From: Micromonospora solifontis | GTDB lineage: Bacteria > Actinomycetota > Actinomycetes > Mycobacteriales > Micromonosporaceae | Assembly: GCF_003725545.1 (NCBI RefSeq) | Contig: NZ_RJLN01000007.1 | Location: forward strand, 1-64,000 | Length of the DNA: 64,000 nucleotides | Reading direction: 5' to 3' | Shown: piece by piece, positions 1 to 64,000 of the stretch | Layout: each line of letters opens with the position of its first letter | Position numbering within the stretch: position 1 is the stretch's first letter | Program-made: the position numbers and the translations under genes | Notes under the pieces: model-generated | What the model saw: the letters and a program-made list of their open reading frames with translations, nothing else | Told to the model about the DNA's origin: nothing | The model's database searches: none

Positions 1-2718
1 ACGCAAGCCCGCGCCCGGCTGCGCGCCCAGCTCGAGCAGTGGGCGCAGGGCAACGCCGGGCTGCTGGCCGACATCGCGCGCCCGGACCTGGCTGCCGGGC
101 TGATTGCCGCCGTGGACGCCACCGGCGAGCCGGGCGCGCGGACCCTGCGCGAGGTGTACGCCGAGGCCACGGCCACCGCGGTGGCCCAGTGGCGGGACCG
201 GCTCGCGGCGCTGGCGGCGCAGCGCGCGGCGCTGGCCGACCGGCGGGCCGAGGTGGCCGCCGAACGGGACCGGATCGCCGCCGAGCACGACGACGCGCCA
301 CCCGTCCCGGTGACCCGGCCAGCGCCACGCGCCGGCCGACCCGGCGCACCGCTGTGGCGGCTGGTCCGTTTCGCCGACGGGGTGACCGGCGCGGACGCGG
401 CGGCCGTCGAGGCGGCGCTGCACGCGGCCGGGCTGCTGGACGCCTGGCTGCACCCCGACCCCGGAACGGCGACGACCGCGCTGGCCGGCGACGACCTCGA
501 CGGCTACCTGCTGCCGCTGCCGCCGCACCGGCGGCCCACCGGGGCCACCCTCGCCGACGTGCTGGCCCCTGAGGAACAAAACGACGTGCCCGCCGCGCGG
601 ATCACCGAGGTGCTCACCTCGGTGGCGCTTGCCGACGTGACCACGCCCGACGCCGCGCCGGTCACCATCGGCGTGGACGGCCGGTACGCCCAGGGCATCG
701 TCGCCGGCCGATTCGCCAAGACCTCCTGCGAGTACATCGGCGCGACCGCCCGGGCCACCCGCCGCGCCGCCCGGGTCACCGAGTGCGAGCGGCTGCTGGC
801 CGTCATCGACGCCGACCTCGGCGCGGTGGACCGCGACCGTGCGTCCGTCGAAGCACTGCTGGCGGCGGTGGACGCGGCCGCCGCGCAACTGCCGGCACCC
901 GCACCGGTCCACACGGCGCTGCGCGAGCTGGACCGGGCCGCCGCGACGCTGCGCGCCCGGCAGGAGGCCAGCACGGCCGCCGCCGCCCGCCTCGACCAGG
1001 CCCTGGCCGAGCGGGCCGCCGCCGCGGCCGCGCTGCGCCGGAGCGCGGCAGAGCGGTCGCTTCCGGTCGACCGGCTCGACGACACCGCCGAAGCGGTGAG
1101 CCGCTTCGAGAAGGGCGGGGTACGCCTGGAGGGCGCACGGACAGCCGCCGCGCGTGCCGCCGAGCAGGAGGATCAGGCCCGGCAGCGGCACGACGAGGCA
1201 GTCGACCGGCTCACCGCCGCGGCGGAGACCGCACGCACGGCCCGTGCACGGCACCAGGAGAAGGCGGAGGCGTACCGGACGTTGCGCGACAGCGTGGGCG
1301 CCGACGCGGAACGGGTGCTGGCTGACGTGGCCCGAACCGTCGACGCGATCACCGAGGCGGAGCAGGCCGTCGAGCAGGCTCGCACCTCACTCGGCGCCGC
1401 CCGGGAGCGGCGGGTCGCCGCGCTGACCCGGGTAGAGCTGGGTGAGCAGGCCCTGGTTGCCGCCGTCGCCGAGGCGCAGCACGACGCCCAGCGGCTGCGC
1501 CCGTACGCCCAGCCGGACCTGCTGGGCCTGCTGCGCTGTCCCACCGACCTGCGCTGGCCGGCGCAGACCCCGGACGACGAACTGCATCCGCAGGTGGCAG
1601 CCCTGCACGAGGCGATCCTCACCGCCACCCGGGAGCTGAGCCCCACCGAGACATCGCTGAAGCAGAGCGCCACGCGGCTCACCAGCGCACTGACCGACCT
1701 GCAGGCGCAACTTCCCGCCGCCGGCCTCGACCACCGGCCCGAGTGGGACACCGACGACGGGGTGATCGTGGTCCGGGTCGCCGACGAGCAGGGCCTCACC
1801 CCCGTCGCCCACTTCGCCGACCGGATCACCCGCGAGCGCCGCGACCAGGAGCAACTGCTGACCGACTCCGAGCAGCGGGTGCTGGAGGACGCCCTGCTCG
1901 GGCAACTCGCCCGGCAGATCCACCACCGGACCATCGAGGCCCGCGACCTGGTCACGGCAATGGACAGCCAGATGCGCGCCCGGCGCATGTCTTCGGGGCT
2001 CACCGTCGGCGTCGGCTGGCGGCTCGCCGACGACCTCGACGCCGAGCAACGCGACGTGTGCAAGCTCCTCGAACGCGACCCGGCCCGGCTCGGGCCGGCC
2101 CAGCTCACCACCATGCGCCGGCACTTCGCCGCCCGGATCAAGGCGGCGCGGGCCGCCGCGCCCGAACGGCCCTACCGGGAACTGCTCGGCGACGTCCTCG
2201 ACTACCGGCAGTGGCGGACGTTCGCGTTCACCCTGCACCGGCCCGGCGGCGGCACGGAGGCGCTGACCCGGGCCCGACACAGCCAGCTCTCCGGCGGCGA
2301 ACAGTCGGTCTCCCTGCACCTGCCGCTGTTCGCCGCCGCCAACGCGCTGTTCGGCTCGGCGCGGCCCGACGCACCCCGGCTGCTCGGCCTCGACGAGGCG
2401 TTCGCCGGCGTGGACGACACCGGCCGGGGTGAGCTGATGGCGCTGGCGAAACAGTTCGACCTGGACCTGTTCATGACCGGCTACGACCTCTGGGCCACCC
2501 ACCCGGCGGTCAGCGGCGCCGCCCACTACGACCTGTCCCACTCCGCCGTGGAACACGCCGTGTCCACCGTGCTGCTGGTCTGGGACGGCTCGACCAACAT
2601 CGCCGACTTCGACGGAACCCTGGCCCGTGCGCTCGGCTCCCCGGAGACCCGCCGCGCCCCCGGTGGTCGTGGCGAACCCGAGCGGGCCGGCGTCCTGCTC
2701 GACCTCACAGACGAATGA
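1..2718 (+). CDS. jetC: Wadjet SMC-like ATPase JetC (TIGR02680 family), 5' end outside the window
   Basis: The reading frame is open from base 1, so the gene starts upstream; about 905 residues are visible. The protein would be the SMC/SbcC-like motor of a Wadjet defence complex that recognises and cleaves circular plasmid DNA. Long Ala/Arg/Glu-rich helices, predicted coiled coil, fill the middle (about bases 780-1500). The C-terminal ATPase half carries an ABC signature LSGGEQ (bases 2287-2304) followed by a Walker B segment LLGLDEAF (about 2380-2403) and a D-loop-like VDD. The Walker A half must lie before base 1. The stop overlaps the next start as ATGA, which couples it to jetD. Family assignment rests on the signature motifs and the DUF2399 neighbour; the exact Wadjet subtype (II or III in published schemes) cannot be settled here. 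Confidence 0.85.
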   Translation, partial: TQARARLRAQLEQWAQGNAGLLADIARPDLAAGLIAAVDATGEPGARTLREVYAEATATAVAQWRDRLAALAAQRAALADRRAEVAAERDRIAAEHDDAPPVPVTRPAPRAGRPGAPLWRLVRFADGVTGADAAAVEAALHAAGLLDAWLHPDPGTATTALAGDDLDGYLLPLPPHRRPTGATLADVLAPEEQNDVPAARITEVLTSVALADVTTPDAAPVTIGVDGRYAQGIVAGRFAKTSCEYIGATARATRRAARVTECERLLAVIDADLGAVDRDRASVEALLAAVDAAAAQLPAPAPVHTALRELDRAAATLRARQEASTAAAARLDQALAERAAAAAALRRSAAERSLPVDRLDDTAEAVSRFEKGGVRLEGARTAAARAAEQEDQARQRHDEAVDRLTAAAETARTARARHQEKAEAYRTLRDSVGADAERVLADVARTVDAITEAEQAVEQARTSLGAARERRVAALTRVELGEQALVAAVAEAQHDAQRLRPYAQPDLLGLLRCPTDLRWPAQTPDDELHPQVAALHEAILTATRELSPTETSLKQSATRLTSALTDLQAQLPAAGLDHRPEWDTDDGVIVVRVADEQGLTPVAHFADRITRERRDQEQLLTDSEQRVLEDALLGQLARQIHHRTIEARDLVTAMDSQMRARRMSSGLTVGVGWRLADDLDAEQRDVCKLLERDPARLGPAQLTTMRRHFAARIKAARAAAPERPYRELLGDVLDYRQWRTFAFTLHRPGGGTEALTRARHSQLSGGEQSVSLHLPLFAAANALFGSARPDAPRLLGLDEAFAGVDDTGRGELMALAKQFDLDLFMTGYDLWATHPAVSGAAHYDLSHSAVEHAVSTVLLVWDGSTNIADFDGTLARALGSPETRRAPGGRGEPERAGVLLDLTDE

Positions 2719-4001
2719 CAGACGGGCGCGGCCAACGGCCGTCGGACCGGTCCGCTGCACATCCGTCGCTCGTGCCGACCGGGCGGGATCGGTCGGGCGG
2801 TCCGGCGGATCTCGTCGAGCAGACCGGCTGGCGGCGATTGCTGGCGGCCGCCCGGCGCAGCCTGGAACGCAGCGGTGGCCGGCTCGACACCACCGTGACG
2901 CTTTCCACCCCCACGGACGACGAACGTCTCGTGATCATCGGCATCACCGGCACCCACCGCTCCGCCGCAGCGGCACGCCTCAGCATCCGACTCAGCGCGG
3001 TGGACGAGCACCTACGCGCCGCGCACGGAGTCGGCCTGATCGAAGTGCTCACCACGACAGCCCCGCTGCGCAACCGACCGTCCGACCTCAAACGCGAGGC
3101 GGTGGCCCGCGACGCCGTCCTCGCCGCGGCCCACGAGGGCCGGCACGCCGGCACCGCCTGGTACGCCGAATGGCTCGACGGCCTGCGCCGCGACGGCACC
3201 CTGACCCGCGTCGTCCGCACCGGACTGCCGTTCGAGGATGTGGTCCGCGTCCTGGACGCGCTGCCAGCGGCCGACGAGCCGATTCCGGTCTTCGCCGACC
3301 GGGTGCTGGACGACACGAAGGCCCTCGCCGAGGGGCCGCTGCGCGCGCTCGTCCTCCGTGCCGTCGCCGCCTGGCAGCAGGCGGCGCTCCCGGTCGACGG
3401 CGAGCAGGAACGGGCGTTGTGGGAATCGGTCGGTCTGGTCCCGGACGACCTCGCCAGCCAGGTGCTGGTGCTCAACGTACCGGCCGCCGGCGGCCTGGTC
3501 GGACGGTGGCTCACCGACGCCGCGCAGGCCGGCGTGCCGATCCGGGTCACCCTGCACCAACTGCGCCTGGCACCGCTCACACTGAACTGCGGCGAGGTCT
3601 ATGTCTGCGAGAACCCCGCCGTGCTGCGCGCGGCCACCACCGCGCTAGGGGCCCAGGCCCCACCGCTGATCTGCACCGAAGGGGTGCCGTCGGTCGCCGT
3701 TCACACGCTGCTGTGCGCCGCTCAGGGGGCGGTGATCCGGTGGCGCAACGACTTCGACTGGACCGGCGTACGACTGACGGCGGCCGCTCTCCAGCGGTAC
3801 CCGGGCGCGGTCCCGTGGCGGATGACCGCGGCGGACTACCTGCCGGCGGCGGGCACCGGCACGGCACTGCTCGGTACGCCCACCCGGACGCCGTGGGACG
3901 AGTCGCTGAGCGAGTCGATGCGGCGTACCGGCCGAGCGGTGATGGAGGAACGGCTGCTCGACCGGCTCATCGCCGACCTACGCACGGCCGGAGCCGGGTA
4001 A
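2715..4001 (+). CDS. jetD: Wadjet nuclease subunit JetD (DUF2399 / TIGR02679, Toprim-like)
   Basis: This 428-residue protein matches the DUF2399 family, the JetD nuclease of Wadjet systems, which carries a Toprim-type catalytic centre. The C-terminal third shows the family landmarks: YVCENPAVL (about base 3600), then ICTEGVPSVAV with the Toprim glutamate, then RNDFDWTG with an acidic D-x-D pair (about 3745-3765). The start ATG overlaps the jetC stop by four bases. JetA (DUF2397) and JetB (DUF2398) partners would be expected upstream of the window. Length is normal for the family (about 400 residues), and all the acidic residues I can recognise are present. Confidence 0.87.
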   Translation: MTDGRGQRPSDRSAAHPSLVPTGRDRSGGPADLVEQTGWRRLLAAARRSLERSGGRLDTTVTLSTPTDDERLVIIGITGTHRSAAAARLSIRLSAVDEHLRAAHGVGLIEVLTTTAPLRNRPSDLKREAVARDAVLAAAHEGRHAGTAWYAEWLDGLRRDGTLTRVVRTGLPFEDVVRVLDALPAADEPIPVFADRVLDDTKALAEGPLRALVLRAVAAWQQAALPVDGEQERALWESVGLVPDDLASQVLVLNVPAAGGLVGRWLTDAAQAGVPIRVTLHQLRLAPLTLNCGEVYVCENPAVLRAATTALGAQAPPLICTEGVPSVAVHTLLCAAQGAVIRWRNDFDWTGVRLTAAALQRYPGAVPWRMTAADYLPAAGTGTALLGTPTRTPWDESLSESMRRTGRAVMEERLLDRLIADLRTAGAG

Positions 4002-4226
4002 CGGCTGGCGGGCGTTGACCAACTCGCTGAATGCCGCGGGTCGAACGCCGCAGGCCCTCGTATCGAACACGGGTGTCGCTGCGGCGGTCGGACGGTCGGC
4101 GGCGTAGGCGGTCGCGGTGGTGGCGGCCTCGTGGGCACCCCACGTCACAACGATCCGCCGAGCAGGAGCCCGAGTCGCAGCGCGACCCGCGCCCACCGCC
4201 CGCCCCGCCGACTCATCCCCGCTCAT
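3978..4226 (-). CDS. Possible small ORF of unknown function (82 aa)
   Basis: A short minus-strand frame has an ATG at 4226, preceded six bases away by a good ribosome site (AGGAG). It encodes 82 Ala/Arg-rich residues and runs 24 bases into the convergent jetD end. No family is recognised. The ribosome site is the only positive evidence. The composition is also compatible with chance in such GC-rich DNA or with a gene remnant. Confidence 0.22.
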   Translation of the reverse strand: MSGDESAGRAVGAGRAATRAPARRIVVTWGAHEAATTATAYAADRPTAAATPVFDTRACGVRPAAFSELVNARQPLPGSGRA

Positions 4227-4352
4227 GTGTTGCTCCTGTCGGTTCGCTCGCTCAGTTGGATGGAGCGGAAGGGCGCACCGATTGCTGACAGGCGCTGCGT
4301 GCGACACGGGGCACAGGTGGCAACGGTGGTGACTGATCGCCGACCAGCCCGT
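4227..4352. other. Non-coding gap between jetD/small ORF and the isoamylase terminator
   Basis: Together with 4002-4226 this makes about 350 bases with no convincing gene. Overlapping frames exist on both strands but none has family resemblance. This gap separates the Wadjet block from the sugar hydrolases. Confidence 0.5.
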
Positions 4353-4402
4353 GTCCCGTCAGGAGGGGCCCGGATGGTGACAGGCCGGGGTCCTGACGGG
4401 AC
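4353..4402 (-). terminator. Stem-loop downstream of the isoamylase gene
   Basis: A perfect 12-base inverted repeat (GTCCCGTCAGGA at 4353-4364 and its complement at 4391-4402) has inner complementary GC-rich bases. It starts about 40 bases past the isoamylase stop and is a likely terminator for the amylase operon. Confidence 0.6.
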
Positions 4403-4441
4403 GCGGGGAGTTGGTTGGTGGAGCGTGACCGGCGGACCGGC

Positions 4442-6766
<2,325 letters not shown>

Positions 6767-6777
6767 GGCCGGGTTCC

Positions 6778-8034
6778 TCAGCTTCGCCAGACGTCGTTGA
6801 AGGTCACGGTGCAGGAGCCGGTGGTGGAGTGGACCCGATTCGCGCCGGTCTCCCAGATCACGTAGCCCGATTCGTTTTTCTTGATGTACTTGTATTCGAA
6901 GGTGACGTCGGGCGGGAGCTGCACGGTGCCCCGCCAGATCGGGTAGGTGGCGGCGGACAACGCCACACCGCTGCTGGTGTTCCAGTTGCCGAGTTCCGGC
7001 CGGTTGCCGACGACGAAGATGTTCTCGCCCCAGACGGTCTGCGCGTCGACCGCGAAGCTCACCGCGACCGTGCCGCAGCCGCTGCCACCGCCGGACATCT
7101 GCGCGCCGATGTGCAGCGCCAGCATGCCCCCCGCCGGCACGGTTGCGGTGAACTGGCCGGACGAGCTGACGATGTAGGCCGCGCCGGTGCAGGTCGTGCC
7201 GTTGACGTCGCCGTTGGCGATGTCGCAGTACGTCCCGGCGGGCAGGCTCGTCTGGAAGGTCCGGGTCAGCGGGCCGCCGTCGCGGTTGAAGACGACGTAC
7301 CCCTTGGCGTCGCGGCCGAAGGCGATCTGGCTGGAGCCGTTGCTCCACCAGTTGCTCACGCCCGTGCCGGCGACGGCGTTACGGAACCCGACCAGGTTCG
7401 CGGTGGTCCGCCAGCGGTGCTCGCAGACCCAGCCGTTGCCGCAGCTGACCTGGGTGGCACCGTCCTTGTAGGTGAGCCGGGCGCGGCCGTTGCGCTGGGT
7501 GTCGTGGTTGTCGACGAATGCGACCGCCTGGGCGGAGCTCAGCAGCATCGAGTTGGCCAGGTTGTTGAGGTTGGCGAGGTTGCCGCGCACGGACGCCGAC
7601 TCGGTCTTCAGGTCGGCCAGGTCCACCAGTTCGCAGTTCTGCACCTCCCACCGGTCGGTCCAGCTGCGGATGTCGTCGTAGCCGTAGGGCACGGTGGGGT
7701 AGCTGTAGTGGGTGTAGATCGAGCCGGCGCTGCCCGGGCCGGTGGACGCCCCGCCGGCCGTGTGGTTGACGACCGCGTCGACGTACACCTTCACGCCCGC
7801 GCCGTGCCAGGTTTGCACCATGGCGGCGAAGGCCGCCCGGTCGCCACGCCGCGACACCAGCTGGTAGCTGACGGGCTGATAGTCCTGCCACCACGGGTAG
7901 TTCTGGCCCGGCAGGACGACGTGTTCCTGCGGTGGGGAGACCTGGACTCCGCCGAAGCCCTTGGGGCCCAGGACGTTGGTGCACTCGCTGGCCACTGACG
8001 ACCAGGGCAACGTGGAGCGGATCCGATGATGCAT
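6778..8034 (-). CDS. Alpha-amylase-derived protein lacking signal peptide and catalytic core, with CBM20
   Basis: The 418-residue product resembles actinobacterial GH13 alpha-amylases: GPKGFGGVQVSPPQEH near the start, VYVDAVVNHT (region I, about 80-89), VQNCELVDLADLKTES, then FVDNHDTQR (region IV, about 170-178). A C-terminal beta domain and a CBM20 starch-binding domain (about 318-418) follow. The usual regions II and III, with nucleophile Asp and acid/base Glu, are absent: the text jumps from SVRGNLA straight to NLNNLANSM before region IV. A second jump follows YKDGA. There is no signal peptide. The frame is nevertheless intact, with an ideal ribosome site (GAGGAGG) and ATG at 8034, a promoter with operator, and coupling to the isoamylase. 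It is either a decayed gene, a starch-binding protein without activity, or an assembly or editing artefact. Confidence 0.75.
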   Translation of the reverse strand: MHHRIRSTLPWSSVASECTNVLGPKGFGGVQVSPPQEHVVLPGQNYPWWQDYQPVSYQLVSRRGDRAAFAAMVQTWHGAGVKVYVDAVVNHTAGGASTGPGSAGSIYTHYSYPTVPYGYDDIRSWTDRWEVQNCELVDLADLKTESASVRGNLANLNNLANSMLLSSAQAVAFVDNHDTQRNGRARLTYKDGATQVSCGNGWVCEHRWRTTANLVGFRNAVAGTGVSNWWSNGSSQIAFGRDAKGYVVFNRDGGPLTRTFQTSLPAGTYCDIANGDVNGTTCTGAAYIVSSSGQFTATVPAGGMLALHIGAQMSGGGSGCGTVAVSFAVDAQTVWGENIFVVGNRPELGNWNTSSGVALSAATYPIWRGTVQLPPDVTFEYKYIKKNESGYVIWETGANRVHSTTGSCTVTFNDVWRS

Positions 8035-8114
8035 TGTGAGGACCTCCTCGCGAGGGACGGGGGAGTGGTGCGAGGGGCGCCGAGCAGGCGGGCCCTGCCC
8101 GCTCGGCCGTGTCG

Positions 8115-8143
8115 ATCAATGCAAGTCCTTGCAATGTTTTCAA
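8115..8143 (-). promoter_or_regulatory. Amylase promoter with internal palindromic operator
   Basis: On the minus strand, TTGAAA (8143-8138) and ATTGAT (8120-8115) are separated by 17 bases and fit -35/-10 boxes. The spacer holds a perfect palindrome TGCAAG-GA-CTTGCA (8120-8133). This resembles the TTGCAAG-type elements before Streptomyces amylase genes that bind the LacI-family repressor MalR. The site lies about 85 bases before the amylase ATG. Confidence 0.7.
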
Positions 8144-8159
8144 TAAGCTAACACCTCGT

Positions 8160-8852
8160 TACATCGACGTGAAGACGTTGAACAAACCGCGAACCGATGC
8201 GCCGCAGCTGGCCCGCTCCGGCGGCAAATGCCGGGAAGGGCAACGCCAACCACCTGGCGTCGAGTGACAGTCATTGCCGCGGTAGCCGCCATCGGCTGGC
8301 GGCCTCGCATGCATGGCCGGCTTGGGTTGGCGGATCACTGCCAACCGCTTTCACATCTTGCACCGGGATTTCCCAAGGTCGAACTCGGCGTGGACGCCGA
8401 AGCCGATTCGCGGAGTGGCGCCGCGAACTGCTCGACGACGAGGAAGGATGACTCGGCTCCCGACTCGCGCCAGCGTTAAGCCTGCACCCGCAGGATCCCA
8501 CAACGTTTCAGCTGATCTTCGGCAAGCGATCGCAGCGAGCCCACGAAGCGACCGGCGCGCAACGGGGAAGATTGAAGGCCGCAGGTCGTCAGCCTGTGGA
8601 CACCGGCAGAGCGTCGTCTGAGGAAACCGTTGCTCTATCCTTGCGCTACGAGGGCGCGAGCGGCCAGTCTCGCGACCTGGGGTTCACCGGGGGTGGCAGG
8701 GAGTGACCTGCGTTCGCCCACGTCACCCGGACCACCGTTGGCCCAGCCCAGGACCACACCCGGAGTCTCCGGGTGACTCCGGCAGGTGGTGACATTCGCT
8801 CACCCGTCATTCCGGCGCCGACCGGTCCGGCCCGTACCGAACAACGGGGACG
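8160..8852. other. Intergenic stretch without a supported gene
   Basis: About 690 bases between the amylase promoter and the cellulase terminator. Several short open frames are present on both strands, but none has a ribosome site plus family resemblance. No LacI-type regulator gene is visible here, although one often lies near amylase genes. Confidence 0.55.
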
Positions 8853-8887
8853 GGCCCGGCGCGGAGAGTGGTCCTCCGCGCCGGGCC
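8853..8887 (-). terminator. Strong stem-loop after the cellulase gene
   Basis: A perfect 14-base inverted repeat (GGCCCGGCGCGGAG at 8853-8866 with 8874-8887) has a 7-base loop, 17 bases beyond the cellulase stop. Confidence 0.8.
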
Positions 8888-8903
8888 GCGTCGTCGGATG
8901 GGG

Positions 8904-10298
8904 TCAGCCAGCCGTGCAGGTGGCCGTCGCGCCCGGGCCGGTGCCGGTGCCCTGGAAGCCGAAGTTGGTCGACTGCCCGGCGCCGACGTGCCCGTTGTAG
9001 CTCACGTTGGTGAACCGGACGGTTCCGCTGGTGCCGCTGGCCTGGGCGTTCCAGGTGCCGGTGACCGCGGCGCCGCTGGGCAGCGTGATGGTCACGGTCC
9101 AGCCGTTGATGTCCGCAGAGCCGGCGGTGACCGTCACGCTCGTGGTGAAGCCGCCGGACCACTGGTTGAGCGCCACCGACGCGGAGCAGCCGTTACCGGT
9201 CGGCGGCGGCGTGGTGGTGGGGGGAGCCGTGGTCGGCGGCGCGGTCGTCGGCGGGGCCGTGGTCGGCGGAGCGGTGGTCGGGGACCCGGTCGTCGGCGGC
9301 GCGGTGGTGGGCGGGTTGGGCGCGCCGTTGGCCAGGCTGTAGGCCAGGTCGGGCTGGAACGAACCGGCCGTGTAGCGGCAGCCGTCCGCCTCCCCCGGCG
9401 GCTTCACCCAGAGGTACGCGTCGATGTTGCTGTCGCCGGTGTTGGTCGTCGGGTACATCCCGATGCGCCGGTCGGTGTTGTCGTCGGCGCACCAGTCCCC
9501 GCTGGCACCCCCGTTGCGGCTGGTGTCGATGATCTGGCGCTTGCCGGGGATGCCCATGCCGGCGAGGGCGGAGATGACCGCCCGGCCGAAGTTCGCCTCA
9601 CCCGAGGTGGAGTTGAAGTTCGACACGTTGGTGAAGAAGCCGTCGGCGTACTGCACGCCGGCCGCCCGGAGCCGGTTGGCCTGCTCGCTTGCGCTGTTCC
9701 AGGTGGAGTGGCCGCCGTCGAGGTACACCTTGGCGTTGGGGTTGGCCGACTTGATGGTCTGGGTGGCCGTCGTGAGCGCCTGGTTACGCGCGCTGATCTC
9801 GCTGCCGCTCAGGCACGTCTGCAGGGCGAGCGAGTCGGTTTCCAGGATGATGATGACGGTCTGGTTGCCCAGCCCCCGGGCGAAGTTGGACACCCAGGTC
9901 TGGTACTGGTTGAGGTCCGGCGCCCCACCCGCGCTGGCCCCGCCGCAATCCCGGTTGGTGATCTCGTACACCGAAAGCACCGGGATCTGCTGCGCCGCGT
10001 TGGCGGCGCCGACGAACCCGGAGACCTCGGACTGCACCGTCGACGGGTTGAAGTTGGCGAACCAGCGGGCCTGCGGCTGACTCGCGATCTTGTCGCGGAT
10101 CACGGCGGCACGCGAGTCGCCGGGGTTGGCGGCGACCCAGCGGACGACGGCCGAATTCGGGTCGCGGTAGAGCGACCCGGACAGCGTGCCGGCGGAAGCG
10201 CTGCCGACGGCGAGGCAGACGCCGACGACGGTGGCGCCCGCGACGGCCGCCACGCTGGTGGCCGCCGATCTGCGGCGGAGCGAGGAGAGGGTAGCCAC
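8904..10298 (-). CDS. Secreted GH6 cellulase (endoglucanase) with C-terminal CBM2
   Basis: The 464-residue protein cleaves beta-1,4-glucan outside the cell. A signal peptide (RRR, hydrophobic core, SASAG) covers about residues 1-35. The GH6 catalytic domain spans 38-325, with YRDPNS, RWVAANPGDSRAAVI, an ILETDSL segment near residue 150 bearing the putative catalytic acid Asp, YLDGGHSTWN near 188, and a late NIDAYLWVKPPGEADG. A PTT-rich repeat linker (about 328-368) leads to a CBM2 cellulose-binding domain with two cysteines near its ends. GTG at 10298 is chosen as start because AGGAGG precedes it; the frame is open further upstream but without signal-peptide logic. The usual EPD of GH6 is ETD here. 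A CebR-type operator lies 36 bases upstream. Confidence 0.88.
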   Translation of the reverse strand: MATLSSLRRRSAATSVAAVAGATVVGVCLAVGSASAGTLSGSLYRDPNSAVVRWVAANPGDSRAAVIRDKIASQPQARWFANFNPSTVQSEVSGFVGAANAAQQIPVLSVYEITNRDCGGASAGGAPDLNQYQTWVSNFARGLGNQTVIIILETDSLALQTCLSGSEISARNQALTTATQTIKSANPNAKVYLDGGHSTWNSASEQANRLRAAGVQYADGFFTNVSNFNSTSGEANFGRAVISALAGMGIPGKRQIIDTSRNGGASGDWCADDNTDRRIGMYPTTNTGDSNIDAYLWVKPPGEADGCRYTAGSFQPDLAYSLANGAPNPPTTAPPTTGSPTTAPPTTAPPTTAPPTTAPPTTTPPPTGNGCSASVALNQWSGGFTTSVTVTAGSADINGWTVTITLPSGAAVTGTWNAQASGTSGTVRFTNVSYNGHVGAGQSTNFGFQGTGTGPGATATCTAG

Positions 10299-10334
10299 GA
10301 CGTGTTGCCTCCTGATCACATAGATGTTTCTACA

Positions 10335-10348
10335 TGGGAGCGTTCCCA
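10335..10348 (-). promoter_or_regulatory. CebR-like operator before the cellulase gene
   Basis: TGGGAACGCTCCCA on the minus strand differs by one base from the 14-base CebR palindrome TGGGAGCGCTCCCA, which represses cellulose/cello-oligosaccharide genes in actinomycetes until cellobiose is present. Its place 36 bases before the GTG start fits direct repression. Confidence 0.85.
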
Positions 10349-10585
10349 TGGACGGTAGCGGAGGTGCGCCCCGCTGCCAAGATGTGAAGATTTTGAGGGC
10401 TGGTCCGTCGTCGTTGTCGCGGCTCAGGTCCGCCGGGTCGAGGAAGACGACCCCGTCGCCGTACCGCTCGCCCCAGACGAGGTCGCTGCTGGATTCCACC
10501 TTCTTCCGCTCGGCCTGACCGCGGACCCGTCCGCGACCGGTCTGATTTCCCCGCCAACCGTCGCTGGCACGGCTTGAATAGCGGT

Positions 10586-11146
10586 GTGCAGGTCAGCAGG
10601 GACGGGCGGAGTTGGCGCATCGGCGCCGCCGCCGACGTGGAATGGATCGCCGGTCACACCACTGCCGGCGTCTCGATCGCCACCGCCATCCCGCCGGTCT
10701 TCGACGCCTACGCCACCACGTACCAGGCCGACGAGGTCACCGCCGCCGCCTACGAGCACGCCCTGGTCGAAGACCTCAGCACGCACACCCCCGACCAGCC
10801 CTGGTGGCTGGCTTACCTCGACACCGGCGCCCACGACGTCGTCTTCCCCCACGCCCCCCGGGTGTCGCTCTACTGGAACTGGCCGTACGTGCTGGTCGAG
10901 GCCGGCCCGGCGCAAGCCCTCACCTGGCGCACCGGTGGTCACCTGCGCCACGCCCACGGAGCGCTACCCGACCTGTTCTTCCCCGCCGACCGGTCATGGC
11001 TGGTCTCCGCACTCTGGGACGACACCTGGACCTGCGTCGGCGGTCCGGCAGCATTGATTGACGCCCTTGAACGCGACCCCCTGGCCAACGCCCGCCGGGT
11101 CCGGCCCGGTGAAGACGCGCTGCCACCCGGGTTGACCCGCGAGTGA
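10586..11146 (+). CDS. Hypothetical actinobacterial protein (186 aa)
   Basis: The soluble 186-residue protein is rich in Trp and aromatic residues, with segments such as TTAGVSIATAIPPVFDAYA, TPDQPWWLAYLDTGAHDVV and NWPYVLVEAG. It looks like a real conserved protein by codon bias and composition, but no domain with a known role is recognised. It has no signal peptide or membrane segment. The start is uncertain: TTG at 10574 or GTG at 10586 are both possible and neither has a clear ribosome site, so a leaderless or near-leaderless transcript is possible. It converges with iolD across a 122-base gap. Confidence 0.7.
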   Translation: MQVSRDGRSWRIGAAADVEWIAGHTTAGVSIATAIPPVFDAYATTYQADEVTAAAYEHALVEDLSTHTPDQPWWLAYLDTGAHDVVFPHAPRVSLYWNWPYVLVEAGPAQALTWRTGGHLRHAHGALPDLFFPADRSWLVSALWDDTWTCVGGPAALIDALERDPLANARRVRPGEDALPPGLTRE

Positions 11147-11268
11147 CGACGGCCGCCCGCCGGTGATTCCGAACCGCGCCGGAGACGACACCGATCTGCC
11201 CGGTCGACGGCCGCAAATCGAAACTGGACGGATCGCCGGCCGGTGAGGCCGAGCTCGCGCCACCGGAC

Positions 11269-13121
<1,853 letters not shown>

Positions 13122-13125
<4 letters not shown>

Positions 13126-13964
13126 CGGGTCCTCCCCCTGTGCGAGGTCATCGGTACGCGCTCGTCGGGCCGCTGCGCCTGCCAGGACGCGCGTACCCAG
13201 TGGTGGGCCGGGTCGTCGCGGCAGGCCATGGTCCGCTCGGGTGCCGGCCCGGCCAGCACGTTCAGGTAGTAGAGGTCGTAACCGGGGGCGGCGATGGACG
13301 GGCCGTGGTAGCCGTCGGGCACCAGCACCACGTCGCCCGCGCCGACCTCCGCGAGCACCTCGGTGCTGCCGTAGACGCGCTGGTACGCCAGCCCGTCGGT
13401 CTCGAAGTAGTAGATCTCCTCCAGCTCCGCCTCGCCGTCCCCGGCGATGTCGTGCTTGTGCGGCGGGTAGCTGGACCAGTTCCCGCCCGGCGTCAGCAGT
13501 TCCACGGCGACCAGCCGGTCACACTCGAACGCCTCCGGCGCGCAGAAGTTGTTGACCTGTCGGGTGGCCGGGCCGGCGCCGCGCACCTCCACCGGCACCC
13601 GCTCGGCGGGGCCGTACCGGGCGGGCAGCCGGCGGGTCGCCCGCGCCGCCGGCAGCGCGCAGCGCATCCCGGTGTCGGTGCTGATCGTGACGGTGTGGCC
13701 GATCGGCAGGTAGACGAAGTCGGTCACCCGGTCGAAGACGCTGGCCCGCCCGTCGAGGGTGAACGTCTGCCCACCGCAGCGCACCCGTCCGCCGCCGGCC
13801 AGCGGGAGCACCAGCTGCTCGAACCCGCCGGTCTCGAAGGTGATCTCACCGCCGGCGGGCAACTCGTGCACCCGCAGCCCGCAGTAGCGCCAGCCGGCCC
13901 GCTCCGGCGTGATCTCGACCGGGCAGCCGTCGCCGCCACCCGCTGTTCCCGCTGGGAGGTACAT
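13122..13964 (-). CDS. iolB: 5-deoxy-glucuronate isomerase IolB
   Basis: The 280-residue double-cupin protein isomerises 5-deoxyglucuronate to 2-deoxy-5-keto-gluconate, the step after IolD. Conserved features include NFCAPEAFECDRLVAVELLTPGGNWSSYPPHKHD, with metal-ligand His residues, then ELEEIYYFE and a late VLVPDGYHGPSIAAPGYDLYYLNVLAG region. A GGGGTGA ribosome site precedes ATG 13964. Only three bases separate the start from the stop of the preceding 30-codon ORF, so translation is probably coupled through that remnant. Confidence 0.93.
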
Positions 13965-13967
13965 GGC

Positions 13968-14060
13968 TCACCCCAGCAGCGCGGCGGCCGCGTCCACGGC
14001 ACCCGCCACGCCGTCGTCCGGCGGGTACCGCAGCGCCCGCGTCGCGTACTCGATGGTCAC
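13968..14060 (-). pseudogene. 30-codon ORF, probable core-deleted aldolase (DeoC/LacD type) remnant
   Basis: A GTG start at 14060 overlaps the iolC stop (GTGA) with a GGAGAGG ribosome site, and the ORF ends three bases before iolB. The product begins MTIEYA and continues with ALRYPPDDGVAGAVDAAA. That second part resembles my recollection of the C-terminus of the (beta/alpha)8 aldolase that often sits between iolC and iolB in actinomycetes (an LLYP...DVAAAVD pattern). The simplest reading is a gene whose middle, nearly 300 codons, has been removed in frame. A genuine micropeptide cannot be excluded. Confidence 0.45.
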
Positions 14061-15004
14061 GGCACCTCTCCCGTCAATTGGTACACCTCGTCGGCGGTGG
14101 GCATCGCAGCCGAGCAGGCCAGCCGCGCGGCCACGTACGCGCCGGCGCCGTTGGCGAAGCGCAGGGTCCGCTCCAGCGGCCAGCCGGCGAGCAGTCCGTG
14201 GCAGAGCGCGCCGCCGAAGGCGTCGCCCGCGCCGAGCCCGTTCACCACCTCGACCGGCACCGGGGGCACGACCACCCGGTTGCCGGCGGAGTCTTTGGCC
14301 AGGACGCCGGCCGGGCCCTGCTTGACGACCGCCAGCCGTACGCCGAGGGCGAGCAGGGCGTCGGCGGCCGCTTCGGGCTCGGTCTCGCCGGTCGCGACCG
14401 CGCACTCCTCGCGGTTGCCCACCGCGACGCTCACCCGGCCGCTGGCGAGCGCCGCCCGCACCTCCGCCTCGGCCTGTCCCGGCTCGGCCCACAGCATCGG
14501 CCGGTAGTCCAGGTCGAGCACGGTTTCCCCGCCGCGCCGCAGGTCGAGCACGGCGTGGTGCGCGGCCCGGCTCGGCTGGGCGGACAGGCCCGTCCCGGTC
14601 AGCCATACCAGGCGGGCGGCCGCCAGCGCGTCCTGATCCAGCTCCTCGGGACGGATGTGCAGGTCCGGGGCCTTCGGGGCGCGGTAGAAGTAGATCGGGA
14701 AGTCGTCCGGCGGGAAGATCTCGCAGAACGTCACGGGGGTCGGCAGGCCGGGCACCGCGGTGACGTACACGTCGTCGACGTGGTAGTCGGACAGGGCCCG
14801 GTGCACGTAGTCACCGAACGGGTCGGCGCCGGTGCGGGTGACGACGGCGACCCGCCGCCCCAGCCGCGCCGCGGCGACCGCGACATTGGTCGCGCTACCA
14901 CCGAGAAACCGGGCGAACGTGTCCACCTCGGACAGTGGCACGCCGGAGCGCAGCGGGTAGAGGTCGATGCCCACCCGCCCCATCGTGATCACGTCGTACC
15001 TCAT
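14057..15004 (-). CDS. iolC: 5-dehydro-2-deoxygluconokinase IolC (PfkB family)
   Basis: The 315-residue sugar kinase phosphorylates 2-deoxy-5-keto-gluconate in inositol breakdown. PfkB landmarks are visible: FLGGSATNVAVAAARLGRR near residues 34-52, and the C-terminal anion-hole motif NGLGAGDAFGGALCHGL with the catalytic Asp near residue 258. The start MRYDVITMGRVGIDLYP is typical of IolC. Its ATG overlaps the stop of a 31-codon upstream ORF (TGATG). The gene belongs to the iolC-iolB-iolD chain. Confidence 0.9.
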   Translation of the reverse strand: MRYDVITMGRVGIDLYPLRSGVPLSEVDTFARFLGGSATNVAVAAARLGRRVAVVTRTGADPFGDYVHRALSDYHVDDVYVTAVPGLPTPVTFCEIFPPDDFPIYFYRAPKAPDLHIRPEELDQDALAAARLVWLTGTGLSAQPSRAAHHAVLDLRRGGETVLDLDYRPMLWAEPGQAEAEVRAALASGRVSVAVGNREECAVATGETEPEAAADALLALGVRLAVVKQGPAGVLAKDSAGNRVVVPPVPVEVVNGLGAGDAFGGALCHGLLAGWPLERTLRFANGAGAYVAARLACSAAMPTADEVYQLTGEVP

Positions 15005-15099
15005 CAGTCCCCCCGACCGGCCGGGATCGGCAGGTCGGCGCGCGGGTCGGCGGTGTGCGCCGCGCCGATCCTGCCGGCGTCGAGCCACGCTGTCCGCAT
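15004..15099 (-). CDS. 31-codon leader ORF at the head of the iol operon
   Basis: ATG 15099 has a strong ribosome site (GGAGGTG, seven bases away) and the ORF ends in the iolC start (TGATG). The product starts MRTAWLDAGRIGAAH and is otherwise Pro/Arg/Asp-rich. The GRIG...H piece faintly recalls the nucleotide-binding start of Gfo/Idh/MocA inositol dehydrogenases, but this is weak. It may be a leader peptide coupling iolC translation or the scar of a deleted first gene. Confidence 0.5.
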   Translation of the reverse strand: MRTAWLDAGRIGAAHTADPRADLPIPAGRGD

Positions 15100-15208
15100 C
15101 GAGGAACACCTCCGGGCGGTTGTGCCGAACCGCGGCGAGCACGGGAAAGGCGAAAGAGAGACGTGGCTAGATTGTTAGTCGGCAGCCATTCGCCCTGTCA
15201 AGCGTTTG

Positions 15209-15219
15209 TAATGACATTA
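15209..15219. promoter_or_regulatory. GntR-type operator between iol operon and regulator
   Basis: TAATG-A-CATTA is a perfect palindrome embedded in an AT-rich island between the divergent iol operon and the GntR gene. HutC-type GntR repressors commonly bind such TA-rich palindromes, so it is the likely operator for both transcripts. Confidence 0.6.
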
Positions 15220-15267
15220 TTACTGCTGGTAAGGTGGCCGCACCGTGACCGAACTGCGAGGATCACC

Positions 15268-16008
15268 TTGACCAGGCCCCTGCCGATCACCCTCGATCGA
15301 TCGAGCCCCATCCCCCTCTATTTCCAGGTCGCCCAGCAGATCGAGGCCCTCATCGATCGCGGCGAGCTGCCGCCCGGCTCGCGGCTGGACAACGAGATAC
15401 TGCTCGCCGACCAGACCGGCCTGTCCCGGCCGACGATGCGCCAGGCCATCCAGCACCTGGTCGACAAGGGCCTGCTGGTGCGCAAGCGCGGCGTGGGCAC
15501 GCAGGTCGTGCACGGCGTGGTCAAGCGACCGGTCGAGCTGAGCAGCCTGTACGACGACCTGAGCCGCAGCAATCAACGACCCGGCACGAAGGTGCTGGCG
15601 GTGGAGACCGGGCCCTGCGACGACACGATCGCCGCCGCGCTGCGCCTGGCCCCCGGCACCGAGGTGGTGCACCTGCGACGACTGCGCTTCGCGCAGGGGG
15701 AGCCGCTGGCCATCATGCAGAACTGGCTGCCCACTGACCTGACCGAGTTGACCGCCGAACGCCTGGAGGAACGCGGGCTGTACGAGCTGCTGCGCGGGGT
15801 CGGGGTGCACATGCGGGTGGCCAACCAGCTCATCGGCGCCCGCGCGGCCACCCTCGCCGAGGGTCGGCTGCTCAACGAGCGCCGGGGGGCGCCGCTGCTC
15901 ACCATGACCCGCACCACGTACGACGACAACGGCCGGGCGGTGGAGCACGGTTCGCACGTCTACCGGCCGGCGCTCTACAGCTTCGAGATCGCCCTCGTGG
16001 AACGTTGA
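15268..16008 (+). CDS. GntR-family (HutC type) regulator of inositol genes
   Basis: The 246-residue repressor has an N-terminal winged helix (PLYFQVAQQIEALIDRGELPPGSRL, recognition helix TGLSRPTMRQAIQHL) and a C-terminal UTRA ligand domain (from about residue 95, with LRRLRFAQGEPLAIMQNWLP and a closing YRPALYSFEIAL). TTG at 15268 is chosen because GAGGATCACC just before it is the only good ribosome site; the nearby GTG at 15244 runs into a stop. It is divergent from iolC with a shared palindromic operator, so it probably represses the iol operon. The ligand is unknown. Confidence 0.87.
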   Translation: MTRPLPITLDRSSPIPLYFQVAQQIEALIDRGELPPGSRLDNEILLADQTGLSRPTMRQAIQHLVDKGLLVRKRGVGTQVVHGVVKRPVELSSLYDDLSRSNQRPGTKVLAVETGPCDDTIAAALRLAPGTEVVHLRRLRFAQGEPLAIMQNWLPTDLTELTAERLEERGLYELLRGVGVHMRVANQLIGARAATLAEGRLLNERRGAPLLTMTRTTYDDNGRAVEHGSHVYRPALYSFEIALVER

Positions 16009-16044
16009 CCAGCCGTCCGTGATCGCTCGTCGGAGCCGTGGGCG

Positions 16045-16725
16045 TCAGGGGCGGTAGCGGTAGCCCATCCCGGGCTCGGTGATCAGATGCCGGGGGCGGG
16101 CCGGATCGTCCTCCAGCTTGCGCCGGAGCTGGGCCATGTACTGCCGCAGGTAGTTGGTCTCGTGCTGGTACTCCGGTCCCCACACGTCGCGTAACAACTG
16201 CCGTTGGCTGACCAGCTTGCCCGGGTTGCGCAGCAGCTTCTCCAGCATCGCCCACTGGGTCGGGGTGAGCTTGACCTCGGTGCCGTCGTCCCGGGTGACC
16301 GTGCGGTCGGCCAGGTCGACGGTGTGTGCGCCGATCCGCAGCGCAGGGAAGGCCGGAGTGGCGCCGCCGAGCCGCCGGGTGACCGCCCGGATCCGGGCCA
16401 GCAGCTCGTCGACGCCGAACGGTTTGGTGACGTAGTCGTCGGCACCGGCGTCCAGGGCGGAGACCTTGTCCTCGCTGCCGGCCCGGCCGGAGAGCACGAT
16501 GATCGGCACGCTGGTCCAGCCGCGCAGCCCCCGGATCACCTCGACACCGTCCAGGTCGGGCAGGCCGAGGTCGAGCACCACCAGGTCGGGCGGGTGAGCG
16601 GCGGCGGCCTTGAGCGCGGCGGTGCCCGTCTCGGCGACCTGAACGTCGTAGCCCCGAGCGCGCAGGTTGATCCGGAGCGCGCGGAGAATCTGCGGCTCGT
16701 CGTCGACCACCAGGATCCGGGTCAT
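16045..16725 (-). CDS. kdpE: Response regulator KdpE
   Basis: The 226-residue OmpR-type regulator activates kdpFABC when potassium is limiting or turgor falls. The receiver domain has acidic DDE at 8-10, phospho-acceptor Asp52 (LDLGLPD), and a conserved Lys in KPFG near 101. The C-terminal winged helix includes LTPTQWAMLEKLLRNPGKLVSQRQLL and YLRQYMAQLRRKLEDDP. ATG 16725 overlaps the kdpD stop by four bases. It is the last gene of the kdp chain and converges on the GntR gene. Confidence 0.95.
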   Translation of the reverse strand: MTRILVVDDEPQILRALRINLRARGYDVQVAETGTAALKAAAAHPPDLVVLDLGLPDLDGVEVIRGLRGWTSVPIIVLSGRAGSEDKVSALDAGADDYVTKPFGVDELLARIRAVTRRLGGATPAFPALRIGAHTVDLADRTVTRDDGTEVKLTPTQWAMLEKLLRNPGKLVSQRQLLRDVWGPEYQHETNYLRQYMAQLRRKLEDDPARPRHLITEPGMGYRYRP

Positions 16726-19268
16726 CCGCGAGCCCCTTCCGAACCCTCGGCGGCGGGCAGCCGCAGCACCATGGTCAGCCCACCACCCGGGGTGGTCTCG
16801 GGGGTGATGCTGCCACCCATCGCCTCGGCCAGCCCTCGGGACAGCGCCAGCCCCAGCCCGACGCCCGTCTGGTTGTCCCGGTCGCCGAGGCGCTGGAAGG
16901 GCAGGAAGACGTGCTCCCACTGGTCCGCCGGAATGCCCGGACCGCTGTCAATTACCCGGAGCTCCACCTGCCCGGCGTGCGCGCTGGCGGTGATCGTCGG
17001 GGGCTGACCGGGCGGGCTGTGGCGCAGGGCGTTGGCCACGATGTTGACCAGCACCCGCTCCAGCAGGCCGGGGTCGGCAAGCGCTGCCGGCAGGTTGGCG
17101 GGAATGTCGGTGGTGACGTCCAGGGCGGCCGCGCCGAGCTCGTCCAGGGCCAGGGGTACGGCGTCCTCCAACCCGATCGGGGTCGTGGCGACACCGAGCG
17201 CGCCGGCCTGGAGGCGGCTCATGTCGAGCAGGTTCGCCACCAGCCGGTGCAGCCGGTCGAGGGACTCGTCGGCGGTGGCCAGCAGTTCCTCCCGGTCATC
17301 GGCGTCGAATTCGATGTCGTGGCTGCGCAGGCTGGACACGGCCGCCTTGGCCGAGGCGAGCGGCGTACGCAGGTCGTGGCTGACCGCGGCGAGCAGCGCG
17401 GTGCGCATCCGGTCGGCCTCGGCGAGCGGCCGGGCCGCAGCGGCCTCCGCGGCGAGCCGTTCCTGCCGCAGCGCGACGGCGGCCTGCGCGGCGAACGCCT
17501 CGACCACCCGCCGGTCGGCGGCTTCGAGGCGCCGTCCGGCGAGCACCACGGTGAGCCGGTCGTCCACCGGGACGGCTGTCTCTCCCGCGCTGGGGCTGCA
17601 CGGCGGTGCCTCGCCGACGCTGGCGACCACCCGCCAGGCGGCCTCCTCCTGTGCCCGGCCTGGGCGGCCCTGCGCCTCGGCGGTGAGTTCGAGGACGCTG
17701 ACCGCACGCAGCGCGAAGGTCTCCCGCAGCCGATCCAGGAGCGCCGGCAGGGGTCGTTCGCCGCGCAGCACGCCGCCGGCGACAGTGGCCATGGTCTGTG
17801 CGTCGGCGGAGGCCCGGGCCGCCTCCCGGGTACGCCGGGCGGCCACGTCGACCACCCAGCTCACCGCGACCGCGACGCCGACGAATACGCCGAGCGCGAG
17901 CAGATTCTCCGCCTCGGCGATGGTGAGCGTGTAGAAGGGCGGGGTGAAGAACCAGTTCAGCAGCAGGGAGCCGCCGAGCGCGGCGACCAGCGCCGGCCAC
18001 ATGCCACCGACCAGCGCGACGCCGACCACGCCGGCGAGGAAGAGCAGGATGTCGCTGGTCAGGGTGAGGCCGGGCAGCACCTTCAGCAGCGCGGTCAGCG
18101 CTGGCATGCCGAGACAGGCGAGGGCGAACCCGAGCAGGCGCCGCCGCCGCGACAGCGCCGCGGGCACCGCGGTGCCGCGCCGGCCGCGCCCGGCCTCGGC
18201 GTGGGTGACCAGGTGTACGTCGATGGGCCCGGACAGGGCGGTGGTGGTGACGCCGACACCCGGGGAGAAGAGCTGCGCGAACCGGCCGCGGCGGCTCGCG
18301 CCGAGCACGAGTTGCGTGGCGTTGACTCCCCGCGCGAAGTCCAGCAGCGCCGCTGGGATGTCGGCACCGAGCACCTGGTGGTACGTGCCGCCGAGGCTCT
18401 CCACCAGCACCCGCTGCCGGGCCAGTTGGGCCGGGTCGGCGCCGGCCAGGCCGTCGCTGCGGGCCACGTGCACGGCGAGCAGGTCGGCGCCCTTGCTGCG
18501 GGCGGCGATTCGGGCCGCCCGCCGGACCAGGGTCTCACCCTCGGGCCCGCCGGTCAGGGCGACGACGACCCGTTCCCGGGCCTCCCAGGTGGCGGAGATG
18601 CCCTGCTGGGCCCGGTAGGTGTCGAGCTGCTCGTCGACCTTGTCGGCCAGCCAGAGCAGGGCTAGCTCACGCAGGGCGGTGAGGTTGCCGACCCGGAAGT
18701 AGTTGCCGAGTGCGGCGTCGATCTTGTCCGGGCGGTAGATGTTGCCGTGGGCCATCCGGCGACGCAGGGCCTCCGGGGTCATGTCGACCAGCTCGACCTG
18801 CTCGGCGGCGCGGACCACCTGGTCCGGCAGGGTCTCCCGTTGGGTGGTGCCGGTGATCTGGGCGACGACGTCGTTGAGCGATTCCAGGTGCTGGATGTTG
18901 ACCGTGGTCAGCACGCTGATCCCGGCGTCGAGCAACTGCTGGACGTCCTGCCAGCGCTTGTCATTGCGGGAGCCGGGCACGTTGGTGTGCGCGAGTTCGT
19001 CGACCACGGCGACCTCGGGGCGGCGGGCCAGGACCGCGTCGAGGTCCATCTCGGTGAAGAGAGCGCCCCGGTAGGTGACGCTGCGTCGGGGCACCACTTC
19101 CAGGTCGTCGATCATTGCGGCGGTGTGCGGTCGGCCGTGGGTCTCGACCAGGCCGATCACCACGTCGGTGCCGCGCTCGGCGCGCCGCTGGGCCTCCTCC
19201 AGCATGGCGTACGTCTTGCCCACGCCGGGGGCGGCCCCGAGGTAGATGCGGAGCTCTCCCCTTGGCAC
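16722..19268 (-). CDS. kdpD: Sensor histidine kinase KdpD
   Basis: This 848-residue membrane kinase senses potassium/turgor and phosphorylates KdpE. In order: a KdpD domain with Walker-A-like GAAPGVGKT (residues 11-19) and VDELAHTNVPGSRN; a universal-stress-protein domain (about 240-370); four membrane helices (about 395-490); a GAF-like part; the H-box SHDLRTPL with His near 629; and a C-terminal ATPase domain with NIVANALRH and GVGLGLALSRGL. GTG 19268 follows GGGAGG and lies 97 bases after kdpC. The gap contains a stem-loop. The length is typical. Confidence 0.95.
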   Translation of the reverse strand: MPRGELRIYLGAAPGVGKTYAMLEEAQRRAERGTDVVIGLVETHGRPHTAAMIDDLEVVPRRSVTYRGALFTEMDLDAVLARRPEVAVVDELAHTNVPGSRNDKRWQDVQQLLDAGISVLTTVNIQHLESLNDVVAQITGTTQRETLPDQVVRAAEQVELVDMTPEALRRRMAHGNIYRPDKIDAALGNYFRVGNLTALRELALLWLADKVDEQLDTYRAQQGISATWEARERVVVALTGGPEGETLVRRAARIAARSKGADLLAVHVARSDGLAGADPAQLARQRVLVESLGGTYHQVLGADIPAALLDFARGVNATQLVLGASRRGRFAQLFSPGVGVTTTALSGPIDVHLVTHAEAGRGRRGTAVPAALSRRRRLLGFALACLGMPALTALLKVLPGLTLTSDILLFLAGVVGVALVGGMWPALVAALGGSLLLNWFFTPPFYTLTIAEAENLLALGVFVGVAVAVSWVVDVAARRTREAARASADAQTMATVAGGVLRGERPLPALLDRLRETFALRAVSVLELTAEAQGRPGRAQEEAAWRVVASVGEAPPCSPSAGETAVPVDDRLTVVLAGRRLEAADRRVVEAFAAQAAVALRQERLAAEAAAARPLAEADRMRTALLAAVSHDLRTPLASAKAAVSSLRSHDIEFDADDREELLATADESLDRLHRLVANLLDMSRLQAGALGVATTPIGLEDAVPLALDELGAAALDVTTDIPANLPAALADPGLLERVLVNIVANALRHSPPGQPPTITASAHAGQVELRVIDSGPGIPADQWEHVFLPFQRLGDRDNQTGVGLGLALSRGLAEAMGGSITPETTPGGGLTMVLRLPAAEGSEGARG

Positions 19269-19320
19269 GGAAACATCCTCCCTGATTCCCGGGGCCACCG
19301 GGCATCGACGGTCGGGCGAC

Positions 19321-19356
19321 GCGGGCGGGTCCCACCAGGAGGGTGGTCCCGCCCGC
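19321..19356 (-). terminator. Stem-loop between kdpC and kdpD
   Basis: GCGGGCGGG (19321-19329) pairs perfectly with CCCGCCCGC (19348-19356), with partial pairing further in. It could partly stop transcription, so that less kdpDE than kdpFABC is made. Confidence 0.5.
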
Positions 19357-19365
19357 GATCGTCGG

Positions 19366-20247
19366 TCAGCGCGGCGGGAACTTCTTGTCGAGGGCGAGGT
19401 TGAGTTCGAGCACGTTGACCGCGGGCTCACCCATGAAGCCGAGCGCCCGCCCGGTGGTGTGCTCCCTGAGCAGCCGCCGGATCTCCGCCGGGTCCGCGCC
19501 GCGCTCGCGCGCCACGCGGGCCACCTGGATTTCGGCGTACGCCGGGGAGATGTGCGGGTCGAGGCCGCTGCCGCTGGCGGTGACCGCGTCAGTTGGCACC
19601 GCCGGCTGGGCGGGTGCGTCACCCCGGATCGGGGTGATGACCCCACCCTCGGCGCGGTAGTCGTGGCCCGGTTGGGCCAGCTCCACCGGCACCCCCTCGT
19701 AGGTAGTGACGAACGCGGTGGCCGGGGCGACCTGGTTGACGCTCACCACCCGGGCGACCGGGCCGGTGAGGCCGTCGCGGCGGAACACGGCCAGGACCGC
19801 GCCGACACCGTCAGCCGTGCAGTAGGGCCGCCGCCCGTCCACGCCGTCGAGCGCGCCGATCGCTTTGCTGCGCGTGCAGACCTGGGTGAGCAGGCTCTGC
19901 GTCGAATCGTCGGGGTTGGTGGCGATGGTGTCGACGATGTCCTCCGGGCCGAGGTTGCTGGCCGAGGTGGCGGTGGGGTCGTAGCCGTCGCCGGCCGCCG
20001 ACGGCCGGGACTGGAAGTAGCGCGGGACGGGGTTGCCGTCGGCGTCGGTGAAGGACTGGCCGATGAGCGAACTGCCGACGGTCTTGCCGTTCACACTCAC
20101 CAGCGAGCCGTCAGCCTTGCCGGCGAGGCCGGGAATCTGGCCGATCGCGACCATGGCGAGCGGGTAGGCCAATCCGAGCAGCACGGTGAAGACGAGCAGC
20201 GCGCGCAGGGCGGCGAGGTGTTGGGCGAGCCAGGTGGGTAGGCGCAT
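19366..20247 (-). CDS. kdpC: Potassium-transporting ATPase subunit KdpC
   Basis: The 293-residue single-pass subunit stabilises the KdpFABC complex and helps couple ATP to potassium uptake. A membrane helix lies at about residues 15-36, followed by FQSRPSAAGDGYDPTATSASNLGP and, near the end, GSGLDPHISPAYAEIQVARVA, both KdpC hallmarks. It is longer than E. coli KdpC (190 aa) because of an insertion of about 100 residues between these blocks, which is common in actinobacteria. ATG 20247 overlaps the kdpB stop (TGATG). Confidence 0.95.
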   Translation of the reverse strand: MRLPTWLAQHLAALRALLVFTVLLGLAYPLAMVAIGQIPGLAGKADGSLVSVNGKTVGSSLIGQSFTDADGNPVPRYFQSRPSAAGDGYDPTATSASNLGPEDIVDTIATNPDDSTQSLLTQVCTRSKAIGALDGVDGRRPYCTADGVGAVLAVFRRDGLTGPVARVVSVNQVAPATAFVTTYEGVPVELAQPGHDYRAEGGVITPIRGDAPAQPAVPTDAVTASGSGLDPHISPAYAEIQVARVARERGADPAEIRRLLREHTTGRALGFMGEPAVNVLELNLALDKKFPPR

Positions 20248-22448
20248 CACGAGATCCCTGGGATGAACTGGATGAGCAGGTCGATGAGTTTGATACCGAT
20301 GAACGGCACGATGAGGCCGCCGAGGCCGTAGACCAGCAGGTTCCGACTGAGCAGCTTCGACGCGGCCGCCGGCCGGTAACGCACGCCGCGCAGCGCCAGA
20401 GGGATCAGCGCGATGATGATGATCGCGTTGAAGATGACCGCGGACAGGATCGCCGAATCCGGGCTGGCCAGCCGCATGATGTTCAGCCGGTCCAGGCTCG
20501 GGTAGATGCCGGCGAACATGGCCGGGATGATCGCGAAGTACTTGGCGATGTCGTTCGAGATGCTGAACGTGGTCAGCGCACCCCGGGTGATCAGCAACTG
20601 CTTGCCGATCTCCACGATCTCGATCAGCTTGGTCGGGTCGGAGTCGAGGTCGACCATGTTGCCGGCCTCCTTGGCCGCCGACGTGCCGGTGTTCATCGCG
20701 ACACCGACGTCGGCCTGCGCCAGGGCGGGCGCGTCGTTGGTGCCGTCGCCGGTCATCGCGACCAGCCGGCCGCCCTCCTGCTCCTTGCGGATCAGCGCGA
20801 GCTTGTCCTCCGGGGTGGCCTCGGCGAGGAAGTCGTCGACTCCGGCCTCGTCGGCGATCGCCTTGGCGGTACGCGGGTTGTCGCCGGTGATCATCACGGT
20901 GCGGATGCCCATCCGGCGCATCTCGTCGAACCGCTCCCGCATCCCCGACTTGACGATGTCCTTCAAGTGGACGACGCCGAGCGCCCGGGCCGGTCCACCA
21001 TCGACGTGTTCGGCCACCACCAGCGGCGTGCCGCCGATGCCGCTGATCTCGTCGACGATCTGCCCCACCAGCTCGGTGGGGTGGCCGCCGTTCTCGCGTA
21101 CCCACTTCATGACCGCGGCGGCGGCGCCCTTGCGGATCCGGCGCGCCGGCCCGTCTTCCGGAGTGAGGTCGACGCCGCTCATCCGGGTCTGCGCGGTGAA
21201 CGGCACGAAGGTCGCGTGCGGCATCAGGCCCGGCTCGCGCTCGCGCAGCCCGAACTCGTTCTTCGCGAGCACCACGATGGAGCGACCCTCGGGGGTCTCG
21301 TCGGCGAGGCTGGACAGCTGTGCCGCGTCGGCCACCGCGGCGACGTCCACTCCCTCGACCGGCACGAACTCGTCGGCCTGGCGGTTGCCGAGGGTGATGG
21401 TGCCGGTCTTGTCGAGCAGCAGGGTGTTCACGTCGCCGGCGGCCTCGACGGCCCGGCCGCTCATGGCCAGCACGTTGCGCTGCACGAGGCGGTCCATGCC
21501 GGCGATGCCGATTGCCGACAGCAGCGCCCCGATGGTGGTCGGGATGAGGCAGACCAGCAGCGAGACCAGCACGATGCCGGTGACGCCCGCGTCGGTGACC
21601 GCGCCGGAGTCCGGTGCGGCGGCCTGGAAGTTCTTGGAGAAGATCGCGAGGGGTTGGAGCGTGACGACCGCGAGCAGGAAGATGATCGTGAGCGCGGCGA
21701 GCAGGATGTTCAGCGCGATCTCGTTCGGGGTCTTCTGCCGGTTGGCTCCCTCGACCAGATTGATCATCCGGTCGATGAAGCTCTCCCCCGGCTTCTGGGT
21801 GATCATCACGACGATCCGGTCGGAGAGCACCTTCGTGCCGCCGGTGACCGCACTGCGGTCACCACCCGACTCCCGGATCACCGGGGCCGACTCGCCGGTG
21901 ATGGCGGACTCGTCGACGCTGGCGATGCCCTCGACCACGTCCCCGTCGCCGGGGATGATCTCGCCGGCCTCCACCACGACGACGTCGCCCTGGCGCAACT
22001 GCGGGGCGGGCACCGACTCGGTGCGGTAGGTCCCCGCGGCGGCGCCCGGGGTCCAGCCCAGGGCACGGGTGGCGACGGTGTCCGTCTTCGCCTTCCGCAG
22101 GGCGGCGGCCTGGGCCTTGCCGCGCCCCTCGGCGACGGCCTCGGCGAGGTTCGCGAAGATCACCGTCAGCCACAGCCAGACCGTGATCGCCCAGGCGAAC
22201 ACTGACGGGTCCACGACGGCCAGGACGCTGGTGAACAGCGCGCCGATCTCGACGATCAGCATCACCGGGTTTCGCCACAGGGTGCGCGGGTCCAGCTTGC
22301 GCAGCGCGTCGGGCAGGGACCGGACGAGTTGCTCCGGGTCGAGCAGTCCGCCGGCCCGGTTGCCGTGGGCGGCGGGTGTGCCGGAGGCGGGGGCGTCCGC
22401 CGTACCGTGCGGTGCCGGCGTAGAGGTGGTCATGTCGTTCTCTCTCAT
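20247..22448 (-). CDS. kdpB: Potassium-transporting P-type ATPase subunit KdpB
   Basis: The 733-residue catalytic subunit hydrolyses ATP for high-affinity potassium uptake. The actuator motif is TGESAPV, the phosphorylated Asp sits in [10 protein letters not shown] near residue 344, and the P-domain hinge is [18 protein letters not shown]; membrane helices flank these domains. ATG 22448 gives the longest form. ATG 22433, preceded by GAGAG, is an equally possible start five codons in. A five-base gap separates it from the kdpA stop. The N-terminal 45 residues are a Pro/Ala-rich tail without known role. Confidence 0.95.
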
Positions 22449-22453
22449 GGTGG

Positions 22454-24109
22454 TCACAGCCCCTCGGCGAGGGGGCCGAGCGCGAGCGCGGGCAGGAAGG
22501 TCAGCGCGACGAGGATCACCGTGACGCCGACGACCATCCCGACGAACAGCGGCCGGTGGGTCGGCAGGGTGCCTTCGGAGGCGGGGGTAGGTTGCTGGCG
22601 AGCCAGGGAGCCGGCCAACGCCAGCACCAGGATGATCGGGAGGAATCGGCCGAGCAGCATGCAGATCCCCAGCGCGGTGTTCCACCACGGCGTGCTCACC
22701 GTGAGGCCGGCGAACGCGGAGCCGTTGTTGTTGCTCGCCGAGGTGAACGCGTAGAGCACCTCGGACAGGCCGTGCGGGCCGACGTTCAACGCCGTGGAGT
22801 TGTTGCCGGTGGCGAACGCCGCCGCCGTGCCGGCCAGCACCAGCGCCGGGGTGACCAGGAAGTACAGCGACGCCAGCTTGATCTCCCGGGAACTGATCTT
22901 CTTACCGATGTACTCCGGGGTGCGGCCGACCATCAGACCGGCGACGAACACGGTGATCACCGCGAGGATCAGCAGGCCGTACAGGCCGGCGCCGACACCG
23001 CCGGGCGCCACCTCGCCGAGCATCATGTTGAGGATCAACATCCCGCCGCCGAGCGCCGTGTACGAGTCGTGGAACGAGTCCACCGAGCCGGTGGAGGTCA
23101 GCGTGGTCGACGACGCGAACATGGCCGAGTTCGATACGCCGAACCGCGTCTCCTTGCCCTCGAGCGCGGCGCTGACCGCCTGCGGGACCGTGCCGTGTCC
23201 GGTCAACTCGAAGCCGTTGGTCACCGCGATGCTGCCCAACGCCAGGATCGCCATCACCGCGACGATCGCGTAGCCCTGCCGGTTCTGCCCCACCATCCGG
23301 CCGAACACCCGGGGCAGGCTGAACGGGATCACCAGCAGCAGGAAGATCTCGATCCAGTTCGTCCAGCTCGTCGGGTTCTCGAACGGGTGGGCGCTGTTGA
23401 CGTTGTAGAAGCCACCACCGTTGGTGCCGAGGTCCTTGATGGCCTCCTGGCTGGCGACCGGGCCGCCGGTGAGGTGCTGGGCGGCACCGGTCAGCGTGGT
23501 CGCGTCCGTGCCGGCGGACAGGTTCTGCACCGCGCCGCCGATCATCAACGCGATCGTGGCGAGCACGCAGACGGGCAGCAGGATGCGCAGGGTGATCCGG
23601 GTCAGGTCGACCCAGAAGTTGCCCAGCTCACCGGTTCGGCTGCGGGCGAAGCCCCGGACCAGGGCGACCGCGACGGCGACACCCACCGCGGCGGAGACGA
23701 AGTTCTGCACCGCCAGGCCGGCCATCTGCACCAGATGGCCCATGGTCGACTCGCCCGAATACCACTGCCAGTTCGTGTTGGTCACGAACGACACCGCGGT
23801 GTTCCACGCGCCGTGCGTCACCACCGGTTCGAAGCCCAGCGACAGCCACAGGTGGTTCTGCAACCGCATGAACGCGTACAGGAACAGGATCGACACCGCG
23901 GAGAACGCGAGCACGCTGCGCGCGTACACACCCCAGGACTGCTCGGCCGCCGGGTTGACGCCCATCACGCGGTAGAGCCCCCGCTCCGGCCGAGAGTGCC
24001 GGGTGCCGGAGACCACCCGGTACAGGTAGTCGCCGAACGGCTTGTAGACGGCGACCAGCGCCGCCACCAGCGACAGAATGAAAATGATGCCCGCTGTCGT
24101 CGTGCTCAT
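22454..24109 (-). CDS. kdpA: Potassium-transporting ATPase subunit KdpA
   Basis: The 551-residue channel-like subunit binds and conducts potassium. It has about ten membrane helices. Selectivity-filter-like loops are visible, such as [20 protein letters not shown] and [14 protein letters not shown]. The start ATG overlaps the kdpF stop (TGATG), so translation is coupled. Length agrees with the family (about 550-560). Confidence 0.95.
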
Positions 24110-24198
24110 CAGAAGCGCTCCGGGAACAGCAGGGCGACGACCAGGAACACGCCCAGGCCGATCGCCAGCACCAGACCGACGGCGTTCACCGCACTCAC
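24109..24198 (-). CDS. kdpF: Potassium-transporting ATPase small subunit KdpF (29 aa)
   Basis: A single hydrophobic helix ([20 protein letters not shown]) followed by FPERF, the typical KdpF ending. It stabilises the Kdp complex in the membrane. GTG 24198 overlaps the stop of the preceding 27-codon ORF (GTGA), and its own stop overlaps the kdpA start. Confidence 0.92.
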
Positions 24199-24278
24199 AG
24201 CTTTTCCACACCCCTCACCACGAGGGCGAGCGCTGCGAACAGCCCCACCGTCAACAGCACGAACACCAGGTCAGACAC
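24195..24278 (-). CDS. 27-aa membrane peptide preceding kdpF
   Basis: The GTG at 24278 has a GGGGAG ribosome site and the 27-residue product is one hydrophobic helix ([18 protein letters not shown]) ending in a charged RGVEKL tail. It overlaps kdpF by four bases and is the first gene of the kdp chain. Similar tiny ORFs precede kdpF in some other actinomycetes as far as I recall, usually unannotated. Its helix and position suggest a second small Kdp-associated subunit, or a leader that couples translation; this is inference. Confidence 0.75.
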
Positions 24279-24464
24279 GCCTGACTCCCCTTACCGGACC
24301 GGCTCGTCCGCGACCGTCTCCCGGTCGCGCCGGCCAATCAAAACGCCGCCCCCGTCGCCCGGACAGGGGCTGTAACGCGACCATGACGGCGGACGGCGTT
24401 TTCTTGACGCGCTTTTCACGGCGGCCGTCCGGTCACGTGACCGGGGCCACCGGAGCCGGCGCTG

Positions 24465-25679
24465 TCAGCCCTCGTCGCGGGGCGCGCGGTCCGGCCCGGA
24501 CGGCGGGGTGAGCGCGCCGAAGGCCCGCCGGACCAGCTCGTTGGCGTCGTCCTGAGCCAGGTCGGTGGCCACCAGCAGGTCACTGACCGTCGTACGTACC
24601 TGGGCGACCACCACCGAGCCGGAGAAGCCCACGCCGGCGCGGTAGGCGTGCCCCGCCCGGGCCACCGCCCGCAGCGCCCGCTCCCGGGCCTGCTTGGGCT
24701 CCGACGCCCCGCGGACGAACTCTCGGCGCAGCGTCCGGACCGCCTCGGCGAGCGCCGACACCGCGCCGAGCAGGTCGTCCGGGATCGGTTCGCCGTCCTC
24801 GATCAGGGTCACCGCCCGGCGGATCAGCGTCCCGCTGTTGCGCATGGCCCGGTCGATCGGCTCCACGGCCTGCGCGTACCGGCCGAGCGGGCCTTCCCGG
24901 GCACTCCAGTACACCGGGGAGAGCATGGTGGCCTCCCGGGCGCCCTGCGCGGCCTCGCCGAAGGCCCCGAGTTCCTTCTTGTTGTTCCGCAGCCGGTCGC
25001 GGGCGGCCCGGGCCCGCGCGGCGTCCCGCTGCCGGAGCGCCGTGGCGGTGGCCTCGAGCTGGTCCACGAGCAGGTCGAGGGCGGGTCCGGCGGCCCGGTT
25101 GATCGTCCGGAGCGGGTTCAGCGGCAGCAGCACGGCGGTCACCGCCAAGGCCACCGCGCCGCCGATGAGCGCGTCGGCGAAGCGCGGGATCTCCAGGTTC
25201 GGCACCGACGGCGACAGCGTGCCGAGCAGCACCGCGGTCGCCCCGGCCTGCACCACCAGGGCGGGGCTGCGGCCGACGAACGCCGCCACCAGGACCGCCA
25301 GCACCACGATCAGGCCGAGCTGCCACGCTCCGGTGCCGAGCAGCGCGATCAGCAGGTCGCCGATCAGGATGCCGACGGCCACCCCGAGGACCAGTTCGAC
25401 GGTACGGCGCAGCCGCTGCCCCACCGACGCGGCCAGCGTCACGACCGCCGAGATCGGGGCGAACACCGGCTTCGGGATGCCCAGCAGATCGCCGGCCACC
25501 CACCAGGCCAACCCCGCCGCCAGCCCCGCCTGGGCGGCCAGCCCGGCGCCGGCCCGGACCCGGTGCAGCCGCTCGCGCAGCATCGTGAGCGAGCGCCGGG
25601 GCAGCTCGGCAGCCGTCGCACGATCCTGCCCGGTCCCCGTCGACCCGTTGCGCCCTCTCGGCGGACCCGCACCGGCCAC
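24465..25679 (-). CDS. FUSC-family (aromatic acid exporter-like) membrane protein
   Basis: The 404-residue protein has about six hydrophobic segments in its first half (AGLAAGLAWWVAGDLLGI, VFAPISAVVTLAASVGQRL, LVLGVAVGILIGDLL, LIVVLAVLVAAFVG, ALIGGAVALAVTAVLL) and a long helical cytoplasmic second half. This is the layout of FUSC/ArAE permeases that export aromatic acids or related compounds. GTG 25679 with GGTAGG upstream is the chosen start; an internal ATG about 30 codons on is an alternative. It stands alone between kdp and an esterase gene, and no substrate can be named. Confidence 0.75.
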   Translation of the reverse strand: MAGAGPPRGRNGSTGTGQDRATAAELPRRSLTMLRERLHRVRAGAGLAAQAGLAAGLAWWVAGDLLGIPKPVFAPISAVVTLAASVGQRLRRTVELVLGVAVGILIGDLLIALLGTGAWQLGLIVVLAVLVAAFVGRSPALVVQAGATAVLLGTLSPSVPNLEIPRFADALIGGAVALAVTAVLLPLNPLRTINRAAGPALDLLVDQLEATATALRQRDAARARAARDRLRNNKKELGAFGEAAQGAREATMLSPVYWSAREGPLGRYAQAVEPIDRAMRNSGTLIRRAVTLIEDGEPIPDDLLGAVSALAEAVRTLRREFVRGASEPKQARERALRAVARAGHAYRAGVGFSGSVVVAQVRTTVSDLLVATDLAQDDANELVRRAFGALTPPSGPDRAPRDEG

Positions 25680-25843
25680 GGCCGCGCCTACCCACTACCG
25701 GCCCGACCATTCCTGGCCGTCGCCCGGGCCGCGCGGTCGGCCGGGCGGCGCGGGTCCACCGGGCCCTCGGGACGCCGGGCGGCGCGGGTTGCCGCAGACC
25801 GCCGCCTCCGGTGCTCGGGAGACCGCGACCTGCCGCAACCCGC

Positions 25844-25908
25844 CGGCCGACAACCCCGGCCGACAACCCGGGCCGACAACCCGGGCCGACAACCCGGCCG
25901 ACGGCCGG
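25844..25908. repeat. Tandem 13-base repeats (GGCCGACAACCCG)
   Basis: Four consecutive copies of GGCCGACAACCC start at 25844, 25857, 25870 and 25883, with a degenerate fifth at 25895. They lie just after the esterase stop (25918 on the minus strand) in the gap before the FUSC gene. Confidence 0.85.
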
Positions 25909-25917
25909 GCGGGACGG

Positions 25918-26952
25918 TCAGCCGTCCAGGCGGCGGACCATGTTCATGATCGTCTCGACCTGGTAGCCGCCCTTGATCGGATAGTTGGTGGCGCCGAGGT
26001 AGCCCCACCAGTCCCAGCAGCCGTTCGGGTTGACTCCGGTCGCGATCGCCTGGGGATAGAGCACGATCAGCCGGTTGGTGTCGGCGTACTGGTTGAGGTT
26101 GGCCCGGTCGACGAAGGCGGTGCCGACCTTGGCGTACCCCTGGGCGCAGCCGTGCAGGGCGACCAGCAGGCGACAGGTGGTCCCGGCGGCGCAGGCGCTC
26201 GGGACGTAGGCGAAGCCGCTGGAGTCCATGCTCAGCCCGTTGGCCCAGCCGTTGGTGGCGAAGGTGTCCTGGCTGAACCGGATGAGCGTGCCGCCGAGCG
26301 GGCCGGTGTTCGGCGCGGCGACCGAACCGAGCAGCTTGCCGAGGAAGGCGCCCTCCGGGTCGGTGCCGCAGTCGTTGAGGAAGGGCGCCGCGGTCGCCGT
26401 GCAGCCGACCGTGCCGTACGGGGTGACCCAGGCGTGCCCGGCGGAGCTGCCGCTGTTGTACTGCACGCTGGCCCCGAAGTCCTGGTAGTAGCGGACCAGG
26501 TCGTCGGTGACGGACTTCTTCACGGTGCTGTCGCTGCCGCCGTGGTAGACGTACACCGGCTGGCCGGAGAGGTTGCCGGTGCCGTCGATCCAGCCGTACG
26601 ACGCCCAGCTGCGGGTGTAGCTCTCCAGGCTGGAGACGTACGTCGGGTAGATGTTGTCGCCGCAGCCGTAGAGCGCCTGGGTGACGTTGTTCTGCGCGCA
26701 GTAGTACGGGCCGGCGGCGAAGATCGCCGCCCCCCGGATCCGTGCCGAGTACGCGACCTGGAGCTGGGTGGCCAGGTACCCGCCGGAGGAGACTCCGGCG
26801 ACGTACACGGCGGAGACGTGGTAGGTGCCGAGCGAGCCGGAGACCGGAGTCTTGGTGTACGGCGTGCTCGCGGCCCGGGCGGCGACGCCGCCGGGCAGGA
26901 CCAGGAGGAGGGCCGCGGCGAGGGTGGTGGCGGCTTTCCACGGTGTCTTCAT
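25918..26952 (-). CDS. Secreted PHB-depolymerase-like esterase
   Basis: The 344-residue alpha/beta hydrolase has a signal peptide (KTPWKAATTLAAALLLVLPGG, cleavage near ARAAS). The lipase box GVSSGGY near residues 54-60 holds the nucleophile Ser. An Asp in YHGGSDSTV and a His in SAGHAWVTPYGTVGC complete a plausible triad. A C-terminal CWDWWGY segment is typical of extracellular poly(3-hydroxybutyrate) depolymerases of the type 2 catalytic-domain group. Many cysteines fit secretion. No separate substrate-binding domain is present, so soluble short-chain esters or other polyesters are also possible substrates. Confidence 0.82.
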   Translation of the reverse strand: MKTPWKAATTLAAALLLVLPGGVAARAASTPYTKTPVSGSLGTYHVSAVYVAGVSSGGYLATQLQVAYSARIRGAAIFAAGPYYCAQNNVTQALYGCGDNIYPTYVSSLESYTRSWASYGWIDGTGNLSGQPVYVYHGGSDSTVKKSVTDDLVRYYQDFGASVQYNSGSSAGHAWVTPYGTVGCTATAAPFLNDCGTDPEGAFLGKLLGSVAAPNTGPLGGTLIRFSQDTFATNGWANGLSMDSSGFAYVPSACAAGTTCRLLVALHGCAQGYAKVGTAFVDRANLNQYADTNRLIVLYPQAIATGVNPNGCWDWWGYLGATNYPIKGGYQVETIMNMVRRLDG

Positions 26953-27256
26953 GGCGTTCTCCCGTCGGAGCGCCGGCGGGACGGCCGGCGTGCGGGAACG
27001 CTAACGTGACATAGGCCACAACGGATATCCGCGCGGTCGACACCTGCGGAATGCCGCCGGTGTGGGCGGTCCACCGGTGGGCGCCGGCCCGGCCCGCCCG
27101 CCGCGTATTCCGGTTGGTCGCCGACGGGATGGCCGCTAATCTCACCGCAACCGTCACTCCGACTGCCTGAAGAGGGTGTTTTGGTGCCCGTGCCGACCTG
27201 CGCCGACCTGCGTCAGCCCGTTCCGACACCGCCAACACACCTCAGGAGTGACCATC
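26953..27256. other. Divergent intergenic region, no gene seen
   Basis: About 300 bases between the esterase and the methyltransferase genes. It must hold promoters for both, but I see no convincing palindrome or small ORF. Confidence 0.5.
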
Positions 27257-28003
27257 TTGGATCTGCCACGTAAGTTCACCATCCGCGAGGGCGACCTGCG
27301 GATCATCAACCCGATCGACGACGCCAAGCTCGCCACCCTGGGCCGGGCGATCAAGCTGGCCCCCGGCACGTCGATCCTCGACCTGTGCAGCGGCAAGGGC
27401 GAACTGCTCTGCACCTGGGCCCGGGACCACGGCGTGACCGGCACCGGGGTGGACATCAGTACCGTCAACACCGCCGCCGCCCGGGCACGCGCCGCCGAAC
27501 TGGGCGTCGCCGACCGGGTCCGGTTCGTGCACGGCGACGCCGCCACGTACGTCGCCGCGGAGCCGGTCGACCTGGCCGCCTGCGTCGGCGCCACCTGGAT
27601 CGGCGACGGGGTGCCGGGCACCCTGGAGATCCTCGACCGCAGCCTGCGCCCCGGCGGGATGGTCCTGGTCGGGGAGCCGTACTGGCGGCGCGACCCGCCC
27701 GACGAGGAGACGGTGGCCGGCTCGCACGCCCGGTCCCGGGACGAGTTCCGGGACCTGCCCGGGCTGGTCCGGCTCTTCGGCGAGTGCGGCTGGGACCTGG
27801 TGGAGATGGTCCTCGCCGACCAGGACAGCTGGGACCGGTACGCGGCCGCGCACTGGCTGAACCTGCGCCGCTGGCTGGACGCCAACCCGGACGACGAGCT
27901 GGCCGGGGAGCTGCGGCAGGAGCTGACCGACGACCCGCTACGGTACGTCCGCTACCGGCGGGAGTTCCTGGGCTGGGGCGTCTTCGCGCTGCTCCGGCGC
28001 TGA
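27257..28003 (+). CDS. SAM-dependent methyltransferase (class I)
   Basis: The 248-residue protein has a Rossmann methyltransferase fold: motif I ILDLCSGKGELLC, motif II GTGVDIS, then RVRFVHGDAATY and ATWIGDGVPG, with a later LRPGGMVLVGEPYW. TTG 27257 is preferred because AGGAG lies eight bases before it; an in-frame GTG at 27248 overlaps that ribosome site. The substrate is unknown. The gene is alone and ends 8 bases before a very strong terminator. Confidence 0.82.
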   Translation: MDLPRKFTIREGDLRIINPIDDAKLATLGRAIKLAPGTSILDLCSGKGELLCTWARDHGVTGTGVDISTVNTAAARARAAELGVADRVRFVHGDAATYVAAEPVDLAACVGATWIGDGVPGTLEILDRSLRPGGMVLVGEPYWRRDPPDEETVAGSHARSRDEFRDLPGLVRLFGECGWDLVEMVLADQDSWDRYAAAHWLNLRRWLDANPDDELAGELRQELTDDPLRYVRYRREFLGWGVFALLRR

Positions 28004-28010
28004 GGTCCGG

Positions 28011-28047
28011 GGGCCGGCCCCCGCCCGACCCGGGCGGGGGCCGGCCC
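28011..28047 (+). terminator. Strong stem-loop after the methyltransferase
   Basis: A perfect 16-base GC-only inverted repeat (28011-28026 with 28032-28047) has a 5-base loop. Confidence 0.85.
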
Positions 28048-28105
28048 GCCGGTTTCCGACCGCCGGGACCGCTTAGCGGGTGGCTACGCAGGGTAAAGCG
28101 GGATC

Positions 28106-28546
28106 ATGGATCAGTTGCGCACGTCGCCACCACCGCCGACGGCCACCGAGCTGGAGCGGTGGGTCCTCGACACGCCTGCCGAGCTGCGCGACCTGCGCGC
28201 CTCGCTGCGAGCGGCGCTGACCCGGCACGGCCTGGTCCAGGGCGAGGAACTCGACGAGGTGCCGCACCTGGTCGTGCTCGTCGCCACGGAACTGGCGAGC
28301 AACGCGCTGCGGCACGGCCGCCCGCCGACGATCGTCACGCTGCTCCGCACCGACGACTGCTTCCTCCTCGACGTGGCCGACCACGACGTGAGCAGCGTTC
28401 CCGAGCTGACCGACATCCACCCGCTCGACTCCGGTGGTCGCGGGCTGTTCCTGGCCCAGTCGGTCTCGCTGGCCGTCGGCTGGTACGGCACCGGGGACAC
28501 CAAGAACATCTGGGCCTCGTTCCCCCGCACCGCCGCCGCGGCGTGA
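28106..28546 (+). CDS. Anti-sigma-factor-like ATP-binding protein (HATPase, RsbW type)
   Basis: The 146-residue protein consists of one GHKL ATPase domain: VLVATELASNALRHGRPP carries the N-box Asn, and GGRGLFLAQSVS the G2-like glycine motif, with VADH between them. Stand-alone domains of this kind act as serine kinases on anti-anti-sigma factors and bind sigma factors in actinomycetes, but no partner gene lies next to it, so its target is unknown. Confidence 0.8.
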   Translation: MDQLRTSPPPPTATELERWVLDTPAELRDLRASLRAALTRHGLVQGEELDEVPHLVVLVATELASNALRHGRPPTIVTLLRTDDCFLLDVADHDVSSVPELTDIHPLDSGGRGLFLAQSVSLAVGWYGTGDTKNIWASFPRTAAAA

Positions 28547-28550
28547 CGCC

Positions 28551-29528
28551 CTAGAAGCCCGCGACCGGGTGCGGGACGTAGGGCGCCTCCAGCGCGGCCA
28601 CCTCGTCGTCGGTCAGCTCCAGCTCCAGCGCCGCCACCGCGTCGGTCAGGTGGTGCGGCTTCGTCGCGCCGACGATCGGCGCGGTCACCGCCGGGTTGCG
28701 GGCCACCCAGGCCAGCGCCACCTGCGCCCGGGGTACGCCCCGCTTCTCCGCGATCCGGGCCACCGCGTCGACCACCGCCCGGTCCGGCTCCTCGGTCCGC
28801 GCGTACAGGCCCTTGCCGAACTCGTCGGTCTCCGTCCGGGCGGTGCGCTCGCCCCAGTCCCGGGTCAGCCGGCCCCGCGCCAGCGGGCTCCACGGGATCA
28901 CCGCGATGCCCTGGTCCGTGCAGAGCGGCAGCATCTCCCGCTCCTCCTCCCGGTAGAGCAGGTTGTAGTGGTTCTGCATGGAGACGAAGCGCGTCCAGCC
29001 GTGCCGCTCGGCGGCCCAGAGGGCCTTGGCGAACTGCCACGCGTACATCGAGGAGGCGCCGAGGTAGCGGACCTTGCCGGCCCGGACCAGGTCGTGCAGC
29101 GCCTCCAGGGTCTCCTCGATCGGGGTGGTCGGGTCGAGCCGGTGGATCTGGTAGAGGTCCACGTAGTCGGTGCCCAGCCGGCGCAGGCTGGCGTCGATCT
29201 CGCTCAGGATGTGCTTGCGGGACAGCCCGCCCCGGTTCGGCCCGCCACCCATCCGGCCGTGCACCTTGGTCGCGATGACCACGTCGTCCCGGCGGGCGAA
29301 GTCCTTCAACGCCCGGCCGACGATCTCCTCGCTGGTGCCGTCCGAGTAGACGTTGGCGGTGTCGAAGAAGTTGACGCCCAGCTCCAGCGCCTGCCGGATG
29401 AACGGCCGGCTCTCCTGCTCCGGCAGGGACCAGGGATGCGGGCCACGGCCCGGCTCGCCGTAGCTCATGCAGCCCAGGCAGAGCCGGGACACCTCCAGGC
29501 CGGTCGACCCGAACTTCACGTACTCCAT
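28551..29528 (-). CDS. Aldo/keto reductase
   Basis: The 325-residue NADPH-dependent reductase has the complete AKR tetrad: Asp and Tyr in DTANVYSDG, Lys in ATKVHG and His in YQIHRLD. The later SPLARGRL segment helps bind the cofactor. Family features place it with the YajO/YakC-like AKRs of broad carbonyl specificity. ATG 29528 starts the [16 protein letters not shown] segment typical of this family. The gene ends only four bases from the convergent HATPase gene. Confidence 0.9.
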
Positions 29529-29608
29529 GCGGTCGTCCTCCTCCGCCCCGGGCGCCCCGCGCCCGCCGTCCATCTCACCACCGGCGGGCGCGCGGCGCAG
29601 GGTACGGG

Positions 29609-30127
29609 TCAGTCCTCGTCGCCGTCGCCGTGCGCGGCGCTGGCCGCCGGGGTGTCCTTCCAGACCGCCTTCGCCCCGGAATCGCCGATCCGGTAGATCT
29701 GCACGACGTTCGCCGCCGCCACGACCACCGCCAGCACCGCGACCACCACGCCGAGCGCGCCCCGCTTGGCCGGCCGCGCGGCCGCGCTGGTCCCCTCGGT
29801 GGTCCGGGCGGCGGACCGGCGGTGCAGCCAGTACAACGCGACGGCGGCGACCAGCAGCGGCAGCGCGAACCAGATGAGCTGGTCCCCCAGCTCGGCGTGC
29901 TGGCCCGGGTCGCCCACCCGGCGCTCCAGGCTCTCGCCGCTCTCGGTGGCGAGCGGGACGGCGGCCGTGGCCAGCGCGGCGATCAGCACCACGAGCACGC
30001 CGAAGCGGCCCCGCCAGGAGGGTCGGACGGCCAGCGCGACCACGCCGAGCGCGGCCAGCGGCAGGAGGACCACCACGGCGTGCACCACCAGCGGGTGCAC
30101 CGGCAGTCCGTTGACGTTGTCGGGCAC
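29609..30127 (-). CDS. DUF2231 membrane protein
   Basis: The 172-residue protein has about four membrane helices and begins with NGLPVHPLVVHAVVVLLPLAA, the hallmark of DUF2231 with conserved His residues that may bind metal or heme (function not established). The C-terminus ends in a short Ala/His/Asp-rich tail (AHGDGDED). GTG 30127 follows GAGGAG. It lies downstream of the two-component operon but with a 96-base gap. Confidence 0.8.
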   Translation of the reverse strand: MPDNVNGLPVHPLVVHAVVVLLPLAALGVVALAVRPSWRGRFGVLVVLIAALATAAVPLATESGESLERRVGDPGQHAELGDQLIWFALPLLVAAVALYWLHRRSAARTTEGTSAAARPAKRGALGVVVAVLAVVVAAANVVQIYRIGDSGAKAVWKDTPAASAAHGDGDED

Positions 30128-30223
30128 GATCTCTCCTCAAGATCGGGGACTTCACTCTGCGGCCCCACAGTGCCCAGCGATTCTTGGGAAGTTCTTGCCC
30201 ACCGGCCGCCGAGCGCGGCGCGT

Positions 30224-31414
30224 TCAGGCCGGGGGCAGCAGCAGGGTGAAGGTGGCGCCGCCACCCGGTGTGCCGGTCACGTCGACCGAACCCCGGTGCG
30301 CCCGGGCCACGTGCTGCACCAGCGCCAGGCCCAGCCCGAACCGCCGCCCCGCGCCCGACGTGCCGTGCGCGAACCGGTCGAACAGGCGGTCCGCCTCAAC
30401 CGGATCCAGCCCCACCCCGTCGTCGGCGACCTCGGCCGCCACCCGGCCGTCCCGCCGGTCGACCGTCACCGTGACGTGCCCACCGGCGGACACGTGCCCG
30501 ACGGCGTTGTCCACCAGCGCGGTCAGCGCCCGGCGCAGGGCGGTGGGCGCACCCCGGACCGGGACCGGCCCGGCCGCCGCGATCCGCAGGTCGACCGCCC
30601 GGCCCTCGGCGTACGCGGACATGCTCGCCACCACCTCGCGGGCCACCGCGGCCAGGTCGACCTCGGTCTCCGGCAGCGGCTGGTGCTCGGCCGCGGCGGA
30701 CACCAGCAGGTCCTCGACCACCTCACCGAGTGCCCGGGTGTCCGCGACGAGCTGGTCGAGCTGCCCGGCGAGGCGCTCGGGCGGCTGGGTACGGGCCCGC
30801 CGGGCCAGCAACTGGGCCCGGGTGTGCAGCACGGTGAGCGGGGTGCGCAGCTCGTGCGAGGCGTCGGCGACGAACCGGCGTTGCAGGGTGAGCGCGGTGG
30901 CCAGCGGCGCGACCGCCCGCCGGGCCAGCAACGCGGCGGCCACCAGCGCACCGGCCAGCCCGGCCAGCTCGGCCACGAGCAGCGCCAGCCCCAGCTGCTC
31001 CTGCTGGCGGTGCAGCGGCGCCAGATCGGCGGCGACCGCCCAACGGCTGCCGTCGGCCCGGCGCGCGACCAGCACCCGGATCGGCTGGTCGTCGCCGAGG
31101 CTGCGCTCGTACCGGCCGGGCGGCCGGCCGATCGCGTCGTGCAGCACCCGGGTCAGGGCGGGGGACGTGTTCGGGGTGACCTCGACCGGGCTCGTTCCGG
31201 CCCGCTGCCGGGCGAGGAACTGGCCGGGCGGCGGGTCGTCGACGTCCTCGGCCATCGCCAGCACCTTGGTCAGGCCCGCGTCGAGCGCCCGGGACTCCTG
31301 CCCGATGGTGAGCACGTACATCAACGCCCCGACCAGCAGCAGGACCAGCCCGATCGCCCCGGCGGTCTGGGCCACGCTGCGCCGCCGGGCAAGGGTCAGC
31401 CGGGCCTCGTCCAC
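30224..31414 (-). CDS. Two-component sensor histidine kinase
   Basis: The 396-residue membrane kinase has two helices (about residues 17-40 and 145-165) flanking an extracellular part of roughly 100 residues. The H-box ADASHELRTPL follows, then an N-box LVDNAVGHV, G1 DDGVGLDP and G2 RRFGLGLALVQHVARAH. GTG 31414 starts 10 bases after the response regulator stop. The stimulus is unknown. Its operon partner upstream is a secreted DUF3152 protein, which may be a target or a part of the signal. Confidence 0.9.
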   Translation of the reverse strand: MDEARLTLARRRSVAQTAGAIGLVLLLVGALMYVLTIGQESRALDAGLTKVLAMAEDVDDPPPGQFLARQRAGTSPVEVTPNTSPALTRVLHDAIGRPPGRYERSLGDDQPIRVLVARRADGSRWAVAADLAPLHRQQEQLGLALLVAELAGLAGALVAAALLARRAVAPLATALTLQRRFVADASHELRTPLTVLHTRAQLLARRARTQPPERLAGQLDQLVADTRALGEVVEDLLVSAAAEHQPLPETEVDLAAVAREVVASMSAYAEGRAVDLRIAAAGPVPVRGAPTALRRALTALVDNAVGHVSAGGHVTVTVDRRDGRVAAEVADDGVGLDPVEADRLFDRFAHGTSGAGRRFGLGLALVQHVARAHRGSVDVTGTPGGGATFTLLLPPA

Positions 31415-31424
31415 TCCGCCCGCC

Positions 31425-32105
31425 TCAGCCCGGGCCGAGCCGGTAGCCCAGCCCGTGCACCGTACGGACGGCGTCCCGGCCCAGCTTGCGGCGCAGGTGG
31501 TGGACGCAGGCGTCGACGGTGCCCGGGGCGTCGGCGTGGTCGAACGCGGCGCTGAGCAGCTCGGCCCGGGTGAAGGTCTTGGTCGGCCGGCCGGCCAGGG
31601 CGTGCAGCACGGCGAACTCCCGGGCGGAGAGCGGGATCTCCTCGCCGTCGTCGAGCACCCGGCGGTTGTCCACGTCCAGCCGGCGGCGCCCGAGCGGCAG
31701 CCAGCCGGCCCCCTCCGGGTGCCGGCGGCGCAGCGCCCGGAGCCGGGCCAGCAGCTCGGCCACCTCGAACGGCTTGACCAGGTAGTCCTCCGCGCCGGCG
31801 TCCAGCCCTTCCACCCGGTCGTCGACCGAGCCGCGGGCGGTGAGCAGCAGCACCGGGCAGGTCACGCCCCGGGCCCGCAGCCGGGTGACCAGGTCGAGGC
31901 CGTCCAGCGCCGGCAGCCCCCGGTCGACCACCATGAGCTGGTAGTCGCGGGTGAGCGCGTGGTGCAGCCCGGTGTGCCCGTCGGCGGCCACGTCGACCGC
32001 GTAGCCCTCCTCGGTGAGCAGGTCCGCGAGCAGGTCGGTGAGGGCCCGGTCGTCCTCGACCAGCAGCAGGCGGGGGCGGATGCTCTCCACCCGCCCAGTA
32101 TTCAC
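31425..32105 (-). CDS. OmpR-family response regulator
   Basis: The 226-residue regulator has acidic residues EDD near 17-19, phospho-acceptor Asp61 in VVDRGLP, and KPFE with the conserved Lys. The winged-helix output domain includes LSAREFAVLHALAGRPTKTFTRAELL and VDACVHHLRRKLG. GTG 32105 overlaps the stop of the DUF3152 gene (GTGA), so the two proteins are co-translated. It is paired with the kinase that follows. Confidence 0.92.
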   Translation of the reverse strand: MNTGRVESIRPRLLLVEDDRALTDLLADLLTEEGYAVDVAADGHTGLHHALTRDYQLMVVDRGLPALDGLDLVTRLRARGVTCPVLLLTARGSVDDRVEGLDAGAEDYLVKPFEVAELLARLRALRRRHPEGAGWLPLGRRRLDVDNRRVLDDGEEIPLSAREFAVLHALAGRPTKTFTRAELLSAAFDHADAPGTVDACVHHLRRKLGRDAVRTVHGLGYRLGPG

Positions 32106-33031
32106 CCGTCCCCGGCGGGTGGGTCCTCGGCGGGGATCGGGTCGTCGTACTGGCCGGACGGGCCGCTGAGCAGTGCGCCGTCCACCTCCGGCCACGCGTT
32201 CGGCGTGCAGCCGTGCAGGTTGAGGGTCTGCTGGAGCATCACCGGGGCCGGGCCGCCGGCCCGGGGGCAGAGTTCGTGCCCCCGGCCCAGCCGGTGACCG
32301 ACCTCGTGGTTGAGCAGGTACCGCCGGTAGTCGGCCAGATCCGGGAAGTGCGGCACGCCGTGCACCCAGCGGGCCACGTTGATCACCACCTGGTCGCCGT
32401 TGCGACAGGAGGTGTAGTGGTCGGCGGGGTCGGCGCAGAGCCGGCCCCGGGTCACCGGCGTGGTCAGCAGCACACTGAAATCGGCCCGATCGTCCCTGCC
32501 GACCCGTTGCAGCCGCCACTCGCCGCCCCCGGTCCAGCCGCGCGGATCGGCCAGGATCACCGCCACCTCCCGGGCGAAGCGCTCGACGTCGACGTTGCCG
32601 ATGCCCTGCTCGACGGCCACCCGGTAGCGGAGCAGCCGGCCGCCGCGCCCGGCCACGGCACCGAGCGCGGTGGCGGTGCGGAAGGTGCCCGTACCCCCGG
32701 CCGGGTAGGTGATCGCGCCGGCGGCCCGGCCGTTCGTCGGGACGACCGGCCGGTCCGTGGGCGGTGCCGGGCGCGCGGTGGCCGCCCGGGCGCCCGGTGC
32801 CGCCGGCCGGTCGGGGGCGGCCCGCCGGGCGGCGTACGCGCCACCGACCGCCACGCCGACCGCCACCACGAGCGCCAGCAACGTCGCCGTGCCGGCGCGG
32901 GACGCCCGACGCCGGTGCAGCCCCCCGTCCCGTCTCCCACGCCCGCCCACCACGTTCTCCGTCCGTCGCCCCGCCCCGATTCCACCGAGGAGTACGGACC
33001 CCGTCCCCGCCCGGTTGAACCGTGACCCCAC
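32102..33031 (-). CDS. DUF3152 protein, membrane-anchored zinc-protease-like
   Basis: The 309-residue protein has a basic N-terminal tail, one membrane helix (about residues 48-68) and an Ala/Pro-rich linker. The extracellular DUF3152 domain begins with GTGTFRTA and carries NHEVGHRLGRGHELC, an HExxH zinc site with a third His six residues on. Six cysteines probably form disulphides. DUF3152 proteins are widespread in actinobacteria and have no established substrate. It is the first gene of the operon with a response regulator and kinase. Confidence 0.85.
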   Translation of the reverse strand: MGSRFNRAGTGSVLLGGIGAGRRTENVVGGRGRRDGGLHRRRASRAGTATLLALVVAVGVAVGGAYAARRAAPDRPAAPGARAATARPAPPTDRPVVPTNGRAAGAITYPAGGTGTFRTATALGAVAGRGGRLLRYRVAVEQGIGNVDVERFAREVAVILADPRGWTGGGEWRLQRVGRDDRADFSVLLTTPVTRGRLCADPADHYTSCRNGDQVVINVARWVHGVPHFPDLADYRRYLLNHEVGHRLGRGHELCPRAGGPAPVMLQQTLNLHGCTPNAWPEVDGALLSGPSGQYDDPIPAEDPPAGDG

Positions 33032-33167
33032 TCACCGGCCGCCGACCGGCCGCCGCCGGTACCGTCGGTGCGGGTTGCGGCATCTCGCGGTGTCCCGGCA
33101 CCGAATCAGCCCGCCCCGCCGCAAGCCGCGCCGGGCCTGGGGGACGACGAATTCGAGGAGGGCGGCC

Positions 33168-34373
33168 GTGTCGGAGGCTGAGCGGCTGCTCGCCGATGCC
33201 CTCGCGGCGGCGCGCGGCGCCGACGTACGGGCGGCCGAACGGGCGCTGGACCGGCTGGTGGTCGGCGACCCGGCGGCGGTGGACGCGGCGCTGCTGACCC
33301 GACTGGTCCGCGCCCTGGGGCGGCTCTGGCCGCGCGGCTGGCAGCCGGTCGACCTGGACCGGATCGCCACCCGGCGGTTGGCGCCCCGGGGCGCCCGGCT
33401 GCTCCGGGACGTGCTGGCCGCCCAACGCCGGGCGCAGCCCGGTCCGGTCCCCCCGTGGTTCGACGACCAGCTCACCGAGCTGGCGGCCGGGTGGGACGCC
33501 GACCTCGGCTGGCTGGACCGCCGGTCTGGGGGCGACCGGATCACCGCCCTGCGGGACGCGGTGGACGCGCTCGGGCTGGTCGAGGGGCTGCCGCCGATCG
33601 CCCTGCTCCGCCCGCCGCCCGGCGCCACCACGACCACCCCGCGCGCCGCCGCCTCGGCCACCGGCTCGCGGATGCTCGACCGGGTACGCGCGCTGCTGGC
33701 CAAGGCCGAGTCGACCACCTTCCCGGCCGAGGCCGAGGCGCTGACCGGGAAGGCCCAGGAGCTGATGGCCCGGCACAGCATCGACGCGGCGCTGCTCGAC
33801 GCCGCCGCCGAGCGGCCCGACCGGCCCAGCGGGGTGCGGCTGGGCACCGACGCACCGTACGCGGCGGCCAAGGCGCTGCTCGTCCAGGAGGTGGCGGCGG
33901 CGAACCGCTGCGAGTCGGTCTGGTCCGACGACCTGGGCTTCGCCACCGTGCTCGGCTTCCCCGCCGACCTGGCCGCGGTGGAACTGCTGCACACCTCGCT
34001 GCTGGTCCAGGCGACCGCCGCGATGCTGCGCGGGCGGGGCGAGCGCCGGGCCGGCAGCGGCCGGCGGACCAAGGGCTACGACGAGTCCTTCCTCAACGCG
34101 TTCGCGCTGCGGATCGGGGAGCGGCTGCGGGCGGCCACCGCGGCGGAGGAACGGGTGGCGGCCGAGGAGCGGGGCGACGACCGGCTGCTCCCGGTGCTCG
34201 CCGCCCGCTCGGACGCCGTGCGGGAGCGGGTCGACCAGCTCTTCCCGGGCGTGACCCGGCACCGCCTCCAGGTGCGGGACGCCGAGGGCTGGACCTCGGG
34301 CACCTCGGCCGCCGACCGGGCCTCGCTCGACGTCGGCGCGCCGGCACGCCGCGCGGTACGCCGCGGTCGCTGA
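33168..34373 (+). CDS. DUF2786 domain protein
   Basis: The 401-residue soluble protein has a central DUF2786 segment (RMLDRVRALLAKAESTTFPAEAEALTGKAQELM, about residues 165-200) and an RGERRAGSGRRTKGYDESFLNAF stretch near 300. The segment is found in many actinobacterial and phage proteins of unknown function. GTG 33168 is preferred because GAGGAGG precedes it. It is divergent from the DUF3152 operon. Confidence 0.85.
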   Translation: MSEAERLLADALAAARGADVRAAERALDRLVVGDPAAVDAALLTRLVRALGRLWPRGWQPVDLDRIATRRLAPRGARLLRDVLAAQRRAQPGPVPPWFDDQLTELAAGWDADLGWLDRRSGGDRITALRDAVDALGLVEGLPPIALLRPPPGATTTTPRAAASATGSRMLDRVRALLAKAESTTFPAEAEALTGKAQELMARHSIDAALLDAAAERPDRPSGVRLGTDAPYAAAKALLVQEVAAANRCESVWSDDLGFATVLGFPADLAAVELLHTSLLVQATAAMLRGRGERRAGSGRRTKGYDESFLNAFALRIGERLRAATAAEERVAAEERGDDRLLPVLAARSDAVRERVDQLFPGVTRHRLQVRDAEGWTSGTSAADRASLDVGAPARRAVRRGR

Positions 34374-34465
34374 TTTTTTCGGGGAAGATGTCGGTTCGGG
34401 CGGCCCGGCTCCGACCCGTCTGCGAGAGGCGCCACCGCCGGTGGCCCGGACCCGAGGAGTGGACC

Positions 34466-34837
34466 GTGAAGTACATGCTGCTGATCTGGAACCGGCCCGG
34501 CTTCGTGGAGGAGCTGTCCGAGGAGGAGCGAAACGCGATCTTCGGCGACGTCGACCGGATCATGAAGGAGCTGACCGAGTCCGGGGAGCTGGTGGGCGGC
34601 GACGCCCTGGCCCACCCGTCGCAGACCCGTACCGTCCGGCCGGGTGCCGGCGGCCGGGCGGAGATCACCGACGGGCCGTTCGTGGAGAGCAAGGAGCAGT
34701 TCGCCGGCTACCTGATGATCGACTGCGAGACCCCGGAGCGGGCCGCCGAGATCGGCGCGAGCTGGCCGGACGTGGCGCGCGGAGTGGGCGTGCTGGAGGT
34801 GCGGCCGGTGATGGAGCAGGCCGGGACGGAGATGTGA
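34466..34837 (+). CDS. YCII-related DGPF-motif protein, partner of the sigma factor
   Basis: The 123-residue dimeric alpha/beta protein has the conserved ITDGPFVESKEQFAGY signature that names the DGPF family. Such proteins are nearly always encoded next to ECF42-type sigma factors, and their exact role is unclear. GTG 34466 follows GAGGAG. The stop overlaps the sigma gene start (GTGA). Confidence 0.92.
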   Translation: MKYMLLIWNRPGFVEELSEEERNAIFGDVDRIMKELTESGELVGGDALAHPSQTRTVRPGAGGRAEITDGPFVESKEQFAGYLMIDCETPERAAEIGASWPDVARGVGVLEVRPVMEQAGTEM

Positions 34838-36078
34838 CGTCGCCGGTCGTCGAGGACCTGCTGCGCACGCTCGCGCCGCAGGTCCTCGGCGTGCTGGTGC
34901 GCCGGCACGGCCAGTTCTACGCCTGCGAGGACGCCGTCCAGGAGGCGCTGCTCGCCGCCGCGACCCAGTGGCCGGCGCAGGGCGTCCCCGACCACCCCCG
35001 CTCGTGGCTGGTCACCGTGGCGACCCGCCGGCTCACCGACGAGTGGCGCAGCGAGCGGGCCCGCCGGGACCGCGAGGTCGCGGTGGCGGTCCGCGAGCCG
35101 GCGTACGCGGCGGTCGCGCCGCCCGCCGACGAGGAGCCACCGGCGGCGGACGACACGCTGAAGCTGCTCTTCCTCTGCTGCCACCCGGCGCTCGGGGTAT
35201 CCGCCCAGGTGGCCCTGACGCTGCGCGCGGTGGGTGGCCTGAGCACGGCGGAGATCGCCCGCGCGTACCTGGTGCCGGAGGCGACGATGAGCCAGCGGAT
35301 CCGCCGGGCCAAGCAGCGGATCGAGGCGGCCGGGGCCCGGTTCGTCCTGCCCTCGGCGGCCGACCGGGACGAGCGGCTCGGTGCCGTGCTGCACGTGCTC
35401 TACCTGGTCTTCAACGAAGGGTACGCCGCCTCCAGCGGCGGCGAGCTGCACCGGGCCGAGCTGACCGGGGAGGCGATCCGGCTGGCCCGGGAGCTGCACC
35501 GGCTGCTCCCGGACGACGGCGAGGTGGCCGGGCTGCTCGCGCTGACGCTGCTCACCGACGCCCACCGGGCCGCCCGCACCGGCCCGGGCGGGGAGCTGAT
35601 CCCGCTGTCCGAGCAGGACCGTGGCCGCTGGGACCGGGCGGAGATCGAGGAGGGCGTGGCCCTGGTGGCCGCGGCGCTGACCTGGTCGCCGCCCGGCCCG
35701 TACCAGGTGCAGGCGGCGATCGCCGCGGTGCACGCGGAGGCGCCGTCGGCGGCCGAGACGGACTGGCCGCAGATCGTCGCGCTCTACCGGGTGCTGGCCC
35801 GGCTCGCGCCGAACCCGATGGTCACCCTCAACCAGGCCGCCGCGGTGGCCATGGTGGACGGCCCCCGGGCCGGGCTGGCCCTGCTGGCGCCGCTGGACGC
35901 CGACGAGCGCGTCGCCGGGCACCACCGGCTCGCCGCCGTCCGGGCGCACCTGCTGGAGCTGGCCGGCGACCGGGACGCCGCGCGGGCCGCGTACCTGGCC
36001 GCCGCCCGGGCCACCACCAGCCTGCCCGAGCAGCGTTATCTGGAGGTACGCGCCGCCCGGCTGGCCGCCGAGCGGTGA
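34834..36078 (+). CDS. ECF sigma factor with TPR-like C-terminal domain (ECF42 type)
   Basis: The 414-residue sigma factor redirects RNA polymerase. The N-terminal sigma2 region includes YACEDAVQEALLAAATQWP and WLVTVATRRLTDEWRSERAR; sigma4 has LTLRAVGGLSTAEIARAYLVPEATMSQRIRRAKQRI. A long helical C-terminal extension (LYLVFNEGYAASSG through NPMVTLNQAAAVAM) is typical of ECF42 and takes the place of an anti-sigma factor. It is translationally coupled to the DGPF protein and followed by a DHFR-like gene that may belong to its regulon. Confidence 0.93.
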   Translation: MTSPVVEDLLRTLAPQVLGVLVRRHGQFYACEDAVQEALLAAATQWPAQGVPDHPRSWLVTVATRRLTDEWRSERARRDREVAVAVREPAYAAVAPPADEEPPAADDTLKLLFLCCHPALGVSAQVALTLRAVGGLSTAEIARAYLVPEATMSQRIRRAKQRIEAAGARFVLPSAADRDERLGAVLHVLYLVFNEGYAASSGGELHRAELTGEAIRLARELHRLLPDDGEVAGLLALTLLTDAHRAARTGPGGELIPLSEQDRGRWDRAEIEEGVALVAAALTWSPPGPYQVQAAIAAVHAEAPSAAETDWPQIVALYRVLARLAPNPMVTLNQAAAVAMVDGPRAGLALLAPLDADERVAGHHRLAAVRAHLLELAGDRDAARAAYLAAARATTSLPEQRYLEVRAARLAAER

Positions 36079-36107
36079 GTTTTCCCGACCCCGGGAGTCC
36101 ACCGGAC

Positions 36108-36791
36108 ATGACACAGGTGACCGGTCAGATCTCGGTGTCGCTGGACGGGTACGTCGCCGCGCCGGGACAGAGCAAGCAGGATCCGCTGGGCCGAGGCGGC
36201 CTGCGGTTGCACGAGTGGCTCTTCGCCGCCGACAGACGGCGGGAGCAGCACGGGCTCGACGGTGCGCAGCGCGACGTCGACGCCGCGATCGTCGACGAGC
36301 TGACCGCCGGCGTCGGCGCGTACGTGATGGGCCGCCGGATGTTCGGCGGCGGCGAGGGTGCCTGGGACCTGGGTTGGACCGGCTGGTGGGGGGACGATCC
36401 GCCCTGGCACGTCCCGGTGTTCGTGCTGACCCACCACCCGCGCGAGTCAGTGGTGATGCGGGGCGGCACCGAGTACCACTTCGTCACCGACGGCATCGAG
36501 GCGGCGCTGAAACTGGCGCGGGCCGCCGCGGGCGACCGGGACGTCGCGGTGGCGGGCGGGGGAAGCGCGACCCGGCAGTACCTCGCCGCCGGGCTGCTCG
36601 ACACGCTCTGGCTGCACGTGGTGCCGATCGTCCTGGGCGGCGGCACCCCCCTCTTCGACGGGCCGCTCGACGGGATCACCCTGGAGCCGGCGCGGGTGGT
36701 GCCCGCACCGGCCGTCACCCATGTGCAATACCGGATCAGGCCCGGCACTCCCGGGTCAGGCGCTGCGGGATCGCCACGAACGTCGAGCTGA
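36108..36791 (+). CDS. Dihydrofolate-reductase-like protein (RibD C-terminal family)
   Basis: The 227-residue reductase-like protein begins with GQISVSLDGYVAAPGQ and contains YVMGRRMFGGG, VFVLTHHPRESV, DVAVAGGGSATRQYLAAGLLDTLWLHVVPIVLGGGTPLF, all typical of the RibD_C/DHFR superfamily YyaP group. The NADPH site is plausible but the substrate is unknown. It follows the sigma gene by 29 bases. Its last 56 bases overlap the 3' end of the convergent lipoprotein gene. Confidence 0.87.
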   Translation: MTQVTGQISVSLDGYVAAPGQSKQDPLGRGGLRLHEWLFAADRRREQHGLDGAQRDVDAAIVDELTAGVGAYVMGRRMFGGGEGAWDLGWTGWWGDDPPWHVPVFVLTHHPRESVVMRGGTEYHFVTDGIEAALKLARAAAGDRDVAVAGGGSATRQYLAAGLLDTLWLHVVPIVLGGGTPLFDGPLDGITLEPARVVPAPAVTHVQYRIRPGTPGSGAAGSPRTSS

Positions 36792-37227
36792 GCCACTTCA
36801 CCGGGCTGGCCGACTTCGCGCCGGCGTCGATCTTCTGCGCGGTCTCGGTGACCAGTGCCTTGATCTCCGGGTCCGCGGCCTTGGCGGCCTGCCCGCGTAC
36901 GTCGTCGGCCAGGTCGGCCAGGTCGGCCTTGACCTGCGCGTTGATCTGCTCCGGGGTGAGCTGCTTCCGGGCCGCCGCCGCCGAGTCGGCGGCGATCTCC
37001 CGGCTCTTGGCGATGATCAGCTTGTCCACCTCGGCGCAGACCGCGGCGGTGTTCGCCGCGGTCGGCGGCTCGGCGGTGGTCGGGCCGGGCTCGGCGGAGG
37101 TGACGCTCGGCGCGGCCGTCGGGCTGCCCACCGGGGCCGCGCTGTCCTCCCCGGTGGACTGGCAGGCCCCGGCGAGGGCGGTCAGGGTCACCAGGGTGGC
37201 GGCGCGGAGCGCGCTGGTGGTGGACAT
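36736..37227 (-). CDS. Putative lipoprotein of unknown function
   Basis: The 163-residue protein has a hydrophobic start with a lipobox-like ALAGAC near residue 21, a Thr/Pro/Ala-rich linker and a helical Ala/Asp/Lys-rich domain. No family is named. The signal sequence suggests anchoring to the outer membrane face. ATG 37227 is chosen because it gives the proper signal sequence. Confidence 0.7.
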   Translation of the reverse strand: MSTTSALRAATLVTLTALAGACQSTGEDSAAPVGSPTAAPSVTSAEPGPTTAEPPTAANTAAVCAEVDKLIIAKSREIAADSAAAARKQLTPEQINAQVKADLADLADDVRGQAAKAADPEIKALVTETAQKIDAGAKSASPVKWLSSTFVAIPQRLTRECRA

Positions 37228-37432
37228 CCTTCTCCCCGTACGGGTCGTCGGCCGTCGGTCACGGCCGGTGGTCGGCCGGGGCTTCCTCGCGGTGCCGCCA
37301 CCCGCGCCCCGACGGATCGGGTGGCGTCGGACCGAGTGTGCCAAGCGCGCGGCGCGGCCGCCGCACCGGCGGTCCGCGCGCAGCGCGCCGGGCCGGCGAG
37401 GTGCCGGCCCGGCGACGCGGTATGGCCGTACG

Positions 37433-37606
37433 TCAGCTCTTGAAGGCGTCCTTGACCTTCTCGCCGGCCTGCTTGAGGTTGGCCTCGGTCTGGTCGGTAC
37501 GGCCCTCGGCCTCGAGGCGCTCGTTGTCGGTCGCCCGGCCGACGCCCTCCTTCACCTTGCCGGCGGTGTTCTCGGTCGCGTTGCCGATCTTGTCGTCGTA
37601 ACCCAT
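37433..37606 (-). CDS. CsbD-family small stress protein
   Basis: The 57-residue hydrophilic protein has the CsbD pattern GYDDKIGNATENTAGKVKEG and a second related repeat (ANLKQAGEKVKDAF). CsbD-like proteins are abundant general-stress proteins without known activity. ATG 37606 follows GGAGG; the upstream in-frame GTG overlaps that ribosome site. Confidence 0.92.
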   Translation of the reverse strand: MGYDDKIGNATENTAGKVKEGVGRATDNERLEAEGRTDQTEANLKQAGEKVKDAFKS

Positions 37607-37738
37607 CGGAACCTCCACTCAGCAGTACATCCTGACGATGTGGAGGTACCCCGCCGGCCGGCGACTCAACCCACCGCCGCTCACCGAGGGTGAACGCACG
37701 CCCCGGACGGACCGGGACGGCGGCCGGGGGCGGCGGCT

Positions 37739-39994
37739 TCAGCCGACCGGCCGGAAGCCCCGCAGCCGGAGGCTGTTCGCCACCACGAAGACCGAGGAGA
37801 ACGCCATCGCGGCTCCGGCGATCATCGGGTTGAGCAGGCCGGCGGCGGCCAGCGGCAGGGCGGCCACGTTGTAGGCGAAGGCCCAGAACAGGTTGCCCTT
37901 GATGATGCCCAGCGTGCGCCGGGAGAGCCGGATGGCGTCCACCGCCGCCATCAGGTCGCCGCGCACCAGGGTCAGGTCGGATGCCTCGATCGCCACGTCG
38001 GTGCCGGTGCCCATGGCCAGTCCGAGGTCGGCCTGGGCCAGCGCGGCGGCGTCGTTGACCCCGTCGCCGACCATGGCCACCGTCCGCCCCTCGCCCTGGA
38101 GGCGCTTCACCGCGTCCACCTTGTCGGCGGGGAGCACCTCGGCGATCACCTGGTCGATGCCGACCTCGGCGCCCACCGCCCGCGCGACGGTGGCGTTGTC
38201 GCCGGTGAGCAGCACCGGGGTCAGCCCGAGTTCGCGCAGCCGGGCGACCGCCGCCCGGCTGGTCGGCTTCACCACGTCGGCCACCGCGAGCACCCCGCGG
38301 GCCCGGCCGTCCCAGCCGGCCAGGACCGCCGTCCGCCCGGCGGCCTCCGCGTCGGTCGCCGCCCGCGCGATCTCCTCGGGTACGTCGAGACCCCGCTCCC
38401 GCAGCAGCCGGAGCCGCCCGACGACCAGGTCCCGGCCGTCGACCGACCCGGTGACGCCGAGCCCTTCCGCGTTGGCGAAGCCGTCGACGGCCGGCAGCGG
38501 GCCCCGCTCGGCGGCACCGTCGGTGATCGCCCGGGCGATCGGGTGCTCGGAGGCCGCCTCCAGCGCCCCGGCCAGCCGGAGCAGCTCGTCGGCGTCCTGG
38601 CCAACCGCCGGGAGCACGTCGACCAGGGTCATCCGGCCGGTGGTGACGGTGCCGGTCTTGTCCAGCACCACGGTGTCGACCTGGCGGGTCGACTCCAGCA
38701 TCTCCGGCCCCTTGATCAGGATGCCGAGCTGGGCGCCCCGACCGGTGCCGACCAGCAGTGCGGTCGGCGTGGCCAGGCCGAGGGCGCACGGGCAGGCGAT
38801 GATCAGCACGGCCACCGCGGCGGTGAACGCGGCGGTCGTCCCCGCCCCGGTGCCGAGCCACCAGCCCAGCGTGCCGGCGGCCAGGGCGATCACGATCGGC
38901 ACGAAGACCCCGGAGATCCGGTCGGCGAGCCGCTGCACCGCCGCCTTCCCGGTCTGCGCCTGCTCCACCAGCTTCGCCATCTGGGCGAGCTGGGTGTCCC
39001 CGCCGATCCGGGTGGCCCGGACGACCAGCCGTCCGCCGGCGTTGACGGTCGCGCCGACCACGGTGTCGCCCGGGCCGACCTCGACCGGTACCGACTCGCC
39101 GGTGAGCATGCTGGCGTCGACCGCCGAGGTGCCGTCCTCGACCACGCCGTCGGTGGCGACCTTCTCGCCGGGGCGGACCACGAACCGGTCCCCGGCCACG
39201 AGCTGGTCCACCGGGATCCGGGTCTCCCGGTCGCCGCGCAGCACCGCGACGTCCTTGGCGCCCAGTTCGAGCAGGGCCCGCAGGGCGGCGCCGGCGGTCC
39301 GCTTGGCGCGGGCCTCGAAGTAGCGGCCGGCGAGGATGAAGACCGTCACCCCGGCCGCCGCCTCCAGGTAGATGTTGCCGGCGCCGTCGGTGCGGGTGAT
39401 GTCGAAGCGGAACGGGTGGGTCATCCCGGGCATCCCGGCGTCGCCGAGGAAGAGCGCCCAGAGCGACCAGCCGAACGCGGCGAGGGTGCCGAGCGACACC
39501 AGGGTGTCCATGGTGGCCGCGCCGTGCCGCAGGTTGATCCAGGCGGCCCGGTGGAACGGCAGCCCGCCGTAGACCACCACCGGGGCGGCCAGGGTCAGCG
39601 ACAACCACTGCCAGTAGTCGAACTGCCAGGCCGGAACCATGGCCAGCAGGATCACCGGCACCGCCAGGGCCACCGACACCCACAGCCGGGTGCGCAGGCC
39701 GCGCAGTTCGTCCACCGGTCCGGCGGTCGCCTCGGCCGCCGCCTGCGCGGGCGGCGGCGGCACCACCGCCGTGTAGCCGGTCTTCTCCACGGTGGCGATC
39801 AGGTCCGCCGGGGTGACGTCCTCGGCGTACCGGACGGTGGCCTTCTCGGTGGCGTAGTTGACCGTCGCCTCGACGCCGTCCATCCGGTTGAGCTTCTTCT
39901 CGATCCGGGCGGCGCAGGAGGCGCAGGTCATGCCGCCGATCGCGAGTTCGATCCGATTCGGCGCGACCGGCAACGACTTCGCGGTCGAGGTCAT
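37739..39994 (-). CDS. copA: Copper-exporting P-type ATPase CopA
   Basis: The 751-residue P1B ATPase pumps Cu(I) out of the cell. An N-terminal heavy-metal domain has GMTCASC (Cys24, Cys27). The membrane CPC motif lies in [12 protein letters not shown] near residue 399, DKTGTVTTG holds the phosphorylated Asp near 443, SEHPIARAI the HP motif near 483, and [16 protein letters not shown] the hinge. Eight helices are likely. ATG 39994 lies 14 bases after the preceding gene. It is in the copZ-(secreted protein)-copA operon downstream of CsoR boxes. Confidence 0.94.
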
Positions 39995-40008
39995 CGCGGC
40001 ACCTCCTG

Positions 40009-40983
40009 TCAGCTGTGTCCGTGACCCGGCGTGCCGTGGTCGGCGTCCGGGGTCGGTGCGGTGGTGGGGGCCGGCGCGGCCGGCGGCGGGACGTCGCCCG
40101 CCAGCACGGTGAACTCCGCGGTGTGCACCGCGTCGCCGTGCCGGAAGTCGAGGTAGAGCCGGTACGCCCCGGCGGAGGGCACCTCGGCTGCGAAGCTGAC
40201 CGCCGGTCCGGCCGGGGTCCGCCCGTCACCGGGCGCGCCCTCCGGGTGCACGTGCAGGTACGCCAGGTCGCCCTGGCGCAGCGCCACCAGGTGCCCGTAC
40301 GCCCCGAGGTAGGGCTGCAGGTCGGTGACCGGCCGCCCGTCCCGGCTGACGGTCAGGGTGAGCCGGCTGGACCGGCCGGGCTGCGGGGCGCCGGTCAGCG
40401 TGACGGTGTAGCCGTCGACGGTGGTGCTGGTGGCGGGCGCCGGCAGCGGCCGCTCGGCGAGCGCGCCGGGGACGGTGACGTCGACCCCGAGGGTCAGCGG
40501 CTCCGCGCCGGTCGGCGTGAAGTCGGCGAACGCCCGCCAGACGCCCGGACCGGCGAGCGGCGAGGCGACCCGCCAGGTGCCGTCGGCGGTCAGCTCGGGA
40601 TGGACGTGCCGGAAGCCGGACAGGTCGCGGCGGGCGACGATCAGGTGCATGCGCTTGTCGTGCGCCACGTCGAAGCGGGTGACCGGCCGGCCGTCCGGGC
40701 CGCTGATCCGGAAGGCGAACTCGCCGGCCGGGGCGGTCACCGGTTGCAGGGTGTAGCCGCGGTCGGAGACGAGCAGCCCGCCGGGCAGGTGGGCGGCGGC
40801 GTCGCCGCTCGCGTGGCCGTCGCCGTGACCGGCGTCGGCGAGGTCGTGGCCGGGTGCGGTGGCGTCGTGGCGGGTCTCGGCGGCGGGGGCGACGGGGCCG
40901 GCCAGATGACCGACCCCGTACGCCGCGCCGAACACCGCCGTGAGGCCGAGGGCGAAGCCGCTCAGCTTCGTCGCCGTGTTCAT
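40009..40983 (-). CDS. Exported copper-associated protein, unknown function
   Basis: The 324-residue protein has an N-terminal hydrophobic helix ([20 protein letters not shown]), a His/Asp-rich linker with many HD and HG pairs, and two beta-rich domains ([36 protein letters not shown]). [26 protein letters not shown] and a terminal HGTPGHGHS tail could bind copper. Proteins of this build are common next to CopA in actinomycetes, but I know no proven role. ATG 40983 follows GAGG. It lies between copZ and copA. Confidence 0.82.
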
Positions 40984-41018
40984 CGTGATACCTCGGTTCC
41001 TTCGGGTCCTCGGACCCG

Positions 41019-41228
41019 TCACGCCCCGACGAGGTCGTAACCGGCCTCGTCCACGGCGGCGCGGACGGCGTCCGTGTCCAACGGGCTCTCGCTGGTGACG
41101 GTGACCTGGCCGGAGGCCAGGTCGACCTGCACGTCGGTGACGCCCGCGAGGGCGCCCACCTCGGTGCTGACCGAGTTGACGCAGTGCCCGCAGGTCATGC
41201 CCTGCACCTGGTAGGTGGTGGTGACCAT
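41019..41228 (-). CDS. copZ: Copper chaperone CopZ (heavy-metal-associated domain)
   Basis: The 69-residue ferredoxin-like protein carries QGMTCGHC with Cys13 and Cys16 for Cu(I) binding and delivery to CopA. It is the first gene of the copper export operon, with a CsoR box overlapping its promoter. Confidence 0.93.
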   Translation of the reverse strand: MVTTTYQVQGMTCGHCVNSVSTEVGALAGVTDVQVDLASGQVTVTSESPLDTDAVRAAVDEAGYDLVGA

Positions 41229-41258
41229 CGCTACTCCCTTCCTGCCGCCCCCATCCTA

Positions 41259-41273
41259 TACCCCCCAGGGGTA
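41259..41273. promoter_or_regulatory. CsoR box 1 (before copZ)
   Basis: TACCCCCCAGGGGTA is the classic CsoR operator type. Read on the minus strand it overlaps a likely copZ -10 (TATAGG). Confidence 0.85.
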
Positions 41274-41310
41274 AGAAGAGGAGAGACGGCTGCCACTCTC
41301 GGCGCCGCCA

Positions 41311-41327
41311 ATACCGGGTGGGGGTAT
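41311..41327. promoter_or_regulatory. CsoR-like box 2 (intergenic centre)
   Basis: ATACCGGGTGGGGGTAT is a degenerate CsoR-type site midway between copZ and csoR, spaced about 52 and 39 bases from the flanking sites. Confidence 0.6.
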
Positions 41328-41349
41328 CGGCGACAGAGCGACCGTACCA

Positions 41350-41364
41350 TACCCCCAAGGGGTA
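41350..41364. promoter_or_regulatory. CsoR box 3 (before csoR)
   Basis: TACCCCCAAGGGGTA lies 16 bases before the csoR ATG, next to a TACGCTAT -10-like stretch, so csoR is probably autoregulated from a very short leader. Confidence 0.85.
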
Positions 41365-41380
41365 CGCTATCCTGGATTTC

Positions 41381-41680
41381 ATGACCGCGCCGACGACCCC
41401 GACCCGGGGCTACACCGCCAGCAAGGACCAGCTGCTCGCGCGGCTCCGCCGTATCGAGGGCCAGGTCCGCGGCATCGAGAAGATGGTCGAGGACGACCGC
41501 TACTGCATCGACGTGCTGACCCAGATCTCCGCCATCCAGGCCGCCCTGGACAAGGTCGGCCTCGGCCTGCTCGACGGGCATGCCCGGCACTGCATGCGCG
41601 AGGGGGCCGCCGAGGGCCGCGCCGACGAGATGGCGACCGAGATGATGGCCGCCGTCGGCCGGCTGATGAAGCGGGGCTGA
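41381..41680 (+). CDS. csoR: Copper-sensing repressor CsoR
   Basis: The 99-residue all-helical DUF156 repressor leaves DNA when Cu(I) binds. Ligands are Cys42 (RYCIDV), His67 and Cys71 (DGHARHC), with the same spacing as the M. tuberculosis Cys36/His61/Cys65 set. The LRRIEGQVRGIEKMV helix is the family signature. It is divergent from copZ with three operators between them. Confidence 0.95.
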   Translation: MTAPTTPTRGYTASKDQLLARLRRIEGQVRGIEKMVEDDRYCIDVLTQISAIQAALDKVGLGLLDGHARHCMREGAAEGRADEMATEMMAAVGRLMKRG

Positions 41681-41823
41681 CCGGGACCTCCGGCCCCCGG
41701 ATGGGGCCCACCGACCCGGCCCGGACCGGCCGCCGACGGCGTACGTTCGAGGTGGCGACCGGGGCCGGCGCCACCCTCGCGCCGGACCGGCCGACCCTCG
41801 GGTACGGACGGGAGGGCGGCCAG

Positions 41824-42039
41824 ATGATGTGGAACGGCCCGATGATGGGCTGGATGTGGATCTGGTCCCTGCTGGGGCTGGTGGTGCTCGTCGGGCTGGT
41901 GTGGCTGGTGTTCCGGCTCACCGAACGGGACCGCGCCGGCAACGCCCCCTCCTCGGCCCGGCGCATCCTCGACGAGCGGTACGCCCGCGGCGAGATCGAC
42001 GAGGAGGAGTACCGCCGCCGCCGCGCCGGCCTGGCGTGA
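41824..42039 (+). CDS. Small SHOCT-domain membrane protein
   Basis: The 71-residue protein starts MMWNGPMMGWMW (a Met/Trp-rich, possibly metal-binding head), followed by one membrane helix (IWSLLGLVVLVGLVWLVF) and a SHOCT domain (ARRILDERYARGEIDEEEYRRRR). SHOCT tails mediate oligomer or membrane contacts. A GGGAGGG ribosome site precedes ATG 41824. Its place beside csoR and its Met-rich start suggest a link with copper handling (inference). Confidence 0.85.
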   Translation: MMWNGPMMGWMWIWSLLGLVVLVGLVWLVFRLTERDRAGNAPSSARRILDERYARGEIDEEEYRRRRAGLA

Positions 42040-42094
42040 CGCCCCACGCCGGGTACCCGGGGCGCGCACGCCCCGGGCCCCGGCGCACCCTGGC

Positions 42095-42730
42095 TCAGAG
42101 CCGGTCGAGCATCTTCCGCATGGTGTCGATCTCACCCTGCTGAGCGGCGACGATCCGCTGGGCCAGCGCCTTGGCGTCCGGGTTGGCGCCCTGGGCCAAC
42201 TCGTCCTTCGCCATGGTGATCGCGCCCTCGTGGTGGGCGATCATCATGGTCAGGAACTGCCGGTCGAAGTCCGTGCCGGACGCTGCGGCGAGCTTCGTCA
42301 TGTCGGCGTCGGACATCATCCCGGGCATGCCGTGATCCATCTCCGGCATGCCGTGCCCGGCGCTCGCCGACGGGACCGGCCGGCCCCAGGCGGTGAGCCA
42401 GCCCGACATGGTGGTGATCTCCGGCGCCTGAGCACCCTTGATCTGCGCGGCGAGCCTCTTCAGCTCGGGATCGGCGGCCCGGCTCTCGGCCAGCTCCGCC
42501 ATCTGCACGGCCTGCTGGTGGTGCGGGATCATCATCTGGGCGAACATCACGTCCGCGTCCCCGAACGAGGCCGAGGCCCCGGGCGCGGGCGTGCCGGTGC
42601 CGCCCATTCCCGGCACGTCCCGGCCGGAGCCGGACGTCGAGTGGTCGCCGCCACAGGCGGCGAGGACGAGGGCGGCGGTGACGGTCGCGCCGGCCAGGGC
42701 GGCCCGGCGCGCGAGGGTACGAGTGAACAC
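42095..42730 (-). CDS. DUF305 lipoprotein, copper-island type
   Basis: The 211-residue lipoprotein has a signal ending VLAAC and two DUF305 repeats: MFAQMMIPHHQQAVQMAELA and FLTMMIAHHEGAITMAKDE, each a ferritin-like helix with paired His. A Met/His-rich loop between them (HGMPEMDHGMPGMM) could bind copper. DUF305 proteins often accompany copper genes, with unproven role. The N-terminus is preceded by AGGTTCTCC without a strong ribosome site. Together with the DUF6153 gene it forms the tail of the copper island. Confidence 0.87.
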   Translation of the reverse strand: MFTRTLARRAALAGATVTAALVLAACGGDHSTSGSGRDVPGMGGTGTPAPGASASFGDADVMFAQMMIPHHQQAVQMAELAESRAADPELKRLAAQIKGAQAPEITTMSGWLTAWGRPVPSASAGHGMPEMDHGMPGMMSDADMTKLAAASGTDFDRQFLTMMIAHHEGAITMAKDELAQGANPDAKALAQRIVAAQQGEIDTMRKMLDRL

Positions 42731-42814
42731 GTGGAGAACCTTTCGGTGTCGGAACGTACGCAGCGGGCGGGGAAGTGGGCCACCAGCGCTCCGGTGAACC
42801 CACGTCGGCCGCTC

Positions 42815-43387
42815 CTATCTGCGCAGCACCGACGCCGTGGCGAGGCGCAGGCCGTACGGCCGGATCGGCGGCGCCCGCGGCCCGACGGTGAGCCGGAGCC
42901 GACCCGACACGGTCGCGCCGACGGTCCGCGACCCGGCCCCGAGCAGCACGGCGACCAGCAGCGCGACGGCGAACGCGCCGAGCACCGCCAGGCAGACGTC
43001 CCACCCGGACGGATGGCCACCCACGTCGCCGAGCGGCAGGGCGCGCACGTGGCAGGCGTCACCTGGACAGGCCGAAGCCATCGGGGCGAGGGCCGAGAGT
43101 GCCGCCGGCTCGACGGCGGCCGAATGATGGCCGGTCCCGTGCCGCGTCCCGTGGTCGGCCGGGGGGTGCGCGCCGTGGCCCAGGGTGTGCATCGCGGTCA
43201 GCCCGGCCAGGGTGCAGAGCAGCAACAGGAACTGGACCCACCGTCCGGTCACCGCCGCCAACGCCGCCACGGCAACCACCGTAGCGGGCAACGACGGGCG
43301 ACCCGGGAGGAACCGCTGGGCTCGTCCCGCGTCGGCCGCGCCGGCTCCGGGTACGGCACGGAGCGGAGGCGAACACGGAGCCCGCAT
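42815..43387 (-). CDS. DUF6153-type membrane protein with His-rich loop
   Basis: The 190-residue protein has a helix near WVQFLLLLCTLAGLTAMHTL, an extracellular His-rich stretch (HGAHPPADHGTRHGTGHH), two cysteines (ACPGDAC) and a second helix (VCLAVLGAFAVALLVAVLL). ATG 43387 is favoured by GGAG eight bases away; a GTG at 43252, directly before the first helix, is an alternative. It is about 85 bases upstream of the DUF305 gene, in the same direction. A role in copper handling is inference. Confidence 0.72.
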   Translation of the reverse strand: MRAPCSPPLRAVPGAGAADAGRAQRFLPGRPSLPATVVAVAALAAVTGRWVQFLLLLCTLAGLTAMHTLGHGAHPPADHGTRHGTGHHSAAVEPAALSALAPMASACPGDACHVRALPLGDVGGHPSGWDVCLAVLGAFAVALLVAVLLGAGSRTVGATVSGRLRLTVGPRAPPIRPYGLRLATASVLRR

Positions 43388-43499
43388 CGCGACACTCCGC
43401 AGCGTGACGACGAATTCCAAACGCGACGCTGGTCACGCAGGGCGACGACGAAATAGGGCTTCTGGTCGGCTTCCGGACGTAGATCCCTGGACGGAGTCT

Positions 43500-43665
43500 C
43501 AGGTAACCTCGCTGCCGGTTACCGCCAAAGGCGCGCAGCGGCGCCAGCGGTGCCACCGCCCAATCGCCCACGGGCGAGCCGGGGAACCAGGTACCTGGGG
43601 TGAATCCGCGCCAGCGGTAGGGGCCACTTCCGTCCCGAACCCGGCAGCTAACCCGGTCGGCGGTC
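43500..43665 (+). ncRNA. Cyclic di-AMP riboswitch (ydaO-yuaA type)
   Basis: The leader before the 43682 gene contains the conserved parts of this riboswitch: CGCCAAAGG near 43520, GAGCCGGGGAACCAGG (about 43576-43591), GGGGTGAATC (about 43598-43607), TAGGGG then CTTCCGTCCCGAACCCGGCAGCTAACC (about 43619-43652) and a closing GGTCGGCGG. In actinomycetes such elements precede genes for cell-wall hydrolases (Rpf, NlpC/P60) and switch them off when c-di-AMP is high. Boundaries are approximate. Confidence 0.88.
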
Positions 43666-43681
43666 GACGGAAGGGAAGACT

Positions 43682-44698
43682 GTGACGGCACCCCTGCGCC
43701 GCTGGTTGACACCCGTGGTGGCCGCACTGGCCGCGTGCGCCATCGTCGCCGGCCCCACCCCGGCGCTGGCCGCGCCGAGCAACCCCGCACCCGCGGAACA
43801 CGAGGAGGACGGCGACCTCCTCATCACCGACGCCATCGCCCAGGCGAACAAGAACTACCTCCAGGCCAAGACCAAGCTGGAGAAGTCGAAGAAGCGCCAG
43901 CTCCAGCTGGCCCTGGAGGTCCGCGCGGCGCAGCAGGAACTCGACGCGCTGAGCCCGCAGGTCACCGCCATCGCGGCCCAGTCCTACCGGACCGGCCGGT
44001 TGGGTGCGCTGACCATGCTGCTGGAGAGCAACACTCCCGACTCGTTCGTCCGCCGGGCCGCCGCCCTGGACGAGCTGAACATGGTGAACGCGCAGAAGCT
44101 CGCCGAGGTCAACGCGGCGAAGAACCGCGCCGAGCAGGCCAAGCTCGCGCTCGACGCCGAGGTGCGCGAGCAGACGAAGTACACCAACGTGATGGCCCGC
44201 GAGAAGGCCGAGACGGAGAAGGCGCTGAAGCTGGTCGGCGGCCTGGGCTTCACCGGCGGCCTGGTCGCGGCCACCTCCCCGGTCGCCCGGATCGGCCCCG
44301 GCCGGACGGCCGACGGCGACTGGAGGCCGGAGTCGTGCAGCGAGAACGACCCGACCACCTCCGGCTGCATCACCCCGCGCACCTTGCACGCGTACAAGGA
44401 GGTCAAGCGGGCCGGCTTCAACCGCTTCGTGGGCTGTTACCGACCCGGCGGGCCGTGGGAGCACCCGAAGGGCCGGGCCTGCGACTGGTCGCTGCAGAAG
44501 AGCGGCTTCTCCCCCTGGCACAACAACGACATGCGGATGTACGGCAACAACGTCGCCGCGTTCCTCATCCGCAACGCCGACCGGCTGGGCATCTACTACG
44601 TGATCTGGAACCGGCAGATCTGGTTCCCGGCGACCGGCTGGAAGTCGTACAGCGGGCCCTCCAACCACACCGACCACGTGCACATGTCGCTTCTCTAG
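43682..44698 (+). CDS. Secreted coiled-coil cell-wall protein with ARB_07466-like C-terminal domain
   Basis: The 338-residue protein has a signal peptide (about 1-31, ALAAP) and a long coiled coil (LLITDAIAQANKNYLQAKTKLEKSKKRQ through ~170). The C-terminal domain (RTLHAYKEVKRAGF, HPKGRACDWSLQ, SGPSNHTDHVHMSLL) resembles extensin-like/peptidase-M15-like domains with conserved His/Asp. It is probably a murein-associated hydrolase or its activator. GTG 43682 directly follows the c-di-AMP riboswitch, which supports a wall-remodelling role during growth or spore germination. Confidence 0.82.
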   Translation: MTAPLRRWLTPVVAALAACAIVAGPTPALAAPSNPAPAEHEEDGDLLITDAIAQANKNYLQAKTKLEKSKKRQLQLALEVRAAQQELDALSPQVTAIAAQSYRTGRLGALTMLLESNTPDSFVRRAAALDELNMVNAQKLAEVNAAKNRAEQAKLALDAEVREQTKYTNVMAREKAETEKALKLVGGLGFTGGLVAATSPVARIGPGRTADGDWRPESCSENDPTTSGCITPRTLHAYKEVKRAGFNRFVGCYRPGGPWEHPKGRACDWSLQKSGFSPWHNNDMRMYGNNVAAFLIRNADRLGIYYVIWNRQIWFPATGWKSYSGPSNHTDHVHMSLL

Positions 44699-44715
44699 CG
44701 ACCCCGTGACGCCGG

Positions 44716-44749
44716 CAGGGGCCGTCCCGCAGTCGCGGGACGGCCCCTG
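44716..44749. terminator. Bidirectional stem-loop
   Basis: A perfect 15-base inverted repeat (44716-44730 with 44735-44749) with a 4-base loop lies between the convergent cell-wall gene and carbonic anhydrase gene, and serves both. Confidence 0.85.
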
Positions 44750-44766
44750 TCGCGTCGCGGGTCCGG

Positions 44767-45444
44767 TCAGCCGGCCACGGCGGTGGGCGCCTGGTCGGCG
44801 GCCGGGGCCGGGCCGGGCAGCGTGGCCGCCGTCGCACCTGCCGGCACCTCGGCCACCGTCCGCACCTCACCCGCGCTGAGCCGGTACGACATGCCGACCA
44901 CCCCGCACCGCCCGGCCGACACCAGTTCGGCGAGTACGGCGGAGCGGGCCAGCATGGCCTCCACGGTCTGCGCGATGTGGATGTCGACGATGCCGTTGAC
45001 GTCCTCGACGCCCTCCCGGCCGGCCCGCAGCAGGCTCGGGGCGACGGCGTCCACCAGCGCGCCCAGGTGCCCGGCCGGGGCGGTGCGGGTACGCACCGAT
45101 TCGCGGGCGGCCTGGACCGCGCCGCAGGAGTCGTGGCCGAGCACCACGATCAGCGGGGTGCCGAGGACGGTGACCGCGTACTCGACGCTGCCGAGCACCT
45201 CGGGTCCGACGGTGTGGCCGGCGGTGCGGACCACGAAGAGGTCGCCGAGGCCGCGGTCGAAGATGATCTCGGCGGCGAGCCGGGAGTCGGAGCAGCCGAC
45301 GATCACCGCGAACGGGTGCTGGCCGTCGGCGACGACGGCCCGGTGGTCGGCGTCCTGATTGGGATGGCGCGGCACGCCGGTGACGAACCGGCGGTTACCG
45401 GCGTACAGCTCCGCGAGCGCCTGTTCCGGAGTGATGGGCGTCAA
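44767..45444 (-). CDS. Beta-class carbonic anhydrase
   Basis: The 225-residue zinc enzyme interconverts CO2 and bicarbonate. Zinc ligands are Cys51, His104 and Cys107 (GCSDSR; GHDSCGA), with the Asp53/Arg55 dyad. TTG 45444 is chosen because GGAGGG sits seven bases upstream; the frame is open farther but without family resemblance. The C-terminal Ala/Pro tail is not conserved. It is divergent from a winged-helix regulator. Confidence 0.9.
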   Translation of the reverse strand: MTPITPEQALAELYAGNRRFVTGVPRHPNQDADHRAVVADGQHPFAVIVGCSDSRLAAEIIFDRGLGDLFVVRTAGHTVGPEVLGSVEYAVTVLGTPLIVVLGHDSCGAVQAARESVRTRTAPAGHLGALVDAVAPSLLRAGREGVEDVNGIVDIHIAQTVEAMLARSAVLAELVSAGRCGVVGMSYRLSAGEVRTVAEVPAGATAATLPGPAPAADQAPTAVAG

Positions 45445-45661
45445 TTCAGTGCCCTCCAAATCACCTGGTCGACCCGGCCGGCGGCGGAGGCGGCCTCGCC
45501 GACCACGGTCACACGCAGCGGAAGGCGCGTCAAGGTTTACGCGAAGCGCGTTTCGTGCGTTGAACCACACTTGACGGCGGCCCGCCGGCGGGGTCGGTCC
45601 ACGCCCCCGGCACGGCTCCGGGACCGGGCCAGGGCGGGCGCGGGCCGCGCCGGGCCATACC

Positions 45662-45988
45662 ATGACCACCATGGCGACGACAGCGGGCGGGAACGGGAGC
45701 CCCCGGAACTGGACCTTCCTCACCAACCACGGGCACGTGCTGCTGGCGATCGCGCGCAACCCCACCGCCCGGCTGCGGGACGTGGCCGACGAGGTGGGGG
45801 TGACCGAGCGGGCCGCCCAGGCGATCGTCGCGGACCTGGAGGCCGGCGGGTACCTGCGGCGCACCCGGGTGGGCCGGCGCAACCAGTACACGATCAACCC
45901 GAGCGGCCACTTCCGCCACCCGGCCGAGGCCGACCAGCAGGTCGGCGCCCTGCTGGCGCTCTTCACCAGCGGGCCCGCGGAGGGCTGA
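45662..45988 (+). CDS. Winged-helix transcriptional regulator (MarR/ArsR-like)
   Basis: The 108-residue protein consists of one winged-helix domain: WTFLTNHGHVLLAIARNP, LRDVADEVGVTERAAQAIVADLEAGGYL with the recognition helix, and a RRTRVGRRNQYTIN wing. The short C-terminus includes HFRHP. Ligand and targets are unknown. ATG 45662 or 45671 could serve as start. It is divergent from the carbonic anhydrase gene and may regulate it (inference). Confidence 0.82.
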   Translation: MTTMATTAGGNGSPRNWTFLTNHGHVLLAIARNPTARLRDVADEVGVTERAAQAIVADLEAGGYLRRTRVGRRNQYTINPSGHFRHPAEADQQVGALLALFTSGPAEG

Positions 45989-46045
45989 CGCCGCTCACCG
46001 CGCCCGTCACCGCACGCGGAGCCCGACGGCGGTAGTCTCAGCCGC

Positions 46046-47281
46046 GTGCGCGACAGCTTGCGGTCGGACGGGACGTCGGTGAACGCCGGTACCGGGCACC
46101 GGTTCCGGTCCATCCTCAGTGGAGCGGTCGCGGCGCTGCTCGGCACCGTGCTGGTGGTGCCCGCCCCGGCCGCGGCGGCGCCGAAGTGCGGGCCGGCCGG
46201 CAACCCCGCCCCGACCCAGCCGACCTGGGCGCTGGACCGGCTCGCCCCCGAGACGGCCTGGCGCGTCAGCCGGGGCGGCGGGGTCACCGTCGCGGTGATC
46301 GACTCGGGCGTCTCGCCCAGCCACCCGCTGCTGCGCGGGAAGGTGCTGCCGGGCACCGACGTCAACCACCTGGCCCAGCTCGAGGGGCAGTGCGACCTCG
46401 TCGGCCACGGCACCCTGGTCGCGGGCATCATCGCCGGCCGGGCGGGCACCGGCGTGCCGTACAGCGGGATCGCGCCCGAGGCGAGGATCCTGCCGATCCG
46501 GGTGCTGGCCGACAACCAGCGCACCTTCGACGAGTCGATCCCCGCCGAGATCGGCAAGGCGATCCGGTGGGCGGTCGACCACCACGCCAACGTGATCAAC
46601 CTGTCCCTGGTCACGCTGGACAAAAAGGAGCTCAGGGACGCCGTCGACTACGCGCTCAGCAGCAACGTGGTCCTGGTGGCCGCCGCCGGCAACCGGCAGG
46701 AGAACCAGCAGGACCAGCCGGCGTACCCGGCCGCGTACGACGGGGTGATCGCCGTCGCCGGCATCGACGAGCAGGGCGCGCACGTCGGCAGCTCGGTCAC
46801 CGGCGACTACGTGGACGTCGCCGCACCCGGCCTGAACATCGCCGGCCCGGCCCCCGGCGGCTCGGGCTACCTCTACGAGCCGCAGGGCGGCACCAGCTTC
46901 GCCGCCGCGTACGTCTCCGGCGTCGTCGCCCTGATCCGGTCCGCCCATCCGGAACTCAACCCCGAACAGGTGCGGTACCGGCTCACCCGGACCGCCGACA
47001 ACCCGCCCGACGGGCACAACGCCGAGGTGGGGTACGGGATGGTCGACCCGTACCGGGCGGTGACCAGCCTGCTGGGCACCCGGGCCAACCCGCCGCTCGG
47101 CGCGATGCCGAAGCCCGAGCCGCCGGCCGACCCGCTGGCCTGGCAGCGGACCGTGGCCATCTGGGTGGCCGTGGTCGGCGCGGTGCTCGCCGGTGTCCTG
47201 CTCACCCTCCGGCCGATCCTGGCCCGCGGCCGCCGCCGCGGCTGGCGCCCCGGGCGCCGCCCCCCGGCGGTGGACGCCTGA
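46046..47281 (+). CDS. mycP: ESX (type VII secretion) mycosin protease MycP
   Basis: The 411-residue subtilisin-like protease sits on the outer membrane face and is needed for stability of the ESX channel. It has a signal peptide (about 20-45), catalytic Asp86 (VAVIDSGVS), His121 (GHGTLVAG) and Ser284 (GGTSFAAAYVSG), and a C-terminal membrane helix (IWVAVVGAVLAGVLLTL) followed by a basic tail. GTG 46046 is the chosen start. The gene borders the ESX cluster and converges with the two WXG100 genes. Confidence 0.92.
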   Translation: MRDSLRSDGTSVNAGTGHRFRSILSGAVAALLGTVLVVPAPAAAAPKCGPAGNPAPTQPTWALDRLAPETAWRVSRGGGVTVAVIDSGVSPSHPLLRGKVLPGTDVNHLAQLEGQCDLVGHGTLVAGIIAGRAGTGVPYSGIAPEARILPIRVLADNQRTFDESIPAEIGKAIRWAVDHHANVINLSLVTLDKKELRDAVDYALSSNVVLVAAAGNRQENQQDQPAYPAAYDGVIAVAGIDEQGAHVGSSVTGDYVDVAAPGLNIAGPAPGGSGYLYEPQGGTSFAAAYVSGVVALIRSAHPELNPEQVRYRLTRTADNPPDGHNAEVGYGMVDPYRAVTSLLGTRANPPLGAMPKPEPPADPLAWQRTVAIWVAVVGAVLAGVLLTLRPILARGRRRGWRPGRRPPAVDA

Positions 47282-47329
47282 CCGGCCGGCAACCCGTCCC
47301 GCGGGCCACTCCGGGCCGCCCGGAAAGCA

Positions 47330-47368
47330 CTGCGGCTCCGATCCGGCAGAGCCGGACCGGAGCCGCAG
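47330..47368. terminator. Stem-loop between mycP and the WXG100 genes
   Basis: CTGCGGCTCCG plus TCCGG pairs with CCGGA plus CGGAGCCGCAG around a five-base loop, a 16-base stem with one mismatch. It can terminate both convergent units. Confidence 0.75.
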
Positions 47369-47381
47369 GAGACCGGTCGGG

Positions 47382-47663
47382 TCAGTTGCCCCAGACCTTG
47401 GAGTTGCTCATCTCGGTCGTCATGTAGTTCTCGCGCGCGATGCCGACCGCGTGGCCGATGTCGTTCAGGACCTTGTTGATGTCCCGGACGGCGGCGTCCC
47501 ACTGAGCCTGGTGCTGCTCGTAGGCGACGCGGTCCTGGCCCTCCCACTCGAGCTTGGTCAGCATCGACCGCAGCGTGTCCAGCTTCTCGTCGATCGTCCG
47601 CGAGATGGCCTGCATCTGCTGGTTGCTGCTCTCGAGGACGGCGTAGTCAACCTTGATGCTCAT
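47382..47663 (-). CDS. WXG100 protein (EsxA/EsxB-like), 93 aa
   Basis: A two-helix WXG100 protein with the turn motif W40-E-G42 and a C-terminal secretion signal YxxxD/E seen as YMTTE near residue 80. It is a predicted substrate of the neighbouring ESX machine, likely forming a heterodimer with the next WXG100 protein. ATG 47663 follows AGGAGGAA. It ends the minus-strand ESX block that begins with eccC. Confidence 0.93.
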   Translation of the reverse strand: MSIKVDYAVLESSNQQMQAISRTIDEKLDTLRSMLTKLEWEGQDRVAYEQHQAQWDAAVRDINKVLNDIGHAVGIARENYMTTEMSNSKVWGN

Positions 47664-47692
47664 CTAGTTCCTCCTCTGCCTGTCTTCGCGGA

Positions 47693-48001
47693 TCACGGGT
47701 TGAGCGCAGAGTGGAACTTGTCCAGCATCTGCTGCTGCTCTTCGTCGTTGACCTGGTGCGTCGTGCCCGACTTGTCGAGCAGGTCGGCGATGTTGTCCAT
47801 CGCCGTCAGCAGCTTGACCGTGTCCTCGTTCCAACGCGTCATGAGCGACTGGAAACCGGTCGACGCCTGGCCCTTCCAGGCCATCGCCAGGTCGTCGACC
47901 ACGTTCCACAGCTTCTTGAGCTCACCGTCGACGTCGCTGCGCGTGGACCGCACGTCACTCGCGGCGGTGTGCAGAGTCGCTGCACTGACCTCGAACGCCA
48001 T
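47693..48001 (-). CDS. WXG100 protein (EsxA/EsxB-like), 102 aa
   Basis: A two-helix WXG100 protein with W42-K-G44 and the sequence AWKGQASTGFQSLM around the turn. No clear YxxxD motif is present at the end (DKFHSALNP), which fits a heterodimer in which only the partner carries the export signal. It lies 29 bases upstream of the other WXG100 gene. Confidence 0.92.
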   Translation of the reverse strand: MAFEVSAATLHTAASDVRSTRSDVDGELKKLWNVVDDLAMAWKGQASTGFQSLMTRWNEDTVKLLTAMDNIADLLDKSGTTHQVNDEEQQQMLDKFHSALNP

Positions 48002-48206
48002 GCTTCACACCCTTCCGTCATCTTCGTGGCGGCGGATCCGCCGCGCCCCTCCCCCGCGGCAAGGCGTACACACCCCACCGACGGACACTTCAACCGAACC
48101 GTAGCGGACGACGTCCAACCCGCGCAGCCCTGCATCCCCATGGCGCACAACGGCGTCCGGTGATCACGACCGTACGACGTGGACGGTCACGGACGCCAGC
48201 GGCGGC

Positions 48207-48467
48207 TCAGGACGGCCGCCGGTACGACCGCACGTGCATCGCCGCGCCGAAGACCAGCACGACCACCAGCAGCGCCACGAACAGCCAGAGCACCGGTCTG
48301 TCGAGCGCCCGGTCGAGCACCACCGGGATCAGCGCGGCGACCCCGGTGAGCAACACCACCTCGCTGGCCCGCTTCGCCCACGCGGCGCGGGACAACTGGG
48401 CGACCAGCGCCAGCCCGATGAAGGCCGGGACGGTCACCAGGAAGTACACGAAGAGCACCAGCAGCAC
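48207..48467 (-). CDS. Small membrane protein of the ESX locus
   Basis: The 86-residue protein has two to three hydrophobic helices (LVLFVYFLVTVPAFIGLALV; EVVLLTGVAALIPVVL; VLWLFVALLVVVLVFGAAMHV) and a short basic end. No family recognised. GTG 48467 lies 16 bases after the stop of the preceding ESX-linked gene, with AAGGGG upstream, so it belongs to the same unit. It might assist secretion of its partner. Confidence 0.72.
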   Translation of the reverse strand: MLLVLFVYFLVTVPAFIGLALVAQLSRAAWAKRASEVVLLTGVAALIPVVLDRALDRPVLWLFVALLVVVLVFGAAMHVRSYRRPS

Positions 48468-48483
48468 CCCGGGCCCCTTCCCG

Positions 48484-49209
48484 TCACTGGTAGAACTTGG
48501 AGTCCCGGACCCAGTCGATCTTGATGTCCTTGATGTCCGGGTCCTGGCCGGTGGCCGCCCAGCCGGGCCGGGAGTCCGACACGAAGGCGAACCGGTCGTT
48601 GCCCTGGAAGCCGGCCATGACGGCGGAGAACACCGCGCTGATGTCGCCGAAGACCAGTGCCAGGATCGCCGCGCTCGCCGCCATCCCGGCCACGCCGATC
48701 GCCTCGGCGATGGGCGCGGTCGCCGGGAACGCCTGGAGGACCACCGACGCGATCACCGCGATGAGGATCGGGATGAGCGCGTCGACCAGCCCGTTCACCG
48801 CGTCGTTGAAGGCGTCCCGGGCGGAGGTCAGGGTGTCCTTGTTGGCGCTGAACGCCTCGGCCAGCGAGTTGATCTCGGCCCCGAGCTTGCGGAGGAAGAG
48901 GTCGAACGCGTCCCGATCGTCGAAGTCCCACTCGGTGTCCGACGGCGGGACCTGCTCCAGCGCCGCGCCGAACTGGTCGCCGCCGAGCAGCCGCGCCGCG
49001 TCGCCCCACTCCTTGATGGACTTGTTGACCTCGTCGTTGTCGAACGTCTCCAGGTAGGCGATGGCGGCGCCCAGCGCACCGGCGAACACCAGCCACATCC
49101 AGTTGGCCCGGGCCGCCGGCAGCAGGCCGCGCACCGGCGCGGTGGCGGCGGCGACCGTGTGCGTGCCGGTCACCGTGCCGGCCGCGTTGGCGATCAGGAT
49201 CTCCGACAT
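48484..49209 (-). CDS. ESX-linked membrane protein of unknown function (241 aa)
   Basis: The 241-residue protein has a hydrophobic segment near residues 37-53 (WMWLVFAGALGAAIAYL), a central helical part (residues 60-130) and a long hydrophobic region of about three helices (LIPILIAVIASVVLQAF; AIGVAGMAASAAILALVFG; VFSAVMAGF). The C-terminus is polar (IKDIKIDWVRDSKFYQ). The helical hairpin parts resemble WXG/PPE-like architecture, but no WxG motif is seen. It is co-transcribed with the small membrane protein and lies between WXG100 genes and eccC, so an ESX accessory or substrate role is inferred. Confidence 0.78.
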   Translation of the reverse strand: MSEILIANAAGTVTGTHTVAAATAPVRGLLPAARANWMWLVFAGALGAAIAYLETFDNDEVNKSIKEWGDAARLLGGDQFGAALEQVPPSDTEWDFDDRDAFDLFLRKLGAEINSLAEAFSANKDTLTSARDAFNDAVNGLVDALIPILIAVIASVVLQAFPATAPIAEAIGVAGMAASAAILALVFGDISAVFSAVMAGFQGNDRFAFVSDSRPGWAATGQDPDIKDIKIDWVRDSKFYQ

Positions 49210-49237
49210 CAGCTGCCCTCCCCGTCCACCCGGCCGG

Positions 49238-49531
49238 TCACTTGACCACCCAGGGCTGGTCTGACTTCTCCCAGTTCTTGGCGGTCTGCTCCAGCTGTTC
49301 GGCCGCCTTGTGCAGGTGCTCGATGCCCGTCTTGACGTTCTTCAGGTGACCGTCCACCGAGGCGTTGTGCGCCTGCACGGTCGCGCCCCCGAAGAGGGTC
49401 AGCGCGCCGTCCGGCAGCTTCACGCTCTCCAGCAACGACTGCACGTTGCGCAGGTACTGGATCGGGCCGTCCGGAGCGTCGAGCTTCCGGCTCGCCTTGC
49501 GGATCGCGTCGACGTCGACCTTGTTCGCCAC
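49238..49531 (-). CDS. Small ESX-linked helical protein (97 aa)
   Basis: The 97-residue soluble helical protein is built like an ESX secretion-associated/EspC-type small protein: an N-terminal VDVDAIRKASRKL helix, a loop with GALTLFGGATVQAHN, and a second helix ending NWEKSDQPW. No WxG turn is seen in the middle. It lies directly between the 241-aa membrane protein and the YbaB-like gene and is a candidate substrate or chaperone. Confidence 0.77.
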   Translation of the reverse strand: MANKVDVDAIRKASRKLDAPDGPIQYLRNVQSLLESVKLPDGALTLFGGATVQAHNASVDGHLKNVKTGIEHLHKAAEQLEQTAKNWEKSDQPWVVK

Positions 49532-49547
49532 CGCGTCTCCTCCCTGG

Positions 49548-49967
49548 TCAGCGGCGCAGGCCGCGGGTCGGGTCGGACAGGTCCACCCCGAACTGGCGGA
49601 ACCAGTCCTCCGGGGTGAGGGTGCCGGCCTGCGCCTGACGGACCAGGTCCGAGCCGCCGAGCATCTCGGTCATCAGCTCCTGCTGCCGTTCGGCGAAGGA
49701 GGCGTACGCCGCGTCGATGGCGGCCTGGAGCGACTCGGCCAGGGTGTAGCTGTCCTGTCGCATGGCCCGGGCGTTGATGTCGATGCCGCCGACCTTCATG
49801 TCACCGTCGACGGTCACCCGGACCAGGCCGTCCGGGCTCTCCCCGGTCACGCGCAGTTCGGCGCGCTGCTGCTGGAACTCCGCCAGCCGGCGCTGCTGCT
49901 CCTGCGCCTGCCGCAGCAGGTTCTCCACGGCGCCGCCGGCGCCGCCGTAACCCCACGAGGTGCTCAC
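49548..49967 (-). CDS. YbaB/EbfC-like protein of the ESX locus
   Basis: The 139-residue protein has the YbaB fold pattern: an N-terminal helix LLRQAQEQQRRLAEFQQQR, then LVRVTVDGDMKVGGIDINARAM, then a helix SLQAAIDAAYASFAERQQELM. YbaB proteins bind nucleoids; in ESX loci the related EspL is needed for stability of secretion partners. GTG 49967 is the start. It lies 16 bases from the 97-aa gene and 69 bases after eccC's stop in the gene order on the minus strand. Confidence 0.82.
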   Translation of the reverse strand: MSTSWGYGGAGGAVENLLRQAQEQQRRLAEFQQQRAELRVTGESPDGLVRVTVDGDMKVGGIDINARAMRQDSYTLAESLQAAIDAAYASFAERQQELMTEMLGGSDLVRQAQAGTLTPEDWFRQFGVDLSDPTRGLRR

Positions 49968-50036
49968 GACTGTCCTCTCCTCACCACTGGCGGTCGGGCC
50001 GACGCTACCGGACCCGTTCGTGCGATTTCCGCCCCG

Positions 50037-53000
50037 TCAGGCGGGCTCCGTCCACGCGGTCTGGATCAGCTGCTGCCCGTCCCGGCGGCGGACCAGGGTG
50101 CCCCGGCCCGGCGGCTGCGGGCTGGGCCGCAGGTTGCCGAAGACCGCGCCCTCCTCCCGGCTGCCGGACATCAGCAGACCCGGCGAGTCCAGCTCGCGCA
50201 GGCGTTGCAGCACCGGCTCGTAAAGGGCCCGGGCCAGACCGCCGACCCGCCGCGTGATGATCAGGTGGAGGCCGATGTCCCGGGCCTGCGGCAGCAGCTC
50301 GTGCAGCGCGCTGAGCGGGTTGTTCCCGCCCGAGGCGACCAGGTCGTAGTCGTCGACCAGGATGTAGAGGTCCGGCCCCTTCCACCAGCTCCGGTCACGC
50401 AGCTGGGCGGTGGTCACGTCCGGGCCGGGCAGCCGGTTCTGCAGCGCGCTGCGGATCGAACCGAGCCCCTGGCTGAACACCTGATTGGACGGCGCGTAGT
50501 CGAGCAGGTGGTCACCCTCCACCGCACCGAGCAGGCCGCGCCGGTAGTCGGCGATGACCAGCCGGGCCTGGGCCGGGGTGTACCGCTCGGCGATGCCCCG
50601 GGCGATCAGTCGGAGCAGGTTCGTCTTGCCGCACTCCGCGTCGCCGAACACGGTCAGGTGCGGCTCGCTCGCCAGGTCCAGGTAGACCGGGGCGAGCGCC
50701 GACTCGTTGACGCCGATCGGGATGCCCGGGACCGAACGGTCGACGACCTTCGCCAGCTCGGCGACCGGCAGCTTGCGCGGCAGCAGCCGGACCTTCGGGG
50801 CGGGCCGCCCCGGCCAGTTCGCCGCCACGTGACCGGCCAGCGCGACCGACGCCTCGGTCAGGTCCTCGATGTCGCGCTTGCCGTCGATCCGCGAGACCGC
50901 GGTGAGGAAGTGCAGCTTGTCGCGGGTCAGACCGCGACCGGGCGAGCCGACCGGCACGTTCTGCGCCGCCCGGCGGTCGATCTCCGACTCGGCCGGGTCA
51001 CCGAGCCGCAGCTCCAGCTTCGTGCCGAGCAGGTCGCGCATGTTGATCCGGATCTCCGCCCACCGAACGGCGGTGACCACCACGTGTACGCCGAAACCGA
51101 GGCCACGGTTGGCCAGGTTGGTGATGGTCTGCTCCAGCTCCTCGTACTCCTGGCGCAGGGTGTTCCAGCCGTCGACCACGAGGAAGATGTCGCCGAACGG
51201 GTCGTCGGCGAACTCCCCGGCCGCGCGGCGCCGCCGGTAGCTGGCCACCGAGTCGATGCCGTGCTGGGTGAAGCGCAGCTCCCGCTCGTCGATGATCGCG
51301 ACCACCTCGGCGATGGTCCGTCGGACCGCCTCGGTGTCCCGCCGCCCGGCGACGCCGGAGGTGTGCGGCAGGCCCTCCAGGCTGCGCAGCGCGCCACCGC
51401 CGAAGTCGAGGCAGAAGAACTGCACCTCGCGCGGGGTGTGGGTGAGCGCCAGCGAGGCGAGCATCGAGCGCAGCATGGTGCTCTTGCCGCTCAGCGAGGC
51501 GCCGACGATGACCACGTTGCCGCCCGCGCCGGACAGGTCGACCATCATCGGGTCGCGCCGCTGCTCGTACGGGCGGTCGACGATGCCGACCGGCACGGTG
51601 AGCCGGCCGCGGCCCGGCCAGTCGGCGGTGGTCAGCCCGTACTGCGGGTGCACCTTCAGCGGCGGCAGCAGCTCGGCCAGGCCCGGCGGATCGGCCAGCG
51701 GCGGCAGCCAGACCTGGTGCGCCGCGCGACCCTGGCCCTTGAGCCGGTCGATCAGCACGTCCAGCATCGCCACGGCCTTGCCGTCGCCGGTCTGCTCCGG
51801 CTCGGGCGCGGTCTCCACCGGGGCCGGCGCGGCCGGCACCGGCACGTAGTCGATGCCGTACGGGACGATCCGTCGCTGCACCTGCGCCCGGGTGGACCGC
51901 TGCACCTGCCCCGGCGCCCGGTACGGGCCGGAGACGTACGCCGCGCGGAACCGGAGCATGGTGCTGGTGTCGGTCTTGAGGTAGCCGTGGCCGGGCGCGT
52001 TCGGCAGCTCGTACGCGTCGGGCACGCCGAGCACGATCCGGCTCTCCACCGCCGAGAAGGTCCGCAGACCGATCCGGTACGACAGGTGGGTGTCGAGCCC
52101 GCGCAGCTTCCCCTCCTCCAGGCGCTGGGAGGCCAGCAACAGGTGCACGCCGAGCGACCGACCGAGCCGGCCGATCATCACGAAGAGGTCGATGAAGTCC
52201 GGCTTGGCGGCGAGCAGCTCGCTGAACTCGTCGCAGATGATGAGCAGGCTGGGCATCGGCTCCAGCGGCTCACCGGCCGCGCGGGCCTTCTCGTAGTCGT
52301 AGCGGGAGACGTAGTTGCCGGCCGCCCGCAGCACCTCCTGGCGGCGGTTCATCTCGCCGGCCAGCGCGTCGCGCATCCGGTCGACCAGCGGCAGCTCGTC
52401 GGAGAGGTTGGTGATCACCGCGCTGGTGTGCGGCAGCGCGTCCAGCGAGGCGAAGGTGGCGCCGCCCTTGAAGTCGACCAGGACGAAGTTCAGCTCCTCG
52501 GACGAGTGGGTCACGGCCAGCGCGCCCACCACGGTCCGCAGCAGCTCGCTCTTGCCGGACCCGGTGGCGCCGATGACCAGGCCGTGCGGGCCCATGCCCT
52601 CGTGCGCGGACTCCTTGAAGTCGAGTTCGACCACGTTGCCGTCCGGCCCGACGCCGAGCGGAATGCGCAGCCGGTCGCGGTGGCTGCGTGGCCGCCAGGT
52701 CTGCCGGACGTCCACTGCGGCCGCGTCGCCGACGCCGAGCAGGTCCGGCAGCTCCATGCTGCGGGCCAGCGGCTCCTCGTTGCTGGCGCCCTGCTGCTGG
52801 GAGAGCCGGTACGGGGCGATCTGCCGGGCCAGGCCCTCGGCCGCGGGCAGGCTGAGCCGGTCCGGCCGGCCCAACCGCGACGGGGTGTTGCCCCGGACCA
52901 GGTCCAGCCCGGTGCCGTCCCCGGCGTCCAGGCAGAGCAGCCAGCGGCCCGCGTCGCGCGGGACCGTACCGGAGAGGTCGATGACCGTGGCGCCGAGCAG

Positions 53001-54002
53001 GCCCGGCCCCATCAGCGCGCAGGTCGGCGAGACCTCACCGCCGTCCAGCACCACCACCAGGTGCGGGGCCGTGGTGAGCGGCTTCGCCTCCGGCGCGAAC
53101 CGCGGCCGGCCGCCCAGTTCGTTGGCGAGCGCCGCCTCGGCCTCGGCGAGGCTGGCGAAGACCATCCGGCGGGCGCCGGCCGCGTCCGTACGCCCCGGGT
53201 GCTGGGCGTGCGGCAGCCACTTCACCCAGTCCCACACCGGCTGCCGGTCGTGGGCGGCCACCACCGCGACGATCAGGTCGTCCGGGGCGTGGAAGGTGAC
53301 CAGTTGACCGACCGCGGCCCGGGCCAGGTCGAGCACCGCCTCCCGCTCGCCGCGCAGCGCGATCCGGCTGAACGCGCGCAGCGACAGCGCGGTGGGCAGG
53401 TCCGGCACGCTGGAGTGGGCCCGGACGAACCGGCGCAGCGCGATCGCGCTCATCGGCTCCAGGTCCTCCACCGGCTTGGTCTCCGGCGGCACGATCTCCA
53501 CGGCCAGCCGCTGCGGGCCGAGCGCGATCCGGACCTCGCCGAAGTCGTCCTCGGTGATCCGCCGCTCCCAGAGCCGCCGGGAGGCCGCGACCGACCAGAG
53601 CGCGTCCGGCTCCGGGTGCCGCCAGGTCATCGCCGCGCGCTGCTGCTCGGCGGCCCGCCGGGTGCGCTTGCGCATCTGCGCCAGGTAACGCATGTAGTCG
53701 CGCCGCTGGGCGTTCAGCTCGGCCTTGTCGTTGCCGCCGTTGCCGAGCGTGCCGACCGCCATGCCGAGCATCGACACGCCGAACAGGCCGCCGGCGACGT
53801 ACGTCATCATGCCGCCGCCACGCCCGGCGTAGAGGAAGGCCATCGCGCCGACGCCGCAGAGCATCGGCAGGATCATCAACACCTGGCCCATTCCGCGGGG
53901 CTGCTGCTCGGGCAGCTCCGGCGGGGACTCCAGCAGCACCTCGCCGCGCGGCAGCGCGGGCCCCGGTTGACGCGGAAGCCGGCGGAACACCACCGTACTC
54001 AC
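50037..54002 (-). CDS. eccC: ESX FtsK/SpoIIIE-type ATPase EccC (fused EccCa/EccCb)
   Basis: The 1321-residue motor of type VII secretion. Two N-terminal helices (about residues 38-85) are followed by a DUF-type stalk domain and three FtsK-like ATPase domains. Walker A sequences are [26 protein letters not shown] and [13 protein letters not shown] in order; Walker B-like segments include [11 protein letters not shown] and IFLVVDGWN. EccC recognises the YxxxD/E signal through its last domain. GTG 54002 follows GGAGGAG. It heads the minus-strand ESX operon and is divergent from eccD. Confidence 0.95.
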
Positions 54003-54171
54003 GGCTCTCCTCCCCAGAAGCGGCCCTGATCGTGGTCTGCCAACGGCCCGAGACGTCGGGTGGGCAACCTGTGCGACCGCCATCGTAGGTAATCTCCCGA
54101 GGGCGTCGTGGACCCGTGGGGGGCGACGCCACCGGCCGAGGTGAATCGTAGGCGAGCACGAGGAGGCCACT

Positions 54172-55569
54172 GTGGCGACGAAGACGGCGACCGGCGGGCT
54201 CAGCCGGATCACCATCGTGGCGCCCCGGACCAGGATGGATCTGGCGCTGCCGTCGGACGTCCCCCTGGCCGATCTGCTGCCCACGCTGTTGCGGTACGCG
54301 GGCGAGGACCTGGCCGACGAGGGCGTGCGGCACGGTGGATGGAGCCTGTCCCGGCTCGGCGGGCCGCCGCTGGACGGCGGGCGTACCGCCGCGCAGCTCG
54401 GCGTCCGGGACGGCGAGGTGCTCTACTTCAACCCGCGGGCCTCGGCCGCGCCCGAGATCGTCTTCGACGACGTGGTGGACGCGGTCGCCACCGCCACCAA
54501 CCAGCGGCCCGGCACCTGGCAGGTCGGCACCACCCGCTCGTTCGCCGTGCTGTTCGCCGGGGCGGCGCTGGCGGCCGGCGCGGTGGCGGCGCTCTTCGCC
54601 GGCCCGCCGCAGCTGCCCGGGGCGCTGGCCGCGCTGGTCGTCTCCCTCGCCCTGCTGGTGACCGCGGCGGTGCTGTCCCGGGCGGCCGGCGACAGCCGTA
54701 CCGGCGCGGTGCTGGCCATGGCCGGCCTCGGCTACGCGGCGATCGGCGGCCTGCTGGTGCTCGCCGGCGACCGGAAGCTGGACGACCTGGCCAGCCCGCA
54801 CGTGCTGATGGCCGCGACCGCGGTGGTGCTCTTCGGCGCGGTGTCCGCGCTCGCCGTCGGCGACCGGCTGCCGCTCTTCCTCGGCGCGGTCGCGGTGGCG
54901 GTGGCCGTCGGCATCGGCGCCGTGCTCTGCCTGGCCTTCGACATCGGCGCGGCGGCCGCCGCGGCGGTGGTCGCGACGATCGCCTTCGCCGCTCTGCCGG
55001 CGCTGCCGATGGTCTCCTACCGGCTGGCCCGGCTGCCGGTGCCGTCGATCCCGACCGGTCCGGACGACCTGAAGACCGACACCGAGTCGGTGGACGGCCC
55101 GCAGGTGCTGCGCAACAGCGAGCGCGCCGACGCGTTCCTGACCGGCCTGCTGTGGACGGTGTCGGTGCTGGTCCTCGGCGGTCAGCTCGTGCTGGCCGAC
55201 AACGGCCGGCTGCCGTCGGTGCTGCTCTGCCTGGTGCTGGCCCTGCTCTCGCTGCTGCGCGCCCGCCCGTTCATCGGCCGGGCCCAGCGCATCCCGGTGC
55301 TGCTGGCCGGCACCGTCGGCCTCGGGCTGGCCGCCGCGGCGACCTTCGGCGCCGGCTCGCTGCCGGTGCGACTCGGGCTGATCCTCGGTGGCCTGCTGCT
55401 GGCCGCCCTGATCAGCCTGATCTACGGGCTGACGGTGGCGGGCAAGCGGATCTCGCCGGTCTGGGGGCGCACCCTGGACATCGTCGAGATCCTGCTGATC
55501 GTCGCCCTGGTGCCGCTGGCCGTCTGGGTCTGCGGCCTCTACGGCTGGATCGTCAACCTTCGACCGTGA
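54172..55569 (+). CDS. eccD: ESX membrane channel component EccD
   Basis: The 465-residue protein has an N-terminal ubiquitin-like YukD domain ([30 protein letters not shown], residues 10-90) and about eleven membrane helices (from [19 protein letters not shown] on). EccD forms the bulk of the ESX membrane pore. GTG 54172 with an AGGAGG ribosome site is the start. Its 3' end overlaps the convergent eccE by 17 bases. Confidence 0.93.
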
Positions 55570-56725
55570 CCGTGCCCATCGCGGTGGCCACCGGCGCGGT
55601 GGCGTAGACCCCCGGGCCGTGCTGCCCGTCCAGCGGGCGGGCCGGCACACCGGCCCGCTTGGCCACGTCCCGGACGGCCTTCACCAGCGCGGCGGCGTGC
55701 CCGTCCATCGCCGCCACCCGCAGCAGCGGGGGCAGCCGGCGGCCGCCGGGAAGCACCACCGCCGCGACCGTGTGCGACGGGGCGGAGGTGGCGGTCACCG
55801 CGTCCACCAGCGCGCCCAGCGAGCCGTTGGGGCGGACCCGCAGGGCCAGGCAGCGCTGCGTCCAGCCGCCACCGCTCAGGCTGGTCCAGCTCTCCACCGG
55901 GGCCTGCGGCGCGAGGTCGAGCCCGGCGCCGGAGACCACCGCCGCGTACAGCTCGTCCCGGCTGAGGACCCGGTGGTGCAGGCCGGCGGCGTTCAGCGCG
56001 TTGCCGAGCCGGCCCATGCCGGCGGCGACGGTACGGTGCACCCCGCGCAGGCCGCCGCCCCGGCTCACCGTCTCGGCGCGGGCGTCGGCGACGGAGAGCC
56101 GCAGCGCCACCCAGACGGTCCGGTGCGCCGCCGGCGGGGTGCCCGGCGCCGGGTACCAGACCAGGGTGTGCGACACGACCTGGGTCTGGGTGACCGGCCC
56201 GGCGAAGTCGGCGAGCACCGCGAGGGCCCGGTCCACCACGGCCGCCTCGACCGAGCCGGCGGGGGTGCCCGGCCGGCCCGTCAGGGCCACCGCCGCGAAC
56301 CAGCCCCGCTCGTCCTGCCCGACGCCGATCCGGGTGCCCCGCTCGGTCAGCTCGACCACGGTCAGCTCCGGGGCGAGGGCGACCAGTCGCGGGTCGCCGG
56401 AGGGCACCGCGCCCCGGGCCCGGTCGCGCCGCCGGCGCAGCCGGCGGCGGAGCATCAGGTCCTCGTACCACCAGCGGCCGCCGCGCCGGGCGAAGGCGGC
56501 CACCACCGCCACCAGCGCCACCACACCGACGGCCGGGAGCAGCCAGGACGGGCCGCCGGTGGCGAACCAGACGGCGAGCGCGGCGCACTCCAGCACCACC
56601 AGCTGACCGACGACGACCGGGCCGAGCCGGCCGCGCCGACGCTGGTCGGCCGGGGTGACGGGACGGTCGTCCGGGGTGGCGGGGGCGGTCGCCGTACGGC
56701 CGGGTGGCGCCTGGACCTGCGTCAT
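55553..56725 (-). CDS. eccE: ESX membrane component EccE
   Basis: The 390-residue protein has two N-terminal helices (about 34-54 and 59-78) followed by an EccE domain with TRIGVGQDERGWFAAVAL and VESWTSLSGGGWTQRCLALRV. EccE lies at the edge of the ESX channel and is the least conserved subunit; this member fits the family by layout and neighbours. ATG 56725. It overlaps the convergent eccD end and is divergent from eccB. Confidence 0.85.
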   Translation of the reverse strand: MTQVQAPPGRTATAPATPDDRPVTPADQRRRGRLGPVVVGQLVVLECAALAVWFATGGPSWLLPAVGVVALVAVVAAFARRGGRWWYEDLMLRRRLRRRRDRARGAVPSGDPRLVALAPELTVVELTERGTRIGVGQDERGWFAAVALTGRPGTPAGSVEAAVVDRALAVLADFAGPVTQTQVVSHTLVWYPAPGTPPAAHRTVWVALRLSVADARAETVSRGGGLRGVHRTVAAGMGRLGNALNAAGLHHRVLSRDELYAAVVSGAGLDLAPQAPVESWTSLSGGGWTQRCLALRVRPNGSLGALVDAVTATSAPSHTVAAVVLPGGRRLPPLLRVAAMDGHAAALVKAVRDVAKRAGVPARPLDGQHGPGVYATAPVATAMGTVTVEG

Positions 56726-56888
56726 CGGTGAGCGTCCCTTCTGGACATCCTGGGCATCCGCCGGATCGGTGCGGGGTCGGGGGACGGGCGGGGTCCCGAT
56801 GGACCCCCGACGGCCCCTTATCGTAGGGAAGCCCGCGACGGAGTTCGGACCTGATCGTCGCGGGACCCACCCCTGCCGGAGGTTAGTC

Positions 56889-58379
56889 ATGCGGACCCGC
56901 CGCGATCAGGTGCAGGCGTACCGCTTCGTCACCCGCCGCATCGTCGCCGCGCTGCTCTCCGGCGACCCGGAGACCAACGACCTGCCGATGCGGCGGCTCG
57001 GCATGGCGGTGTTCGGCAGCGTCATCGCCGCCGCCGTCGTGCTCGGCGGCGCGGGCGCGTACGGGCAGTTCACCGGCAACGCCGCGCCGCTGGAGCCGAA
57101 CACGCTGGTGATCGAGCGGGAGACCGGCGCCACCTACGTCTTCACCGACGACGGGTTGCTGCACCCCACGCTCAACTACGCCTCCGCCCGGCTGATCCTC
57201 AACGAGGCCGACCCGCCGGTGCGTACCATGTCGCAGGCCGCCATCAAGGACCGCCCGCGGGGCCGGACGGCCGGCATCGTGGGGGCACCCGACGCCGTGC
57301 CGGACCGGAAGTCCCTGGTGGGGCTCCCCTGGTCGGTCTGTGACGTGCCCGACCCGATCGACCCGCAGCGCTCCACGACCCGGCTGGTGATCGACCGGCA
57401 GCTGCCGGGTGGCACCCCGCTCACCGACCAGGCGGTGCTGGTCCGGGTGGACGGCGTCCGCTACCTGCTCACCGGGGGCGCGCAGCTGCGCGTCGCCGGC
57501 GACGAGCAGGCCCTGGTCGCGCTGAAGATGGCCGGCGCGCCGACCCTGACGGTCGGGCAGCAACTGCTCAACGCGGTGCCGGTCGGGCCGCCGCTGCGCA
57601 AGCCGAGCATCGACGGGTACGGCGGCTCCAGCAGCGTGTCGGTGGCCGGCCGGCCGGCCCGGATCGGCCAGGTGTTCCGGGCGGCCGACCAGTATTACGT
57701 GCTCACCCGGACCGGGCTGGTGTCGGTCACGGAGATGACCGCGCTGCTGCTGCTCGGCGACGGCGGTCAGATCACCGACATCACCCCCGCCCAGGCCGGC
57801 GAACTCCTCACCGACCGGCGACTGGACGCCGAGGGCCTGCCGCAGAAGCTGCCCGCGCTGCACGAGGTCCGGGCCGGCCGCACGGTGCTCTGCGCCAGCT
57901 ACCGCTCGGGTGGCGCCGGCCAGCCGCCGACCACCACGCTGGAGGTCTTCGACCAACCGCCGGCGGAGCTGATCGCGTCGGACGGGGTCGCCGCGCGGCA
58001 GGGCGCCCGGGACGCGGTGCGGACCGCCGAGAACGTGCTGCTGCCCGGTGGCAAGGGCGTGCTGGTGCAGGCCGCGGCCGGGGACACCGGGAAGGCGGCG
58101 GCCGGGTCGACGGTCTACCTGATCACCGCCCAGGGGGTCCGTTACCCGCTGGGCACCGCCTCCGGGGACGCCCGCACCGCCCTCGGGTACGGCGGGGTGA
58201 CCCCGCTGGCGGTGCCGGCCTCGCTGCTGGCCCTGGTGCCGACCGGGCCGGCGCTGGAGCGGCGGGATGCGATGAGCTACTACGACCCGGGGGCCCGACC
58301 GGGCGACACCGCCCGGGACAAGTCGGACGAGTCAAGCATTCCGGCGCCGTCCGGATCATCGCCCGCGCAGGGCGGTTGA
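56889..58379 (+). CDS. eccB: ESX component EccB
   Basis: The 496-residue protein has the classic EccB start RTRRDQVQAYRFVTRRIVAALLSGDPE, one membrane helix (about residues 38-58) and a large extracellular R-repeat domain with GALLEPNTLVIERETGATYVF-like segments, two cysteines (SVCDVP, VLCASY) and a C-terminal polar tail. EccB spans the membrane and shapes the outer side of the ESX pore. ATG 56889 lies in a 163-base divergent gap with eccE. Confidence 0.94.
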   Translation: MRTRRDQVQAYRFVTRRIVAALLSGDPETNDLPMRRLGMAVFGSVIAAAVVLGGAGAYGQFTGNAAPLEPNTLVIERETGATYVFTDDGLLHPTLNYASARLILNEADPPVRTMSQAAIKDRPRGRTAGIVGAPDAVPDRKSLVGLPWSVCDVPDPIDPQRSTTRLVIDRQLPGGTPLTDQAVLVRVDGVRYLLTGGAQLRVAGDEQALVALKMAGAPTLTVGQQLLNAVPVGPPLRKPSIDGYGGSSSVSVAGRPARIGQVFRAADQYYVLTRTGLVSVTEMTALLLLGDGGQITDITPAQAGELLTDRRLDAEGLPQKLPALHEVRAGRTVLCASYRSGGAGQPPTTTLEVFDQPPAELIASDGVAARQGARDAVRTAENVLLPGGKGVLVQAAAGDTGKAAAGSTVYLITAQGVRYPLGTASGDARTALGYGGVTPLAVPASLLALVPTGPALERRDAMSYYDPGARPGDTARDKSDESSIPAPSGSSPAQGG

Positions 58380-58494
58380 CGGCGCTCGGCGGTCCGATGT
58401 GGAGGGCCGGTCGGTACGGGTCGCCCTCGCTGGCCCGGGTCGACTAACCTGAGCATGGCCAACGGTTCTCGACGATGACTACGGGGATGCAGCC

Positions 58495-58869
58495 ATGACC
58501 GGGCGCACGACAGTAGACGTACTGTCCTTGGAGGACTTCCACCAGCGGCTCGAGCGGCGGCTGAGCGAGGCCGAGTCGGTGTTGAAGAAGCTCGACACCG
58601 AGATGCAGTGCCGCCCGCCGGCGCTGGGCACCTTCACCGACGCGACCGACAACGCCCGTCGCTACTCCGAGACGTACGCGAGCTTCGCCAGCCACGCCGA
58701 ACGGCTGCGCCGGGCGATCGTGGCCGCCCAGCGGGCGACCAAGACGATCATGACGAACTACCGGACCGCCGAGGCGCGCAACGCGGCCGCCGCGGCCGAC
58801 ATCATCGCCGCCCTCTCCGGGGTCAGCGAGGCGATGAAGCCGGCGAAGGGAGAGGATCCGCGTGTCTGA
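58495..58869 (+). CDS. Helical ESX-linked protein, possible WXG-like partner (124 aa)
   Basis: The 124-residue protein is almost wholly helical (LEDFHQRLERRLSEAESVLKKLD; YASFASHAERLRRAIVAAQRATKTIM; ARNAAAAADIIAALSGVSEAM) without a WxG turn. Its stop overlaps the next gene start by eight bases. Size, helicity and coupling suggest it forms a pair with the following WXG/PPE-like protein (inference). A -10-like TAACCT precedes it. Confidence 0.8.
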   Translation: MTGRTTVDVLSLEDFHQRLERRLSEAESVLKKLDTEMQCRPPALGTFTDATDNARRYSETYASFASHAERLRRAIVAAQRATKTIMTNYRTAEARNAAAAADIIAALSGVSEAMKPAKGEDPRV

Positions 58870-60097
58870 GTACACCCAGCGCTACCAGCACGTCAGCCAC
58901 AAGGAGCTCTACCAGGGCGTCAACGCGGGCGACCCGAAGCAGATCGACGGGCTCAGCGCCCAGTGGAGCTCGATGAAGGACACCCTGGAGGGCCTCGGCC
59001 GGGACCTGACCAAGGATCTGGACGCGCTCGCCAAGACCTGGTCCGGCGACGCCGCCCGGGCGTTCCACCAGCGGCTGAACCTGATCGTCGACTACTCCGG
59101 CAACCTGGCCGAGGGCATGGCCGGGATCAAGCAGGCGCTCGGCATGATGGCCACCGAGCTGCGCACCGCGCAGGCCAAGTCGGAGAGCCCGGAGGAGACC
59201 GACGACAACGACAAGCTGGTCGAGGGCGCGGTCAAGGGCTTCCTGATGGGCGGCGGGGCCGGCGCGGTGATCGGCGGGTTCGTCGGGCACAAGCAGGACG
59301 AGGCCGAGCAGGAGAAGGCGCACCAGCGGATGGTCCAGGTCGTCGCCAACCTCGCCGAGGGCTACGACTTCTCCGCGTACGGGCGGATCGTCGTGCCGGA
59401 GGAGCCTCCCACCCAGCTGCCGGGCCACACCGACCCGACCGGCCCGACGCTGGGCAGCGGCCCCTCGGTGGGCACGCCGTCCAGCGGGCCGTCCGTCGGC
59501 ACGTTCGGCCCCTCCTCCAGCGCCACCGCGACCACCTCGGGCGTCCACCACACCGCCCCGACCACCGGCACCGCCGGCGTCGACCCGGGCGGCACGACCG
59601 GTGCGGGCAACCCGGGCACCATCGGTTCGGTCGGCGTCACCGACCCGGCCGGCACCTCGCTCGCCGGCGCCGCGCCGCCGCTCACCGGCACCGGCCCGAC
59701 GGCCGGCCTCAGCGGCGCCACCTTCACCGGCACCACCCCCACCGCACCGACCGCCGGCGGCAACTCGTTCTTCGGGGTGCCCGGCGTGGGCACCGGCGCG
59801 CTGGCCGGCTCGACCGGCGGGGTGTCCGGTCGCCCGGGCGGGCTGGAGAGCAGGTCGGCGGCCGGCACCGGTCGGCTCGCCGGCGGCCGGGGCGCCGTGG
59901 TCGACGCCGAGGGCCGGTCCACCGGCGGCAAGGGCACCGGCGCGCGTTCCGCGATGCCGGGGCGCAACGGGGTGCTGGGCAAGCAGGGCCAGCACGGCGA
60001 CGACGAGACGGACGAGCACCTCACCTGGCTGACCGAGGACGAGATGGTCTGGGGCGACGGCCGGTCCGCCCCGCCCTCGGTGCTCGGCACCGACTGA
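58862..60097 (+). CDS. Large WXG/PPE-like ESX protein with Gly/Thr/Pro-rich tail
   Basis: The 411-residue protein has an N-terminal helical hairpin of WXG100 type (residues 1-110) with TWSGDAARAFHQRL near 59-72, then a Gly-rich hydrophobic stretch (GFLMGGGAGAVIGGFVGH), and from about residue 180 a low-complexity Thr/Gly/Pro-rich region. A closing acidic part (DDETDEHLTWLTEDEMVWGDGRSAPPSVLGTD) ends it. This is the layout of actinobacterial PPE-like or LXG-like ESX substrates. GTG 58862 overlaps the preceding helical gene, so the two are co-translated. Confidence 0.82.
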   Translation: MSEYTQRYQHVSHKELYQGVNAGDPKQIDGLSAQWSSMKDTLEGLGRDLTKDLDALAKTWSGDAARAFHQRLNLIVDYSGNLAEGMAGIKQALGMMATELRTAQAKSESPEETDDNDKLVEGAVKGFLMGGGAGAVIGGFVGHKQDEAEQEKAHQRMVQVVANLAEGYDFSAYGRIVVPEEPPTQLPGHTDPTGPTLGSGPSVGTPSSGPSVGTFGPSSSATATTSGVHHTAPTTGTAGVDPGGTTGAGNPGTIGSVGVTDPAGTSLAGAAPPLTGTGPTAGLSGATFTGTTPTAPTAGGNSFFGVPGVGTGALAGSTGGVSGRPGGLESRSAAGTGRLAGGRGAVVDAEGRSTGGKGTGARSAMPGRNGVLGKQGQHGDDETDEHLTWLTEDEMVWGDGRSAPPSVLGTD

Positions 60098-60111
60098 TCG
60101 CACGCCGACCG

Positions 60112-60148
60112 ACGGCGCGGCCCCCTCCGACGAGGGGTGCCGCGCCGT
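60112..60148 (+). terminator. Stem-loop ending the ESX plus-strand unit
   Basis: ACGGCGCGGC plus CCCC pairs with GGGG and GCCGCGCCGT across a short loop, 14 bases after the stop of the PPE-like gene. Confidence 0.75.
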
Positions 60149-60167
60149 TCGTCGTTTCGACCGCCCG

Positions 60168-60188
60168 GGTATACCTACGCTGTATACC
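60168..60188. promoter_or_regulatory. PadR-type operator
   Basis: GGTATAC-7 bases-GTATACC is a perfect inverted repeat 19 bases before the PadR gene, with a third GTGTAT-like half-site after it. It is a likely self-operator. Confidence 0.65.
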
Positions 60189-60207
60189 TGGTGTGTATAG
60201 TCGCGCC

Positions 60208-60732
60208 ATGTCGATCGGTCACACCTTCCTCGGGCTGCTGGAATCCAGCCCCCGACACGGATACGACCTCAAGCGGGCGTACGACGAGCGGTTCGGGCAC
60301 ACCCGGCCGCTCCATTTCGGCCAGGTCTACTCCACCCTGTCCCGGCTGCTGCGCAACGGCCTGGTGGCGGTGGACTCCGTCGAGCCCGGCGAAGGCCCCG
60401 AGCGCAAGCGGTACGCGATCACCGAGGCGGGGGTGACCGACGTCCAGCGGTGGCTGTCCCAGCCGGAGAAGCCGGAGCCGTACCTGCAGAGCGTGCTCTA
60501 CACCAAGGTGGTGCTCGCGCTGCTCACCGACCGGCCCGCCGCCGACCTGCTGGACACCCAGCGCGCCGAGCACCTGCGGCTGATGCGGGAGCTGACCCGC
60601 CGCAAGACCCACGGCGACCTCGCCGAGCAGCTGATCTGCGACCACGCGCTGTTCCACCTCGAGGCGGACCTGCGCTGGCTGGAGCTCACCGCCGCCCGCC
60701 TGGACGAGCTGGCGAAGGAGGTGCGGGCATGA
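60208..60732 (+). CDS. PadR-family transcriptional regulator
   Basis: The 174-residue repressor has an N-terminal winged helix (HTFLGLLESSPRHGYDLKRAYDERFG; FGQVYSTLSRLLRNGLV; GPERKRYAITEAG) and a C-terminal helical dimer domain. PadR proteins often control drug exporter genes lying next to them. It overlaps the ABC ATPase gene by four bases (ATGA), so it is the first gene of this operon, behind a palindromic operator. Confidence 0.92.
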   Translation: MSIGHTFLGLLESSPRHGYDLKRAYDERFGHTRPLHFGQVYSTLSRLLRNGLVAVDSVEPGEGPERKRYAITEAGVTDVQRWLSQPEKPEPYLQSVLYTKVVLALLTDRPAADLLDTQRAEHLRLMRELTRRKTHGDLAEQLICDHALFHLEADLRWLELTAARLDELAKEVRA

Positions 60733-61412
60733 CCGGCGAGCCGCTGCTGGTCGGCGACGACCTGCACCGTTCCTTCGGCCCCACCCCGGCCCTCGCCGGC
60801 GCGTCGATCTCCGTACGGGCCGGTGAGGTGGTGGCGGTGATGGGCCCGTCCGGGTCGGGCAAGTCCACCCTGCTGCACTGCCTGGCCGGCATCGTCCGCC
60901 CGGACCGGGGCTCGGTCCGGTACCGGGGCACCGAGCTGGCCACCCTCTCCGATGCGGGCCGCAGCGCGCTGCGCCGCCGCGAGTTCGGCTTCGTCTTCCA
61001 GTTCGGTCAGCTCGTACCGGAGCTGACCTGCCTGGAGAACGTCGCGCTGCCGCTGCGCCTGGAGCGGGTCCCCCGCCGGGAGGCGGAACGGCGTGCCGGC
61101 GAGTGGTTGGCGCGGCTGGAGGTGGCCGACGTCGCCGGCAAGCGTCCCGGGGAGGTCTCCGGCGGCCAGGGGCAGCGGGTGGCGGTGGCCCGGGCACTGG
61201 TCACCGGCCCCCGGGTGGTGTTCGCCGACGAACCCACCGGCGCCCTGGACTCGCTCAACGGCGAGCGGGTGATGCGCCTGCTGGCCGGGGCGGCCCGGGA
61301 GACCGGGGCGGCGGTACTGCTGGTCACCCACGAGCCGCGGGTGGCCGCGTACTCCGACCGGGAGGTCGTCGTCCGGGACGGTCGGGCCCGGAGCCTGGAG
61401 CAGGTGGCATGA
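60729..61412 (+). CDS. ABC transporter ATP-binding protein (MacB/LolD type)
   Basis: The 227-residue ATPase has Walker A GPSGSGKST, signature VSGGQGQRVAVARAL (Gln variant of LSGGQ), Walker B VVFADEPTGALD and the H-loop LLVTHEPRVAAYSD. It powers the FtsX-like permease encoded next to it. The overlap with both neighbours (ATGA) shows one unit PadR-ATPase-permease. Probable role: export of peptides, lipids or drugs; the substrate is unknown. Confidence 0.93.
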   Translation: MTGEPLLVGDDLHRSFGPTPALAGASISVRAGEVVAVMGPSGSGKSTLLHCLAGIVRPDRGSVRYRGTELATLSDAGRSALRRREFGFVFQFGQLVPELTCLENVALPLRLERVPRREAERRAGEWLARLEVADVAGKRPGEVSGGQGQRVAVARALVTGPRVVFADEPTGALDSLNGERVMRLLAGAARETGAAVLLVTHEPRVAAYSDREVVVRDGRARSLEQVA

Positions 61413-63736
61413 CCGGGGCCGATCCCCGGCGGCGCGGCGGTCGGCTGCGAGCCGGCTGGGGCGACCTGGTGATGGGTGCGGGGATGGCGGTCACCGGCGG
61501 GCGGTCCGGCTGGACCCGGACGGTGCTGACCGCACTGGGGGTGGGCATCGGCGTGGCCATGCTGCTGCTCGCGGCGGCGGTGCCCGGTGCCATCGATGCG
61601 CGTGCGGCACGGGGCGCGGCGCGCAGCGACCAGGGGCTGCCCGGGCCGGAGCTGTCGGCGGCCGCGAACACGCTGCTGGTAGCCCAGGTCGACACCGTCT
61701 TCCGGAACCGCCCGGTGCGGGGCCGGATCCTGCACCCGGAGGGACCCGACGCGCCGCTGCCGCCGGGGCTGACCGCGTTCCCCCGCGACGGCGAGGTGGT
61801 GGTCTCCCCGGCGTTGCGGGAGCTGCTCGGGTCGCCGGACGGGGCGCTGCTCGCACCCCGGCTGGGCGGTGCCCGGGTCGCCGGCACGATCGGCCCGGAG
61901 GGCCTGGCCGGCCCGCACGAGCTGACCTTCTATCTGGGCCGGGACAATCTGACCGCGGACCACGCGATGCGGCTCGACCACTTCGGCGGGGGTGGCCCGG
62001 CGGACGAGTTCGGGCCGGTGCTCTGGCTGCTCGTGGTGGTGGTCGTCGTGGTGCTGCTGCTGCCGATCGTGGTGTTCCTCGGGGCGGCGGTGCGGTTCGG
62101 CGGGGAGCAGCGCGACCGCCGGCTGGCCGCCCTCCGCCTGCTCGGCGCCGACGCCGGCATGGTCCGTCGGATCGCCGCCGCCGAGGCCGGCACCGCCGCG
62201 CTGGTCGGGCTCGCCGTGGGTACGGGGTTCTTCCTCGCCGGCCGGCAGCTGGCGCCCCTGGTGTCGCTGTACGACATCAGCGTGTTCCCGGCCGACCTGC
62301 GTCCGGTGCCGTGGCTGGTGGCGGTGGTGGCGCTGGCCGTACCGCTGCTCGCCGCCGGGATGGCGCTGCTGGCCCTGCGCCGGGTCGTCGTCACGCCGCT
62401 GGGCGTCAGCCGCCAGGCCACCCCGGCCCGGCGCCGTCTCTGGTGGCGGCTGCTGCTGCCGCTCGCCGGGCTCGCGCTGCTCCAGCCGCTCACCGACGTG
62501 CGGGCCGGCCGTACCGCCGCGACCGACGGCCAGGTGGCGGCGGGCGCGGTGCTCCTGCTCGTCGGCACGGTCACCCTCCTGCCCTGGCTGGTGGACCTGC
62601 TGGTACGCCCGCTGCGTGGCGGACCGCCGCCGTGGCAGCTCGCGATCCGGCGGCTCCAGCTCGACAGCTCCGCCTCGGCCCGGCTGGTCAGCGGGGTGGC
62701 GGTGGCCGTGGCGGGCACGATCGGACTTCAGATGCTGGTGGCCGGGGTGCAGGACGAGTTCCGCCGGCCCAGCGGCCAGGACCCGGCCCGCGCCCAGGCC
62801 GTGGTCTCGCTGTACGGTCCGCCGGAGTCCCGGCGGGTACTCGCCCGGATCGCGGCCGTACCGGGCGTGACCCGGAGCCTCGGCACCGTGTCGTTCGTGG
62901 CGTTCCCGGCATCCGTCGGCGCGGCCGACCCGGACGCCTCGCCCGTCGAGGTGCGGATCGGCGACTGCACGGCCCTCGCCGAGTACGCCGACCTGGGCGG
63001 CTGTGCCGATGGCGACGTCTTCCTGGCCTGGCGGGACCGCCCCGTCCCGGGCCTCGGCCCCGGAACCCGGATCGGCTTCGGCGGCGGCGCGCCGGCCTGG
63101 CGGGTGCCGGCGGACGCCCGGACGGTGCCGGTGCGGGACGACCCGGTGGGTGGGCGTGGCGACGGGCTGCTGGTGACGCCTGGCGCGCTGGCGTACCGGC
63201 CGCCGGACGAGGCCCTGGCCACCGCGCTGGTCGGCCTCGATCCGACGGACTCGGACGCCGTGGAGCGGCTGCGCAGCGAGGTGGCCGCGGTCGACCTGAC
63301 CGCCTCGGTCCTCACCTTGGACGCGACCCGGGAGAGCCGTCAGTTCACCAACGTCCGACGCGGGCTGCTCATCGGCGCGGTGGTCACCCTGCTGCTCATC
63401 GGGATGAGCATGCTGGTCGGCGTCCTGGAGCAGCTCCGGGAGCGGCGTCGGCTGCTCGCCACGCTGGTCGCGGTCGGGACGCCCCGGAGCGCCCTCGGCT
63501 GGTCGGTGCTCGGGCAGACCGGGGTGCCGGTGCTGGCCGGGCTGGTCCTCGCCGCGGCCATCGGGCTGGCCATGGGTGCGGCGCTGCTCCGGATGGTCGG
63601 CGCGCCGGTGCTGGTGAGCTGGCCGGTGGTCGGCCTGGGCGTCGGGCTCGGTGCCGCGGTGGTGCTGCTGGTCACCGGGGCGAGCCTGCCGGTGCTCTGG
63701 CGGCTGACCCGACCGGACGGGCTGCGCGCCGAGTGA
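61409..63736 (+). CDS. ABC transporter permease (FtsX family, two FtsX domains)
   Basis: The 775-residue permease has an N-terminal helix (VLTALGVGIGVAMLLLAAAV), a first FtsX helix set (LWLLVVVVVVVLLLPIVVFLGAAV through ~350) and a second set at the C-terminus (GLLIGAVVTLLLIGMSMLVGVL; VPVLAGLVLAAAIGLAMG; VVGLGVGLGAAVVLLV), with large extracellular loops. It is the partner of the preceding ATPase. A stem-loop follows its stop. Confidence 0.9.
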   Translation: MTGADPRRRGGRLRAGWGDLVMGAGMAVTGGRSGWTRTVLTALGVGIGVAMLLLAAAVPGAIDARAARGAARSDQGLPGPELSAAANTLLVAQVDTVFRNRPVRGRILHPEGPDAPLPPGLTAFPRDGEVVVSPALRELLGSPDGALLAPRLGGARVAGTIGPEGLAGPHELTFYLGRDNLTADHAMRLDHFGGGGPADEFGPVLWLLVVVVVVVLLLPIVVFLGAAVRFGGEQRDRRLAALRLLGADAGMVRRIAAAEAGTAALVGLAVGTGFFLAGRQLAPLVSLYDISVFPADLRPVPWLVAVVALAVPLLAAGMALLALRRVVVTPLGVSRQATPARRRLWWRLLLPLAGLALLQPLTDVRAGRTAATDGQVAAGAVLLLVGTVTLLPWLVDLLVRPLRGGPPPWQLAIRRLQLDSSASARLVSGVAVAVAGTIGLQMLVAGVQDEFRRPSGQDPARAQAVVSLYGPPESRRVLARIAAVPGVTRSLGTVSFVAFPASVGAADPDASPVEVRIGDCTALAEYADLGGCADGDVFLAWRDRPVPGLGPGTRIGFGGGAPAWRVPADARTVPVRDDPVGGRGDGLLVTPGALAYRPPDEALATALVGLDPTDSDAVERLRSEVAAVDLTASVLTLDATRESRQFTNVRRGLLIGAVVTLLLIGMSMLVGVLEQLRERRRLLATLVAVGTPRSALGWSVLGQTGVPVLAGLVLAAAIGLAMGAALLRMVGAPVLVSWPVVGLGVGLGAAVVLLVTGASLPVLWRLTRPDGLRAE

Positions 63737-63741
63737 ACCGG

Positions 63742-63777
63742 CCGCCCACCCGGTGCCACCGGGCGCCGGGTGGGCGG
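63742..63777 (+). terminator. Stem-loop after the ABC permease gene
   Basis: CCGCCCACCCGG (63742-63753) pairs perfectly with 63766-63777 across a 12-base loop, six bases past the stop. Confidence 0.8.
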
Positions 63778-63866
63778 ATCCGTCCACACCGCATCGTGGG
63801 CCGGGTCACGCGAGCAGGGTGGCTCATCGGGGTGCACGAGACGGACCTGACCGATAGGTTGAACCG

Positions 63867-64000
63867 GTGCAGCCGGTAGCGTTCGCCCCACCCATGTGGG
63901 GGGCCACGCTGCGCAGCCTGCGCCGGCTCACCCGGATGGCGGCGACCGCGCTGGTGCTCGTCGTCGGACTCAACGGCCTGACCGCCCCCGTCCCCGCCGA
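63867..64000 (+). CDS. Start of a secreted or membrane protein gene, cut by the window end
   Basis: GTG 63867 (or ATG 63894 in frame) begins a frame open to the window end. It encodes a basic start (TLRSLRRLTR) and a hydrophobic core (MAATALVLVVGLNGL) ending in TAPVPA, a typical signal peptide. A TAGGTT -10-like box lies about 7 bases before the GTG, which would suit a leaderless transcript. Function cannot be told. Confidence 0.6.
   Translation, partial: MQPVAFAPPMWGATLRSLRRLTRMAATALVLVVGLNGLTAPVPA

Follow-up and report, generated by a model that had tools for sequence, protein, structure and literature searches.

Alpha-amylases of the GH13_32 type work with a catalytic triad made up of the Asp of region II, the Glu of region III and the Asp of region IV, as set out in the pertinent section of PMC8467227. 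An operator known from Actinoplanes, the AcrC site, is written as CTGCAAG-2 bp-CTTGCAG in the relevant part of PMC5526262, and it resembles the TTGCAAGGACTTGCA of the locus described here. As regards the loss of gene segments, a portion of PMC2884548 discusses how small variable segments in bacteria may arise by short-homology deletion. Restarting of ribosomes at a second gene is sensitive to distance; for three gene pairs of E. coli, an extract of PMC10666635 gives a drop in reinitiation of 40-80% at +14 nt. Among the literature matches listed for amylase pseudogenes, short-repeat deletions, GH13_32/CBM20, MalR and coupling, there is no published account of an amylase block inside an isoamylase leader.

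The window, i.e. the whole stretch of 64,000 nucleotides from Micromonospora solifontis that was analysed here, appears to hold such an arrangement. The reading that explains it best, to which we give a probability of about 0.6, is that a foreign amylase gene was captured in the 5' end of an isoamylase gene, has been decaying since and now serves as the leader ORF of the isoamylase. The ORF concerned (6778-8034, minus strand) starts with ATG and is open over all 418 codons; considered as a pseudogene, it shows no frame-breaking stop or frameshift along them. Judged by similarity, it is a GH13_32-type alpha-amylase with CBM20, minus the active core. The Pfam profile CBM_20 scores 105.6 bits (gathering score 23.3) and Alpha-amylase_C 61.1 bits (gathering score 21.2), while the catalytic domain reaches 20.9 bits, below the cut-off of 22, and covers residues 58-93 only. 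Against solved structures (phmmer), animal-type alpha-amylases are matched in separate pieces. The GC3 is uniform at about 0.945, with sliding pieces between 0.89 and 0.99. The retained parts and the places of loss are as follows.

6802-7071, minus strand: CBM20 starch-binding domain (Pfam CBM_20, residues 322-411; AlphaFold2 model)
7108-7347, minus strand: domain C (Pfam Alpha-amylase_C, residues 230-309; AlphaFold2 model)
7455-7458, minus strand: junction D, with a loss of about 40 aa from the later barrel after KDGA193
7501-7518, minus strand: region IV remnant FVDNHD, with the region IV Asp kept (homologue alignments)
7576-7585, minus strand: junction C, about 82 aa lost after VR150, including regions II and III
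7671-7678, minus strand: junction B, 33 nt (11 aa, a loop of the FHHCGRNGNDD type) lost at VPYGYDD between direct-repeat copies seen in homologues
7762-7779, minus strand: region I remnant DAVVNH, with the region I His kept (homologue alignments)

The gaps were counted against all members of a close set of 41 homologues with more than 58% identity. At junction B, 11 aa are absent relative to 41/41; at junction C the gap is 82 aa against 36/41 and 80 aa against the other 5/41, and at junction D it is 40 aa against 38/41 and 39 aa against 3/41. With about 133 aa of internal loss plus the first-strand region, a complete (beta/alpha)8 barrel is not there, and of the catalytic residues neither the region II Asp nor the region III Glu is present. 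By alignment column, the catalytic D, E and D are all present in 127/127 distinct homologous ORFs (collapsed from 147 in the retrieved loci); a cruder motif search misses a motif in 27 of these, and the column count is the more trustworthy. The window genome has two further amylases (on C172 and C183), both with all catalytic residues. Thus, alignment with full-length homologues bears out the statement of the initial annotation that regions II and III and part of the later barrel are missing from an open frame, and, together with Pfam, that region I, region IV and the C-terminal domains including CBM20 are kept. Its list of losses was real and incomplete, as the 11-aa gap near 7671-7678 had been overlooked. 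It had also placed the first junction inside a repeated NLA. The repeat is native sequence, as GNLANLNNLA is also read in L039, a homologue that is intact; the 82-aa junction falls near 7576-7585, at the repeat or immediately ahead of it. Close relatives with the same short form, which if of proven activity were named there as something that would speak against it, were not found among the 127 distinct homologues.

The N-terminus requires separate treatment. It reads MHHRIRSTLPWSSVASEC and, judged by eye, has no hydrophobic stretch that could act as an export signal; in 18 homologues, 37-73 residues (with the starts as chosen) precede the point where the amylase of the window begins. The signal peptide is indeed absent, as had been claimed, but not through a plain internal deletion, as the start of the ORF matches the leader of an isoamylase gene. 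The features of this leader, and those of the isoamylase gene on the other side of the amylase block, are listed below.

8120-8134, minus strand: operator-like TTGCAAGGACTTGCA, upstream of the amylase ORF
8035-8200, minus strand: promoter and leader of isoamylase type (local alignment to isoamylase leaders)
8042-8049, minus strand: ribosome-binding site GAGGAGGT in the leader of the amylase ORF
8014-8034, minus strand: codons 1-7 of the ORF (MHHRIRS), regarded as the original start of the isoamylase (compare MNPQSRSK in G137)
6784-8012, minus strand: amylase block inside the isoamylase gene, with boundaries good to a few bases
6764-6780, minus strand: stop TGA (6778-6780), GAGG (6776-6779, overlapping the stop) and isoamylase restart GTG (6764-6766)
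4442-6766, minus strand: complete isoamylase of 774 aa (similarity to 1bf2), with a signal peptide by inspection

For the leader comparison, the stretch from upstream of the operator-like site through the first nine codons was used. Its local alignment with the G137 isoamylase leader (L239) scores 154 and that with the G090 one (L238) 132, the range across L238 and L240-L243 being 105-132. The highest score in 300 shuffles was 54. None of the remaining isoamylase leaders scores above 72, and 60 is the top value among 18 amylase leaders (two of which are one record). An operator-like site lies within 250 nt of the isoamylase in 25 of the 29 relatives' loci, one of which has only 1 nt of upstream sequence; amylase leaders can hold similar sites as well, e.g. 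L283. The expression signals had been described as intact; they are present, but they are of the leader type of the isoamylase orthologues and not of the amylase.

When the block is left out, the flanks read MHHRIRSKLRNPAVKTYRFWAR..., in frame with the isoamylase; joined, they give MHHRIRSKLRNPAVKTYRFWARVALTITMLVTLAGVLAANPLTATPAQAGIDTQSLGARYDGT, for which the counterpart in G137 is MNPQSRSKPPTV... The gene is uninterrupted at the codon 8 site in G137 and in four relatives outside its clade (L240-L243). From the homology of the leader and the continuous reading of the empty site, the amylase block lies within codon 8 of the isoamylase gene; parsimony argues for insertion as the direction of change. 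In the isoamylase tree, the window, G090 and G137 form a clade with a support of 0.937, within which G090 and G137 pair weakly (0.694).

Such an isoamylase was found at E <= 1e-120 in 34 of 354 genomes of the family, the window's own included, and for 29 of the 33 relatives the loci could be compared, 28 of them with upstream sequence (flanks of 1.5 kb, and about 5-6 kb for four). None of these 28 has such an amylase beside the isoamylase. A draw of 394 genomes from the class yielded one further isoamylase genome, G757, which was placed in the tree. In one locus of G090 (L271), a CBM20 match lies about 5 kb downstream. G090 also carries about 90 extra nt at the same isoamylase codon as the amylase block of the window. 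These make a 39-aa ORF with its own ribosome site that ends directly before the isoamylase, and the 13-nt end AAGCTGAGGAACC is common to this ORF and the window. An amylase ancestry for the G090 insert was considered and dropped, as its score of 36 is not significant against shuffles with a mean of 31 and a maximum of 49. Since G090 pairs with the uninterrupted G137, an insert shared by the window and G090 would need a loss in G137, and is not favoured by the isoamylase tree.

Residues 38-773 of the isoamylase itself align with residues 2-749 of the 750-aa isoamylase 1bf2 (E 5e-299), and both it and the neighbouring GH6 cellulase gene are complete. No operator-like site was matched in the 250 nt before its GTG, which lies 11 nt past the stop of the relic, with the GAGG overlapping that stop. 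Translational coupling of the relic to the isoamylase is plausible on this spacing; it may be weak or partial over 11 nt, given the 40-80% fall at +14 nt in the E. coli pairs.

Two other regions of the window deserve mention. By family and similarity, an inositol catabolism cluster (11269-16008) comprises iolR, iolC, iolB and iolD. Its iolC-iolB interval is about 90 bp and has no aldolase gene, the distance between the matched parts being 920-990 bp in G011, G116 and G132. There is no iolG-iolE pair between iolR and iolC, unlike G011; a 2-kb gap is seen there in G116 too, and none in G132. A search of the own genome with the aldolase and iolE of G011, run with no positive control, gave nothing at E <= 0.001. 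Near the start of the contig (112-4001), an SbcC-type Walker B ATPase is followed by a DUF3323/DUF2399 protein, which we take to resemble a Wadjet-type defence pair.

The amylase gene was matched in 3 of the 159 other genomes of the genus (E <= 1e-55), and its relationships point to an origin outside the genus. When all retained columns are used for the tree, the window and L270, which comes from a genome of another genus (G283), fall together with a support of 0.954; the branch of the window is 0.180 as against 0.216 for L270, which ranks the window third of 42. The catalytic remnant alone gives a branch of 0.089 (rank 6 of 42), and for domain C plus CBM20 the terminal branch of 0.282 is the longest of the 42 sequences. 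Of 130 columns that do not vary among the 41 homologues, five are changed in the window (C76W, M92T, D169Q, G242D, V272I); the 41 homologues have a mean of 0.8 such changes, and 1 of 41 reaches five. Judging from related structures, Cys18 and Cys76 would presumably form a disulphide, and gap B also removes a Cys. Over columns that are 95% conserved the window differs at 6/181, and 6/41 others do as much; over the conserved columns of all 127 homologues it differs at 4/65, as much as 13/127 others do, and two of the four sit in the isoamylase-derived start. The fourfold-degenerate sites are saturated, which makes dN/dS unusable for the relic. On these comparisons, any relaxation of constraint would be mild at most. 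The overall branch, no longer than that of the sister, and the uniform GC3 suggest that either the losses are young or something has been constrained.

The kept frame had been taken to point to selection by itself. In genes of this kind, such an argument is not supported. Among the 41 homologues, direct repeats lying 20-350 nt apart are in phase in 2160/2558 cases (8 nt) and 311/337 (10 nt); for 57 ORFs on contig C1 of the same genome the counts are 2937/3675 and 495/562, respectively. Overall, the in-phase share of short direct repeats is 80-92% in such genes, and shuffling the codons gives fractions of 74% and 79%. As the repeats are mostly in phase, deletions mediated by them would usually keep the frame, and frame keeping is weak evidence for selection. 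This bias is clearly relevant at junction B only, where the homologues carry the repeat (mean longest run 7.1, null mean 2.9, with 3.4% of null positions reaching the median). At junctions C and D no clear direct repeat is seen in homologues (22% and 48% of null positions reach the median), so that the kept frame there is not explained by the phase bias.

What the relic would encode was approached with an AlphaFold2 model built from 28 sequences (mean pLDDT 66.1). The blocks from residue 211 on have a pLDDT of 79-97, except for a linker block at 62, and residues 30-60 and 85-205 fall below 50, the latter being 121 consecutive residues. Domain C and CBM20 are thus predicted to be folded and the remnant of the barrel to be unfolded.

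Taken together, the course of events proposed in the capture reading would be as follows. The gene of a secreted GH13_32 alpha-amylase with CBM20 would have been acquired and come to lie inside isoamylase codon 8, in frame with the isoamylase start codon. Its own 5' end would have been lost, as would three internal segments and with these the catalytic Asp and Glu; the product would be a probably inactive protein that is not exported, in which the barrel has collapsed and the two C-terminal domains can still fold. The promoter, operator and ribosome site of the isoamylase would now serve the relic first; ribosomes would translate it, and some would restart at the isoamylase GTG. The frame would be kept partly by the in-phase bias of repeat-mediated deletions, and possibly also since a break would reduce isoamylase expression; it may have been chance plus phase bias, the need for the isoamylase, or both. 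A bolder version, in our opinion unlikely, has the captured gene whittled by in-phase deletions to a translated leader, with the 39-aa ORF of G090 as the end state, the frame kept for the downstream enzyme and the relic protein idle.

An error of sequencing or assembly, with a gene that is in truth full length and has been shortened by the loss of pieces from a GC-rich stretch of poor coverage, is in our view also unlikely. Three internal junctions in one gene, a draft of 227 contigs rated 93% complete and retained amylase parts that are not fast-evolving as a whole would all suit an artefact, but 3/3 junctions are in frame, the relic has changes at invariant sites, and the junction with the isoamylase leader is a separate oddity that dropped pieces would not make. 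As a control, contig C1 (173,625 bases) was compared with the collinear G116 and G011 over 86 orthologue triples (36,160 query aa). With a lower limit of 8 aa, six gaps (8-23 aa, none of 40 or 82 aa) are private to the window genome (G000), as against three (18-19 aa) private to G011. The count covers gaps that do not overlap between the two genomes (overlapping ones reach 42 aa in G000); at two of the six places, G011 is unaligned or aligns only with a different piece, and some of the rows have stops in them and could be shadow frames. In this control, three rows (L135, L173-L180) align whole in G011 or G116 and are split in G000, which suits an artefact. Their pieces adjoin in both sequences, in different frames and with no length lost, and may reflect small indel errors, real frameshifts or shadow frames; they are a warning that the draft may contain errors. 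A genome-wide deletion artefact is thus unsupported on this 173-kb contig.

Somewhat more doubtful is an ancestral amylase-isoamylase operon, in which the amylase start region is now used by the isoamylases of the relatives and the amylase was lost in all of them. The extra nucleotides of G090, at the same codon and with the same ending, fit it, but several independent losses would be needed, no intact operon is seen in the 28 loci with upstream sequence and the G090 insert is not detectably amylase. Least probable of all is a selected non-catalytic protein that binds starch or glycogen and is made together with the isoamylase. Both CBM20 and domain C have good scores and a predicted fold, and the frame, start and operator are intact; against this, the isoamylase has an export signal whereas the relic has none, the half barrel is predicted unfolded over a run of 121 residues, the 127 homologues include no short-form relative, and the domain C plus CBM20 branch is the longest. 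With no export signal by inspection, an extracellular or exported starch-binding role is unlikely. Of the earlier proposal of a starch-binding partner coupled to the isoamylase, the link to the isoamylase is thus supported, while the selected binder is not.

If the capture reading is correct, the locus is a specific example of an ORF that is open, has intact expression signals and is nonetheless probably a relic, and whose frame may serve the next gene. In-frame deletions in GC-rich, codon-biased genomes are not by themselves evidence of selection, because most short repeats in such genomes lie in phase. The ORF at 6778-8034 should not be annotated as a working amylase.

In comparison with the actinobacterial, animal-type secreted GH13_32 alpha-amylases with CBM20, the ORF shares region I, region IV, domain C and CBM20, with an identity of up to 76% over retained columns, and of 85% with the enzyme of G277 over residues 9-159. 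It differs from them in having no nucleophile Asp, proton-donor Glu or signal peptide, and in its length of 418 aa as against about 580-735 aa in 18 aligned homologues. Like bacterial pseudogenes that arise from short-homology deletions, it has lost catalytic parts and has one junction at a direct repeat; unlike them, it is fully open and is the first ORF before a complete enzyme gene. With the relatives' isoamylase genes (same family) that carry a MalR/AcrC-like operator, it has the leader, operator, ribosome site and first codons in common, and the downstream enzyme is complete; here, however, the amylase block breaks into the coding sequence at codon 8, and the restart is at the GTG.
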